Shown: positions 1-64,000 of the stretch, piece after piece
Layout: each line of letters opens with the position of its first letter
Position numbering within the stretch: position 1 is the first letter of the stretch
Origin: Ischnura elegans
Lineage: Eukaryota > Arthropoda > Insecta > Odonata > Coenagrionidae
NCBI RefSeq assembly: GCF_921293095.1
Contig: NC_060252.1
Span: 73,862,866 to 73,926,865 of the forward strand
Length of the DNA stretch: 64,000 bases
Direction: 5' to 3'
Notes under the pieces: model-generated
The model's database searches: none
What the model saw: the letters and a program-made list of their open reading frames with translations, nothing else
Told to the model about the DNA's origin: nothing
Translations under genes and position numbers: made by a program

Positions 1-232
1 ATCAAGCGAGAAACGATTTTATAAATCATCCCAAGTTCCATTTATCTATCTGTTCCTTAGGGGGTGGGTTTCTCCCCGTCGGCCCTAAGGTCTTTTATTA
101 GCTCTGCTCCATGTGGCAGAAATAGGATAAGGTCTCCGTGGCATAATTTCCTGTGCAAAGTGGAAGACTTGTCATGGAAAGGTTTAGCTTCTGCAGCTGA
201 AGGATTTAAGAATTTTTTTGTTGTCTTTCATG

Positions 233-1220
233 CAGAATCTGCAATACTTCAGGAGGTGGTAGGCAAGGCAGTTTTAAGCATTTTTTTGTCCATAAACATA
301 GGGTTGCAACTCCTTATTTACTAAGTTATGGCGGAGCAAATATTTATTAGATGCACTTTTGGATATTCATACTGTCGGTGAATCAAGAGTAAAAACATGG
401 TATTCAGGGAATCTCTGGAGGAATCTGCAATATTTCAGGAGGTTGTGGGGGAGACAATAGGGTGGTTTCCTATTATTTTTTTATTACCTAAATCGAAAGA
501 TTATTACTCCTGGAGTACATATTTCACGTTTTTAGATTTTTAAATGACGATATCTATTTTTCGAAATCAAATGAAAAGTGAAAAATTTCAAGCGCGCGAA
601 AACGCGACGCGTAAGTAGGAATGAAGGGAAAAAGTCCGTGCGACGCATTTCTGGTTCCCCCTCCCGCCTGGTAGGTGACCTTGATCGAGGCTCTGACCAC
701 TGATAGGACGCAGGATGCTAACGGGTAGCTGAGTACCTTCCTGTCTGGTAGCGCATGGCTTAAAAAAGGTTTATTAATACCTTATCAAGCGAAGAAAACT
801 TTCCGACCTTAGCCAGTTTTAATAGGTGATTATTAAGACATGTTTCCCTGAGCTCTGTGCCTCATGCATGCATTGGTAGCCTCTGACGATGCATAACTCC
901 TATCCTCTCGTGTAGAAACTAGGTCCCTGTGACGTCACGTGGAGTGGAATTGCATGGGCGCCAATCTGGCCTTTTTCAAATGAGTATAAAATTTGACCCT
1001 TCCCATTCGTCTAAACCGGTATTTCAAAAACCAAATAATTTGTGTATTATGAATACACTAATGGTGGGTAACGAATCGCTATCGATGCCTTTTGTTTTCT
1101 TTGATGAAGGAAACTACCCTATTTTAAGCATTTTTTTGTCCTATAAACATGAGGTTGCAACTATGTAGATAATGAGCTATGGCAATGCAAAAAATTTTGT
1201 TGGATACACTTTGAAGCTAC
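233..1220 (+). repeat. Imperfect tandem duplication, second copy split by a MITE
   Basis: About 130 bp at 233-360 (from AATCTGCAATACTTCAGGAG through GGTTGCAAC) recurs at 420-454 and, after a 669-bp insertion, at 1124-1220. Both copies share the TTAAGCATTTTTTTGTCC block. The first copy is therefore a natural empty site for the insertion in the second. No coding potential is seen. Confidence 0.75.
455..1123 (+). mobile_element. Family A MITE, copy 1 (complete)
   Basis: The element starts CAATAGGGTGGTTTCCT and ends AGGAAACTACCCTATT, so its ends are inverted repeats of about 16 bp with one mismatch. The interior has no long reading frame but has fixed landmarks shared by all copies: a TACTCCTGGAGTA palindrome near the 5' end, a CGCGCGAAAACGCG block, and a CCCTGTGACGTCACGTGGAG block. 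Nine full or partial copies lie in this window on both strands (23826, 28718, 29799, 33662/35216, 44492, 53014, 63896). No target duplication can be read against the empty site at 233-360. The superfamily is not known to me. Confidence 0.85.
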
Positions 1221-1223
1221 CAT

Positions 1224-2090
1224 GAAAATGCTGAATAAAGTAATATGCAGTGATTGAAAGGATCTGAAACTTGTGCTGATTGTACTAGAGATATGTTTCG
1301 TTCATTTTATGCTATCCAAAAAGAGAATGGTAGCTTATTTTTTCAATGGACTCCAAATAATCATAGACAATTCAACCTTCAAAGGCATATTTTTTTACAG
1401 CGAAAGCTTTATTTTCGGACACCGCATAAAAATTTTCATAATTAATTTTTAGGAAAATTCATCTCATTCACTGCAGTAAACATTAATTGTCTCTCATTAT
1501 TTGCACCGATGATTTGGAAACTTAAGTGATGTCATGACTGTTATGCAGCATTCCTCAGGTGGAGAAAGAGTTGTAATTGTCACTGGTTACCGAGGCGATT
1601 GTCTACAGCAATGGAAGCTCAACACTTGAGGTGAGAAACTGAAGATATCACTCATCAAGACACCGTATTGTTGGGTGGTTCAATAAAGCTTCCATTAAAT
1701 ATTTTCTGCACCCAGTGGATGATGAGTGATATAGCTGCGACAACTGAAGGGTTACTCTTAGGTGCTCTAAACTTAGTCCTTGGGAGGTGAATGCCTGTTC
1801 TTGAGTAAGAGTAAGTCAAATAGAAAGCCAACTTTGGACATATGTATTATTTCCTATTTAATTAGTACATATTTGGATTTCATATCTCTTGATATATTCA
1901 TGTAAGCCAATTTGTAGCTGTACTTAATTATTATTATTAAAAAAACTAATTTCCTTCGCTAGTATCAATGTTGAGTGACTAGGGTGATAACAGTGAACCC
2001 ATCACAAGTTACCCTTTACAGTCCACTCATATGTGCCAACGGTGACCTTGCATTCTCCTTCAAAAGCTCCAACTTTGCCTCTCCTCATTC
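1224..2090. other. Unassigned AT-rich stretch
   Basis: I see no recognisable gene or repeat between the duplication and the RTE remnant. The only open frame, of 63 codons at 1254-1445, has no family signature. Confidence 0.5.
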
Positions 2091-2094
2091 TGGT

Positions 2095-2625
2095 GAATAA
2101 CACCATCATCATTAGTCAATAATCCTAAGATTAGTTTGACGCAGCTCTCCTGTCTGCCATACTTTTCATAGTGACATTTTTTTCTTACACCCTTAATAAC
2201 CTGTCCCATGATACTCCTTAAGGGTCTTCCTTTGCCTTTCTTCCCATCCACCTCTTCTTGTATGAATTTTTTCATCAGGATATTCATAATGCCTCATGAT
2301 GTAGCCAACTAAGTTGTCCCATCTTTTTCCTCAGGGTTTTCACTACTTCTCTTTCTCTCAACAGACTTCTCTTTGTTCCCACTCGTCTTAGAAATTCATC
2401 ATTATTTGCGCGATCGTTGCATTTTATCTTCTTCATTCTTCAATAACACCACATTTCATATACTTCCACTCTTGACTGCTGTGCTGCTGTCAACGTCGAA
2501 GCTTCGCTCTCATGCTGAAAGAAATCCCATATTTAGCATCAGATGGATGGTTTCTTGGCTTCTATACTTGTATTATAGATTGTTCTTATTGTAGAATGCC
2601 CTTTTTGGCTTAGCTACCCAGACGG
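2095..2625 (-). mobile_element. RTE-like LINE, decayed 3' end
   Basis: Read on the minus strand this matches the C-terminal coding part of the RTE fragment at 14262-14963. It shows the VDGKKGKGRP and MGQVIK motifs, then KLILGLLTNDDGV, running into a GATGATGG-type tail at the low-coordinate end. Several frameshifts separate the preserved blocks (2060-2287 and 2373-2594). It is a 5'-truncated, inactive copy. Confidence 0.75.
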
Positions 2626-2924
2626 CACAGAACCCTCAGTATCTAATTCGTATGTACACAGTACCCATTGACTAAGGGGATACTATGCCGCTTCGTCGCT
2701 TTTCGTCAATGGATATTTTCCGTTCGCGGCCTGTCGACGAAGCGCGTACGCAGCATGTGAATGTCCGCTACTAAGCACGTACGATTGGATACGAAGCGCG
2801 CAGGAACACGGCACTCAGGCTAATCTCAATCGATTAGGTCGAAATTAGATATATCGTAACTCGCACGATCGAAAAATGTATCGAACGAAACACAATCGAT
2901 AGCTACCGACCGTAGCGAGAACCT

Positions 2925-3070
2925 GTAAGTTCTCAATAGGTAAATAACACCATATCATGAATTCTAATTACCATGAAAGACTCACGACCGACAAAGTTTT
3001 TGTCGGTTGTGAGTTTTTCATGGTAATTAGAATTCATGATATAGTATTATTTACCCATTGAGAACTTACA
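2925..3070. repeat. 146-bp near-perfect hairpin
   Basis: The left arm (2925-2993) and right arm (3002-3070) are reverse complements over about 69 bp with a few mismatches, and the loop is only a few bases near GTTTTT. Both ends read TGTAAGTTCTCAAT or its complement. A transcript would form one long stem. It could be a foldback MITE or two MITE copies joined head to head. No flanking duplication was found. Confidence 0.85.
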
Positions 3071-3890
3071 AAACTTACTCGGCCACTTAAATAACTCTGC
3101 GAAAAATGAGATTCTCACGGCTAATTCACGCACCACCAGCATCCAGCATTGTTAAGTGGCTCGTACTTACTTGGAAACCTTGAGATGTTAATGAGAGTAA
3201 ATTCTTATTAATTTTGACACAAAATAAGACATCACATAGCCCACGAGCATTAAAAAGCTTACCCTAAAGCCTGACGAAATAAGATTTTTAAATAAAAATT
3301 GCCGATGAAACAGGATTGCTGACACATCTGCTATTAGTATGATCGAATTCATCAAAATGCAAGCAAAAATTAACGTATAGTTCAGTCTCAGCTACTAAAA
3401 CTTACCCATATCAGGCGCTAAAGTATTTGAAAAATTATTTGGTATGAGTAAAAGTCCCTAGGTCACTGCAGTAAATGTATCAACCTATTAAAAATATGAA
3501 AGTCCTGCCAAATCACCAGCATAAACACTTGTAAAATAAAACATGTTATCTCTTAGATCACACCTCCGATTTTATACTTACTTTGCATGAAGTCACCACC
3601 GCAAGAAATTTTAAAGAGGCAGGAAAGAAAAAACCCACAGAAATACAATACATATATTATGTATTTTCTATTGTCAACCACAATAATATTTCCAATTTTC
3701 TCTTCTATCCCACATCTAATTTAGCGAAACAATTACTCTTATTCTCTTTCGAATAGAAAATTATTTAAAAGAGGACTGGTCGATACATACAAACTATCGT
3801 CAATACTTTCTCCGATGAACGTCCACTATCACTGCACCAACTTGCACAAATCAAATCCACATCCACAAAAATGTCACTTCTGCCACAATG
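3071..3890. other. Unassigned stretch
   Basis: No gene or repeat family was recognised between the hairpin and exon 2 of the THAP pseudogene. If that locus has further 3' exons on the minus strand they could lie here, but nothing identifies them. Confidence 0.4.
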
Positions 3891-3904
3891 TCTGTCTTCT
3901 TGGC

Positions 3905-4380
3905 GACAGGTAACAGTGAAGCAATGGTACCTTCCTCCAATCTGGGCACCTTCCATTCAGCAAGAATTTTCTCCTCGTCTTCTCGTCCAAGGCCACAGAT
4001 TACTTTCTGATATCACAATGGTGCAATGTGAAGCTCACACACCTAAAATTAATAAATAATAAAATACCATGTAACTTATTAGGTCAAATCATTTCCAATT
4101 TTTGGTATTTCTGCATGAGAAATCAAATTACTAGGCTCGTAAATATAGTAAATATTTGTATGCATCAACATCCCGAAGCCACTTCTAACTTAAAATTACA
4201 TTCAAATAATTACAGCGAGAAAGAGTACATACCTCACAGTTTTTCGTAGGGGTGAAATGTTTTCTTCTTATCGCCCAAATGCACTTCTTCTTCAACTCAG
4301 GATCTTTTGGAGAGCTAAAAACTTGAACCATATGTCCCGGAGTTTCCATTACATCCCGACAATACACACACGAAAGGCAT
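3905..4380 (-). pseudogene. THAP zinc-finger gene remnant, two exons
   Basis: THAP domains are C2CH zinc-binding DNA-binding modules of about 90 residues found in chromatin proteins and in P-element transposases. On the minus strand a start codon at 4380-4378 opens MPFVCVLSGCNGN, which fits the usual start with its first two cysteines. After a frame change come FSSPKDPELKKK, a conserved W in CIWAIRR and FTPTKNCE. Exon 1 then ends at 4233 on GAG/GTATGT. A 190-bp intron (4232-4043) ends in TTTTAG, and exon 2 resumes with VCELHIAP, supplying the third cysteine and the histidine. It continues to GTIASLLP, matching the usual domain end. Two lesions are visible: the frameshift in exon 1 and an in-frame TGA near 4015-4013. 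It may be a dead host gene or a P-like transposon relic; no transposase domain was seen. Confidence 0.7.
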
Positions 4381-4399
4381 TTCTAACAAAAATATCTCA

Positions 4400-5215
4400 C
4401 AAACACGTTTCTGAAGCCCAGTGAATGAAATTAAAGAATAAGGGAAACTTCACCATTACCAGACACTCTATTCTTCACTAACTTAACCACAAAAATCCCT
4501 GAAATGTAGTGAGACGTGACGTAAACGACGCGATCTCCAACGGCTTGTGAAGGCATGTGATCTTTCTAGGAGGATATGGCACGATGGCACCAGATGGCAC
4601 CACCCGCGAAAGAAAATAGTCCCAGACCGAATACAGTTTTATCGATGAGATACAATTTTATCGATGCATATGAATTTGCCAGTCCTCTTGCATCTTTTTT
4701 CGTCATTAAAGGAAATAAAGAAACAAAACCTTCTAAGTAACTTCCTAAGCGCGATTTTTGTATCTTGATTGTCCACCCTCGTATTTAGGTACGAAAACTT
4801 CCTGTGCCGTCTGGGTATTCTACTTACTGTTTCTTGCTTCACCCATCATTGGTTAAATGTCTTCCTTGGAAACAAAACTTTTAACTTCATCATGCTTGTG
4901 AATAGCATAGATTTTTTAAATCGTAAAACGTTGTTTCAATCGCGCGACTTGCACTATACCTACATACTCAATAGGGCTCAACATGTCCGGTCTCAACGGC
5001 ACGACCCTTACGAGTCCTGACTCCGACTTTTAACCCTTGAAATTTGAAAACACTCAAGAGTTACTTCTTAGACCGTTGGAATCAGTCAGTTCTTTCAAAA
5101 TACTTCATATATACTACGTTGTCACTGGTGAAGCTATAGGTTTCGGATAGGCTAAGGTTAGCTGGAACAGCGCTCAATCAGAGCACATTAATGGAGAATA
5201 TACCATTAACATGCA
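4400..5215. other. Unassigned stretch 5' of the THAP remnant
   Basis: This lies upstream of the THAP start codon on the minus strand and could hold its promoter, but no TATA box or initiator is convincing. A short direct repeat of ATGGCACCA sits at 4583-4602. No other gene is seen. Confidence 0.4.
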
Positions 5216-6153
5216 TTAAAAAGGAGTCAAATGCGAATCAAAAAAAATTTGTTCCAATCGAAGGCATAATCGGAAAAATCGGGACTGACCACTGTAGCAG
5301 CAAGTTGAAAATCCGCCGATAAAACGCATTCGCTTTTTGCCAGTCAGTTTATTGCGCCATTCGGCGTGTATTCGAAGTCTACGTGCTTCGTTGTGCTTTT
5401 GTGTCTCGAAGAAATAGTCAATGGTTCGGTTTTGTGCATTTGTGAAAGTGATTTTTCGAAATAGGTTTATTTGTGCTCCTTGTTTTGATTCTGTGATGAA
5501 ATCTGTCATCCTTGCCACCATTACATCTCTTCGATGACATCCGCCGTTGGACGGAGGAGTAGCTAACGGTGAGCCTGTTGTGACAAAACAAATGTTGCAA
5601 TTCTTGATCGGATGTAGCGTGAATTCCCATTTGAGTTGGTTTCATTCGTCTGTTTTAGTAATGCCGGATGTAAAATTTTTGGTTTAGAAGTAACAGCAGT
5701 TCTTCCGCTGCTATCGTTAAGCACAAGCGGTACAACGTTCTAGCGTGTGTGGTTAGGCAGCAAAATACGTTGCTGAATAGAAGGATTTGATTCTTCCCCG
5801 GCTAATGGTGGCTGCGAATCTATCTCGGACCCCCAACTTAGGTTAGCCACCGGATTATCCACTCCATTTCCGCCAGAGTGGAGTGCGAAATCCGGTGGGA
5901 AACCCGAGAGAGATTCACAGCCATGATAGTTAAAAACTTTTTGGGCTATTTCGCTGCGTCAATTTTCGAGTGTCCCCAGCTTTTCCCGACCGATGCTGGT
6001 CGATTTTTCTAGGGAACCTGACGAAGGATTCGCAGATGACTGATTGGTGCCGTTTATATCATCGCTCTCATGTTCAGCGTTGTGTTTATGTTCTAGTACT
6101 AAATATAAAATTTCCTCCCGTGCTTTTTTTTCATTGTTGTCATACATGGGCAT
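5216..6153 (-). pseudogene. Decayed coding stretch of unknown family
   Basis: Three partly overlapping minus-strand frames follow one another: 5959-6153 (acidic, Ser/Asn-rich), 5418-5645 and 5216-5521 (Arg-rich, with a TFTNAQNRTIDYFFETQKH run). Between 5645 and 5959 a further frame reads protein-like residues such as ESLSGFPPDFALHSGG and NPVANLSWGSEIDSQ between scattered stops. The run of sense-like sequence over 900 bp suggests a processed pseudogene or transposon ORF that has picked up frameshifts. I do not recognise the family. Confidence 0.3.
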
Positions 6154-6467
6154 ACCCAGCAGAGGGGAGGTGGGGGGAAGCTACCCCCCATTCAGCAAAA
6201 TCAGTAGTGAATTGAAACGAAAGTATTCAACAAATTTTCTTCAAACCCACGTAAAATGATATGTATTAATAGGTATAAGATATGTAACTAAATTAAAACT
6301 ATTTTTTTCAAGGAAATAATCTGATAAACTAATAAAGGGCAGTTATAATTTTCTTAAAATGTTGGTTTTCCTTCACCTTCTCCATGCTAAAATGTCACAA
6401 CTTGGCTTGCTCCCCCCTAGACCATGGATTGCCCCCCCCCCCAGTTATGATCCTGGGTACGCCCTCG
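6145..6467. mobile_element. hAT-type MITE, family E
   Basis: The ends are CATGGGCATACCCAGC and GATCCTGGGTACGCCC, which pair as inverted repeats, each followed inside by G- or C-runs. Flanking octamers TTGTCATA and CTGTCACA agree at six of eight positions, as expected for an old 8-bp hAT target duplication. There is no internal coding. Confidence 0.65.
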
Positions 6468-6867
6468 CTGTCACATTTTAAACGCTCCTTTTCGCGGAAT
6501 GGGGGAGGGCCAACTCCCCCATTGTATTCGCCCCTGATCCACCGTCATTACCTTCGTCATACTCCTACCTTATTCCAGCAGTCAAGGTTCTGATTTATTT
6601 GTTGTATTTTATCGTTTATTTAATGTGAAATTTACTCCTATGTTAACAGGCAGACACGGAGTCGTTTCAAGCGGTGCGCTAGTACGCGGCCGGTGAGGGC
6701 GCCAGGCTAGAGCCTATTCGCTCATTGTCAGTCGAATATTCAAGTACTAATGAAACAAGAAGATTAAAGGCATGGTCCAAGAACCATGAGTAAAGGTTTA
6801 CGGTTGATTTACTCTATAACATTATTGTATAAGTAAGGAGATATCGTGAATGGGATCCCCATGTTTG

Positions 6868-7149
6868 AAGTAGCGTAGCTAGTAGTAGAAATTTTAAATT
6901 TTAATCCATTTCACTTATTTGGATTAATATTACTTATAGAATAGTACAAGGATTAATAAAATATCCCTCAGAAAGCCGTAAAACTCACCATTTTGAACCA
7001 TTTATTTGAAAAAATTTCTGGGGAAGGGACCCCGCACTTCCCGCTTACCCTGGAAGGTATTCCAGACCCTCAGACCCCCAAGTATTAGTTGCGCCTAAAC
7101 CTTGCCCCCCCCCCCCCCCCCCTAGCCTTAATTCCTAGCTGCGCCCCTG
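6868..7149 (-). mobile_element. hAT-type MITE, family C, inverted copy
   Basis: This is the reverse complement of the element at 20799-21106: the right end TAGCTGCGCCCCTG pairs with a decayed left end AGTAGCGTAGCTAG. Shared interior blocks include GGATTAATAAA and the CCATTTT run. A poly-C tract of about 19 lies just inside the right end. The 8-bp duplication is no longer clear. Confidence 0.7.
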
Positions 7150-7310
7150 ACGTGCGTAACAGCAGTGGCGACCATGGGTCCACCAGCGGCCATGTTTGGG
7201 AAACTACTGAATTATACCTCCATAACATTTTCCTTTCTTCTTGTATCCCATTTTCTCGTCTACGCTTGTTCACTTTCTGCGAAAATATTTACAGGAAATT
7301 CTGATGACCA

Positions 7311-7588
7311 CAGGCGGATTTAGGGGGGGAAGGACGGGGGTACGTGCCCCCCGGATGCTTAAAATTTAGAAAAGATTTTGAATACGGTTATCATTACGTT
7401 CGTTTTATTTTATGCATTACGTAACCTCAATAATTTAATTTTATAATAATGACCTTGGCATTAAAATAAAGATAGTATTTCGTAAATTGTTGTATGTCGT
7501 TTTTAATCTCAAATATGAGAAGACCGTTTGCCTTTCAGACCCTTGTGCATCCCCTCCCCCACAGAAAAAAATCCTGGATGCGCCCTTG
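7311..7588 (+). mobile_element. hAT-type MITE, family B, copy 1
   Basis: It begins CAGGCGGATTTAGGGGGG and ends AATCCTGGATGCGCCCTTG. The interior AAAGATTTTGAATACGG and CTTTCAGACCCTTGTG blocks recur in copies at 21366, 37052, 47268 and (partly) 10195. Both flanks contain a GATGAC motif but out of register, so the target duplication is imperfect. Confidence 0.75.
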
Positions 7589-7592
7589 ATGA

Positions 7593-8240
7593 TGACACCA
7601 TCGTTCACCCGACACATGCAAATATTAACCAATAAAATCCGAAGATTCAATCCGTGATGGAGTGTAATTGTTCCATATAGGAATAAATATTTTATAATCG
7701 AGGAAATATGGTAGTATTTATTTCAATACAAATTTTAACTCTTGGTAAAAAGCGGCGGTAAATAAAGATATCCATTTTGCGTGCTAGTCAGCGAAAAATT
7801 GTTTCGTTCTTCAAGCAATTGACTATATCCTATTTAATACATCAAGTAATTGCTACCTTTTCACCTCATATCTGTAATTTTAATTGTAAATACTTCATTT
7901 GTGAGATGAATGAACATTGTTTTTTCACTCAAATGGGAGGAAATGTGCATCGTGAATTTTCCAACACAATATGTTATGATCGGCAAGAGCGATGAATTTT
8001 TCTAATCAATATTTATTTTTATAATAAATCCTCTAATCATCTTTATTTGTTGAAAAGTGACGTATTCAAATTACATTTGACATCCCCATAGTCATCGGCG
8101 CTGATTTTCCTTAAGGATCAGAATTGAAATATAAATTGAAAAATAACTTTTATAGTTTAGGATTAAGTATTTACGTCGCATGCATTTATTTCAATTATTA
8201 TTTCTTCTTTCCGTTGTTAGTGGAAAAACAATTGAAATTA
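7593..8240. other. Unassigned AT-rich stretch
   Basis: No repeat family was recognised. The 72-codon frame at 7777-7995 has no family signature. Confidence 0.4.
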
Positions 8241-8244
8241 TCTA

Positions 8245-8560
8245 CATCTACATAATACCCCGCAAACCGCCTAACAGGCGTGTGGCAGGGGATGTTAGGA
8301 CACCAGCCGTTTACACATAAAAAATGAATTACTTTAACGAAGTTGGGACTAGCGTTTATTAAAGTCCTTTATGGTTCGGGGAAAAAACGAATTCCCATAT
8401 CTATCCGTTCGGCAAAACATCTCTCTTAATTTATCGCTTCTAACGGACCTGGAAATATAGTATGGCTCTAATATTATGTTCTCTGTGTCGCTCTTAAAGA
8501 TATCCATTTTCAATTGTTCAAGCAATCTAAGCCTAGCGCGCAGCATCCGAGTCTCCAGCG
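8245..8560 (-). mobile_element. CR1/L2-like LINE, 3' end with C-terminal coding
   Basis: The minus-strand frame at 8349-8546 carries RLRLLEQLKMDIF and ends FFPRTIKDFN, the typical C-terminal tail of CR1/L2-type reverse transcriptases. Downstream on the minus strand come the conserved 3' UTR (GCAGGGGATGTTAG side of the GTGTGGCAGGGG block) and a terminal GTAGATGTAGAT microsatellite at 8245. The same 3' end recurs at 9762, 26640, 34085, 39779 and 59625; 53735 carries a related end without the microsatellite tail. It is 5'-truncated and inactive. Confidence 0.75.
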
Positions 8561-8714
8561 AAATTATAATATGCTAGCTGTAATATTGCGGTTAGAGGCT
8601 ATCTCAGATCTGCGTATGTTAAATGAGATGTTTGATTCATGCGTGATATTTATATTTACCAAATCATCGTGGATGCGAAATTTACTCATGCCCTTACTAG
8701 GCCTCGAAAAATAA

Positions 8715-9465
8715 CTGCAGTCTCTTCCAGACTCACCAAATCGGATGCGGATGTCCCTTTTTCTAAGGTACTACCGTCATTATTTTTTTCAGCATGACTA
8801 CTCTTTTGCGATTTTTTTTAACGTAGAAGAAAAGAACCGTGATTCTTTTGTCGTCCTATCACCATTCCGCTGAAATCAACCTAGAAACAGGTGAATTAAT
8901 TTTTTTCTTGGTTCAGATCACAAGCCGATGTATTGTTGCGCATGCTACTAATGTTTGTTTTTGATGAGCGTGCATTTCAAGCGTTTTTATATTACCAAAT
9001 ATATACGAAATATTACATAATAAGCAGAAAAAATTAATTATTCTCATGCTGCCAATTTGCCGCCACACGAGTCCTACTGTAACTCCAATTTTTTGCAGTT
9101 TCCAGAGGGTTACGTTTCATAAAAATCATGCAATAATAGCGTTATCAATTGCTCTATCTTCCTTAGATCCGGAGAAATGACGTCCGATGCCGAGTCGAAT
9201 TTTGTAAAATTTTAGTTTTCAACATTTCATCATCTTGTAAACCGTTGTATTTATTACAAATATAATTTGGGTTGCTCCTTTTCTAATGAAATCAAGACTA
9301 TTTGTTCAGTTTGGTTGAAATATGCAAGAGACAAATATTTGGTCGAATTTGAGGAGGATGACCCAGATGCAGTGATAAAGTGATAAAAAAGTATGGGGAA
9401 ATATGCGTGTCCTTCATTTGTATTTGCTTAAAACTTTTGTGTTTGCAATTGGCTTAAAGGCAGAA
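8715..9465. other. Unassigned stretch upstream of tRNA-Gly
   Basis: No gene or recognised repeat is seen. The sequence is AT-rich with no open frame of note. Confidence 0.4.
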
Positions 9466-9471
9466 AAAGAG

Positions 9472-9543
9472 TGCGTCGGCCGGGAATCGAACCCGGATCA
9501 ACTGCTTGGAAGGCAACTATGCTGACCATTACACCACCGACGC
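9472..9543 (-). tRNA. tRNA-Gly(UCC), copy 1
   Basis: Read on the minus strand, a 72-nt cloverleaf starts GCGTCGG and its 3' strand CCGACGC pairs over all seven acceptor positions, followed by discriminator A. The anticodon loop CTTCCAA gives UCC. The A box lies in TGGTGTAATGG and the B box in GGGTTCGATTCCC. A run of five T on the minus strand just downstream (9461-9471) is a Pol III terminator. There is no intron and no CCA. It is identical to the copy at 11620, so both are probably functional. Confidence 0.95.
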
Positions 9544-9761
9544 CGTTGAAGATGGGCGTATTTTAAGGTCTTGCGGTTTCTAGATAAAGGCCAGCGATGC
9601 TGAAGCGTGGTTAATTCTTGCTGAGGCTTTGAATTTCCTTACGCCAACCACTCGTTGCCGCTGGTGAGTTTTGCACTTCTTGCCCCGCCTCTGGATTGCA
9701 CCCACTCTACACTATCCTTTCACCAAGTCGAGTCGTCGCATACGCTTTCACTGTTATCGCA

Positions 9762-9970
9762 GATATCTACATTTACATAATATCCCCGCGAGCCACCTCC
9801 AGGATGTGTTGGCAGGGGATGATCAATCACCAGTATGCAGTTTGCAAAAGGATTCCCAAATTAACACCACACGGACGTAAAAATACTACGCATACTTACA
9901 AATTATACTTCTACATTAATGCAAAGGCAAAAATTGCCATAAATTTTATTCTCGTCATAAAAAGAGGGTC
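9762..9970 (-). mobile_element. CR1/L2-like LINE, 3' UTR fragment
   Basis: This carries the inverted GTAGATGT tail (TATCTACATTTACATAAT), then the GAGCCACCTCCAGGATGTG and GATCAATCACCAG blocks shared with the copies at 34085 and 39779. No reverse transcriptase residues are preserved here. Confidence 0.7.
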
Positions 9971-10004
9971 GTTCAACTAGCCCGGGCTAGCGTGGGCCCT
10001 ACAT

Positions 10005-10190
10005 CTGCTCTGCGCAAATGATATAGACTAGGGAATGGCTGTCTGTTCCGAGCAGCTAAGACGGATTGGGGACTTTTCGGTCAGGTGCCATGGGATTAGG
10101 CGGCGACATGCGTTGGTAGAGAGTGGTAAAAGCAATGTGAGTGTTCGTGAAGGACAGTGGCACCACCCAAGGAGTTTATGGACATTTCTC
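10005..10190 (+). repeat. Interspersed repeat, family R (copy 1)
   Basis: About 185 bp, including AATGGCTGTCTGTTCC and AAGGAGTTTATGGAC, matches the reverse complement of 25915-26130 with moderate divergence. There is no coding frame. Its class is unknown; a SINE body is possible. Confidence 0.7.
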
Positions 10191-10194
10191 GATA

Positions 10195-10338
10195 ATTTAA
10201 TTTGATAATAATAACTTTCATATCAAAACAAAGAGGATGTTTTCAACAGTAATGGTTGTATTAGTATTAGTTGTTAATTAATCTTAAATATGAGAAGACC
10301 TGTCAGACCCTTGTGAAGAAATCCTGGATCCGCCTCAG
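10195..10338 (+). mobile_element. hAT-type MITE, family B, left-truncated
   Basis: The 3' part of family B is recognisable (ATATGAGAAGACC, GTCAGACCCTTGTG, AAATCCTGGATCCGCC). The 5' end is missing or too decayed to place. Confidence 0.6.
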
Positions 10339-10494
10339 CCCCAAAGCAAAATTTTCTGCAGTGGTAACTCAGAACTCAAAGTAAAAAATCAAGCAAATCG
10401 CGGCTTCACAATGCCTGCACAGTAAGGGTTCCATATGCTGGCAGCACAAGTGATGCCAAACTAGAGAACTTTCTCAATCATAAGTCCATATTTC

Positions 10495-11010
10495 AAATAC
10501 TGGTTTGAGGCTTTAACTCATTCAGCTTCATGGCCTCCCCTTGCCCTTCTTCCTACCCACCAGTTCTTGTACAATTGTATTCATCATAATGTGGCCAAAT
10601 AAGTCCCGTCTTCTCATTACGGTTTTTAGGAGACTTCTCTTTTCTCTCACTCTTCTCAGCACTTCCTCGTCACTTACTCGGTCGATCCATTCTATCTTCA
10701 TTATTCTTCGGTAGCATCATATTTCCCATGCTTCCATTCTTGACTTTTCTGCTGCTGCCAACGTCCAAGCCTCGCTTCCATTAAAAACATTCTCCATATC
10801 TAGTATCTTATGAATCGCTTTGTTAATTCTATGCTTGTATTTTCAGCTGATAGAAGATTCTTCTTGTTTTAGAAAGTCCTCTTAGCCTGGGCCATTCTAC
10901 TTTTTTCTTTCTTGTTCCGTTTATCGTTAGTAATTCGGCTTCCTAGGTAAAAAAAAAACTATTTTACTTCTTTAAACTTATTTTTTCCTAGTTTAATGTT
11001 TGTTCTAGCC
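10495..11010 (-). mobile_element. RTE-like LINE, decayed 3' end
   Basis: The minus-strand sequence matches 14400-14870: complements of the VEGKKGKGRP, RRMMKI, YGSEAW and YLGSRI coding blocks can be followed in order, with frame breaks. It ends near a poly-A interruption at 10950. It serves as the uninterrupted reference for the split RTE copy at 28500. Confidence 0.7.
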
Positions 11011-11019
11011 TCCTCTCCA

Positions 11020-11615
11020 TGTTTACCCTACATTCTTCCCTCTAACATTGTTTTAACATCTACCCGCACAAAACTCGATCCATCCTAAATTTCTGTGTCC
11101 TCTCAACGGAAAATGGGATACCTACCTTATCATTTATGCTGATTATGTAATGTTATGTCCTTATGCTTTCCTGACAGAAACATTAATTTCCTTAGTATTT
11201 CTCTTTGGTAGATGACGTTCCGACAGCATTATGTGCAAATAAGAGTTAAATGACAACAAAGATATTTGATGCTAAACAAATTTATGGACTAAATTATTAG
11301 GTTTATTATTCTTCTTATTCCGGTCCCGGGGTATAGTACACAATACTCCAGGTGGTCACTTATTGTGAGATGTGAGAAATCGCTGTAGTCTTTAGTGTTC
11401 TCGTGTGGAGAATTTTAGGAATCTGTTTTGTCTCAACGTTTGAAATTAAAATCTGGATTCTATCCGGCGGTCGGCAGAGCAGTCGACCACTCCACGGCAT
11501 CAAAATATTTTCAACAGCCGGTTTAAGTATAAAAAGTTGTCGGTGTAATGATTGACAATGTTGTGCGGTCTTCATGATGGAGGCAGGGGTTGGAAGGCTG
11601 ATGTTTGGTGAAAAA
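11020..11615. other. Unassigned stretch
   Basis: The first 80 bp may be further decayed LINE sequence (CTAACATTGTTTTAACATC resembles 22330). Nothing else is recognised. Confidence 0.35.
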
Positions 11616-11619
11616 AATG

Positions 11620-11691
11620 TGCGTCGGCCGGGAATCGAACCCGGATCAACTGCTTGGAAGGCAACTATGCTGACCATTACACCACCGACGC
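11620..11691 (-). tRNA. tRNA-Gly(UCC), copy 2
   Basis: This is identical base for base to the gene at 9472-9543, with full acceptor pairing, UCC anticodon and intact A and B boxes. A run of seven T on the minus strand (11612-11618) is the Pol III terminator. The flanks of the two copies do not match, so this is not a recent simple tandem duplication. The 2.1 kb between them holds LINE and MITE debris. Confidence 0.95.
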
Positions 11692-11699
11692 TGTGAAGC

Positions 11700-12035
11700 C
11701 CTTGGTCAATAAGTAACAACTTTCCCGCAACTACTGTGTTTGATCATGTTGCCCTTACAGAGTCAGCCAATTGTTGAAGACTAGTTGCAGATTGAAGCGG
11801 GATAAGATTCCCTAAGGACCCCTTATGAAACAAATATGGCGGCCGCTGTTGACATCAGGTGGGTGGACTGGATGAGTTTTTATTGAGAATTCGAGACGAT
11901 TTCGTCAATATTTTGTTGATAAATCCGTTACAAAGCAATGGAAATCCACTTTACTTCCTTCTGCCACCTGTAAATATATTATATCCGATTAATATCTTCT
12001 GCCGACAATGGCCTACGGAATGAGATTTCTATTCG
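11700..12035. other. Unassigned stretch
   Basis: No gene or repeat was recognised. Confidence 0.35.
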
Positions 12036-12041
12036 CTTAAT

Positions 12042-12302
12042 CAGTGGCGCCGACTCCATGGGGCCTGAGGGGGCCCGAGCCCCTTAAAAAATTCGTTATG
12101 GGTGTGAGGAAAAAATATGTCAGGCTTGTCGATTTTCCCCGGAGAGTCCAGATATCGAGATTCGAGGTATCAGGGTTCTAATACTGATCATATGACTCTT
12201 TTAAAATGCTTAAATAACTTTAAACTCACTACTTATAAAATGTCCCGAGGCAAGATCCCCGATTTGGGCCCCCCCAATATTTTTTGTAAGTCGGCGTCCC
12301 TG
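12042..12302. mobile_element. hAT-type MITE, family D, copy 1
   Basis: It starts CAGTGGCGCCGACTCC and ends AGTCGGCGTCCCTG. Its length of 261 bp equals the sister copy at 24902-25162. Both flanks carry TTCGCTT near the ends, a duplication blurred by small indels. A poly-C run precedes the right end. No coding is present. Confidence 0.8.
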
Positions 12303-12699
12303 TTCGCTTTAATTAGTATTTTGCGTAATTTTTTTTGCCATATATACTTTGGTTACTCTTTATTCCTATTCTAGATGTAGCGTGAATATCCTTCATCGGA
12401 TATCGGATTTTCTTTATATATTGTCGCGCAGAAACACATACAATGCGCACAATTCTTCTTCCTGCGCGCGCGCATACTCTTTATACTTACTTCGGGACAT
12501 TGTGCAACCAGTGCGACAAAACACGCAAAATGTAACCGCAGGAGATGAAAATAATGCTTCAAGCAGTAGCGGGTACAGAAAAAATTCAAGGGTGTGGGCG
12601 CAAATCTTATCTTGAGCTACCTTTACTTGTATGGTAATAAAAATAATTATGTCACATGCAAAGTTTAAGAAAGTTTTATTTAATCTGATAATACGCATA

Positions 12700-12797
12700 T
12701 AGAAGACAATGCCATCTTATGATATAAAAACAAGTTGTGGTTCTGCAATGTTAGGCTATGCGGCCCCCCCCGCGCCTCCCATATATATCCGCCACTG
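12700..12797. mobile_element. Possible solo hAT-type terminus
   Basis: The right edge GGCCCCCCCCGCGCCTCC followed by TCCGCCACTG has the C-run and CCACTG end typical of the hAT MITEs here. No matching left end was found within 500 bp. Confidence 0.3.
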
Positions 12798-12799
12798 GC

Positions 12800-14225
12800 T
12801 TCAAGGAGGTGATTGGTGTTAAATACGAAACGTGAGCTAATACCTTGATGGATTCTTCAATATCTAGATAATATCAGAGAGTTTGTTATTCTAAGTGCTA
12901 TTTATTTTATAGATAATACTATACCTTACACGGCAAATAGGCACTCTTAGAATTCACACGATTCGACCGCTGCGTAAGCCTCAGATGATAACAGTATTTT
13001 TGAAGATGATAATCTTGTGTAAGGTACTTCCATTTGTACAGTATGCATTTTGCTGGGTTAATTTGACTATATTACAATGCCTATGATTTATTTTGTTGGT
13101 TGTACTTAGGTTACAGTTCGGTTATTGTCCCTAAAAAAAACATCAGGGTCGGGTGATCGGTGCCGAACATAACAAAACTTGACCTTTTTTTGATAATAAA
13201 CGCGCCTTCGGCCCAGTCATCAAATCGTGAACGACGGTAATCCGTATCATAATTATAAGTAATTTAAATTAATTTTTACTTTTCAATCCGGGTGGCGATG
13301 GCAGCGAATAGCGATAAAACCGGGTTGTTGAAGAATTAGAGAAATGCCTCGCGCACTCTTTCACTGATAATGTTATTAGTAATGCGGAATTCAGAATAGT
13401 TATTATATAACAAAGTTCTTCACACTACTCACTTGCGGTTGGACATTCGCATTAACTTCGTCCATAATAGAATAGCGTGCGTCACATATTTTCGGTCCCA
13501 TGCGAAAACGAATTTTACTTTTGTTGGACAGCTGAATGTAAAAACATGATGATCCATAATTTTTTACTTTGAACGAATTTTAACACAGTTTTTCATGCAA
13601 CATATAATTAACGAATATCCATCTTAAAATTGAAAATCTCTTTGGAGCAGCCCCCGGCGTCCGCGGCTTCACGTACGTTTCCTTACTGTCCGATTAGTTC
13701 CTATGCCGGCCGTCAAACGATAGCAGTGCATTAGCCCGGTCGTAAAACATGGGTTGATATGGCTGTGAGGTAACTTGATGGACTATATTTCTAAAATTTT
13801 GTAAGCCGTGCTTCGCGCATGTACTCACTCTTACGCGCTTCATAATTAAAGAATATAAATTACCTTTATTCGTGAAAACTGGCGCAGTAGCTTAGGAGCT
13901 ACACATCCCACTACGAAAGGTGTCATGAACCAATGCTTTCCATTGGCCGTAGATTTACATCCCGAAATAAGGAACATCTTTGTCTCAGTAAGGTCATAAT
14001 TAGGATAACCTTTGGTTGTCTATTAATGTAAGCATATCAAAATCGTGAATTGTAAGCTATATTCCTCACCGACGGCGTAGTGACGGTGGTTTTGATTGGC
14101 TCATAGGAATATGTGATGCTTCGAGTAGCTTGCAAAAGTTTATCCGCGCCTATATTTACTACCTTGTCCGCAAGCTGCATCAATAGGCGTAAGGAGGGGT
14201 TTTGGACTCCAGCTACCAACGTGTA
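12800..14225. other. Unassigned stretch
   Basis: About 1.4 kb without a recognised gene or repeat. Scattered GC-richer patches (13645-13760) do not form a convincing exon on either strand. Confidence 0.4.
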
Positions 14226-14261
14226 CGAATTATTATTATTATTTTGTTCTGATAGTATTGT

Positions 14262-14963
14262 ATGACAAACATGGAAAGGACAATGGCCAAATATCAGCTG
14301 AAAATCAACAAAAAGAAGACTAAGATATTAGTTGGCAGCAAAAGAGAGGAGGCTAAAACAAACATCAACCTAGGAAAGCATAAGCTTGAAGAGGTGAACG
14401 AGTTCTCTTACCTGGGAAGCCGAATTACCAGCGATGGACGGAGCAAGAAAGAAATACACAGTAGAATAGCGCAGGCGAAGAGGGCTTTCTACAAAAAGAA
14501 GAATCTTCTTACAGCTGAAAATACCAGCATAGAAGTAAGGAAACAATTCATCAGATGCTACATATGGAGTATGTTTCTCTATGGAAGCGAGGCTTGGACG
14601 TTGACAGCAGCAGAGAAGTCAAGAGTGGAAGCATTCGAAATGTGGTGCTACCGAAGAATGATGAAGATAAAATGGATTGACCGTGTGAGTAACCAAGAAG
14701 TGCTAAGGAGAGTGGGAGAAAAGAGAAGCCTCCTAAAAACATTAAGCAGAAGAAGGGACAACTTAGTTGGCCACATTTTGAGGCACGATGATCTGATGAA
14801 GACAATCGTTGAAGGACAAGTGGAAGGGAAAAAGGGCAAGGGACGGCCCCGAATGAGTTATATAGGACAGATTATAAAGGATGTAAAAGAGAATAAATAT
14901 GTAGCTATGAAGAGATTAGCGGATGGGAGAGATAAATGGAGAGCTGCGTCAAACCAATCTTAG
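14262..14963 (+). CDS. RTE-type LINE reverse transcriptase, C-terminal fragment
   Basis: This 233-codon open frame is the C-terminal part of a non-LTR retrotransposon polyprotein (endonuclease plus reverse transcriptase) of the RTE-like group. Early residues (about 10-30) match the end of the RT thumb (LKINKKKTKIL). Then follow NEFSYLGSRITSDG (about 46-60), EIHSRIAQAKRAF, RCYIWSMFLYGSEAWTL (about 98-114), AFEMWCYRRMMKI, GHILRHDDLM and KKGKGRPRMSYIGQ (about 192-208). The catalytic YADD region lies upstream and is absent, so the copy is 5'-truncated and cannot act alone. After the stop a GATGATGATGA tail at 14980-14991 marks the 3' end, as usual for RTE elements. It is the best preserved of at least six copies in the window and the frame is unbroken, so it is fairly young. 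Confidence 0.88.
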   Translation: MTNMERTMAKYQLKINKKKTKILVGSKREEAKTNINLGKHKLEEVNEFSYLGSRITSDGRSKKEIHSRIAQAKRAFYKKKNLLTAENTSIEVRKQFIRCYIWSMFLYGSEAWTLTAAEKSRVEAFEMWCYRRMMKIKWIDRVSNQEVLRRVGEKRSLLKTLSRRRDNLVGHILRHDDLMKTIVEGQVEGKKGKGRPRMSYIGQIIKDVKENKYVAMKRLADGRDKWRAASNQS

Positions 14964-15094
14964 GATTGTTGACTAATGGTGATGATGATGAGTATTGTAT
15001 TACTAGAGTTGTATTTAGTATGATTGAAATTGTCTTGCTTAGAGTACTTAAGAAGTATTCTGGTATTCTCCTCTCCTTTTAGGGACTCTTCTAG

Positions 15095-15166
15095 TTGATT
15101 CATCGAAAGGTCTACTCCCTTTCATTCTATCTAAAAATCATATTCTGTTCTTCCTCTCCCTCATAT
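15095..15166 (-). mobile_element. LINE tail, part 1, interrupted by piggyBac
   Basis: This matches 22262-22314 (complement of a KRxGRGRKRIxFFERMKG coding block) and stops exactly where the piggyBac inverted repeat begins. The match resumes at 17981. Confidence 0.7.
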
Positions 15167-15296
15167 CCTCTTCGGTCCCGAAAAAAACCTGGCTCTCAGA
15201 AAAATGTTTCCTTGCTAATATTTAGCACATATGAGACTACTGACATTGTGTGTGGAAGTATTTTTGAAATTGTTTCTATAATTGTTAAAATATTCT

Positions 15297-15316
15297 ATGT
15301 CCACATATGTGGACAT
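15297..15316. repeat. 20-bp perfect palindrome, left subterminal
   Basis: ATGTCCACATATGTGGACAT is its own complement. The same core occurs at the right end of the element (17948-17965). Such paired subterminal palindromes are plausible transposase-binding sites; that role is inferred. Confidence 0.85.
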
Positions 15317-15662
15317 GAGGATCATATATGCAGATTGTGAAATATACTTTTCTGTTTTTTATTGCGATATATATGTACTTTTTTTACTTAATTGATCAAA
15401 TACTATTATTGCATGCGAAAAAATTGTACCACGAATAAAAATATAAAAGTTTATCAACAAAATGAAGAATAAATAATTTTTTTAGTAATTTTTATTTTTT
15501 AATATTTCTCAAATAAACAGTTATGTCAAGTATGAATTACAATGACATTAAAATAAAGGCACATAAGTAATTAAAATCTTAGTACAAATCAAATAGTTCA
15601 ATTATTATGATACATAATACAATCTTAAAAAAATAAAAAACAATTGTTTTCTTTCAGCATGT

Positions 15663-17093
15663 TTAGTGCCTTGTATGAAATTTTTGAAAACAGCCATTGA
15701 GGCTCACACATAAGTATACATCACACTTTTGGCATTTAATCCTAGTTCTTGATGAACAGCCAGAGTGTCTGCATCGTGATGCATTTTTGTCATTGCTAAA
15801 AATAGGCCAATGATTTATCCTGTCAAATCTGACGTCATTGACAGGGTGTATGATTCTTCGACGTTTTTGCTGGGTTTGATCCTCGTGGTCAATTTGCTGA
15901 TCTTCAATGCCTGTTTCTTCATTTACACATATTTTAGAACTCTCATGAGGGCCTGGACTAATTGAACTACATTTTGATGGCCTGCCTCTTTTTTTTTGGA
16001 TCTCCTCCCTGATTTCAACCCTTCCAGATTCAAAGTGAATCATTGCATTGCCTAATCGAGTTCTAAATTGCAAAAGTGAGGCAATTTCTCTTTTTGGTAC
16101 ATCTGCCTTCACACAATTTCGGCGGTACATTACCCAGGAATTTACTATAGCCAAATCAACAAAGTGCGTAAATACCCGTAAAGGCCATTTTTTGGTACGC
16201 ATTGAAGAAGAGTAATATGCTAGAAGTCGATCACAAAGATCAATTCCTCCCATACATTGGTTGTATTTTTTTATAACTAGAGGCTGGTTGACTTCACGTT
16301 TCCTCTTCTCTGTTTTGTCCCATCTCAAGCAAGATGAGTGGGGTTCACTACCTATGCAAGTAGATAGCATAGTGACTGCCTTACTATCCTGCCACTTGAC
16401 ACAACACATTTTTTTATCACTGCGCAGAACCTCGTCATAATCACCCCGTTTTAATTCTTTGTCGGATTTCAAAATACTAAGTGCACCACCTACTCTGTTT
16501 TTCATGACAGTACCACAGAGGTTAAAATTATTTGCCACTAGGTAATCACCTAGTTTTTCACTAGTGAAGAAGCGGTCGCAGTAGATGATGGAATGGCTGA
16601 TCGTCCTCGTTAGCAACTTCACAATTCCTGCGCCCAGACCAAGCTCCCTCATGTCCTTATCAGGAATGGTTCCTTTTCCAACATAGATATGAAAATCAAG
16701 AACAAGACCATCTCTTTCTGCAAGAACAAAATTTTTTAGTCCTACTGGATGTGGCTTATTCGGTACATACTGTCGATTAGGACATCTACCAGTGAAAGAA
16801 ATCATTTGTTCATCTACAGATTGTTCATTCGATCTAGGTAGCATGTGACATTTTTTCAAAAAGGCATCAAGTATCGGTCTTACTTTTTGTAACTTGTCAT
16901 CGCTATCGCTAGTAACAAATTTGTCAACGAAATGTAAATGATTCCTTAACTCGAAAAATCTGTCCCGTGACATGACTTTTTGAATGAGAGGAACGGCCAA
17001 ATCCCTACTCCAATACAGCCTTGTTTGCGGATAATTTAGTGAACCCATCAAAATGGACACGCCAACAAATCTGATGATTTCATCGTAGGTCAT
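15663..17093 (-). CDS. piggyBac transposase, catalytic core and C-terminal zinc domain
   Basis: The frame encodes 476 residues of a DDE-type transposase that cuts and pastes the surrounding element. The RNase H-like core is recognisable throughout: IIRFVGVSILMG at the start, YVPNKPHPVGLKNF (about 109-122), and the three catalytic aspartates at about D133 (LVLDFHIYVG), D173 (IIYCDRFFTS) and D285 (YNQCMGGIDLCD). The last 40 residues hold a cysteine/histidine-rich zinc-binding domain (CRHSGCSSRTRIKCQKC to HTRH) of the type that binds piggyBac ends. Family members are usually 550-600 residues, so the first 100 or so must come from upstream. They appear at 17100-17547 but in other frames. The start shown is simply the first in-frame ATG; in-frame sense codons (YIQVRDHRSIN) run on upstream. 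No stop or frameshift occurs in this part, so it looks young. Confidence 0.92.
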   Translation of the reverse strand: MTYDEIIRFVGVSILMGSLNYPQTRLYWSRDLAVPLIQKVMSRDRFFELRNHLHFVDKFVTSDSDDKLQKVRPILDAFLKKCHMLPRSNEQSVDEQMISFTGRCPNRQYVPNKPHPVGLKNFVLAERDGLVLDFHIYVGKGTIPDKDMRELGLGAGIVKLLTRTISHSIIYCDRFFTSEKLGDYLVANNFNLCGTVMKNRVGGALSILKSDKELKRGDYDEVLRSDKKMCCVKWQDSKAVTMLSTCIGSEPHSSCLRWDKTEKRKREVNQPLVIKKYNQCMGGIDLCDRLLAYYSSSMRTKKWPLRVFTHFVDLAIVNSWVMYRRNCVKADVPKREIASLLQFRTRLGNAMIHFESGRVEIREEIQKKRGRPSKCSSISPGPHESSKICVNEETGIEDQQIDHEDQTQQKRRRIIHPVNDVRFDRINHWPIFSNDKNASRCRHSGCSSRTRIKCQKCDVYLCVSLNGCFQKFHTRH

Positions 17094-17094
17094 A

Positions 17095-17547
17095 TTAATG
17101 GAGCGATGATCTCTTACTTGTATATACTGAATACAGGTTGCTTTGTTCTACCACACTTTTCCAAAAGCTGGGAGGAAAATACTCGAAAAACATATCGAGG
17201 AAATTTTGACTCCCTTCCTCATTTTCACAAAAGAGATCTTCTACGTCGTGTACATATGGTGGCATCCTGTAAGTTGTACAATTTTTTGCAGATTACTTAT
17301 TTATTATTATCACCAATGTATTCATAAGTGCATGCAGTATCATTCAATGCACTTTAACTCACTTGTCACGTGTCCATTTTTTATTCTTCGGAGTGCCTTT
17401 TTCTGAATTCGGTGAACGGAGTGATGCTAGTGGAACATCATCTTCACTTGAATATTCTTCTAAATATTCATTAAAATTATGTTCTTCATCTTCACCACTA
17501 GATATTTCCCCTGGAATATCCACATCACTATCTCCTAACATTTCCAA
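17095..17547 (-). pseudogene. piggyBac transposase N-terminal part, split frames
   Basis: On the minus strand an ATG at 17547 opens an acidic leader (GEISSGEDEEHNFNEYLEEY), typical of piggyBac N-termini. A donor-like GACAA/GTGAGT follows at 17363/17362. An acceptor TTACAG at 17267 leads into DVEDLFCENEEGSQNFLDMF, giving a 96-bp intron. Beyond it the conserved VEQSNLYS block lies in a second frame and IQVRDHRSINMTYDE in a third, so two single-base shifts within about 50 bp (roughly 17130-17165) separate it from the catalytic core. Either the gene is newly dead, or these are sequence errors, or a further small intron is used. Confidence 0.65.
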
Positions 17548-17947
17548 AATGTCATCAGCAGAGAGGCCTATAGCATGTTAAACAGCAAAGTTAAACCCGA
17601 TGTCCACATATGTGTACATTTGTTAATTGAAGGATAGAAAAATAATTGGTGGTCGCACGAAAAACAACAGACTACCATCATAAGTATAAATAATGATTAC
17701 ATTAAAAGAAAAAAATTCAACATGAACCAGTGAAAATTAGCGGAAATATAGTTTACTTACTTCCCATGTGCTTATTTGTGGCCGCCATTTTGATTTCTGG
17801 AAAACAAATGCTGAAATAAATAGCTTCTAGTATGTAGAATTGGCGCTGTCAAGGCGGAAAATTCAAAAAAAGGTATGTCCACAGATGCGTACAAGAGTAC
17901 AATATTCTACTGGAAGAAACTAGCCTGTGAATTAATAATAAACCGGC

Positions 17948-17965
17948 TGTCCACATATGTGGACA
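17948..17965. repeat. 18-bp perfect palindrome, right subterminal
   Basis: TGTCCACATATGTGGACA lies two bases inside the right inverted repeat of the piggyBac element and matches the left copy at 15298-15315. Confidence 0.85.
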
Positions 17966-17980
17966 AGGGGACCGAAGAGG

Positions 17981-18200
17981 CTATACTCAACGTTCTACAC
18001 TCGAATACCGTTTTCAACATTCTATCCCCAATCAGTACTCCCTCCATCCATATTTGATGTCTTTTCCGTATGTTACCTAGAAGCTGCCTCTCCTCACCCA
18101 CCTTCTCCTGCACTTCGTCGTTCTTCCTCTCCGTCCACTTTCTCCATTCTTCTCCGCATCCACGTCTCGAACGCTTTCTGGCGTCTTTCGTTTTCCTTCC
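17981..18200 (-). mobile_element. LINE tail, part 2, interrupted by piggyBac
   Basis: This continues the match to the 22330-22530 copy (complement of coding for KTVFECRT, then MEG and EERQLLGN blocks; AAGCTGCCTCTCCTCACCCA is shared). Together with 15095-15166 it forms one older, 5'-truncated Jockey/RTE-like tail. Confidence 0.7.
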
Positions 18201-18336
18201 TAAGAGTTCATGCCCACATTAAGCGCTACGCTCCATATCAGACTCTTAGCTAACATTTTCCGTAAACTTGTGATCGTTATGTAAGATTTCTTGGATGTTT
18301 CACTATTACTAATACCACTACTTTTTTACAAAGACC

Positions 18337-18800
18337 GACCCGGGTTTCGATGAGTTATCATCATCTTCCGGCGTAAGTTTTGATGTATTTATCTTATTAT
18401 TGTTACCTAGTTATCTAACGGAGGAAGAGATGAATTTTAAAACGGACGCTATAAAGGGGAAAAGGATGGGTGAAGATATTCGTTTATCAGATTGCTGTCC
18501 TGACTTAAAATAATTTTTAAAATTTCTAACTGCTCTCTGGAGTCTAATTCACGGCGCGCCGCGGCGCGCCGCGGCGGTCGTTGCATAATTTGAAAATATT
18601 CATTTTAAAATCGTTCCTACGGCAGTTGCATTTAAAGTGTATAGCAAAATTATTTTTATCGTCTTTGTTATTTTTATAAGCATGTTCTTTCCTCCTGACT
18701 TCAAAGCTTCTTCCTGTCTGCCTCACGTAGACACCCTTGCAATCGCTCCATTTCAACGAATACACTACACATTTGTCCAATTGGTCTATCTGATCCTTGT
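18337..18800 (-). mobile_element. Penelope-like element, GIY-YIG end
   Basis: The minus-strand frame 18544-18780 reads VVYSLKWSDCKGVYVRQTGR then RRKEH, the GIY-YIG endonuclease signature that closes the Penelope-like polyprotein. About 170 bp downstream on the same strand (18370-18337) is a hammerhead-like module with a GATGA/TCATC stem, GAAACCCGGGTC and the usual spacing. A GC palindrome GGCGCGCCGCGGCGCGCC lies at 18554-18571, next to the stop. The reverse transcriptase is missing. Confidence 0.75.
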
Positions 18801-19059
18801 ATTAAACAAGCAGTTTTCTCAGAGTGGTATTAGGCTTTAAAAAACATGCGGAATATGTCTCTAGGTAAATGATGAGCCATTTTTATAGAAAATGCATCGA
18901 GGTAGTACGTCACTGTGCACCTCTGCTTCTTTTTATTCTCGCCCGCCGAAAACATTTGGTCGATAGCCTATCTTCTCTGTTTTTTTCAATGTAAGTTTTT
19001 TTATGCGAAAATTACAAATAAATTTAGAAGCACATTTTGAGACGTTTGACTCCTTTGAG

Positions 19060-19560
19060 ATTGACGTAGCGTTTATTGAAGGTTATAAGTATTTCCAGTG
19101 CCTATCCGTTCCGCAATATCTCTCTTTGCGCATCTTTTCTGTTAGTCCTAGAAACCTAGTGCGACTTGGAAGTGATGGTCTCTGTGTTGCTTCGAAGGAT
19201 TTCTTTATTGCTCAAGCAATCTAATCCTGGCGCTTACTCTCAGAGTCTCATTAGCGCCCACCAGTAAAACCTATGAAAGCCGTGTGGCCCTCTCTGTTCG
19301 TTCTTAGCAGTTTTTGACAAATGGTGTCATTTTCCTTTGATTGTCTATAGTTTATGATTAAATATTTATTGTTCAGATCCCATATCCTTGTCGCGCATTC
19401 AAGGCATTGTTTGACGAATGAAAATGAGCACGTCTCTGTCATCCTTAAATCTTTCTTAACATTCTTACGAATCCCAGTATCTTCAGGGCTCTGCTATAAA
19501 TCTTTCTTGTGCGAGTTCCCTGCGATAGGCATGGAGTTGTCTAATCTCACAGATATTTGA
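19060..19560 (-). mobile_element. CR1/L2-like LINE, decayed 3' coding
   Basis: The sequence follows the same order as 8350-8560 and 53820-54010: TATCCGTTCCGCAATATCTC corresponds to the complement of the FFPRTIKD region, then AAGCAATCTAATCCTGGCGC. Frames are broken throughout. A further 200 bp upstream on the minus strand (to 19560) resembles 54870-55000. Confidence 0.6.
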
Positions 19561-19564
19561 CTTT

Positions 19565-20798
19565 ATCTCACGCCTTCCTTCTTAATCAATCAATGTCCTG
19601 GAAAAGCAATGACCACCATGCGATCGTTGTTTCGGTCCTATGAGACTGTTCGTTCACAGCCATCATTCGCCGGTAACAGATCAAATCATTGGGGCGCTAC
19701 ACATCCCCTGTTGCTTAAAATTGTTCGTGCTCCATGTTTGTTTTGGTAATACTCTGCTTCGTTGGTAACATTTGTATTTAATAATACTAATAAAGGGTTT
19801 TGTGATTTGGTAAAATATTACTAAGGTTAGTAACTTGGTAAAATACTACGAAGTTTTACCCCTTTTCTTGGTCGCGCACGTGTGCGATGGATCAAGACTT
19901 TTTACTGTGCGATGTTTTTAACAGCATATTTAATGGGTAAAAGTTGGCTCGTGCCAATAAGTAGTCGGAATGACAGGAGGGAAGGAGGATGGCAGAGGAT
20001 GGGCTGCGAATCAACAAAAAAATGAGCAACGGGAAGCGGGTGGATGGAGCAGCTGCGGGAATGTTGTCGCCGCCAGAAATAAAAGTTCTTGCTCTCTCCG
20101 AGAATGGCCTCCCGCGTTGCGACGGCGAACCACTCCCTCTAAGATGATGTGGGGCGCGGGAGGGAGGAGAAGAGTGGGAGATTTGTTTTCTTTCTGCCAC
20201 GTGGGGGAGCGCAATTCATTGGAGGATGACTTAGACCATTTATATGGTCTTATATGGTCTAAGGAGGATGAACAAAAAAAGAGCGCGCTGCTTCGCACGC
20301 GCCCAGTCATCTGTTGTCATCCGTCTGCCCGAGGCAAGGAGATAGGAATTTCTGATGGCGCTGTTTCCGAGTTCGAGGCGTGGTCATTGTTCTGCAATCT
20401 TATAATTAGTTAGACAATTTTTGGACTTGTCAGGGCCATTTCTTAACATTTGTCTTTTGTAAGCAAGCAACATTTCGGCCGCTCCCCTCAAAAATAACCT
20501 GAGAGATAGTAGGATTAGTACTGAACATTGGACTGAGCCTTTTTACTTGGAGCCCTACGCGGCCGCGTGCTTTGCTTACAGCTCAAAACGGCCCTGGACA
20601 TAATATAAGTTAGTATACGTTCAGAGTATTTGAGTGCACTAAGTTCAATGAGAAATGCTTCAAAATCACTTGTATTTAGCTGGTGAATATCATCGTAGTT
20701 TTCCAATCATTCGTAATATCACTATTAAATGTATATACTCTTGTGTCTAATAAGTCTCTCTACTGGTGGGTATATCCCCGTAAACATGCTTTTGTACT
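19565..20798. other. Unassigned, partly GC-rich stretch
   Basis: Open frames occur on both strands over 19892-20413, a result of GC-rich, stop-poor sequence rather than a recognisable protein. TATATGGTCT is repeated in tandem at 20243-20262. No repeat family was identified. Confidence 0.4.
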
Positions 20799-21106
20799 CA
20801 GGGGCGCAGCTAGGAATTAAGGCTGGGGCTGGTTTAGGTGCAACTAATACCGGGGTGCGTGAGGGCATGGAATACCCACCAGGATAAGCGGTATGTGCGA
20901 GATTAATAAATTGCGGAATCTTTAGATAAACGGTCAAAATGGCGAGTTTTACAGCTTTATGAGGGATACTTTATTAATCCTTACACTATTCTATTAGTAA
21001 TAACAATGCAATTAATGAAAATGGATTAAATTTTCAAAAATCTCAGAGCTTTTTGGGGGGGGGGGTTCATCCCCCAAACTCCCTCCCCCCTCTCGCTGCG
21101 CCACTG
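20799..21106 (+). mobile_element. hAT-type MITE, family C, complete
   Basis: The ends CAGGGGCGCAGCTAG and CTCGCTGCGCCACTG are inverted repeats. The flanking octamers TTTGTACT (20791-20798) and TTTGTCCT (21107-21114) differ at one base, an 8-bp target duplication typical of hAT. The interior is AT-rich with a G-run and C-runs near the right end. Confidence 0.85.
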
Positions 21107-21365
21107 TTTGTCCTATGATTGTGACCGGTACGTGAATTATGGATTTCCGTTGCCTATAATCAAATTAAATACCAGTAGAAGTGCAAGGAAATGGCCAGTT
21201 TACACTTATATTTTTTCAGCTGAACTAGTTGTACAATTTTACCTGATTCATGTATTTCATTCGAGGTATTTCTTTTCCTTTCTTGCCATCTACTTGTCCC
21301 TCGACGATTGTCTTAGCCAGGCAATCATGCCTCAAGCTATGACCGATTAAATAGTTCCGCCCTCT

Positions 21366-21635
21366 CAGGGGCTGATCAAGGATTTTTTTCTGGGGAGCAC
21401 AAGGGTCTGACTGGTCTTCTCATATATGGGATTAAAACAAAATACAACAATTACTTTAGAAAATATTCTCTTCATTTTGATATGAAAGTTATTAATATTA
21501 AATTAAATGTTTGAGGCTCCGTAACACACGAAATAAAACGAACGTAATAATAGCCGTATTAAAAATCTTGTCTATTTTTTAAAAGCCTTGTGGGGGGCAC
21601 GTGCCCCCGTGCCCCCTTCCGTAAATCCGCCTATG
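21366..21635 (-). mobile_element. hAT-type MITE, family B, copy 2
   Basis: This is the inverted copy of the element at 7311 and 37052. Flanking octamers CGCCCTCT and CGCCTTCT match at seven of eight positions. The ends read CAGGGGCTGATCAAGGAT and GTAAATCCGCCTATG. Confidence 0.85.
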
Positions 21636-21649
21636 CGCCTTCTTATGAA

Positions 21650-21860
21650 AGTTTTCATGTGGCTAATCTCTTTTCACCTACTCTTCTGAGGACTTTTTCA
21701 TTACTTACTCGGTCGATCCCTTTTTCCTCATCATTCTTCTGTAGCACCACATCTCCAAGGCCTCATCCCTACATTTCTCCGCGGCTCTCATTGTCCATGC
21801 CTCACTTCCGTAGAGAAGATGTAAGGTCTGACAAACTGTTTCCTTACTTTGACGCACTCG
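21650..21860 (-). mobile_element. RTE-like LINE fragment
   Basis: The complement of the RRMMKI/WCYRR and YGSEAWT coding region is recognisable (ATTACTTACTCGGTCGATCC, then CCTCACTTCCGTAGAG). It is heavily decayed. Confidence 0.55.
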
Positions 21861-22179
21861 GTGGCTAGCTTAGCCGCTAGATAATATTTTGTAGTCGCGA
21901 GGAATTGTCCGATCGATTGTCGATGAGTTTAGTATGTGGAAGTCATGGTGACAAGGTGGAAACAGCCGTAGTAATTTTCGGCACTTATTTAGTGACAGCT
22001 CTTGAAAATAACGTGTGTGTAAACGTTGAAACCGATTGATATAAATAAATAAGTGCGGAAAATTACTACGGCCATTTCTACCTTGTTGCAAGGAATTGTG
22101 TTTGAAAGTTGTGAATTTGATACTATTATATCATCGCGAATATAAATTTCGGCTATTATTAAAGTATTCTACCGATTAA

Positions 22180-22570
22180 GGTAGATTTCCATGGGGTACT
22201 TGAGAAGAATTCTGGGATCCTCCCTTCCCCATCAACCACTTCCCTCATCAGTTCACAATAAGGCCTATTCCCTTTCATTCTCTCAAAAAATCCTATTCTT
22301 TTCCTTCCTCTCCCACGTTTACCTAACATTCTACTCTCTAACACTGTTTTCACCATCCCCTACCCGCTAAGTACTCGCTCCATCCATACCTTCTATCTCC
22401 TTCGTATCTCATCAAAAAGCTGCCTCTCCTCACCCACCATGTCCAGCACTTCGTCGTTCCTCCTCCTCTCCGTCCACTTCACCTTCTCCATTCTTCGCCA
22501 CACCCACATCTCGAATGACTCCAATCTTTTCTCGCCCTCCTTCCTTCCATGTTTCTGCAACGTAAAGCGT
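22180..22570 (-). mobile_element. Jockey/RTE-like LINE tail, reference copy
   Basis: The minus-strand frame 22159-22356 reads KTVLESRMLGKRGRGRKRI and FFERMKG. It continues out of frame into blocks shared with 15095-15166 plus 17981-18200. Its continuity across 22300-22345 gives the empty-site reference for the piggyBac insertion. Confidence 0.65.
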
Positions 22571-22599
22571 CGGTTAACAATCTTCTATATTATTTCTAC

Positions 22600-23825
22600 T
22601 GTATAGATGCCTTTTTCTCAACTTATGCGCAATCAAACTCTACAAATGGGGTACCAAAATGCACAGAATTTATCAGAGAACATGCAACGACATATCTTAC
22701 TTCCTAAAGATTGCTATTATTTCCTAAAATTGGTTTTTAAATAATTAAAAAAAAAAACAAAAAAACGGTAAATATTCCTGACGTTAACGGCGCACAAACT
22801 GATACATTTGTTCATTTGCAACTATCTCGCATTCTTTAAATGACTTTTATCAAAATGCGGCTGATTCCACATTTAAGTCTCCTGTTGATACGTAAGTATG
22901 AGTCATCATGTGCGTTTAACAGAGGATAGTGTAATTACTTCCAATGTTGTGTTTAAAGAGGTCCTCTGACCTCAATTTGTACATGAACATTTTAATTAAA
23001 TTTGTACATAAGACCCTGCCTTTTTTTCTACATTTTAAAATTAGAAACGCGCCTATCCCTCTGTGAACCTGCATTAATAAGAGCGGGAGAAGCCCGCTGG
23101 GAGCGGGCGCAGCACGCTCGTCATAATTTTATTCGGGGTGGAATAAAGTCGTTGCTATTTTTTTGGAGAGGGGGGGGGCACTGCTGCGGCGCTTAGGTGG
23201 TCTCCAGTACCCCTCAGTCACTGTGCGTCTGCTTACAGACTAGTGGCATTTAGATTCTGACCAATTATCCTTATACATTGTTCGTCGAGCTGGTGAAATA
23301 ACGAACTTATTAAACCGAACCGCATTAAATATTACCCTTTTTCATATTTTGATTTTATTAGTATCTTTGATATTTCATCTTTCATATTCAGGGTTTCCCA
23401 GGAATAATCGAGTAGAGTCTGGCGAGAAAAATGTGGGATAAAAACGGATTTCGAACCCAATCCTTCGGGGAAGGATGAGGCTATTTTTGATATGCCGCAC
23501 CAGTCGAATGGCAGGCAGGGGGGGCTTCCCACGTCCAATGAATGATTTCTTTTTGATTTCGGGGTGGGTCGGAATATTTCCCCATCCAGGGCGTCCTCAT
23601 CGGGCGAGATTATAAATAAATGTGCCTTTCCCTCTTCTGCGTCGCCTCCCCGCAAATCTTTCGAGGATTTGGAGAAGGGAGGACCCCTCCTCGCATACCG
23701 ATGCGAAATGGTGATGGCCAAGGGCACTACATTTGAGGGATCGCAAGTTTTTCCAATTGCGGAGTTTTAAGGACGGCCTTTCTCAACCCTACTCCCTGAT
23801 CAAGTCGATATTATACAGGGTCAAG
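22600..23825. other. Unassigned stretch
   Basis: No gene was recognised. Minus-strand open sequence at 23332-23727 and plus-strand open sequence at 23564-23770 overlap and look like chance frames in GC-richer DNA. A TTGGGTTCGAAATCC motif (complement at 23447-23461) resembles a Pol III B box, but no A box could be placed. Confidence 0.35.
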
Positions 23826-24490
23826 AATAATATGGTGGTTTCCTATTATTTTTTTATTGCCTGAATCGAAAGATTATTACTCCTGGAGTACGTATTTCAC
23901 GCTTTTAGATTTTTTATGACGATCTCTATTTTTCGCGATTAAATGAAAAGTGAAAATTTTCAAGCGCGCGAAAACGCGACGGCCAAGTAGCAATGATGGG
24001 AAAAGTCCGTGTGACGTCATTCTGGTTCCAGTTGTCGGCGTGTGAGATGACCTTGGGGCGAGGCTTGAGCGCTGATACGACGCAGGCTGCTAGCAGGTAG
24101 CTGAGTACCCTGCTAGCAGGTAGTATATGGATTATTAATACCCTATCAAACGAAGGAAACTTTCCCACCTTAGCCAATTTTAATAGGTGATCATTAAGAG
24201 ATGTTTCCCTGAGCTCTGTGCCTCATGCATGCATTAGTAACCTCAGACGATGTAAAACTCCTATCTACTCCTATAGAAAGTAGAAACTAGGTCCCTGTGA
24301 CGTCACGTGGAGTGGCATCGCATGGGCGCCAATCTGGCCTTTTTCAAATTAGGATAAAATTCACCCTTGCCATTCGTCTAAACCGGTATTTCTAAAACCA
24401 AATAATTTGTATATTATGAATACATTAATGGTAGGTAAGGAATCGCAATCAATGGATTTAGTTTTCATTGATGAAGGAAACTACCCTATT
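23826..24490 (+). mobile_element. Family A MITE, copy 2
   Basis: This is a full-length copy with a decayed 5' end (AATATGGTGGTTTCC) and an intact 3' end (GGAAACTACCCTATT). The interior follows copy 1 with about 15 percent difference by eye, including a duplicated GCTAGCAGGTAG. Confidence 0.85.
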
Positions 24491-24901
24491 ATGTCACGAA
24501 ATGTTAACCATGGATAGCTGCTGCAAGTAAGAACAAAAATTACCCATAATGTTTAGATCGAAAACTCACTATTTTTAAACTACAGAGACTTTGCACATAG
24601 CGCTTCGATTGGCCGCGATTTTCCCCTTTTGCCGGATACCCTGGACAACTCATGACTTCTAATGGTTTGCATTTCTGAGGTCGTAATGTATTCAAGGTAT
24701 CCGGCAGCAAGACAAACTCGCGGTTAATCAAAGCGCTTCGGTCAAAGTTTCTGTGGTTTAAAAATTGTGCTTCTTCGACCATAATATCATTAGTAATTCG
24801 GGTTCCTATTAGCATCAGCTATCAAGGGCTAAAATTTCGTGACATAAATTTTCTCCGCCCTGTTCAGCAATCTATTGGACTCAGTCACGTTTAAGCTTGA
24901 T

Positions 24902-25162
24902 CAGTGGCGCCGACTCCATGGGGCCTGAGGGGGCCCGAGCCCCCCCAAAAATTCGTTACAGATGTGAGAAAAAAATGTTTCAGGCTTGTCAATCTTCCCC
25001 GTAGTGTCCAGATATCGATATTGTAGTGATCAGCGTTCTAATGTTGATGATATGACTCTTCTAAAATTCTTGAAAACCTTAACATTCACTACTTATAAAA
25101 TTTACCGGGGCAAGGTCCCCGGTTTGGGCCCCCCCAATATTTTTTGTAATTCGGCGCCCCTG
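24902..25162. mobile_element. hAT-type MITE, family D, copy 2
   Basis: The ends CAGTGGCGCCGACTCC and TTCGGCGCCCCTG form inverted repeats. A perfect 8-bp target duplication AGCTTGAT flanks both sides (24894-24901 and 25163-25170). The element is 261 bp, with no coding. Confidence 0.92.
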
Positions 25163-25370
25163 AGCTTGATCTATTTCCACTTCGGTCGCATTTTAATCTG
25201 ATTTCAAAAATACCCGTAGCGCAGAGCTAGTATAATCGTGAATGCTATCTATTTATTCTAAATACATACAATCGTGATTAATTACATTGAAAGGACATGA
25301 ATTTGAACGGTCGCATCATCTACATTCTATGTATCCCACTTCCGACCACTGGCTGACTTAAAAACCTTAA

Positions 25371-25616
25371 TTAATGAGAAGACGGGACAACCTAGTTGGC
25401 CGAATCATAAGTTATGATGGGGCAATGAAAGCAATCTTAGAAGGCAGGTGGAAGGAAAGAAGGGTTAGGGATGGTCCCGAATGAGTTACATGGGACAGGT
25501 TATGATGGATGTAAAATAGAAGAAATACGTCACAATTAAAAGGCTAGTGGACAGAAAAAAGGAATGGAGAGTCATAGGTAAAACCAATCTCAGGCTTGTT
25601 GACTTTTGGTGATGAC
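25371..25616 (+). mobile_element. RTE-like LINE 3' fragment
   Basis: This follows 14750-14985 closely: GGACAACCTAGTTGGCCG, GTTACATGGGACAGGTTATG and AAACCAATCTCAGGCTTGTT, ending near a short GGTGATGAC tail. Frameshifts are present. Confidence 0.75.
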
Positions 25617-25727
25617 ATTAACTTTCTCCTTGAAAATAAATCATAAATATGTTTGCTGCTCAACGCTGTATTTATTGATGGATAAATTGTCGCGAGCGCG
25701 GCTATATAGTTAGGGAATTTAGCGCCA

Positions 25728-25803
25728 GGCTGTGTGGTGGTGTAACTGGGTAACACACCTGACCGGCAATCGGGAGATCCGGGTTCGAATCCCGGCTAAG
25801 CCA
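25728..25803 (+). repeat. tRNA-like SINE head or tRNA pseudogene (anticodon GGC)
   Basis: A tRNA-shaped 76-nt stretch has a good T arm (CCGGGTTCGAATCCCGG), an anticodon stem CCTGA/TCGGG around the loop CCGGCAA, and a D arm. Two of seven acceptor pairs are broken. A GGC alanine anticodon is not normal in eukaryotes, which read GCC with an inosine-modified AGC tRNA. This points to a tRNA-derived SINE head or a dead tRNA, and the family R repeat at 25915 nearby may be part of the same unit. Confidence 0.7.
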
Positions 25804-25914
25804 AATATTTTTTCATCGCGAACTTCATCTGTTGGTGTATTTAACATGAGAATAGTTTTTTAGTGAGCAACAAACAAATATTTTCAACGTTTAACTTCGT
25901 AGAAAGCAAAGATT

Positions 25915-26130
25915 TATGTTTAAAAATTGTTCATAAACTCCTGGGGTCCTTCATGAACATGGGTTACTTTGCTTTTACCACTCCCTACCACCGCATTTCG
26001 CCGTCATATCCTGGCTGAAAAATACCGCGAACTGTCCCCAGTCCGCCTCACCTACTTGGAACAGACAGCCATTCTCTAGACTAACATTTGCGCAGTCCAG
26101 ATGTAAGGGCTAGCTGATCGACTCATTTTT
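25915..26130 (-). repeat. Interspersed repeat, family R (copy 2)
   Basis: This is the inverted copy of 10005-10190: GGAACAGACAGCCATTC and CATTTGCGCAG are shared. It lies 110 bp after the tRNA-like head, whereas copy 1 has no such head. Confidence 0.7.
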
Positions 26131-26169
26131 CAACCCTATATGACGGGAATAAAATTTGCGGAATACCGA

Positions 26170-26640
26170 CGCAAATCGGCATTATGACGCTCGCGAGCTT
26201 GGGCCCCGCCCAACCAATGACTACGTGGGATATGGTCCCAGAAATCGGAGTTCATCCTTTTTAATTGTCCTAGGTATTAATGACACGTATAGTTGAATAC
26301 GTTAGTTACTAATATCCTTGGCGGTTCGAAGATAAATTGACGTTATAAAAGTTTCCGTTATGAATATATTTTTTTCAACTTCTTTTCGTGATATTTTATA
26401 TCGTGCTTATGGTTACCTCAGGGGTGTGTATTCTCCCCACCCAAAACCATGTAGAATTTTTTTAGCGTTTTTGCTGTATACCGCCTGCAGCTTAGGGCTA
26501 TCGAAATACTTCCCATTCTTATATTGGGGCTAACGCATTCCTTTATAACATGTTACCCGTTAATTTCATATTTATTTCACAAAAATATGAAATACCATAC
26601 GTTTTCCGTATTCATAGTTAGTTAACGTAACCTTACATCA
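26170..26640. other. Unassigned stretch
   Basis: AT-rich, with no gene or recognised repeat. Confidence 0.4.
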
Positions 26641-26644
26641 TAAC

Positions 26645-26762
26645 ATTTTATGTATCGTGTGGTATTCCTGTAGGAATCCTATTGCATGCTGGTGATTGAT
26701 CACCCCCTGCTAAACGCCCTAGAGGTGGTTCGCAGGGCATTATGTGGATGTAGATGTGCATC
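26645..26762 (+). mobile_element. CR1/L2-like LINE, 3' UTR and tail
   Basis: The plus-strand version of the LINE 3' end: GGTGATTGATCACCCCCTGC, then GGGCATTATGTGGATGTAGATGT as the terminal microsatellite. It is 5'-truncated to about 120 bp. Confidence 0.75.
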
Positions 26763-26764
26763 TA

Positions 26765-27510
26765 TCCTCGGCTCCCAAGAGATATCGTCTATATACGCCG
26801 CTGTACTATTTGTTTCTAGCGACTGGAGTTGCAATACATTTCCTCTTGCTGCGCTGCTCTTGGTAGTGTTGGTAGCGTCCCAGGAAAAGCCGTCAATCTG
26901 GTGCCGTGATTGGCTGCGTTAAGTACCGCTATTTGATCATCGATCCATCCGACAGCGGCACGCACCTTTTGTTTGCGTTATTTTCGCTTTGCATTCTCCG
27001 CCTCATATTTCGGACGGCATCACATCCATAAAATCATGCGACGTAATGTAAAATGGCGAGGTGACGGTCACGATGTGAAGTTGGGTGATTTCTTTGTTCT
27101 AAAATTTTAGGATTCATCGCATTTCGATGTTTGACTTCGCTAAAAGTTTGTATTAATAATAGGATTTATAGATACCTTGCCATTTTATATCATCATTATA
27201 AGTAGACATACGTGAAAATAGCAATTTCATTTTAATTTTATAGCACTTTCAATTACAGTTTATATTAGCATTTTGTAGAACCTATTTTTTCTTTATTTTC
27301 ATAATGCATCACTAGTAGTTGACGACAAAGTTTGATGAAACACAGTTATTTGAAAAAGTACGGATTAGTTTACATAAATATGGGGTATAACAATAATAAA
27401 TTAAGGAATAAGATGAAGTAAATAATTGAAAATTATTTAGAAGCCTGAATATCATTTACACTAGGCGAACATCGACATTAAACAAGTTTCAACACTTTCT
27501 TCCTTCAACT
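26765..27510. other. Unassigned AT-rich stretch
   Basis: No gene or repeat family was recognised; the second half is strongly AT-rich. Confidence 0.4.
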
Positions 27511-27516
27511 AGTTGT

Positions 27517-28260
27517 TTGCGTCTGTCAGTCACAACTAGATTGTACTGGCTGATAAACCTCTCTACATCTACGATGCTAACTGGTGTTCAGATTGTGTGG
27601 AGTGGAGAATTACCAAACTCAGTTTTTTCATGGCAGATGGCAAGAAATATTACGAGACCAAAATTACGAGATCAGCTTGTGAAGGCAAAGGACCCAACCG
27701 GGCTAAAAATTGCTGGAGTGTACGCTATACCATGTGAATGCGGAAAAACCTACATTGAAGAGACGGGCTGCACTATTGAGACCAAATTGAAAGAACATCG
27801 TAGACACCTAAGATTAGGACAAATGGAAAAATCGGCAGTGGCTGAGCACATCATCCTCGAGAATCATATGATTCACTGGGATACTGGGATATGATGTCGA
27901 TCTCATGGATACTGGGACCGCGTAGTAAAAGAATCCATTCAGATTCGAAAAAACAGCAATAATATCAACAGGCTTTAATTTAAGCCATATATGGGACCAC
28001 CTCTTAAAAATACTGGCAGCCAATCAGGAGACGCTGAACCGTCCTCACCCACAGGATTACGTATATACATATACCCCGAGGCTTGGGGATTTGTTATTGG
28101 ATACCTGAATCCCTGATGACGATGTGCGAGTTGTCCATCGAAACGTTGGAAGAAGAAATGGAGGATCTGACCCGGTGCGAAACCCGAGAAAACTTCACTG
28201 CAAGAAATATTTGCTTAACATCGCAAAATCTACCAGGGTTCTCTCTCAACCTCTCCAGTT
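27517..28260 (+). mobile_element. Penelope-like element, GIY-YIG domain and terminus
   Basis: The plus-strand frame 27517-27894 (125 codons) ends with a GIY-YIG endonuclease domain: LVKAKDP, then GVYAIPCECGKTYIEETG, KLKEHRRHL and SAVAEH, the Penelope-like order of motifs. The strict active-site glycine in YIG is replaced (YIE), so this copy is probably inactive. About 220 bp after the frame breaks, 28113-28146 carries a hammerhead-like CTGATGA...GAAACGTT module with a GATG/CATC stem. The same module occurs six times at 42331-42702. The association of domain and module on one strand supports reading the modules as Penelope termini. Confidence 0.8.
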
Positions 28261-28499
28261 GTTACCGATGAAAATATATGTAACCATCTATGAAGCAATA
28301 AGGCCCAACGTCCAGTGGCGTGGCAAGGGGCGGGATCGGCACTAAATATACGAATTTTGCCATCGAAAAGGCAAATTTGCGGTTTAAATATCTTAAGTCA
28401 TCGCGCCTATTACAAATTTATTCACGTGCATCGCATAAATATCGCATTTGTCGCACATGCGATTTTCACATATCACTAAATTATAAGTTAACAATCCTG

Positions 28500-28717
28500 A
28501 GAAGTTCTCCATTCCTCTCTCCTTTCCGCCAGCATTTTCATAGAGCCGTATTTCTTTTCTTTTACATCCTTTATAATCTGTCCTATGTAACTCATTCGGG
28601 GTGCTCCTTTACCTTTCTTCCCTTTCACTTATCACTCTGCCATTGTTTCCTTCGGATCATCATCATTCATAATATGGCCAGCTAAGTTGTACACCCTTCT
28701 CATTAAGGTTTTTATAA
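28500..28717 (-). mobile_element. RTE-like LINE, split copy, 3' part
   Basis: The first of three pieces (28500-28717, 29376-29768, 30900-30945) that rejoin into one minus-strand RTE tail when two insertions are removed. This piece covers the GKEKGxPRMSY to GHIMN region (complement of ATGTAACTCATTCGGGGTG). Confidence 0.75.
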
Positions 28718-29375
28718 CAATAGGGTAGTTTCCTTCATCAAAGAAAACGAAAGGCATTGATTGCGATTCGTTACCCACCATTAGTGTATTCAAAATACAC
28801 AAATTATTTCGTTTTTGAAATACCGGTTTAGACGAATGGCAACGGTCAAATTTTATCCTCATTTGAAAAAGGCCAGATTGGCGCCCATGCGATTCCACTC
28901 CAGGTGGCGTCACAGGGACCTAGTTTCTACAAGAGAGGATAGGAGTTATACATCGTCTGAGGTTACCAATGCATGCATGAGGCACAGAGCTCAGGGAAAC
29001 ATGTCTTAATAATCACCTATTAAAACTGGCTAAGGTTTTCTTCGTTTGATAAGGCATTAATAAACCTTTTTTAAGCCAAGCGCTACCAGCCAGCAAGGTA
29101 CTCAACTACCCGCTAGCATCCTGCGTCCTATCAGCGCTCAGAGCCTCGATCAAGGTCACTTCACAAGGCGGGAGGGGGAACCAGAAATGCGTCGCACGGA
29201 CTTTTTCCCATCATTCCTATTTGGCCGTCGCGTTTTCGCGCGCTTGAAAATTTTCACTTTTCATTTCGCGAAAAATAGATATCGTCATTTAAAAATCTAA
29301 AAGCGTGAAATACGTACTCCAGGAGTAATAATCTTTCGATTTAGGCAATAAAAAATTATAGGAAACCACCCTATT
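28718..29375 (-). mobile_element. Family A MITE, copy 4 (inverted)
   Basis: This is a full-length inverted copy bounded by CAATAGGGTAGTTTCC and GGAAACCACCCTATT. It lies inside the RTE remnant; the RTE reads on from AAGGTTTTTATAA to CTCTTTTCTTCCAC, matching 10606-10650 with no other gap. Confidence 0.88.
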
Positions 29376-29768
29376 CTCTTTTCTTCCACTCTTCATAGCA
29401 CTTCCTTGTTACTTACTCGGTCGATCCATTTTTATCTTCACCATTCTTTAGTTCCAACACATTTCGAATGTTTCCACTCTTGACTTCTCTGCTGCTGTCA
29501 ACGTCCAAGCATTGCTTACATGGAGGAACATGCCCCATATGTAGCCTCTGATGAATTATTTCCTGACTACTATGCTTGTATTCTTAGCTGAAACAAGATT
29601 CTTCTTTTTGTGGAAAGCCCTCTTCGGCTGCGCTATTCTACGGAGTATTTCTTTCTTGCTTCGTCCATCGTTGGTAATTCAGCTGCCCAGGTAAGAAAAC
29701 TCTTTCACCTCTTCAAGCTTATGCTTCCCCAGGCTAATGTTTGTCTTAGCCTCCTCTCTTTTGCTGCA
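29376..29768 (-). mobile_element. RTE-like LINE, split copy, middle part
   Basis: This continues the RTE tail (complement of the YGSEAW, YLGSRI and KREEAKTN blocks) up to GCCTCCTCTCTTTTGCTGC, where a mariner element begins at a TA. Confidence 0.75.
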
Positions 29769-29798
29769 TACGAGGGGGGACCCAAAAATAACCGGACA

Positions 29799-30106
29799 CA
29801 ATAGGTTAGTTTCCTTTATCAAAGAAAATGAAACGCATTGATTGCGATTCGTTACCCACCATTAGTGTATTCATAATATACAAATTATTTGGTTTTAGAA
29901 ATCCCAGTTTCGACGAATGTTAATCGTCAATTTTAACCTCATTTGAAAAAGGCCAGATTAGCGCCCATGCGATGCCATGGCGTCACGTGACGTCACAGGG
30001 ACCTAGATGCCATACGAGTAGTCAGGAGTTTAACATCGCCTGAGATTACCAATGCTTGCCTAAGGTCGGAAAGTTTCCTTCGTTTGATAGGGTATTAATA
30101 ATCCTT
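29799..30106 (-). mobile_element. Family A MITE, copy 5 (3' half)
   Basis: This inverted partial copy starts at the CAATAGG terminus and breaks off near TATTAATAATCCTTG, the middle of the family. It sits two bases inside the left mariner repeat, so it entered or deleted the transposase end. Confidence 0.8.
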
Positions 30107-30533
30107 GATTCCTTAATCATTTGGTAATCTTCGGCTAAAACTCGCTGCTGTGAACTCCACGAAAGACGAGATTGTTCAACGAGTTCGTCAATAGTACGCC
30201 TCTTATCCTCGTACGCAAGGGCGCGAGTTTTTTTTCCACGCTTTCATCAGTTCTGGACCTGGAAGATTGACCCGGGCGTGGTCTTCGATCGACACGTTGC
30301 CATGTTCGAATTGCGAATACATTTCGTACACTAAAATTCTTTCTAGTGCGTGTTTTTGCAATCTTTAGATAACATATTAACCGTGTCTGGCTGAATTTTA
30401 CCTAGTAGAGAACAAAATTTCAAGCTGCTCGCTGTTCCCAAATATCAGCCAGTTTTCAAAAATCGAAGAGGTCAAAAAAACTCTTCGAATGTAAACTGTC
30501 ACAGAGGCTCGCTACAACCGTCTAAAAGCACAA

Positions 30534-30760
30534 GGTTTTACGCGGGACACGGAATTGCGCAGGTTAGAGCTGCATTAATTTCTAAAATGGCGTGGAATTG
30601 CGCGAATGCATGAACTAAATTAGAACAGGGGCTATTATGCCGTCTCGCATCCACGCATTCTCGCATGTGTTCTAGCAATTCACCGCTTTACACGACGCAA
30701 TTTCGATTGCGCCTTCGCACGTACGTCAAGAGTTCGCAATTCCGTGTACCGTGTAAAACG
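30534..30760. mobile_element. 227-bp MITE inside the mariner
   Basis: Left end GGTTTTACGCGGGACACGG and right end CCGTGTACCGTGTAAAAC pair as inverted repeats of about 27 bp ending in GGAATTGCG. Interior ATGCATGAACTAAATTAGAA is shared with the MITE at 62032-62266. The target duplication is unclear. Confidence 0.75.
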
Positions 30761-30899
30761 GCTTTAAAGCCACGTCGCGGCGTTGCGCATGCTGACTCAG
30801 AAATGATGGAATAACCCCCATCTAGTGGTAGAATCCCAAAATATAAAAGTTACGCGTGCAGCGATATCCGTCCGGTTATTTTTGTGTCCCCCCCTCATA

Positions 30900-30945
30900 A
30901 TACTACCTTAATCTTCTTTTTGTTGATTTTCACTTTTTTCTTATA
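30900..30945 (-). mobile_element. RTE-like LINE, split copy, 5' stub
   Basis: About 45 bp (CTTCTTTTTGTTGATTTTCA) continue the RTE match after the mariner, then homology stops; this is the 5' truncation point of that RTE copy. Confidence 0.7.
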
Positions 30946-30959
30946 TCAGGGTGGTGTGT

Positions 30960-32965
30960 GAGGCGTACAGTCCCAACCCCGCAATGAGAAAAATGAAGAA
31001 AAAATTAAGTAATTTAATCTAAATTAGATAGATAAATATTAAGCAAGGGCATGGTCTCGGAACGTAGTGACGCTCCGTAAGATATACATTTATTTTACAT
31101 GTACATATTTTAATGCAAAATAGTATATGGTCTTCTTATTTAAAGTGCAATTATGGTATGGCATATGGAGAAGGTGACCGACAGCTGAGGTAATTTGCGT
31201 CATTAGGGGAGGGTATGGAAGGAGGGGAGGAGAGACACCTGGCGTCGGCATTAGCTTGCTCTTTACGAAAGGCACAAAGGGGACCACGGCCTAACGTCCC
31301 ATCCGGCGGGCGGAGTGTTGCGCTTGAAATGTCCTCCTTCAAGCAGTGATCGAAGATTCTGAAAATTCTGTATCACCGCCGGGATTTGAGCCCTAGCCCA
31401 CAGAGTGGGAAGCAAACACTAGCCATTACAAAAATCCGATCCCCTTATTTAAAATAAATTAACCTAAACTTGCAATGATCTTTCCCCCTCCGCCTGCTAT
31501 TGTTATCGATCAATAATCTTAAGTTCATGGATTGCAGTAATACTCTGAATACGCGCGAGGGATGGACGGAGAAAAAGCGGGCCCAAGTTTCCAAATTGAA
31601 TTTGTCGAACATTTTTAAAGTTTCGTGATAGGCGCAATCGTCTCTCGTCACCATAGTTACGCTCTGCATTGGGGTCAAAACATCGTTTGGAGTTGCTAAT
31701 AATAGTCCGCTCAGGAGTGATCGTGAGGGAGGAGTCATATACTCGACTGGCGTATGTACAATTTTCTCATGGACTTATTGTCTAACGCCTGGCCTTAATC
31801 ATTTGCATTCATAGCTCTGAAAAAAGACCGAGGAAAACTTAAGCCCTAATTATTTTACTTTTACATATTATGCCGGTCGAGTTAGGCTTACATGAAACAG
31901 TTCACGAATAACCCTGGCCTGTCCTGCCTACTGATGAATTTCCCTTTTCAAATCACTATACGTAAGCCCGTATTCGTTTTTATTCTCTCTATCAATCTTG
32001 TCATCTTCCTCTCCCCTACCTGCTTACCCCGTGAAGCAGAGTCAAACGAGTCTTATTTTATGTGAGCTTTAATAACTTTCGTTTGAAAATTCTTCTGAAA
32101 ATTAATTGCCATGGTAAGCGAATGGCAAAGTCTTAGCAAATTGTGTTGCTGCCATAGATGACACCATCAAATGTTGAGTGGACGCTCGTGGCACCTTGAA
32201 CTCCCTTTGTTTCATCGGTCAGACTACATCGGATATAGAACTGGTCAAAAAAGCAATTAATGAGGATTTGATACGCCACAAAATCAAGGTACTACTAATT
32301 TGTTTTAGTTTAAAATAGGACTCGGACAATGCCCTAGACTTGCAGGAGATGTTAAAATCAGATCTGAGTAATTACTAGAGGGATATGCTTCTTTTCCCTG
32401 TGATGCGCATGTGTATGGGATTTTGATGCCACGTTTTGATGCCACGTATGGGAACGTGACACCACGTTCAAGTACACAATGAATGGAAATGATTTGAATC
32501 GGATTGATGATGAATCATCTTATCCGCAACCTATCGTGGCGTGATGGACGGGAATAACTTTCTATGTATATAATTTTTGGACATTAGCTGACGTAGATTG
32601 ATAATTTCCGGAATTTAAGGACAAATTGAAATGATGTTAATATTTAAGGTGGCTATCTAATTATAGTAGTTATTTCACCAGCCCAAAGAACAATGTTTAA
32701 AATCTATTGACGAATATCTTAAAGTTATTTGCCTAAACACAACAGACCTCGGACGTAGGGCCGCTGATACTTCGAACGGTAGAGAACTTCGATGTACGTA
32801 TAAAATTGGCAGCATTTGTCATTTCTATGCGCCATATAAATGTGTATGTAAAGGGTAGATTTCCTCCATCAACGAAAAAACAGGGAGGATATTGCCCTTT
32901 TTTACGACCATCGGCTTATTTCTGATAATGCTCGAGAGGAGGCCAAAGAGCTCGATTTCCCAATA
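30960..32965. other. Unassigned 2-kb stretch
   Basis: The only notable feature is a tRNA-like motif at 31375-31440. The 97-codon minus frame at 31445-31738 has no family signature. Confidence 0.4.
31375..31440 (-). repeat. tRNA-like SINE head (decayed)
   Basis: On the minus strand a B box-like GGGCTCAAATCCC and an A box-like TAATGGCTAGTGTTTG are correctly spaced around a CCCACTCTGTGGG arm, as in tRNA-derived SINEs. The acceptor stem does not pair. Confidence 0.45.
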
Positions 32966-32970
32966 TATTA

Positions 32971-33432
32971 GGAATGGACGGATCCAGGATTTTTTTTCGG
33001 ATCCGGATTCGGATCGGATCCTTGATTTTCGGAGCCGGATCTTTCGAATATGATATTTTCGGATCCAAATGCATTTTCAAATTCCTGACGCTGAGATTCC
33101 CCCGACGATTGTTCAATCTCTTGGGAAGAGTCACACTATGTGCCATTCGTATTTTGCCTTTTTTTATTTTCCACGGCTGAAATTCTCCTACGTAACCTAT
33201 GCGAGAGCTTTCATACAAAACGGTTCATGAGTACGACAAGAATCGCATGCGACGGCGCATTCGAAGATAGAATCGGAACTCTTTTCACCCTTATGGGGCG
33301 TTGCATTCACTGAAGCTATCATCTGAAATTTCCGATCCAGATTCGATGTCTTCCGCGACTTTGGATCCGATGTATCCGATGAAGGACAATATCCGCGGAT
33401 TTTTTGATCGGAGGTATCCGATCCGACCATCC
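32971..33432. mobile_element. TTA-flanked MITE with GGATCC-rich ends
   Basis: Left end GGAATGGACGGATCC pairs with right end GGATCG..GACCATCC (complement GGATGGTCGGATC), flanked by TTA on both sides (32968-32970 and 33433-33435), a PIF/Harbinger-style duplication. Both subterminal regions repeat GGATCCGGAT-like hexamers (32997-33070 and 33330-33425). There is no coding. Confidence 0.65.
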
Positions 33433-33661
33433 TTACAGTATATGCATATTTTTCGGGACCGTAATCGGTGGATCGCTGTGTGGAAGTGATATTTGTTCTT
33501 ATCTTTCTGATACAAGCATAGAGATTCATGTCTATGTTCCAAACTGTTAGAGTTCCCAATATGTTAGGATTTCAATATGTTTCGTACGATTCTCATTTTA
33601 TCTAACTTGTGCCTCTTTATCGAAACCCTCATAACTCCAGAAACACTACAATTGATGATCA

Positions 33662-34084
33662 CAATAGGGTGATTTCATATTATTTTTTATTGCCCAAATC
33701 GAAAGATTATTACTCCTGGAGTATGTATTTCTGTCTTAGATTTTCGAAATACGATATCTATTTTTCGCGATTAAGCAAAGAGTGAAAATTTTCAAGCACG
33801 CGAAAACGCGACGGCTAAGTTAGAATGCTGGGAAAATCCCGTGTGACGTATTTCTGGTTCCAGCTGCCGCCATGTGAGGTGACCTTGGGGCGAGGCTCTG
33901 AGCACTGATCCGATGCAGGCTGCTAGCAGGTAGCAGAGTACCCTGCTAGCTGGTAGTTCTTCGCTTAAATATGGATTATTAATACCCTATCAAACGAAGG
34001 AAACTTTCCGACCTTAGGCAATTTTAATGGGTGATTATTAAGACATATTTCCCTGAGCTCTGTGCCTCATGCATGCATTGGTAA
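33662..34084 (+). mobile_element. Family A MITE, copy 3, 5' part
   Basis: This follows copy 2 up to CATGCATGCATTGGTAAT, then stops where a LINE 3' tail begins; it resumes at 35218 with CTCAGACGATG. The two parts together make one full copy. Confidence 0.85.
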
Positions 34085-35217
34085 TCTACATCTACATCTG
34101 CTTAATGCCCTGCGAGCCACCTCTAGGGTGTTTGGCAAGGGGTGATCAATCACCAGCATGCATTTGGACTCCCACATGCACACCACACCGTCCAAAAAAC
34201 GTCCCGTATAAAAACAAACTATACTACTATATGCTGTTAGAAATAGAATATAGAATAGACATTCAGAAACATGCATTAAGTTTTACATAGGTTAGTAGGC
34301 TACACTACAAGTCATGCAATCTATTTACGAGTTCTATTGCTGCCGTTATAATCTCTTATTGATCGTGGAAAAAATGACATTCAGAATCTGTCTGTTCTGT
34401 AATCTATCTCTCTTATTTTATTTATATGATCTTAGATTATGATATTTATAGGTAAATTTAGCTCGGAACAATACAACAAATATGATCACGCAATGATTTT
34501 TCCTTCTGAATGACGCGATTAATTGTATTAATAAAGTCACCAATTCTACTCCTTTTATTACGGGAAATAATGGTATTTTATATACCTCAGTTTAGGAAGG
34601 TGTTTTTTATTTTCGTCTCATAATCCCGTATTCATTAGTGTGACCGCAATCGAAGGAGTTTTCACGTCGTCTTAGAATAAAATTGTCTTTAAATTTGCGA
34701 TGTAAATTTAGCTTAAAGTCCACACTACGCTCGTGTAAAGATCCCCTTCCTAACTCGTTTGAAATATCGGAAACACTGCAATCTCATGGTGACAACTCAT
34801 CTCGAATTCGGCCGCATTGCGCAGTGATGCGTTGATTTCATTTTCCGGTCCCACCTCGCGCGAGTGCCACACTTAAGTGACGTACTCCAAGTGCGATATT
34901 TCTATAGTCAGGTTATTCTCCATTGCTATGAAGTTTTGCTTGCTTATTATTGCTTATTCTTCCGTCATCCACCAAGGAAGTCGTCATCGTGATTGGTGAG
35001 TTAGGCATTCTAACGAATAAATGATAATCACAAGGAAGATGCGATTGAATCAGTGAACCGAATCACCCAATTGTTTTGATTCATAAAGCCCGAATCTTTA
35101 AGAAGAACTAAGATTGTGAGAGGAGAGGCAAGAATGCAAGGAGAAAGAGTGGTTCGCGTTTGCTGGCCCCACTTGCAGCAAACAGACCGCTTTTGTGAGA
35201 AACTGCGTCGTCGCCAT
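34085..35217 (-). mobile_element. CR1/L2-like LINE insertion in family A
   Basis: The low-coordinate end is the inverted LINE tail (TCTACATCTACATCTGC) with the GAGCCACCTCTAGGGTG block. The next 330 bp match 39779-40120 closely. The remaining 800 bp to 35217 is not seen elsewhere in the window: it may be more LINE 5' sequence or a second insertion. The sequence ATCT is present at both junctions and could be a short duplication. Confidence 0.7.
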
Positions 35218-35459
35218 CTCAGACGATGTAAAACTCCTATCTACTCGTATAGAAACTAGTTCCCTGTGACGTCACGTGGAGTGGCATCGCATGGGCGCCA
35301 ATCTGGCCTTTTCCAAATGAGGTTAAAATTGACCATTAACATCCGTCTAAACTTGGATTTCTGAAACCAAATAATTAGTATATAATGAATACACTAATTA
35401 TGGGTAACACATCGCAATAAATGCCTTTCGTTTTCTTTGATGAAGGAAACTACCTTATT
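35218..35459 (+). mobile_element. Family A MITE, copy 3, 3' part
   Basis: This continues the split copy from CTCAGACGATGTAAAACTCC through the GTGACGTCACGTGGAG block to the end GGAAACTACCTTATT. Confidence 0.85.
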
Positions 35460-35464
35460 TTGAA

Positions 35465-36036
35465 AGAGTTATGAATTTAAATACCTTGGTGCCATAATCA
35501 GCTCAAACAATAGTGAATCATATGAGATACAAAAGAGAATAAAGTCAGGCAATGGAAGTATGTAGGTATGCCCTAAACAAACTGCTAACGTAAAAAAATT
35601 TATCCATCAGAACCAAACTCAGAATTAGTAAAACCATAATAAGACCTTTCCCTCTTTATGGAGCTGAATCATAGGTTATCGACTAAAGAACGGAAAAGAA
35701 ATTAACTTTCTCTGAAAATAAAGTGTTAAGGAAAGTTTTTGGACCAACAAGAGGGGACGGGAGCTGGAGAAGAAAACACAACAGGGAAACCAGGGGCCTT
35801 TTCCACTCGCCAGACGTAGTAGCTGAAGCTAAGAGCCGCAGATTGCAATGGACAGGGCACATAATACGAAGAGATCAAGAGGCTCTAGTAAAAGTCTGGG
35901 CAGAAATCCCTGATGGAAGACGACCTCCAGGAAGACCGAGAAAAAGATGGGAGGATGAGGTGCTGATTGATATGGGAAAAATGGGAGTCAGTGGTGCGGA
36001 TGCAGGAGTTAGAAAGATAGACAGTTGGCGAGGCTA
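35465..36036 (+). mobile_element. Jockey-like LINE, C-terminal remnant
   Basis: The plus-strand frame 35723-36037 reads LRKVFGPTRGDGSWRRKHN, RRLQWTGHIIRRDQ and RPPGRPRKRWEDEV, the standard C-terminal tail of Jockey-type LINE polyproteins. It is a different family from the RTE copies. Sequence upstream to 35465 (AAATACCTTGGTGCC, coding for a KYLGA-like block) belongs to the same element with frameshifts. It starts directly at the end of the family A copy. Confidence 0.75.
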
Positions 36037-36263
36037 AATACCATTTAGGGTATAAATGGCCATGGGGGTGAGTGAGTGTACATCTTTGAAGCATAGGTGA
36101 CATTACAGATGCGAGTGTCTTTTGAAATAGACTCGCTTTCGCTCGCTGGGAAGCTCTGGGTGGCTCTCCCCCAGAATCCCACTGGAACAGGCCTGTGGTT
36201 TGCTCTGGTGACTTCCAGTTATTATGTACAGTTTTTGTTGTATCCCATGACGCGACGTCGTAA

Positions 36264-36689
36264 TGCCTCGTTCACATTACGATATGTTCCAGCAATCGTT
36301 GGAACTATCATGCATTCGCACAACGCAACGATGGTTAAAATCTGTGCTGCCCTCTAGTGCCGACATCTACATCAAAAGCTGTTGAGGCATGCAGGGTCAA
36401 GATATTAAAGTGTTCAACGTGTATTTAACGAATAATTTTTCTTTCGCTCATATTCTTCTTTGCTTGGACAAATTCATGAAAAAACAGAGCTAAAGGAGCT
36501 TCACGAACTTATCGTCTTTCTCTTGTCGCTTCCTCTTCCGTTCTCTTAGCGCCTAACCATCGTAAAGTGGCAGCGTTCGGAACTACAGTAACTATTGTCA
36601 GGACATGCATTCACATTAATAGTTCGGCCAACTATCGTTAGGACGCCCAGGACGAGGGTCGCTCGGACAATCGTAATCTGAACGAGGCA
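36264..36689. mobile_element. Harbinger-type MITE with TAA duplication
   Basis: Left end TGCCTCGTTCACATTACGAT and right end ATCGTAATCTGAACGAGGCA are 20-bp inverted repeats with one mismatch, flanked by TAA on both sides (36261-36263 and 36690-36692). The 426-bp interior repeats CATGCATTCGCA/CATGCATTCACA in both halves. There is no coding. Confidence 0.85.
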
Positions 36690-36699
36690 TAATGAGTAC

Positions 36700-37050
36700 G
36701 AAATGATCGACTGACACGCTGCAAAATTAATATTTTTTAGGGTACTCTGAACATCCCGATTTTGCATCATGCTTTTCAATAATATGTAAAATCACTTTTC
36801 TCAGCGAAGCCATATTATCCGGATTTTTTCTGCCATTCAAAAGATTAATGGTACATAAGATGAAATGAAGCCTACGAGAAAATAACAATGGTAAAAGTAT
36901 TATTTTTGCATCTTGTGTGAAAATATGAATCTTAAAGGGCTTTTGATGTGTGATAAATGATTTTTAGTCTTGCTTCCGGCTAACTGCTATAGTTCTCGAG
37001 ACATATTCTAGCGCTTATACCATCTTGCTTCTCTTACCGTATATGCGTAA
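36700..37050. other. Unassigned stretch
   Basis: AT-rich, with no recognised gene or repeat. Confidence 0.4.
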
Positions 37051-37051
37051 T

Positions 37052-37336
37052 CATAGGCGGATTTATGGGGGGGGGGGGGGGAAGAACGGGGGCACGTGAT
37101 TTTCAGACGCTGAAAAAAATAGGAACATTTTTTATAAGGTTATCATTACGATGGTTATGTTTTGTGTATTACGGAGCCTCAGTTATTTCATTTTATATTA
37201 ATAGCTTTCATGTTAAAATAAAGAGAATATTTCGTGCAGTAATTGTTGTATCTTGTTTGTAATCTCAAGTATGAGGAGATCGTTTGTCTGTCAGACCCTT
37301 GTACAGCCCCCAGAAAAAATCCTGGATCCGCCCCTG
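37052..37336 (+). mobile_element. hAT-type MITE, family B, copy 3
   Basis: It starts CATAGGCGGATTTATGGGGG and ends ATCCTGGATCCGCCCCTG. Flanking octamers TGCGTAAT and TACGCAAT match at six of eight. It carries a 13-base G run just inside the left end. Confidence 0.82.
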
Positions 37337-37784
37337 TACGCAATGATTGTTTTAGCCTGCGATAGCCCGTGCATACGCCAGAGCAAGTGGTGTTTGAATG
37401 CATATTTTTAATCTCCATACTTCGGTCGTATCCGCAAATAGATAAACCCTTTATACATTTCATCATTGACGCAGTAGGTCCCAACGAAGGCCGGACTTCG
37501 ACGTCATGCTGTTTATATGTATTTTAACCTGGAAAGCCCATTCATGGCGTGAATTCTTGGAGTCGCGCATTCACATTGCAACTCATGAGGGGTGTGACGC
37601 AAGTGGTTTGTAGAAACCCCTCATGACTTCCATGAAAAAGTTTTATGGAGATAGGACCAATATTTTTAGGGTTGTTTTTCGGATCAGCAATCTTTATGGT
37701 TAAGTGTATTAACGAGCTTATTTGTTTACGTACATAATCGAAGCATCCTAAGCTACAGAAGGAATTTTCTACTTCACACCAGTT

Positions 37785-38075
37785 TAATCATCATCATCAG
37801 TCGTAAGATCGTTTGCCGCAGTTCTCCACTCGATCATCTTATCGGCAAATCTTTTTGCTTCTGGATAATTCTTCTGATTTACGTCTTTAACCACCATTCA
37901 TCCGTGGCTTACCTCTGACGTTCTTCCTTTTCAATGATTCTACCCTTCAACGAAATTTTCAATTATTCCATAGTGTCTCATCATGTGGTTCATTAAGTTG
38001 TCCCGTCCAATACACAAGGTTTTCGAAAGACTTCTCTCCTACTCTTAGAACTTCCTCATTACTCACTTAGACATG
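37785..38075 (-). mobile_element. RTE-like LINE, decayed 3' end
   Basis: TCATCATCATCAGTCGTAAG at 37787 is the inverted GATGATGA tail; complements of the GRPRMSY and NLMNHMM-like blocks follow. The fragment ends about 70 bp before the long-inverted-repeat element. Confidence 0.65.
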
Positions 38076-38429
38076 AATATAAGATATACTGACAAATAAA
38101 TGCAACGATAATGTGCTCGGCTGCAGATCGGAGAGGTTCCGGGCAGTGCTGTAGTTTGGACGGTATGGCGTACCCCTTTAAAATCCAAACTCGTTATAAG
38201 CGTACCTGTTAAGCTAACTTTTTAAATCTGTAAAAAAAGCCCTTCTGTAAATTTTCCAATGGATTTCAGGGAGAAAAATCGTAAATGATTATTTACTAGT
38301 TCAGAGATATCTCGTGGCACAACTTGGAACTAATATAAGAGTAGTAATTTGACATTTCAATCGCTGCCGGATAATTAACACATGTTCAGGTGTTGGAAAA
38401 TTTTTGTAAGAAACGCCTAAATTTTTTTC

Positions 38430-38640
38430 CCGACTACAGCACTTGTCCCGGGTTCAAATCCCAGGTGAAATCTCGAAGTTAAAATCCTCAATTTCCGAGG
38501 TACCCCCGGGAATGGAATTGACCCACCCTACCCTCAATACTGTAATTCACACGCCTGTCACTATTCCTGAGTGAATACGTCGAGTTGTGGATTGTCCTTA
38601 GCTAATAGAACGGAAATAAACATGTTTTCGAGCCTTTTTT
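38430..38640 (+). repeat. tRNA-related SINE fragment
   Basis: A B box-type T arm (CCCGGGTTCAAATCCCAGG, 38448-38466) is followed by about 170 bp without further tRNA features, as in the 3' body of a tRNA-derived SINE. The A box is missing. Confidence 0.4.
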
Positions 38641-38749
38641 CAAAATTTACTGCTTTCGAAAAATACTGATCTACTCACCCTATACATCTCATTCTTTTCG
38701 TCGATATCACTACGGTTCTTTGGCGCCTTTTTTGTGAGTTCATCGGCCT

Positions 38750-39200
38750 GGTTTCACGACAATGGCTTTTGTTCCGCCTCATTCCTCCTTCAAATAGTTC
38801 GTTGGAAAGACGCTAGATGGCAGGAGTGCTGGTTCCCTCCGAGGACGTGACGTGATCGGGCGGTAACTGTGTGGAAGGGTGGAAGCGGTATAGGGCTGTG
38901 TACATACGTGCATCGCCGAGTGTCGTTTTCCACCGTCGAGCCTCACGTCTCGTTTCGGTCAAAGATAGTTACGGTGCGAGAGAGTAGTGAGTGTAACACG
39001 CACGCCAGACACGCGTGCTCACGTTACCAGGCAGCGAGCAAATGAAGCGGGCAGTGCAAGAGCTGCAGTTCCGTAGTAGGAGGCGCGATTCTAAGCAACT
39101 GCTGCATCACGCGCAGCCATACACAAGTTCCGGTATCCATGAATGCATAGCTGAATTGTGCCGTATTGCCGGTGGAGTAAAATTTATTTCCAGTTAATTC
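38750..39200. promoter_or_regulatory. CpG-rich island, possible promoter or first exon
   Basis: Between the arms of the 38144 element lies about 450 bp with many CpG and few A/T runs, unlike its surroundings. A 60-codon frame at 39015-39197 (ELQFRSRRRDSKQ) opens within it. No initiator or splice site is decisive. It could be captured host sequence. Confidence 0.3.
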
Positions 39201-39778
39201 CAGGCGTCAGGGAGTTAGTTGTATTCCCCGAATACTGTGAAAACACCGCTTAAGGATACCTCTCACCGCTCTCTTACCTCTCACTGACGGAAACCTCTCA
39301 ATTACGAACACTTCTCACTTACCTCCTGGTTAGATGAAACGTTTAAACTTAGTGGTAAATGTTTGAATGCAGGAATTATTTTGTTGTACCTGAACGGAAC
39401 ATGAGCGTATGCACGAATGAAATTATTGCTTACTTACTAATTTATTTTCGTGCGTTCGCACGAAATTTGGATGTTGACACGGTGCATTTTCGCATTCGTT
39501 CACCCTACCATGCGTTTAATTACCATTTATTGCATCGTGTGACTATGCCTTTACGGTCACATAGCTGACTACGGGATGGCTTTGGATTTCTCGCTGTTGA
39601 AGGATAGTCTCTTCCGTACGGACACTCAGAGCTGCAGTTGGGAAAAAATTTAGGCGGTACTCACCAACAATTGCCAACAGCTGAACATGTATTATAAATC
39701 CGGCCGCGATTGCAATGTCAATCTCAAAATCTTATATTAGTTCCAAGTTGTGCCACGAAATAAATATGAACAAGTAAA

Positions 39779-40300
39779 TCTATATCTACATAATACCCTG
39801 CGAGCCACCTCTAGGGTGTTTGGCAGGGGGTGATCAATCACCAGCATGCAGCATGCAATTGGACTCCAACATGCACACCACACCGTCCAAAAAACGTCGC
39901 GTGTACTAACAAATTATACTACTATATGCTGTTAGAAATTATAATAAAATTAAGAAACATGCATCAAGTTTTACATAGGTTAGTAGGCTACACTACCAGT
40001 CATCTAATCTCTTTATGAGTTCTATCGCTGCCGTCATAATCTCTTATTGATCGTGGAAAAAATGACATTCTGAATCTGTCTGTTCTACAATCTATCTCTC
40101 TTATTTTATTTATATTATCTGATCTTCCGTAGTATGTTGGCGTCCGCAAGATATGGCTCACCTCGTTAGAAAAGACACTGCTCTTGAACTTTTCTAAAAG
40201 GTTTAGTCTATTTTTCAATCTACGGTCCGACAGAGATTCCCATCCGAGTTTATCTAAGAGGTCAGTTACCCTAACAAGACTATCGTAACGACCTTTCATT
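39779..40300 (-). mobile_element. CR1/L2-like LINE inside the right arm
   Basis: The minus-strand frame 40000-40299 encodes RYDSLVRVTDLLDKLGWESL, DRRLKNRLNLLEKF and RMSFFPRSIRDYDG, the classic C-terminal tail of CR1/L2-type reverse transcriptases. Downstream come the conserved 3' UTR and the GTAGATATA tail. It is cut at the 5' end at about 40300. The coding is unbroken, making it one of the younger insertions here. Confidence 0.85.
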
Positions 40301-40455
40301 TCCGATTTTTATTCCTGAAATCCATTGGACAATTTACAGGAGGGCTATTTTTACCTATGTAAAAAGGTAGTTTAACTGATACGCTTATAACGAGTTTGGA
40401 TTTTAGGGGGTACGCCGTACCGGCCCGTACCCCCCCCCCCCATTTACAGCACTGA

Positions 40456-41700
40456 GGACACTCCCAATTACGGACTCGGACACGTTAATAGGTATTTTTT
40501 TTTGTATTCTTTTACAGAAAACATTGGCATGTCTTCTTGGACTAATCCCTCCGCATTGAAATATTGTTTTTCTATAATGTGTGAATGGAAGATACGACGA
40601 AGACAATTGTCAAATCAGCTAGGATAAACGACGTGCAGAGGGAATAACAAATGAATCTTAACCCAAGGGCTGCTGTAGCTACTGTCTATTGTTATTATTC
40701 TAGGGTAAAACTTGTGAGGGTCTTGTTGGTTTAGTACGAACTTTCTGATTAAACCCTTTTGATACGAAACGACCTTTCCTCCCCTCTCACCGTTGTGTTC
40801 AGTTTCTCTTAATCGCTATACCGAAATTAATGCATGGACTAGATGCGCGAGGATTTGAGCTAAAATTATCATCAGTAACCCTCCCTATATTGAAAGTCAC
40901 CATATTTTCCTGATCAAAGATAGTTTATTTATTTTGCAGGTTTAATGTTAATTGTATTGCAATCAGCTTTATTTATTTTCCAATTAATTATTCACTCGAG
41001 TTAAATCTAATACGAAAGAAAACGTTTCCTCTTTTTGACTGCAGTTGACAATATGATCACATTTTATCTTTTCGTTGTCGCCGCTATCGTAGCGGTACTG
41101 AATTGAGTTTTCGGGAGCTTAACCTCCTTTCACCCGTCTTCCCTGGCTAAACTTATTTTTGATCGAGGCCTGAAGTTAGTTTTGGCCAAGGAAAAATACT
41201 AGGTTACTTTGAAAAATGATGACGATTCGCTATAGATAATTTATTACTCTCTCCCCTGGGTCGCTTTTAAGCTATGCTGCAGACCATAATCCTATGAGAC
41301 CACCCAATATTCGAGAGCAAAATGTTAAGATTGGTTGAAATGTGATCTATTCTCGTTAAGCGTGCTGGTCAAAACTACTTTATACTTTGCACACAACTTT
41401 TTAACTACCCTGATCGGTTTCAACTACAGCGTATCATTTTCAAGGGGGGCAGCCGACCCTTGAAATTGATACACTTTGTTGAAATGGATTGGGGTAAATT
41501 ATGTGGAGTACGAAGTGCCTAGTTTCATCTAACATGTTTAACGTATGGAGATTCCTCGAAGTATCGCCTTTATCCATTAGTTTTCCAATATAATCCAATT
41601 TATTATCATGTTACTCTTTCATTGAAAATTGGTTGTAATATTGTATGTAAGCAAGTAATATATAAATCATATAGGTAATCAAAATAAATGAACAAAATTG
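40456..41700. other. Unassigned stretch
   Basis: No gene or recognised repeat. A short hairpin (GTTTCAACTACAGCGTATCA against a TGATACAC..GTTGAAAT partner) lies at 41418-41485. Confidence 0.4.
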
Positions 41701-41721
41701 TTTTCTTTTCGTCTTTCACAG

Positions 41722-42098
41722 TGTTTTCAGCTAAACTTAGATCCCTTACCTATCGGCTACCTCTTGCCTACAATTCCATCAAAGCTCCTTCTGTTGATAA
41801 CAAAACATCAATACGACCACCATCGGAAGTTTCCTCTCGAAATCCCTCTCTTCCTTTTCCCTTCCCTCCCCAAATCACAAAAAGAGGGGAAGGTGCGATG
41901 AGGCGTTTAAAGGAAATAATACATGACATGTATCTGAGTGCATTCAATGTGTGTTTTTTGTTATTGTTATTAATCCTTGTTACACTTTATTATTTAACCT
42001 TTGTTTACAAATTCAATGTAAAAGGTATTATAGACTGTTTTTGGATTAAATGCATTTTGTTAATGCAATTTAATGCATACACCACGATGCATAAATGA
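41722..42098 (+). CDS. Candidate exon, hypothetical membrane protein
   Basis: A good 3' splice site (TTTTCTTTTCGTCTTTCACAG) ends at 41721, and the frame that follows stays open for 124 codons. It has a proline/serine-rich middle and one strong hydrophobic segment (VCFLLLLLILVTLYYLTFVY, about residues 90-110) near the C-terminus. I do not recognise a family. Open length in AT-rich DNA and lack of a partner exon leave this weak. Confidence 0.25.
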
Positions 42099-42289
42099 TT
42101 TTGGATTAATTGGACCCCTAACGGCTCAGCACCTGACTCGGACACCAACTCCAGGCATATGCCTGTTAACGGTGCCAGAGACGACAGCCAAAACGCTTGA
42201 ACCTCACCAGGTTAATAACTTGGCTGGAAACCCGAGAAGCAGTTATGTAATGTCTGGTTCTTTCCCGGCAAAAAATAGTGGTGAAGAAT

Positions 42290-42730
42290 CCTCGGCTATT
42301 GCACCGGGTAAGGTCCTAAATATATCCTTCCAACGTTTCGACAAGCAAGTCGTCAATCGTCTTCATTCATCCAATGGATTCCTGAATCCCTGAAGACGAT
42401 GGGCGAGTTGTTTGTCGAAACGTCGTGAAGAATTTTCGGGTCTTGCATCGCGTAAGGTCCTCCGTATCTCTTTCCGACGTTTCGACAAACAAATCGCCCA
42501 TCGTCTTCAGGGATTCAGGAATCAAGTGGAATAATGAAGGCGTTGCGAGTTGTTTGTCGAAACGTCGGAAAGAGATACGGAGGATTTTACCCAGTACAAG
42601 ATCCGAGAATTCTTCGCGACGTTTCGACAAACAACTCGCCCATCGTCTTCAGAGACTCAGCGATGAATGAAGACAATGGACGACTTGCTTGTCGAAACGT
42701 TGGAAGGAGATATGGAGGACCTAACCTGGT
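42290..42730. repeat. Alternating array of six Penelope-terminus modules
   Basis: Six copies of a 35-bp module (CTGAAGACGATGG...TTGTCGAAACGTC) alternate in strand: minus 42331-42365, plus 42390-42424, minus 42476-42510, plus 42534-42566, minus 42618-42652, plus 42668-42702. Neighbouring copies can fold into nested hairpins. A seventh copy lies at 28113 next to a GIY-YIG domain. The outer flanks (TAAGGTCCTAAATATATCC and its inverted partner near 42715) are also complementary. Confidence 0.85.
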
Positions 42731-42789
42731 GCCACTGCCGATAGCAGTTCCTGAACATCATTCGCCGGGAAATCCCAAGTAATATTGTG

Positions 42790-43515
42790 AGCAGTTTCCT
42801 TTCCCTGCTCGTTTTTAGTTGACGTTAACGACGCTATCCGAAAGTAGCGCAGACTCTCAGACAATCATGTGGTTTACCCCGTGGCCAATGAAGTGAAGAG
42901 AATCAACTGCGCCCGGGGGAAAGGGCCCCTATGATGCACCGGGACGCGACGCTACGGGAATTACTTGAACATGCGGGTTGGCGATGACGGCGATCGAAGG
43001 ATCGTCGCCCGCACCTCATTCACAAGGGGAGACCAAGTACCTTGCTCCGCCTTTTTCAATGCCGTATTTTTTATGGCATTCGAAATGGCGGACACGTCTC
43101 TGAACTGATAGGTGTTCCATTGAATGGGCCTTAGTTTGGCTGTAATTAATTAATTTTCGAGCGGTATTTTTAACAAGCGCTATATAATTCCAGAATAACG
43201 CAGCATTATACAGATGGTTCGGTTGATCTAGTGGCCAGCATCTCCGGCTTTCAACCGAGGGGCAGTATATTTTGTAGTCTTCGTTTCGATACGCGGCGAC
43301 AAGTATTTGTCAGTCTCAAGCCTCAACTACAGTCTCATGCCACACATTTCGTGAAAGGCACTTGGTTGCTCAACCTGATGTACGTACGAACAGACATTTA
43401 AAAATGCAGCGTGTAAAGCCATGAATTGCACGAACGCAAGGTCGCAAGATTCCCAGCTCTAATTCTGAAATGATAGTACGCCCCATTGAGTAAAACGTGC
43501 TGCTTAAAGATGTGC
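42790..43515. other. Unassigned stretch with a tRNA-Glu-like piece
   Basis: At 43219-43263 a D arm (GATCTAGTGGCCAGCATC) and an anticodon arm with loop CTTTCAA (UUC) resemble the 5' half of tRNA-Glu, but the T arm is missing. The rest shows nothing recognisable. Confidence 0.4.
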
Positions 43516-43517
43516 AA

Positions 43518-43608
43518 AAAAGCACAACCCGTGTTTCATAACATGGTTACATCTCTCATCACTATAGGTGAGGATGTAACCATGTTATGAAACCCTCGTC
43601 GTGCTTTT
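43518..43608. repeat. Hairpin with Penelope-like terminus modules
   Basis: Arms 43518-43553 and 43573-43608 are near-perfect complements (TTTCATAACATGGTTACATC core) around a 19-bp loop. The right arm ends GAAACCCTCGTCGTGC, closely resembling GAAACCCGGGTCGTGC in the 56745-56932 palindrome. Flanking CATAAAGTAACGCCTCAGAC (43733-43752) matches CACAAAATAACGCCTGAGAC (56946-56965), so both are termini of one family. Confidence 0.8.
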
Positions 43609-43759
43609 AAATATATTGGTGAACAAAACAAAATGTATTCTTTCATTTTCCATAATGGAAAGATTTCACAAAGTTAAGCCTGATATCATCATGATTAAAA
43701 AAATTTTTTTTTTAATCATAACGAGTAACTTCCATAAAGTAACGCCTCAGACTATCAAC

Positions 43760-44490
43760 TGATATCATCATTCATATTGAAGATGTGCAGTTTTGTTCCC
43801 CGTGTAAAAGAGGCTTTAAACAACGCAGAAGTGTGCGTTCAAGTAAATACAATAAAAACTAAAACATATCCTAAATTTAAATAAATTTAAGTCTTAAATA
43901 GTATTTTAAATGCTTTTTTCAGAGAATAATTTAAGCAAATTTCCCGGGAACACTTAGGGGCTAATGAATATCTCCCGTTTCACTGGAGGGATATTCCATA
44001 GCGCTTGAACCCCAGGCAGGATTGCTGGCCGCCCAACATAAAACTATAAACTTCGCCCATGTCTGGCCCGCTGCATCATGGCCTTGCGTTTTCCACTGCA
44101 GCTGTCAGACCCCCGTCAACAGAGCAGGGCTTCTTTCTTTCCCCTCCTGTTGCTGCCCGTTCCATTCGAGGCCTCCCAGCGAGCAAGGAGGGCCTTCGGC
44201 AACCAGGCCGTTCCCCTCCCACAGTCGTGTAAATTACAGGGGACGATAGATTGCCGCCCCAAAAGGAGCCGGGCCTTCTTTTCCACCCCGTCCCGCCCTC
44301 CACCTCCTCCCTCCCCGCCAACCTAATGCCCCGTTTACGTAACAAAGTTTGTTTGATGTTTATAGGAGGCACACTCCCTTGGCAAGAAGCGTTTCGCTCG
44401 AGAAATGTACTTTCATACAAGGAAAATTCCTGCAACACTACATTTATAAGTGTACTACGTAGAATATAGCCTGGTTTGTTTAGAATGTTA
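43760..44490. other. Unassigned stretch, GC-rich second half
   Basis: 44010-44330 is GC-rich with open frames on both strands and no family signature; I treat these as chance frames. Confidence 0.4.
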
Positions 44491-44491
44491 T

Positions 44492-45162
44492 CAATAGGGT
44501 TGTTTCCTTCATCAAATAAAGCGAAAGGCATTGATTGTGATTCGTTACCCACCATTACTGTATTCATAATATACAAATTATTTCGTTTTAGAAATACCGG
44601 TTTAGACGAATGGCAAGGGTCAATTTTATCCTCATTTGAAAAAGGCCAGATTGGCGCCCATGCTATGCCACTCCACGTGATATCACAGGGACCTAGTTTC
44701 TATACAAGTAGATAGGAGTTATACATCGTCTGAGGTTACCAATGCATGCATGAGGCGCAGAGCTCAGGGAAACATGTCTTAATAATCACTTATTAAAACT
44801 GGCTAAGGTCGGAAAGTTTTCTTCTTTTGATAAGGTATTAATAATCCTTATTTAAGCCAAGCGCTACCAGCCAGCAGGGTACTCAGCTACCCGATAGCAG
44901 CCTGCGTCGTACCAGCGCTCAACTCGCCTCAAGGTCACCTCACAGGGCGGCAGCGGGAACCAGAAATACGCCACACGGAGAGAGATTTCCCGGCATTCAT
45001 ACTTACGCATCTCGTTTTCGCGCGCTTGAAAATTTTCACTTTTCAATTAATCGCGAAAAATAGATATCGTCATTTAAAGAATCTAAAAGCGTATAATACG
45101 TACTCCAGGAGTAATAATCTTTCGATTTAGGCAATAAAAAAATGATAGGAAACCACCCTATT
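44492..45162 (-). mobile_element. Family A MITE, copy 6 (inverted)
   Basis: Full-length inverted copy, CAATAGGGTTGTTTCC to GGAAACCACCCTATT. TTAT occurs next to both ends and might be a 4-bp target duplication. Confidence 0.88.
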
Positions 45163-45172
45163 ATTATGAGTC

Positions 45173-45269
45173 TCGGCTTTCGGACGTTCCTCCGCGTTGA
45201 GATGTCCGGAGGTGACGACAGGTAGGGATATCTCAACGCGGAGGAACGCCCGAAAACCAGGACTCATCT
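45173..45269. repeat. 97-bp hairpin next to family A
   Basis: Arms 45173-45213 and 45229-45269 are complementary with a few mismatches (GTTCCTCCGCGTTGAGAT in the core) and a 15-bp loop. It abuts copy 6 of family A. It resembles the Penelope-terminus hairpins in form but lacks the GAAAC motif. Confidence 0.75.
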
Positions 45270-45383
45270 GGAGAAACGCCGCGGAAACCTTAGATCTAAT
45301 TTATCAATTTTTGTTATCATTTAATTTTTTTCGCACAGAATTTTTAGGCGAGGCATGGGTTACACCAATCACTCCCGTTTTTT

Positions 45384-45962
45384 TTATTCTGAATGCGAAA
45401 ATTTTCTAACAATTCGACAAGTATTAAAAATCGCTGCTTTTTGTATCGTAAGGAACAAATCTTTCGGTAATGCGATATTTTTTATGCCTTGATGGATTGA
45501 ATGAGGCTCTACGCGAGTGGCAGGGGTAATAATTTGTATGATGTGTACGTTCTCTGATTTCCACAGTCTCCCAATTTCCTTCTCGAGTTCCTGACATTTT
45601 TCAACCTTGGTGATATAGTTTTTCATGATATTGTGAGTATTAGATACAGAAATATCTATCAAGTATGTTGTATTGTGGTTTTTATCGTGCAGCACCGGAT
45701 CAGGGATATTGTTATGGATTGTTTTATCTGTGATAATTGATCGGTCGTAATAAATCTTACACAAATCATTTTCAATGAAGGTTTTAGGTGTATTTTTATA
45801 GTAGAGTACCGCATTTTCAATGAATTTATATTTCAGAGCTAAGTTCTGGTGGATGATGTTGTACATTTGATTGTGTCTGAGCAGATAGTCTTTTTGGGAT
45901 AAGTTAGTGCATCCACTTGTGATGTGCTGCATCGTTTCGGAGACATCATGACATTTTCTGCA
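45384..45962 (-). CDS. LINE C-terminus: CCHC zinc knuckle and restriction-like endonuclease
   Basis: This is the C-terminal end of an early-branching, R2/R4/NeSL-type LINE polyprotein, whose endonuclease nicks target DNA for reverse transcription. The frame is open from 45962, ten codons before its first ATG at 45932. Those codons complete a CCHC knuckle (CRKC, eight residues, H, four residues, C). Counting from the ATG, the endonuclease motifs follow: NNIPDPVLHDK (PD at about 77-78), YLIDISV (D93), VEKCQELEKEI (about 110-120) and the family end ending in TCRIVRKF. No stop or frameshift occurs in about 190 codons. The reverse transcriptase should lie upstream on the minus strand, but a stop at 45965-45963 closes the frame and nothing RT-like is seen beyond, so the copy is 5'-truncated. 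Confidence 0.8.
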   Translation of the reverse strand, partial: CRKCHDVSETMQHITSGCTNLSQKDYLLRHNQMYNIIHQNLALKYKFIENAVLYYKNTPKTFIENDLCKIYYDRSIITDKTIHNNIPDPVLHDKNHNTTYLIDISVSNTHNIMKNYITKVEKCQELEKEIGRLWKSENVHIIQIITPATRVEPHSIHQGIKNIALPKDLFLTIQKAAIFNTCRIVRKFSHSE

Positions 45963-46019
45963 TTACAGTTTCGCGTCATAGAGTTACAACGAAGTGAGAT
46001 ACGGTGTTACATCATAGGG

Positions 46020-46265
46020 TTACTACGGAGGGATATACGGTGGTATGCCGTGGAGAGTGACCAGCGAAAGCGAGTACAAATGTGTGTGCATGACGAAGTG
46101 TCAATTCATGCCGCGACCTTGTCCTCGCGCACGATTCATTAAACCAATTTACACTTGCACTCTAAAGTTGTTTTTGTTTTCCTCATTCCCTCTTGGTCCC
46201 CCTCTTATGCGCTCCTACCTTTGGAAAGAGAATAGATTGCTATTCCCAATTGCACCTAAAGGATA
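46020..46265 (+). repeat. Interspersed repeat, family S (copy 1)
   Basis: The sequence from ATACGGTGGTATGCCG to CCAATTGCACCTAAAGG matches 46971-47200 in the same order, including TCCTCGCGCACGATTCA and CCTTTGGAAAGAGA. There is no coding family. It may be one direct duplication or two copies of a dispersed repeat. Confidence 0.75.
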
Positions 46266-46659
46266 CGTTTATAAGCTTAGAGAAAATTGTATTGAATTAC
46301 GCGGGCTATAATGAAGCTGACTCACTCACTCATTCAAATGTTTGTGGTGAACGAGACGAGATATGACAAAAACGTCATGGAATCGACCCCTTTTAAAATC
46401 ATATGAAACCCTAGGAAAAAATTGTCAAAACACTAAATTTTCTATCTATTACAGTGTTGCCAACTGTATCTGTGCATAAAAATTTTGGGGGTATGTGGGA
46501 GTAAAAAAATCGATTTTTTTAAATATGTAATTTTTCGAATCTAGACCACGTGATACGTCGAGAAACAGATTTTCAGACCGAACGGAGAAATTTTAATTTT
46601 GATCAAATTGTGCAATTCCAGTATTTCGAGCATCATTATCCCTACAGCGGAGGTAGATA

Positions 46660-46964
46660 CAGGCCCGCGCTGGACTCCTTCGTAGGGCGGAGGACGGCCA
46701 TGGCCAGAGGGCGCCAGCACTATGCAGAGGGGGTACTACCGGAGTGATCCAATATGAATTATATTTATGAATTGAAATTATTGTTTTTCTTACTCAAGAC
46801 GATGTTAATTATGCTGTTAAATGAGACAGCTTTGAAATCAAGTTAACTGCTCAATGTTGGTATTCTGGCTGTAAAATTTTGTCAGTTTTGGAACAGGAGG
46901 GCGCCAAAGATTCCCAGGCTAGAGGACGCACCGGGATACGTCCCGGCGGCCCAGCACGGGCCCG
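46660..46964. mobile_element. hAT-type MITE, family F, perfect duplication
   Basis: Left end CAGGCCCGCGCTGG and right end CCAGCACGGGCCCG are inverted repeats (12 of 14). The octamer GGTAGATA occurs directly on both sides (46652-46659 and 46965-46972), a perfect 8-bp target duplication. The element is 305 bp, with no coding. Confidence 0.9.
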
Positions 46965-46970
46965 GGTAGA

Positions 46971-47200
46971 TACGGTGTTGTGCCACGGAGTGTGACCGGC
47001 GAATGCGAGTAAAAATACTGACTACTGAGTGTTAATGCATGCCGCGGCTTTGTCCTCGCGCACGATTCAATAAATCAATTACACATCTGTGCAAATTTTT
47101 TTCATTGTTGTCCTCATTCCCCCTTCGGTCACCCTCATAAGCGCTTCTGGTTTTACCTTTGGAAAGAGAGTAGATTGCTACTTCCAATTGCATCTAACCC
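46971..47200 (+). repeat. Interspersed repeat, family S (copy 2)
   Basis: This is the second copy of 46020-46265, about 80 percent alike by eye. The family F MITE sits at its left edge. Confidence 0.75.
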
Positions 47201-47267
47201 TTTCCAGCCGGCGCCAGCAAAATCAAAATGTTTTCGGTGTTACGAGTAGCGTGAGAATATTTTAAAC

Positions 47268-47417
47268 CATAGGCGGACCCCCCAGACCCTTAAAAATTAT
47301 GCAAAAATTTTAATACGGTCCCATTATCATTACGAGGTATACTTGTGCCCCCCAGAACAAAATCCTGGATACGGCCTTTCTTGTACCCCCCAGATAGAAA
47401 TCCTGGATCCGCCCCTG
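47268..47417 (+). mobile_element. hAT-type MITE, family B, copy 4 (internally deleted)
   Basis: It starts CATAGGCGGACCCCCC and ends AATCCTGGATCCGCCCCTG. The octamer TTTTAAAC flanks it perfectly on both sides (47260-47267 and 47418-47425). The interior is cut to 150 bp, and the right terminal block is doubled (CCCCCCAGA..AAATCCTGGA occurs twice). Confidence 0.88.
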
Positions 47418-47429
47418 TTTTAAACCACT

Positions 47430-47920
47430 CTCTAAGGGGCACTTATTTGGCAAGGAGTGGTCCTAGTATTCTCATCCCTCCAATTTTGGAACCAGCTCCT
47501 CGGAACGCATGGCCGTTACCCCGATCACTGGACTCGACCCTCCAAACCTTTCTTAGCACGAGTACACGGTCTACTCATTGAATAAGCGGAGTTTTTAGAA
47601 ACTGTAATATTGTCTATGATTTTCAGTAATTTACAAACACAAGGGACCAAGACTTTTACACCTGAAGTCCGTTAATAATAAAGACTCTAAAATTTTGTTT
47701 AAAAATTGCTTACTCACAGAACAAAGCATCATTTCAAAGCATAAAATTTTATTACGCAACAAATTTTTCTTTGCAGAAATCATTGAGGGGTAGCTCTAAG
47801 TTCCCGCTAAGCTGGGTCGCAGGGAGGGCACTATTTCCTCCGACCAAGCTACCTCGGAGATCATTTCCCCTCCCGCGTCGGCTATTGCCGACATTCGTAC
47901 CAATGGGTTGAAAATTTACT
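47430..47920. other. Unassigned stretch
   Basis: No gene or recognised repeat. Confidence 0.4.
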
Positions 47921-47925
47921 CTGGC

Positions 47926-48008
47926 TATAACCATAGAGTAAGTATATACTTACTGTCTGTCGGTTATAGCATAGAGTAAGTATATACTTACTCTATGCTA
48001 TAACCGAC
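47926..48008. repeat. 50-bp perfect palindrome plus partial third arm
   Basis: 47959-47983 and 47984-48008 are exact reverse complements with no loop (GTCGGTTATAGCATAGAGTA outward). 47926-47950 repeats most of the same arm (CATAGAGTAAGTATATACTT), so three arms lie in a row. Confidence 0.9.
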
Positions 48009-48430
48009 CTTAGCTCTTTTGAGTACGAAAACGCTCGTCGCCTATAGCTGACGTTCGGCACGATAGGATTAAAAGATTTATATTAAAGTCTAGTGAAACT
48101 TTTCTCTAATTATACGAACTGTATTGATGCGTACCCGCACCGCAATTTTTTTAAGTGTCCCTGCTTTTTTACTTGATCCTCCATTATCGGTACGCCTGAT
48201 GCTTCCTGCTTCCATTCCCTAACTTTCAAAATGTTTTCCCCGAAACCTTCTTTTCCCGCTCTCCACCTGCCTTGCGCTTCCTCTCCCAAATGAGTACTAC
48301 GTATTGATTCCTCTACCCACCTCTGCATTTTTTCCTCTTCGTATTCCCTTTCTCTCCGCCTTGCCTTGTAGATTTTCATTTATTAGTAAAACGGAACATT
48401 GTGATGTTTCCACTAATTTCATGCGAGCCA

Positions 48431-48463
48431 GACACGTTTCGTTGTTACAACGACATCCTCAAG
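48431..48463 (-). repeat. Penelope-terminus-like module
   Basis: On the minus strand TTGAGGATGTCGTTG, loop TAA, CAACGAAACGTGTC forms a stem followed by GAAAC, like the modules at 28113 and 42331. A minus-strand Arg/Glu-rich frame (48110-48379) lies just downstream, with no recognised domain. Confidence 0.5.
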
Positions 48464-48469
48464 TGTTCC

Positions 48470-51400
48470 TCGTTTATTCCCTCGTGGTCATACCCCCGAG
48501 CATCTTTTGTGTAACTATTACTTTGATCTATTTCAAACGTTTTTTCTAAATTATACCAAGCGTTGAACACGTATCCGATTACGCATTCAAAATTTCAAAA
48601 ACGGCTCCCGCTAATTGGCCTAAAAAGGCTTAGCAGGGCCAAACTATCATATTTCGTAAAATAATGTTATTATTTCGTATGAATATTGTTGTTTTATTCC
48701 TCTCCTTTCTTTTTTCATCGTAAAAGGTAAAAGAAATAACAAAAATAATAATCATCATCACCATTATTAATATTATAGTATTACAAGTCGACCATCCGGT
48801 AAGGTGGCAACCTGTATTGGTTTTACCAAGTTAATGCATGACGTTGCAATAAAAAATACATTCATGGAGAAACGTATGCACAGTTATGCGATATAAATTT
48901 TTCCCTGAATATAGTAAACAAGCAAAAATGAGAAGGACCCTTACGTATCAAATTTTATTCAACCTTCTCATTAAGAAATTTAGGTTACGCGGAAAAGTTT
49001 CAAAAACTATCTATTGTAGACCGTTCCGATTCCCTATATTCCGATTCAGGAGAGAAGACTTCACAGAGTTTAAAAGCTCGGAAGGTCTATTTTTGCTTAT
49101 CATCTCATTTTGGCATAAATTGAGGCTTTTTAAATCTATTCGTGTTGTCTATCCACGCAGGATCACCAACATAGTATTTGTATGTCTTTCGTTTTAATAA
49201 CTCATATTCTGTTCTCATGAATTAGCTTTAAGGCTTTCATTTTTACGCGCAATCAAATATATGTGTACATATTTTTATAAAAAATTGTTTTGACTTTTAA
49301 ATACATGTTACTACGTCTATAATATTTGTAATAATCTGTATTAATTGTATTTAATTACGCATCGTGCTCTAAATAATCTGTCGAGGTGAATGCTTATGTT
49401 CATGAGTATATTATTATTAGATAATCAAGTGTACAAAATACTCTGCGATCCTTCTATACAGTGTTAGACAGGAGCTGCTTTTTCTCGAGCGAAGACAATG
49501 GCAGGTACGTTAGGGAGAAATGTTTGAGGTACCCACTTACCAATTTTATTGAATTTTTATTGTACTTTTCTCAACATCACGGAGCTGTTTTCTTTCGAGC
49601 TCTTCTTTTTCCTCGCCATAATTAGGTATCGTAGTTCGTCAGGGCCCTCCCCAACCAATCTAATAACGCAATTGCAAAACTCTATACTAACTGAATATTC
49701 TCAAGGCCCTTAATGTGTTCCGCGTTCGAACACCTTCGATGTGAAATGTTTGCAACTGACTATGTATCGGCGATTTGCGATTTCCGCCAAAGCTTACGAA
49801 AGTGTTTTTTCCCCCTCGTGTTTGCGTGAGAAATTCGTCATTTTCCCTTCTCAAGCCTAATAAGTGCCGTACGTGTTGGGATGGCGAATGAGTAGCTATT
49901 GCTGTACTTTTTTTCCTCCAGCGTCGAAGTGAATACGATATTGGGTTTCCTTGGAAGTTTTTTTTTCCAGCGACCAGCCAAGCGTTTCGCATATGCCAAT
50001 CCTGCCGCAAAATATACTTTTCGTTGATCGCAAAAAGAAAACGCGAAATTGCTCGAAGGCAAGGTGAGTTCCGGCTGGCTCACTGTGAGGTCGCGCTTGT
50101 TCGTGCACGACATACAACACTGCTTTAGGTGTCCCTTGATCTGCCGGAAGGCTATCGTATCGAATTAGGCCGCTACACGTAGCACATTGAGTGCTCTGTT
50201 CACAAATATCACTATCGATGCTTTTCCCGTCGGCCGCTAAATGTCGGCTGTCACACAACGTGCTTTGAAATAGGTTTACTGAAGTCTTGGCTAATTATGT
50301 AGATTGAAGGACCAGCTAGTTTTCCGGGTTTTCCTCCTTGTCGATTCATCTGCGCTACGACAGTTTCGCAGGCGAGCAGGCGTCTATTCCAACTCCAGTC
50401 TAAACTGTCCTCACGAAGATTAATCTACTCGGAGTATAACCCGAAAAGCTAGCTGCTCCTACTGTACCAATGCCCTATCGTGGTTAGCCAATGCTAATTG
50501 CCCTATCGCAGTGAGATTGTTTGGAAAAATTCTCTTCTGTCGACAGCCAGATTCTGCTAGCCAATTGTTTTTAGTGACAAAAGGATATCAAGGAAGTTGC
50601 AGAATTGGAAAGGAATTACATACAAAACCAGATAGATTTCTTGCAAAATTGGAAATGAAGAAAGTATTCTATTAATTTCAGCTTAGTCCTAACCATGATA
50701 GATGGCCGGGTAAGGCGTATACTTATTCTGAAATTCTGAAAAAAAGATAGTGTTAGATATTGCTAAAACACACAAAAGCTATTTTCAGAAATGCAATGCG
50801 TTGACTGAAACTGCTACAATAATGTGCTACATCTGCGGGTCGAAAGATTCTCAAACGAATTATTTAAAGAATATGAAAGACTTGCCACATGAGACTTCAT
50901 ATTCCTTTTGAATTATTTTGTAATAATAAAAATTATAATTTGTGACGGGTTAAAATAATTAAGCTCCAAGAACGTAAAATATCCAACAGTATCACTGAGG
51001 CTCTAATTGTAAGCCCCCGCGTTGCGAAACCGGGATGTGAAGTGTGATTGAAAAATTGCGTTCATTTTCGCAGCCGCAAACTTTTTTCTAAGATTTTTAT
51101 TTTATACAATTAAACTATTTCTAGTAAATACTCTGATGAAAAATTCTATTAACTATTGTTTCTCTAACTAAAGGTATTGTTTATTTTATGTCAGGTTTTG
51201 CGGGACAAAAGGGCCCACCATTTTTCGACATTATACCACACCAATATTGACCCAAATATCAAAAAATGATAGAGAATGTAGAAAGAGTACCGTATTATTG
51301 GAATATAATGTTTTTATCTCATTAAAATCCTTCCAAAACTCTACCAGCAGCTTAATTTTGAAGTTTTTCGAAGAAATACGTGATCAGTCGTGATTTTGGA

Positions 51401-52845
51401 GATTTGACCATGTTGTTCCTCTGTATCATAGCAACGGATGGGATCTATGAAAAATGACAAATAGCCCGGTCAAATTAGCCCAAAATATAGGGGTACCTTT
51501 ACATAAATTCTCAACAAGCTGAAAATTTACAGGAACGCTAGGAATACCACTCGAATGAAATCCTGAAAAGTTCCCATCGATCCCGTGTGTGCAAAAACAT
51601 TTATTCATGTTCAAAAATCACAAAAATGTTTTTTTTTGCATTTTTTGGTCAAACGGTTAGTATTACGATAACAATTGTTCTGACCAAAATTGTAGATCAA
51701 GAAATTATCTACAAAATTGTCAGTGTACTTTTTTCTCTAAGATTTACCGTTTCTGAGAATAAGCCATTCGAAATTTAGCTGGAGCTGTATTCTGCGTAAT
51801 ATGCATGACTATATTGTTGCGCTCTCCGAACATTGTTGAACAGCTCCTGCTAATTTTCGAATGGCTATTTCTGCCAAACACGTAAGTGGTGACTCGCATG
51901 GGCCTATGTAGTTGCAGAGAAGTTCACTCAATTTTTCTGTGTTACGATACACTTCCTGCTGAATTTGTTTTCCTTTTCGTGGACGACATACACATCTCCC
52001 TCATCCGTCTTTCCTCTTCCTCATGATATATATCTATTATGACCCCTATTCATTTCCTGCCTCTTCATTTGATTGTCTCCATTCTTTCCTATATACCAGG
52101 GTATTTCAAGAGTTCGCTCCGATCTCTGACCTCGTCGGGTTTTATCCAGACTGTAATCACTGCAATAGCATTTTATTCCCACCTCACCGTTTTCCCTCTC
52201 TAATCATCTCCATTCTTCTCGGAACCATCTTCCTTGATGTCCACAATTTCGCCGGAATCATCTTTCCTCATGGTATGAGTTCAAAGAACTCTTTAATATT
52301 TTATACTCCCCTTGTTAAGGCACCGAATAACAACGTAGGTTTATGCCACTTTATTAGAAACCGTCGCTGATGATACTCAGTGGGACTTTTTCACGATGAT
52401 CAAATGAAAGCAATTTACCGGTCACTTACTGGCCGCGCCGGAAGCGCGTCGATATTTACTGTACGGGCGAGTCAGTCTCACCATAACCAGTCAGTCAGGA
52501 AATACAATAATTCAGGTGTCGTGCGCATATGTTCTGTTTTTGTTTGAAGTGTTGTTTGTGTGAAGAGGAAACTTAAAAACTAAAATAGTACATTTACAAA
52601 GAGAAAAGTAGTACATTAGATTGATTTATTTTTCTTTTCATTAATTTGTTTTTATTGTTTTTTTAGAATATGTATTTTTTATTTATTCTTTTGAACAATT
52701 GTCCTGTAATAACAATTGAAAATATTTTTATATATTTATTATGGATTATATTTTACGCAATAAGCATTTGTTAGATGTGGGTTCATATTTTATTTCACAC
52801 GCATTGTACGCGCGATACGACAGTATTAAAAGTGGACTATTTTTT
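48470..52845. other. Long unassigned stretch (4.4 kb)
   Basis: This is the largest block with no recognised repeat or gene. The minus-strand frames at 49687-50258 (120, 107 and 91 codons, overlapping) look protein-like in places (LAGRWKKKLPRKPNIVF) but change frame and match no family I know. It may be ancient repeats or intron. Confidence 0.4.
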
Positions 52846-52850
52846 TATAG

Positions 52851-52914
52851 GCGTCGGGAGTCCGACACCGTCCAAAATCACCACTCTGTATCCTGAGTGT
52901 CGGGCTCCCGTCGA
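52851..52914. repeat. Short hairpin
   Basis: GCGTCGGGAGTCCGACAC and GTGTCGGGCTCCCGTCG pair over about 17 bp around a 28-bp loop. Confidence 0.6.
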
Positions 52915-53013
52915 TGGGTTCCTCAGGCAGCGTCGGCTCGTGATCCTTCCAACTTGACGACACATTCACAACCACCGTTCACGGCCAACAACCACGAAAA
53001 CAATGACTTTAAA

Positions 53014-53671
53014 CAATAGGGTAGTTTCCTTCATCAAAGAAAACGAAAGGCATTGATTGCGATTCGTTACCCACCATTAGTGTATTCATAATACACAAAT
53101 TATTTGGTTTTTGAAATACCGGTTTAGACGAATGGCAAGGGTCAAATTTTATCCTCATTTGAAAAAGGCCAGATTGGCGCCCATGCGATTCAACTCCACG
53201 TGACGTCACAGGGACCTAGTTTCTACACGAGAGGATAGGAGTTATACATCGTCTGAGGTTACCAATGCATGCATGAGGCACAGAGCTCAGGGAAACATGT
53301 CTTAATAATCACCTATTAAAACTGGCTAAGGTCGGAAAGTTTTCTTCGTTTGATAAGGTATTAATAAACCTTTTTTAAGCCAAGCGCTACCAGCCAGCAA
53401 GGTACTCAGCTACCCGCTAGCATCCTGCGTCCTATCAGCGCTCAGAGCCTCGATCAAGGTCACCTCACAAGGCGGGAGGGGGAACCAGAAATGCGTCGCA
53501 CGGACTTTCCTACTTACGCGTCGCGTTTTCGCGCGCTTGAAAATTTTCACATTTCATTTAATCGCGAAAAATAGGTATCGTCATTTGAAAATCTAAAAGC
53601 GTGAAATACGTACTCCAGGAGTAATAATCTTTCGATTTAGGCAATAAAAAATAATAGGAAACCACCATATT
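53014..53671 (-). mobile_element. Family A MITE, copy 7 (inverted)
   Basis: Full-length inverted copy, CAATAGGGTAGTTTCC to GGAAACCACCATATT. TTAAA occurs just outside the left end and at the right junction, a possible short duplication. It is very close in sequence to copies 1 and 4. Confidence 0.88.
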
Positions 53672-53734
53672 AAACTCTCGTCTACGCAGGCGCCCAACAA
53701 ACAACAAAACAAGCGAGTGGCGATTGAAGCATAG

Positions 53735-54116
53735 GACTCCATATGGCGCGAACACGCCTAATATCCTGTTAGCCGTGTTGCAGGGGGTATTTGAGCACCA
53801 GCCTTTAACTTCGCTTACGAAGTTCCACCTAGCATTTATGAGAGTTCTTTATTGTTCGGTGGAAAAACGAATTCCTATATCCAACCGTTCGGGAAATATT
53901 TCTTTTAATTTGTCGTTTCTGTCGAACCTGCAAATATATTTGGGTTCTAATGTAATCTTTCTGCGTAACGTTCTAAAATGTATCTATTATCAAGCGGTAT
54001 GAGCCTTGCGCGTAGCCTGCGAGTCTCTTGCAGCTGCCAGCCTTATTCTTTTAGCATGTGCGTAATACTTTCTGTAGCAGTTTGTGACGTATCGTGCAGG
54101 TTCACTTAGTATTGTA
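53735..54116 (-). mobile_element. CR1/L2-like LINE, 3' part, split by a TTAA element
   Basis: The inverted 3' UTR (GCCGTGTTGCAGGGGGTATT) and the complement of the FFPRTIRD-type tail region (GGTGGAAAAACGAATTCC) align with 8290-8560. The LINE resumes at 54845. Confidence 0.7.
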
Positions 54117-54120
54117 TTAA

Positions 54121-54840
54121 CCCTTAGAGTGCCGGGAAGCGCTATCGCGCTCCTTCTGCAATGTCATTCCTTAAATTATAAAAATTAACTCACATTACCA
54201 AAAATTCGTCAAATAATTCATTAAAAAGGTGAAACCACACTGTAACGTTTTAAAAATCTCCTCTCTTCTTTATAAACAAATAATTCCAATACAATTCGAA
54301 ACAAACTCTATATTTTGAAATTTAGAGCATAAAACCAACATCAAAAGCCACCATGATATCACAATTCCATTTATATCTACCACCACCACTCTTCTGAACC
54401 ACCGCCATGAACTGCATCAGCGTGGATCCTGAGTTCCGCTATATTCCTCTCCTCCCGCTCTCTTCTCCTCTCGTAGGCGCCTCCCCTTCTCTGCTTTCTC
54501 TTCCTTTCTCTGCTACACCGCCACCTTTCTTAGTCCTTATCCCGATCCTTCCTTTAAACACGTCTGCCTCCTTCAACTCTCTATACACAACTCCCGTTTT
54601 CCTTCACAACAATCCCCCCGTCCCTCACTACCATTGTCAGTTTTAAATTATATAAAAACAATATGGTGGCTTGTTTATGTTATGTTACAACACATAATAA
54701 AGATTTCCTAAAGTTTTTGTATGCATACCTTTAGTTGTTTTTGAGAGCTAATTTTTTCCTAACCTACTGCAAAATCAGCAAAAATGCCTCGGCACTGTTA
54801 GCATAGTACCTACGTAGAAAATCGGTTGTCACTCAAAGGG
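54121..54840. mobile_element. piggyBac-type MITE with TTAA duplication
   Basis: It starts CCCTTAGAGTGCCGG and ends CACTCAAAGGG (inverted repeats), flanked exactly by TTAA at 54117-54120 and 54841-54844, the canonical piggyBac target. A GCGCTATCGCGC palindrome lies 17 bp inside the left end. The 720-bp interior has no transposase. It splits a LINE, which gives the insertion order. Confidence 0.88.
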
Positions 54841-54844
54841 TTAA

Positions 54845-55300
54845 GTTCGCGGATTAAGTATTTATGCGCCGGGTACCATATTCTCGCTGCGTGTTCAAGG
54901 TGTGTTCGGACGAGTGTGAAATAGCACCTCTCTTTTACTTTTTAATCCGAAAAATATTCCCACAACACGCTTGACGAATCCTAGCTTCTTCGGGGCTCTA
55001 CAACAAATGCGTTCCCCACCATAGATTCGTAGTTATCGCAATTCCCAGTTACTTTACTTCGTCTGTCGCCTTTATGTCAACTCCCCCCACAACATATACA
55101 TTAGGATAGTTGGACAACCTATGCAAGGAATGCACACGAGTGCATTTGCTAGGATTAAGTCGTCGTCCCCACTTTTTGCTCCACACATTAATGTTGTTTC
55201 GATCCAATGGTAGAATTTCATGGTCAGAGTGATCACTAAATTCTGAAATATGTGACAGCGTCGTCTGCAATTAAACGCATTTTACTGCTTATTCGGGTGG
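54845..55300 (-). mobile_element. CR1/L2-like LINE, reverse transcriptase part, split
   Basis: The minus-strand frame 55049-55270 (73 codons) reads LPLDRNNINVWSKKWGRRLN then PSKC, the post-catalytic WSxxWxxxLNxxKC block of non-LTR reverse transcriptases, followed by VGGVDIKATDEVK. It continues the LINE at 53735-54116. The catalytic YADD should lie just upstream but is not preserved. Confidence 0.75.
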
Positions 55301-55319
55301 AGAGGTCTGTTTCATGTAA

Positions 55320-56280
55320 ATATATTTTCATCTATTAATTACTCAATTTTAATTAAAATATCAAAGTCGCTCTTCCAGGTTTATGTCATTTATCGAATGG
55401 CAGCCTAAAAATTCGATTTTCGAGTATACATTTGTCCATTACTTCCTTGAACGTTTCAGCATTTAGATTCGAAGGGAAGGAATTATCTTAAAGCCTCGGG
55501 ATATTAACCCAGGACGCCTAGATAAGCCGCCAAGCGCTCTACCCAATGGTCTACCATGTTTCCCACACCTCAGATTTTATCTTTCCAAAATTTCGGGTGG
55601 GGGGGGGGGAGGAAATGGGTGTTTGAAACCCTTGATCCCACCCGCTTGCTGTAGAAGGCCTTGTGTAAGTCGACGCAGAGGAATTCTCGGTTCGCTCAGC
55701 GACGGATATTGCTTTCGGCGGTTGGCGAGCCGGGAGTGCAGGTCCTTCATAGTGAGCTCGTTTTTCGTTGCCTTGGTGAAGAGGGTGGGTGGGGGAGGAT
55801 GAGGGGCGGTCAGCGTGATGTGGGCGTGACTATTCGTCTCGAGTAGTAGTCGTGACAGCGTGTTCATACCCTCTTATTTCTGAAGCCATCGGTGTAATGA
55901 TGTAGCCATGCTGGGCCGCGTTGCCAGACCATCGAACTCAACCTTTCCTCATCTCTTACGTGATGGGGGCTTCTTTCCTTCCCCTCAAATACCTCTAGTC
56001 ACTGGTGTCATGGAGCCGGAACGCCGCCGTTCCGGCAATGGTTAACAAAAGACATAAGAGTCAAACAACACTTTTATCAATGTTGTCGCCTCAAAATTTC
56101 TAATACAAATATACCTTGCTAAAACAAAAAATGTAATAAAATGTAAATAATAACTTGTAAAAACAAAACACACAAAGTAAATTTTCTCTTCTAAAAAAAG
56201 TTACGGAATGTGCGTTCGGGCACTGCTAGTTTTGCCATGACGTCACTATCTGTAGTGATGATAAGTCGTGAGTCGTCCAG
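55320..56280. other. Unassigned stretch with a tRNA-like SINE piece
   Basis: On the minus strand at 55491-55560 an A box (TGGGTAGAGCGC) and a B box-like GGGTTAATATCCC are spaced as in a tRNA-derived SINE. Frames at 55577-55867 occur on both strands and lack a family signature. Confidence 0.4.
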
Positions 56281-56283
56281 GGT

Positions 56284-56360
56284 AGTGTTGGAAAAATGTC
56301 GGTCGAAATCGATATTTCGAGCAATCGATTTTTAATCGAAATGAAAAGCTCGAATGTTCA
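56284..56360 (+). repeat. Solo terminus with TCGAT repeats
   Basis: TAGTGTTGGAAAAATGTCGG followed by repeated ATCGAT/AATCGA motifs matches the left end of the element at 57535. No partner end was found. Confidence 0.5.
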
Positions 56361-56744
56361 TTTCCATTAACTTGTTAATCACCCCCTATATCCCCTCGCG
56401 GGGGTATGCCTACTGTCGACGCAAAAAAAGGTAGAACGCTGAACTTAAAGCAGTTGTACGAAATTCTGCCGAAGTTCCGTAGGATCGTGTAGTATATCGT
56501 TTTACTCATTTTTTAGTCGACTACAGCAATGAATCGTGAAACATTGTTTGAACGTAAAATTTTAGCATCTACGGTCAAAATAGTCAATAAAAACACGCCA
56601 AAAAAACTATGATACCGCCGAAACGGTCGTCTTCTTCATCTCGTCAGGGACAAAATATTTGATTGGTGTACTTCATTGTTTTTTTTTGTATAGAGAGCTA
56701 CATCTTCGCATTACAAATAGCTTCTTAAAATTAAATTTTACTCA

Positions 56745-56932
56745 TTATTGAATGAAATAAAATAACTTTGTTTTATTCCACACTTTATTTGAAATAGCAC
56801 GTCCCGGGTTTCAACATCTAGTGTTATCATCAGGTGATAATAACCTGATGATAACACTAGATGTTGAAACCCGGGTCGTGCTATTTCAAATAAAGTGTGG
56901 AATAAAACAAAGTTATTTTATTTCATCCAATA
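56745..56932. repeat. Approximately 190-bp near-perfect palindrome
   Basis: The left arm 56745-56834 and right arm 56843-56932 are reverse complements with about three differences and an 8-bp centre. Each arm contains CCTGATGATAACACTAGATG, then TTGAAACCCGGGTCGTGC, a hammerhead-like core with an AACA/TGTT stem, pointing outward. It shares flanks with the hairpin at 43518. It looks like two Penelope-type termini joined head to head. Confidence 0.88.
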
Positions 56933-56969
56933 ATGAAGCAATTCCACAAAATAACGCCTGAGACCATGT

Positions 56970-57530
56970 CTTATATTTTACCCATTCTTTCATTTTACGC
57001 ATTCTTTCATTTTTATAAATGGCCGAAGGATAGATTTCAATTTCCGAGGTGTATAATATTACCTGAATATCGAAGTTAGGTATGCTTTATAGTAAAAGAT
57101 TATTATGTTGATATTGTTCCTTTTGTTTAAAATAAACCACAGCGAAGAAAATCGCCACTTTGGCAGTGTGCACTGCCGCGGGGCGGGACGTATGCTTCGG
57201 CAGAATTTCATGCAAATGCTTAGAGATCATCGTTTTAGCTTTTTTGCCCATATGGTAGGTAATGTTCGAATCAGTTCCTTCACATCTTTCAAGAATTTTG
57301 CGTAAGTAATCTGCTCCGTTTCTCAAAAGTTGCGTTTTGAGAAAAGCCAAGGCTGCGAATGCGATTACAGCGTTTTATAACTTAGTGGGGTGGATTTTTG
57401 CGGCCAGAAGTTTGGCGGGATAGGAACCATGGACCATTGGATAAGCTGACCAGAAAAGTCTGAAGGAATTCGAGACCTTCTGCTGGCTAAGGGTGCTGAA
57501 GATCAAATGAGTGATAAGGGTGAAAAAACA
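56970..57530. other. Unassigned stretch
   Basis: Open frames on both strands at 57087-57350 have no family signature. Confidence 0.35.
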
Positions 57531-57534
57531 GGAG

Positions 57535-58128
57535 TAGTGATGTAAAACTATCGAAACTGTCGATCAATCGATTTTCAATCGAAATGAAAAGTTCGACTTT
57601 TTTTACAAAAATCGAAACTTGAATTAAAATATCGATTTATCGAAAAAATCGACCGTTCTTTATTTAAAAAAATAAGGTTCGTGCATAAAAAGGTATATTA
57701 TTTATTCGAAAAAAACTCAAAATACACATTTGAGTTGTTGAAATCTCCCAAAAATGTGCTCAGATTACATGATTGAATTATTAGCACTAAAAGTTTACAA
57801 GTGCACGCACATTTAAGTTTTGGGATGAACCATTCGACTCCAGTAAACTTTTCAAGAAAGATCTCCTGATTGAGATGCTTTCTTGATGGCCGAAGGCGTG
57901 CCTTTCCAATTTTTCCGGACTCACATGAAAGTGTTACACTATGGATGGATGACGTTATCATAGGAGGGTGGGTGACACTACTAAGATCAAACGAAATGGT
58001 CAAGATCGAAGTTGAAAATTCGAGTTTGGATCGAAGCTCATAGATCATGGCTCGATCTAAATTTCCTCGATCATTGACTATCAAAACTCGATTTTCGATT
58101 TTAATCGAAATCGATATTTCAATCACTA
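57535..58128. mobile_element. TIR element with TCGAT-rich ends
   Basis: It starts TAGTGATGTAAAACTATCGA and ends GATATTTCAATCACTA, inverted repeats with gaps. Both subterminal regions are built from overlapping ATCGAT, AATCGA and TCGATT motifs. The minus-strand frame of 142 codons at 57698-58126 has no transposase signature. No target duplication is clear. Confidence 0.55.
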
Positions 58129-58748
58129 GTCCAGCGGTATTGTTCCCGCTCCCAATCTACTGCTAATATCGGCGTCAAAATGATATGCCAATGTAAATTT
58201 TTTTCTGGGTTTCGGTAAATGCTAAATGAATGAATAATACGTCATTTTAAAGAAAACATTATTCTAAATTCTGATATATTATTTGTTTTCTGAAAAAATC
58301 AAAAACGTAGACACCCCAGTGCAAAAAATGACTCCGCGCACCGCAAAATTAGCCTTTTTGTCAACTTTATGAACTCAACCTAGGGAAAACTACTTCGTGT
58401 ACAGCATTCATCTTCAACAATAAGTTGAAAACATTAATGCAGATCAATAAAATGGCTTTGTCGTATTTTTAAAACGCATAGTTTGTTGTTTAATAGTAGT
58501 TGGCCGCCTCAATGGTTAGGAACTGGAGGTTGATTCCTGCCGTCACTTCGGTCGCTTTTTGATCGGTTCTCAAAAATGTCCACAGTGCGGCAATGCGTGT
58601 TAAAATTGTAACAAACGTTTCTATGTAACCAATTTACATTCATAATCAATGGCGAAAAAATAATAGCTGTTATAGTTCTGTAGAGTGATGATACAAGGCC
58701 TCCTGTCCACCCTGTTTTTTCTATGAACGCCGTTTTTTCCTGCAAATC

Positions 58749-58845
58749 TTAACCCCTTGCGCTGTAATGACGAGTCTAGCTCGTCGTGAATTTGCGATGC
58801 CAAACTGAGCAATGACGAGTGTATCTCGTCATCGGATTTTCATAA
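58749..58845 (+). repeat. Solo piggyBac-like terminus with palindromes
   Basis: TTAACCCCTTGCGCTG is followed by two palindromic boxes, GACGAGTCTAGCTCGTC (58769-58785) and ATGACGAGTGTATCTCGTCAT-type (58812-58832). The TTAA plus CCC start and inner palindromes recall the elements at 15167 and 54121. No right end was found. Confidence 0.45.
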
Positions 58846-58849
58846 CTTG

Positions 58850-59620
58850 ATCACTATTTTGAGGAAAATATATTTATTTTGAAAGCTTAAAAATGTTAAA
58901 ACATTCATAGTATACATAAATAATTCATATTTCGTGAAACATGATGCATTGGAAGGATTAAAATGATTTTATTCGAGTAGCGATAGCTGTGTTCTCCATG
59001 TTTAATGATCACATTTTATTCCACGGTTCTACGTAGATTACAAAATACAAAACTATCATTTCATCGCCCAACATTTGAAAAAGAACAGAAGAAAAAAAAT
59101 AAATAGAGAATAGGAGCTCGATATTCGGAAAATTAATCGAAGGGAAGGGGAAAATTTAAAATTATCACTAATTTTTTCTTTGATCCGGCCTTTACTCTGC
59201 GGTTCGGAACGTGCGTAGCGAGTAGCTACTTGTATAACCGTTCCCTTTGCCGTCCTTTTGTGAGTCGAGCGACCTCAGGCGACATTGTGCGCGACCTCTC
59301 TGCATGCGACAAGCTGCTGGGGGGCGGAGGAGGCGAGCAGACGAGCTCCAGACGACGCATTATATCTCTCGGAGACCCCACCCCCCCAACTCACTCCGTA
59401 CGAGAGGGAAGATAACGGAGGGGAGGATGGAAACCCCCCCTTTAAACTTACCCTCTCCACTCCCCCTTTCGATCGCTCCCTTGCCTTTTCTTCCCCTTGT
59501 TTCCACTGCGCCACAGCTCAGCTAATCATAATAGAGGCGGGCTAAACGATTACTTTCCGGCGTCGAATACAACTGATACTGTTGCTTTCAATTATGAAAC
59601 AATGATTGTGAGTAGAGATT
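58850..59620. other. Unassigned stretch
   Basis: 59200-59520 is GC-rich with overlapping frames on both strands and no recognisable protein. Confidence 0.4.
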
Positions 59621-59624
59621 ACAC

Positions 59625-59728
59625 CGTGTGGTGTGCATGTGGGAGTCCAATTGCATGCTGCGTGCTGGTGATTGATCACCCCCTGCCAAGAACCCTAGAG
59701 GTGACTGGCAGGGTATTATGTAGATGTA
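59625..59728 (+). mobile_element. CR1/L2-like LINE, 3' UTR and tail
   Basis: GTGTGGTGTGCATGTGGGAG, GGTGATTGATCACCCCCTGC and the terminal ATTATGTAGATGTA match the LINE 3' ends at 26645 (same strand) and 39779 (opposite strand). It ends 15 bp before the 45-bp array and so sits at its edge. Confidence 0.75.
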
Positions 59729-59742
59729 AACTGTATTCTTCG

Positions 59743-60459
59743 ATTCCTGGCTGTGTCTACTTGATCAGACAATTTATTGTCCTCAAGATACCTGGCTTTA
59801 CCCATTTCCAAGAAAAATGCCTTGTACTCAAAATTCTTGGCTGTATCCGTTTCCAATGACGGTTTATTGTACTCAAGATTCCTGGATTCACCCACTTCCA
59901 ATGGCGATTTCTTGTACTCGAGATTCTTGGTTTTATCCACTTCCAAGTACAATTTTTGTACTCATGATTACGGGCTGAATCCTTTTTCAATGTCGATTTC
60001 TTGTAATCAATATTTTTGACCGTATACATTTTCAATGATGATTTCTTGTATTCAGTATTCCTTGCTGAATCCACTTCCAACGACAACTCCTTGTACTCAA
60101 GTTTCCTGGCTGTATCCACTTCCAATGACGATTCCTTGTACTCAGTATTCGTTTCTGTATGCATTTCCCCGGGCAACTTCATACACTTAAAATTCTTGGC
60201 TGTATCCACTTCCATGGACAATTTCTTTTACACAATATTCTTGGCTGTGTCCACTTTCAAATAACGATCTCTTGTACTCAATTTTCCTGGCTGTATTCAC
60301 TTCCACGGACAATTTCTTGTACTCGCGATTCCTGGCTGTATCCGTTTCCACGGAAAATTTCTTGTACTCGATATTCTTGGCTGTATCCACTTCCAATGAC
60401 GAATTCTTGTATTCAAGATTTCTCCTGGCTGTATTCTTTTCCGCTGACGATCCCTTGCT
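59743..60459 (-). repeat. 45-bp coding minisatellite, 16 units
   Basis: Sixteen units follow one another, each close to ATTCCTGGCTGTATCCACTT plus 25 more bases. Fourteen of the units are close to 45 bp. Around 59920-59963 one unit is 44 bp and around 60240-60285 one is 46 bp, and the last (60416-60459) carries a 3-bp insertion. On the minus strand each unit encodes 15 residues of the form LEVDTARNxEYKKxS. Units differ by 10-30 percent, so the array is old. Confidence 0.88.
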
Positions 60460-60660
60460 TACTATCACGTGCAAGCAACAGCTAACTTCAAACGTTTTCG
60501 TTTGTTTTATTTCCATCGCGTCATAGTTGTTGCCCCGCGCAATGAATGGCTCATTGATTTTCATTTGGAAATTCAAAGTAACTACATGGTGTGTGGAGCT
60601 CGAGAGATCTTCACCTATATCATTCACCAAGATAGCTACAGGAATGGCTCCAGATTCAAC
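60187..60660 (-). CDS. Repeat-bearing hypothetical protein (probably broken)
   Basis: A minus-strand frame, open from about 60660, first encodes about 75 non-repeated residues (AIPVAILVNDIGEDLSSS, then HHVVTLNFQMKINEPFIARG and TFEVSCCLHVIVSKG). It then enters the 15-residue repeat (LEVDTAKNIEYKK). The repeat frame is lost at the 46-bp unit near 60240-60285, regained on another frame for 60221-59960, lost again at the 44-bp unit, and picked up once more to about 59760. Each break matches a unit whose length is not a multiple of three, so the array probably began in frame. A leading splice acceptor is possible. The repeat is charged and probably helical. I do not recognise the family. Confidence 0.4.
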   Translation of the reverse strand, partial: VESGAIPVAILVNDIGEDLSSSTHHVVTLNFQMKINEPFIARGNNYDAMEIKQTKTFEVSCCLHVIVSKGSSAEKNTARRNLEYKNSSLEVDTAKNIEYKKFSVETDTARNREYKKLSVEVNTARKIEYKRSLFESGHSQEYCVKEIVHGSGYSQEF

Positions 60661-60699
60661 CAGAGGGGATTAAGGTCGTTAGACCTAAGATCTTACAAC

Positions 60700-62028
60700 A
60701 TCTTGTCGTGTAGGAATACATTTTTGCCAATAATTCCAACGAATCCACAGATTCAAAAAATACTATTTTCATCACACCATCAACATTTTTCATTTGCGTG
60801 GGAAATATAATGGAAGGGAAAATTGATGGAGGTAAAGACCAAGGGTCTTAGGACAAGTAGAAGAAGGACAGAAAGAAGAATGAAGAAGGTCTCGGGGAAG
60901 AAGAGCGTCAGGGTGGTACAATAACTGGCGTGGGGTAGGGAGACATTGAGGGCTGAAGTGCACTAACCTTAGGATTGCAGTACTTCTGTATCTGGTGACG
61001 TATTTTTTTTATTCCGCTACCTTCTTGACTGAGGCGAGTTATGCAGAATTTTGACCTCCGTATTAAGTATAAGACGCCATGTAAACCTGGTAGAAACATG
61101 CCTTCAAGTATCAAGCAATTTGTTGGGAAAAACAACCTTATTGCTTTTTGTCAGCTGTTGTCTCTGCTAGTTATAAATGCGAATACTGCTTATGTTTAGT
61201 TAGTCTGCGTGCGGGTCAATACCAGTGAGTCATACTATCCTTATGTGTTGAAAAAACAATGAATATTTTCTTAGGGTGATAGAATAAAAATCAGATGGCA
61301 GTTTTAGCTGAATTTTGGGGATAAATGAAACAGAACCGACGTACAAGTATGGAGAAATCGCTCTGTAACTTGATTGACTCGTGTTTTTCCGTTTATCGAA
61401 CCGTCGCCGGCTTCTGGAGCTCTCGGCGAAATAACGGCAGCTTTAGCCCTTTAGCTTGTAAATTGCTATTACCTCACGAACTCCTTTCCTGCTCCTCGCC
61501 CTCGCGCATCGGCTTCACGTGCTTCATTGATCTTCACACTAGTGAGTGACTCATTCACTCAATGAGCGTTTCTCCCCGAACGATCTAATGAACCAGAATT
61601 CTGATTATGTCACCAACTCATGAAAAGTGGGCGGCGACTTCATCGTTAAAATGTCATTTAAAGGTTGTGAGATAATGGATGAATGTTTTGTCTGAATGGC
61701 TGAATAGGGATGACTTTTTTCGTAGTAACTTGTTCCTCCTTTCCATCCACCTAATACTTTTGATGAATTGCGATCTCAGATTTTGAGGATAACCCCATTG
61801 TTGTATTTAAGGTTTAGTCTACCATGGAGGGTTTTTCCGAATGAAAATGGCCTGCTTGGGAGCTCTGCGTCTTCGTATGAATAGTTCAATGAGCCATTTA
61901 TCCCTTGAGGCAACAAAAATGACACTATGGAAAAAAATGTTCTCGGACTCAGAGTATTTGGCTCGCCACAGGCGTGTTTTAATGTTGTCCCGGTAACCAT
62001 GTTCACCTCAACCAGCCAGTTAACAACA
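60700..62028. other. Unassigned stretch
   Basis: No gene or recognised repeat. The 75-codon frames at 60908-61135 and 61325-61549 show no signature. Confidence 0.4.
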
Positions 62029-62031
62029 TAA

Positions 62032-62266
62032 AGAACTGTTTACATGATACATTAACACGTACGAGTTAATGTCTGTTTGCGTGAATGATTTTTGTGGACC
62101 GGAACGGAACATGTACGAATGCATGAACCAAATTAGAACAGGTTCTATTTTCTGTGCATGCATTCGCACAAGTTGGGTGGATACACCGTGCATTTTGGCG
62201 TTCATTCTCGCGTTCATACATTTAGACATTAACTCGTACGTGTTAATGTACCGTGTATACAGGCCT
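62032..62266. mobile_element. Harbinger-like MITE with TAA duplication
   Basis: Left AGAACTGTTTACATGATAC and right GTACCGTGTATACAGGCCT are inverted ends; the ACATTAACACGTACGAGTTA block just inside is a perfect match on the other side. TAA flanks both ends (62029-62031 and 62267-62269). Interior AATGCATGAACCAAATTAGA is shared with the MITE at 30534. Confidence 0.8.
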
Positions 62267-62356
62267 TAATAATTTTGGAGCACATTTTTCTGAGTTTTGT
62301 GAGTAGCATGTTGTTTGTATTAGCGGAAACTTATGTGGAAGTGAGCCTTTTTAGCT

Positions 62357-62577
62357 TACCGGTTGCTCGTTCGCCGTAACTTATTGGATACCCAAGCAAT
62401 GCCCGCATTTGGTAAATCAGTAGCGTCATCTGAATTTGATCTTAAATTCGGCAATACAGAGCAATCTCCGTGGTCATTTTCTTTGTTGACTGTCTCGGAT
62501 AGTCCCGAGCTATCACGCAGTTTACCCCTCTTGTTCAAATCTGTTTTGTTACCTCTTTCTAATCGCTCAATATTCAA
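62357..62577 (-). CDS. Candidate internal exon
   Basis: The minus-strand frame of 73 codons (LNKRGKLRDSSGLSETVNKE, then CSVLPNLRSNSDDATDLPNA) ends in RRTSNR directly followed by a donor-like CCG/GTAAGC at 62357. A pyrimidine-rich stretch and AG lie just upstream near 62570-62600. The sequence is Ser/Asn/Asp-rich and not from a repeat I know. Confidence 0.3.
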
Positions 62578-63386
62578 TTACGATTGAAAGGTTGTGGCAG
62601 GAGGAAGGACTTTCCTCCCAGGGACCGAGCACACTGAGCTCTCCCGCCCACCATCACCCGGACACACGTCATCCATTGCCCTGACAACGCGGCGGCGGGT
62701 ACAATGTGTGGGACGACCTCCCACGTATTTTCATTTCCTCAGACGCAGATTTACTAATCCGTCACAACACATTGAAGGATACGCTTGCGCGTTACACCGA
62801 AGGGGGAAGCTGGCCCTTCTGAGCAAGTATAAGCATCCCTTTCTTGCTTTCTGTGAATCAATAACCCACCACTCCCGATTATTAAGTGGTTAGGTTTACC
62901 CATTACCATCAAACTAACCAGAAAAAGCCAGAGATTGTTTTTTTTTTGCTCTTTGAAAGGGCACATTGAAAACATCAATTCTATAGTCTTCTCAGTCCCG
63001 GGACATATCAACATATTTCTGGTTAATTTGATGTTAACAAACAGCATTAGCGATTTCTATGAATCGTGTTTCTGTATGGTGCTGTCATCTGAATGAAAGC
63101 ACTGACCTAATTGCAATAACGGCATTTTACTTACAATTAGCCAAGAGGTAAAAAATGCAAACGTCGATGTATTGTAAACATTACGCCAGAATCGAGGAGG
63201 ATAGAGTAAATGCGAAGTGAGAGGTATCCCAGGGAAAGGAACTTACCCCTCTCCTCTACCCGAATGCGTGAAAATCCACGAAACTGCGGCTTAGTCTGGG
63301 TGAGCTCTACCCTCAACTATCTCTACCCGCCTTCGGGTCAAGTCACTGAATGAGTGTGTGATAATTAACGGTGGTAAATATTTCAG

Positions 63387-63561
63387 CATTTATCTCTGCG
63401 AATTTCTAAATGAACATCAACTTTACGAGCTAAATTCACACGATAATGGAAATTCTATACTTGCTAGAATGCTTGATAGCATCCCTGGATTTGAGCATGG
63501 CCAACTATCGTGTAATTCAGAATTGATTAGTGCAGTAAAATATTTGCGAAAAAAGGGGTGA
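63387..63561 (+). CDS. Candidate terminal exon
   Basis: An acceptor (TGGTAAATATTTCAG) ends at 63386, and the frame then runs 57 codons to a TGA: IYLCEFLNEHQLYELN, then ILARMLDSIPGFEHGQL and LISAVKYLRKKG. The composition is that of a folded, partly helical protein. It could be the last exon of a host gene whose other exons lie outside this window. No family is recognised. Confidence 0.35.
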
Positions 63562-63895
63562 TTACTGCGGCTCGAATACGGAAATTACGTCACAATAGGA
63601 CGATGCTCGCGAAAATGGGACTTTTGGCAGAAACAAGTTTTCTACGCTCAGCCACTCATTAATAAAAAAAAATATTCTCACTGGACGACGCCCATTACGC
63701 ACGCCCTACCCTGACTCGTCGGCAATGGTTCAATTTCCAACTTGCCCGTAGACAGCACATAACGACCTTCACCACGGGGGTTCAAACATTAAAAATGCAC
63801 ACCACAAACATTCAAGCCCTCGATAGGGACCACATACACAGGCAGTACGCGAAGCCGCGAAATTCGTTCTGACAGGGGCCAACGAGCCTCTCAAG

Positions 63896-64000
63896 AGGGT
63901 GGTTTCCTATTATTTTTTTATTGCCTAAATCGAAGGATTATTACTCCTGGAGTACGTATTTCACGCTTTTAGATTTTTACATGACGATATCTATTTTTCG
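63896..64000 (+). mobile_element. Family A MITE, copy 8, cut by window end
   Basis: AGGGTGGTTTCCTATT, TTACTCCTGGAGTACG and GACGATATCTATTTTTCG match the first 105 bp of the family; the first few terminal bases are altered. Confidence 0.85.

Follow-up and report, generated by a model that had tools for sequence, protein, structure and literature searches.

How did six copies of a short unit resembling a hammerhead ribozyme core come to lie side by side on alternating strands, and how intact are those cores? The question arises in a 64-kb stretch of Ischnura elegans DNA, the whole of which we analysed and refer to as the window (all coordinates are window positions). An initial annotation had described strand-alternating hammerhead-like modules and suggested repeated head-to-head joining of the ends of a mobile element, possibly a Penelope-like element (PLE). 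Building on the homology of seven units, the common orientation of the dimers that they form, a shared reading frame and a 26-nt spacing wherever the ATG is kept, we consider it highly likely that PLE 3' ends left this array behind as a scar of retrotransposition and repair.

Six copies of one unit form a near-palindrome

The array is 512 bp long and holds six copies of a unit of about 50–110 nt in one near-palindrome, with the units following each other from left to right (m1 to m6) in the strand order minus, plus, minus, plus, minus, plus.

42261–42772, no strand assigned: whole array, a near-palindrome (inverted-repeat search, blastn, folding)
42261–42373, minus strand: m1, putative PLE end unit (nhmmer E 1.3e-29, core table), with tail at 42261–42331, core ATGAAGA without C3, then GAAACGTT, and a truncated upstream part
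42376–42424, plus strand: m2, upstream part intact and CTGAAGA core (nhmmer, core table), its own sequence stopping at or at most about 9 nt past GTC (42424), without a tail of its own; the profile alignment extends to 42431
42425–42525, minus strand: m3, the most complete unit (nhmmer E 1.7e-31), with stem I of 3 bp, CTGAAGA at 42504–42510, GAAACGTC (to 42476) and the tail end at 42425
42526–42617, plus strand: m4, damaged core ATGAAGG with stem II shortened by a 2-nt deletion, and a tail that reaches 42617
42618–42666, minus strand: m5, CTGAAGA core, its own end at or shortly past GTC (42618), without a tail of its own; the profile alignment runs weakly to 42598
42660–42772, plus strand: m6, core ATGAAGA without C3, then GAAACGTT, and a long tail with an in-frame stop

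The array arms recovered by inverted-repeat searching measure 116, 80 and 74 nt, with a complementarity of 90%, 88% and 89%, respectively, and a short outermost arm pair (TTTCCCGGCAAA / TTCGCCGGGAAA) was found as well. The six related modules on strictly alternating strands that the initial annotation had described were thereby borne out, and its extent of 42290–42730 proved too small, as the outer arm pair stretches the array to 42261–42772. In a blastn comparison with the window, most of the stretch 42250–42760 aligns to the reverse complement of the stretch itself (79–81% identity). Searching the 64-kb window with an nhmmer profile of the unit returned the six array units and one further copy at 28098–28207, all seven with E at or below 2.4e-13, and the next-best match had E 0.44; the profile was built from these same seven units, such that the result means that the window holds no further clear copy. 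The copy at 28098–28207 was recovered independently by blastn with the array as query (E 1.4e-18).

The best candidate for a target-site duplication around the array was the 7-mer AGCAGTT at 42238 and 42790, and with 565 of 2000 random draws equal or better such a duplication is unsupported. A bacterial promoter and terminator scan gave nothing of note. Ten Rfam microRNA matches (best E 0.0008, 18–29 bits against cut-offs of 73–118) were rejected as an effect of the long inverted repeat.

A single copy lies downstream of an endonuclease-like reading frame

All six array units match the 28-kb unit (by blastn with E down to 1.4e-18, and by the profile), which lies beside a decayed reading frame.

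27430–27894, plus strand: decayed ORF fragment, GIY-YIG endonuclease-like (GVYAIPCECGKTYIEETG...EH...), as judged from its motif only
28098–28207, plus strand: single copy of the array unit, 3' of the endonuclease-like ORF (blastn, nhmmer, core table)

This copy, with a hammerhead-like core at 28113–28147 and the tail frame MCELSIETLEEEMEDLTRCETRENFT, sits about 200 bp downstream of the ORF fragment. The fragment contains GVYAIPCECGKTYIEETGCTIETKLKEHRRH..., which we take to be the GIY-YIG endonuclease motif of PLEs, and after one stop past that motif the same frame reads YWDRVVKESIQIRKNSNNINRL, presumably the typical end of PLE endonuclease proteins. No GIY-YIG match for the fragment came up in Pfam, whether at E 0.001 or at E 10, in PHROGs or among PDB sequences; its only Pfam match up to E 10 was UPF0172 (E 0.05–0.07, below the cut-off of that family), and a structure prediction of 27637–27894 was poor and uninformative (pLDDT 47.5). 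A Pfam scan that covered 6 of the 30 listed ORFs revealed no part of a reverse transcriptase of this element. The proposed link to PLEs is supported by evidence that the initial annotation did not cite, namely the 28-kb unit 3' of an endonuclease-like ORF and, where the ATG is kept, an ATG-to-cut spacing equal to that of an Anolis PLE. The family itself is assigned from the motif, and we infer the identity of the element as a PLE from that motif together with the structural parallels described below.

Relatives were also sought in viral and prokaryotic sequence collections, which are not informative on absence in animals. The half-unit pattern CTGANGACGATGNGCGANTTG matched 10 viral and 50 prokaryotic-genome stretches, and inspection of all 60 with the 30 bases that follow showed that none is the module; GAAAC lies in those bases in three of them, which have the same sequence each time (GGGAAACC, not GAAACGT). 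Two further patterns matched 4 and 3 viral stretches, with both halves present in none of the seven, and a protein search of the viral and prokaryotic collections with an 80-aa piece of the endonuclease-like ORF produced 24 pattern matches, none of them a relative.

The core overlaps the start of an open reading frame

The putative stem II begins with an ATG, from which an open frame runs (MGDLFVETSERDTEDLTRCKTRKFFT in m3, MCELSIETLEEEMEDLTRCETRENFT at 28 kb). It reads MGELFVET.. or MGDLFVET.. in m2, m3 and m5 and MCELSIET.. at 28 kb; the text of m1, m4 and m6 is similar, but a stop interrupts it in m1 and m6, and m1 and m4 lack the ATG. The ATG is thus kept in five of the seven copies (28 kb, m2, m3, m5 and m6), and in all five GUC or GUU ends on base 26 when the A of the ATG is taken as base 1, a count from which m1 and m4 were left out, their cut position being a fixed offset without an ATG. 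Tails come in two lengths or are absent among the units; measured from the start-codon position, the inner ones reach to about 77 nt and the outer ones to about 97 nt.

The Poseidon PLE of Anolis (PAc) offers a close parallel in layout, as its ORF starts at stem II, its ribozyme cuts 26 nt past the start codon, and its tail ends in the ORF start (PMC11167929). Given this likeness in frame and 26-nt spacing, we read the unit as a pseudo-LTR end, a hammerhead-like core and a tail, such that by its structure it would be a pseudo-LTR running into an ORF start with an optional tail. The two systems differ in that reverse transcription of PAc starts 111–118 nt into the ORF whereas the array tails end near 97 nt (outer) and 77 nt (inner). 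PAc cleaves only with its protein present (PMC11167929).

Three head-to-head dimers share an orientation

The modules group into three head-to-head dimers, D1 (m1/m2), D2 (m4/m3) and D3 (m6/m5), each with one upstream part intact (m2, m3, m5) and the other truncated (m1, m4, m6). Dimer alignments scored higher in this common orientation than with one partner flipped (69 versus 46.5, 66.5 versus 39.5 and 48.5 versus 41). Shuffling the spacers revealed that their scores were reached in 0, 2 and 54 of 2000 shuffles (D1–D2, D1–D3 and D2–D3, respectively), as against 1353, 1857 and 1919 of 2000 for flipped spacers. Because they match better in the common orientation, the dimers are probably of shared ancestry, although the spacers lend only marginal support to the D2–D3 pair (54 of 2000), in part owing to a D3 spacer that is shorter by 9 bases. 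These alignments and shuffles support the repeated head-to-head joining of element ends that the initial annotation had suggested.

D1 points right, and D2 and D3 point left. D2 is tailed at both ends, D1 and D3 have no tail on their inner side, and it is there that the sequences of m2 and m5 stop at GUC, the predicted cut (42424 and 42618), and abut the tail ends of D2 (42425 and 42617). The break in m2 and m5 may lie up to about 9 nt past GUC, because GAAGAA occurs both where the 28-kb tail begins (GGAAGAAG) and in the antisense of the tail end (GTGAAGAA). The two GUC junctions are mirror images of the same structure and probably descend from one duplicated event. Microhomology could have caused them: with a tail of the sequence CGACGTTT, as many as 8 nt would be common to the tail and the reverse complement of a core, and no copy shows that sequence natively (m1 has CACCACTAT, m6 AACATCATT and the 28-kb copy CACTGCAAG), so that a microhomology of anywhere from 1 to 8 nt is possible.

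A proposed origin by PLE retrotransposition and repair

In the origin that we propose, the unit would consist of three parts, a pseudo-LTR end, a minimal hammerhead-like core that spans the start codon of the ORF and, as a tail, the first ORF codons, the PLE tail presumably being where reverse transcription starts. Strongly 5'-truncated copies would have been joined head-to-head into a dimer, either by priming on both nicked strands or by self-priming at a small palindrome. Copies of this dimer would then have arisen, three of which (D1 in forward, D2 and D3 in reverse orientation) would have been linked tail-to-tail, possibly through self-priming or a template jump, yielding alternating strands; the mirror half may have been added by a later inverted duplication. 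The hammerhead-like cores, by now mostly decayed, would have been inherited from the element and would represent no new device. We infer these priming events and their order.

Penelope elements of Adineta have inverted pseudo-LTRs and an optional 31-bp tail, their inverted junctions are most often head-to-head with palindromes, for which self-priming has been proposed, and self-priming on a sense template is predicted to give tail-to-tail repeats (PMC3846280, in excerpt). The Anolis PLE protein performs cleavage and extension on both DNA strands (PMC11167929). Either both-strand priming or self-priming could yield a head-to-head dimer, and chained inverted ends such as these would be useful for testing the one against the other. 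The array shares with Adineta vaga Penelope its inverted ends, head-to-head junctions and short optional tail into the ORF start; there, however, an ORF or captured DNA mostly lies between the ends, whereas here three end-dimers are chained without internal sequence and with added tail-to-tail junctions (PMC3846280, as excerpted). The arrangement mostly follows known PLE habits. Among the matches listed from the open-licence literature, represented by excerpts, we found no chain of inverted PLE-end dimers, and the excerpted text of PMC12910113 and PMC3849965 holds nothing on this arrangement.

A possible but less probable alternative is that the chain was built from a single inserted dimer by later DNA-level events, an inverted duplication or a repair palindrome, and not by retrotransposition. 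The two halves of the array do mirror each other around 42517–42521, and mirror partners are alike in their 26-nt cores (96% identity for m1/m6, 100% for m2/m5) and, for m3/m4, in their tails (84%, the closest tail pair). However, this core identity is unspecific, with m2/m3 and m3/m5 also at 96%, the tails of m1/m6 (72%) are less alike than those of m1/m3 (76%), and the mirror partners m3 and m4 differ in their upstream parts (intact and truncated, respectively), for which three dimers account better than a simple fold-back does. The DNA-level reading and retrotransposition of PLE ends are compatible with each other.

Hammerhead-like cores are mostly incomplete

We then turn to the state of the cores. 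CTGAAGA occurs in three of the six array modules (m2, m3, m5), with m1 and m6 reading ATGAAGA and m4 ATGAAGG, and CTGATGA with GAAAC is absent from the array and present in the 28-kb copy, so that the earlier statement that each module has CTGAAGA or CTGATGA does not hold. GAAAC followed by GUC or GUU was correctly noted for every module (6/6, and 7/7 with the 28-kb copy), and the extra base between the CTGANGA motif and the stem, noted for most copies, is a C between A9 and stem II in all of them (again 6/6 and 7/7). Position by position, complete CUGANGA is found in the 28-kb copy, m2, m3 and m5, and it is these three array modules plus the 28-kb copy that have both CUGANGA and GAAAC-NUH.

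The stems vary more widely. Out of 7 possible stem II pairs, m2, m3 and m5 form all 7 (four of them G-U in each), the 28-kb copy 6, m1 and m6 5, and m4 4. Stem I reaches 3 bp only in m3 and the 28-kb copy, and is down to one pair in m2 and to a single G-U pair in m5. Consequently m3 is the only array module that combines CUGANGA, stem I, stem II and GAAAC-GUC. Helix III is formed in no copy; it is impossible within a single copy because GAAAC and GUC are adjacent, although a dimer could form it, ACGU being self-complementary. In predicted folding, the hammerhead structure of m3 alone has -13.0 kcal/mol against an optimum of -17.6, and that of the 28-kb copy -21.2 against -25.2 kcal/mol.

Rfam hammerhead families had no match in the whole window at gathering scores, and a search with them at E up to 10 found none in 42200–42800 or 28050–28250, although these models may miss helix-III-less forms. 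Covariation in stems I and II was absent (0 pairs changed on both sides; score reached in 499 of 500 shuffles), and the paired share of 83.3% lies below the shuffled mean of 85.8%; it exceeds that of slid versions (30–54%), but the structure was drawn from the same sequences. With m3 alone keeping these parts together, no helix III, an extra base throughout and no Rfam match, a reading as six ribozymes is unsupported, and a working hammerhead in the array is plausible for m3 at most. In our view the core is a minimal PLE hammerhead by descent, and the ribozyme of the source element was possibly active in the past.

In the available excerpts, PLE hammerheads are reviewed as minimal, helix-III-less and maybe dimeric forms of type I (PMC6155905, PMC7761336), which our cores resemble in CUGANGA where it is kept, stem II, GAAAC and GUC/GUU and the lack of helix III; they differ by the extra base between A9 and stem II and by the missing C3 in three of six modules. 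Animal non-LTR retrozymes, as excerpted (PMC7229834, PMC7761336), likewise have short repeats at similar spacing and type I hammerhead cores, but are tandem repeats in one orientation with canonical hammerheads, whereas the array alternates in strand and is decayed.

The likeness to a hammerhead could also be a coincidence of coding sequence at the PLE ORF start, which we regard as unlikely. The core does overlap codons, covariation is lacking, and the bare CTGANGA..GAAAC motif turned up 80 times in 60 simulated order-1 Markov windows (about 1.3 per window), a frequency at which that motif alone is no evidence. The full pattern (an unbroken stem II of 4 or more pairs, one extra base being allowed, followed by GUH and a stem I of 3 or more), itself derived from these copies, was found in none of the 60 simulated windows but twice in the real one (m3 and the 28-kb copy), and the spacing to the cut site equals that of the Anolis PLE, whose ribozyme has been tested.

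Somewhat more doubtful still is a hairpin-RNA locus, at which a read-through transcript would form a hairpin of about 210 bp that feeds siRNAs silencing the PLE. For the plus strand of the array, folding predicts one hairpin (-341.7 kcal/mol) whose 211 pairs all have their centre no more than 6 nt from 42521, and for the minus strand a similar one (-336.5 kcal/mol), which makes a source of siRNAs possible and hammerhead folding inside the array unlikely. Sense-antisense PLE sequence is present, and PLEs of Adineta are small-RNA targets (PMC3846280, in excerpt). Yet any inverted insertion would give such a fold, and the arms diverge by 10–20%, like a decaying repeat. The array probably has no specific present function.

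It is very improbable that the position of the two tail-to-tail junctions, at GUC or within about 9 nt after it, is causal, in the sense that ribozyme-cut PLE RNA was the template or was joined at its cut end. Ribozyme cleavage would place a junction there, as microhomology could too, and the two junctions count as a single event. If this were true, insertion ends would record in vivo ribozyme cleavage, a step without reads in the Anolis study, in which the ribozyme was dispensable for in vitro insertion (PMC11167929). The role of PLE hammerheads is described as unknown in the excerpted PMC7761336, and junctions at a predicted cut raise a countable question, namely whether PLE 3' ends pile up at GUC beyond expectation; excerpts of the open-licence literature gave no report of insertion ends at a hammerhead cut among the matches listed.

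A working, PLE-derived and retrozyme-like array on both strands, with tandem hammerheads about 142 nt apart releasing small RNAs, is hardly credible: its same-strand core spacings (142 and 135 nt on the plus strand, 144 and 142 nt on the minus strand) come near the repeat size of animal retrozymes (150–300 bp), the minimal hammerheads of PLEs may work as dimers (both PMC7761336, as excerpted) and the self-complementary ACGT beside the cut could form a shared helix III, but the plus strand has a core in m2 alone of three modules, with a stem I of 1 bp, the minus strand has cores in m3 and m5 with stem I kept only in m3, the predicted RNA hairpins of both strands pair the cores with each other, and covariation and Rfam hammerhead matches are both absent.

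Other features of the window

Elsewhere in the window, 56742–56936 is a near-perfect palindrome of two 97-nt arms (97% complementary, 1 nt apart) and contains an inverted CTGATGA...GAAAC pair (56808–56833 and 56845–56870) without a GUH cut site. Two open frames resemble proteins of mobile elements, one long frame on the minus strand at 15663–17147 (Pfam DDE_Tnp_1_7, E 4e-64), which we take to be a piggyBac-type transposase, and one on the plus strand at 14256–14963 with a weak RVT_1 match (E 0.0066, below cut-off), presumably LINE-like. A 45-bp tandem unit fills 59768–60442 in about 14 copies, with periods of 90 and 135 bp as well and open frames on both strands. Two tRNA-Gly (TCC) genes (9464–9546 and 11612–11694) lie in the same orientation 2148 bp apart, within an 83-nt repeat of 96% identity, and a tRNA match on the plus strand at 25731–25803, found by Rfam (43.8 bits) and not by ARAGORN, is perhaps a tRNA-derived repeat.
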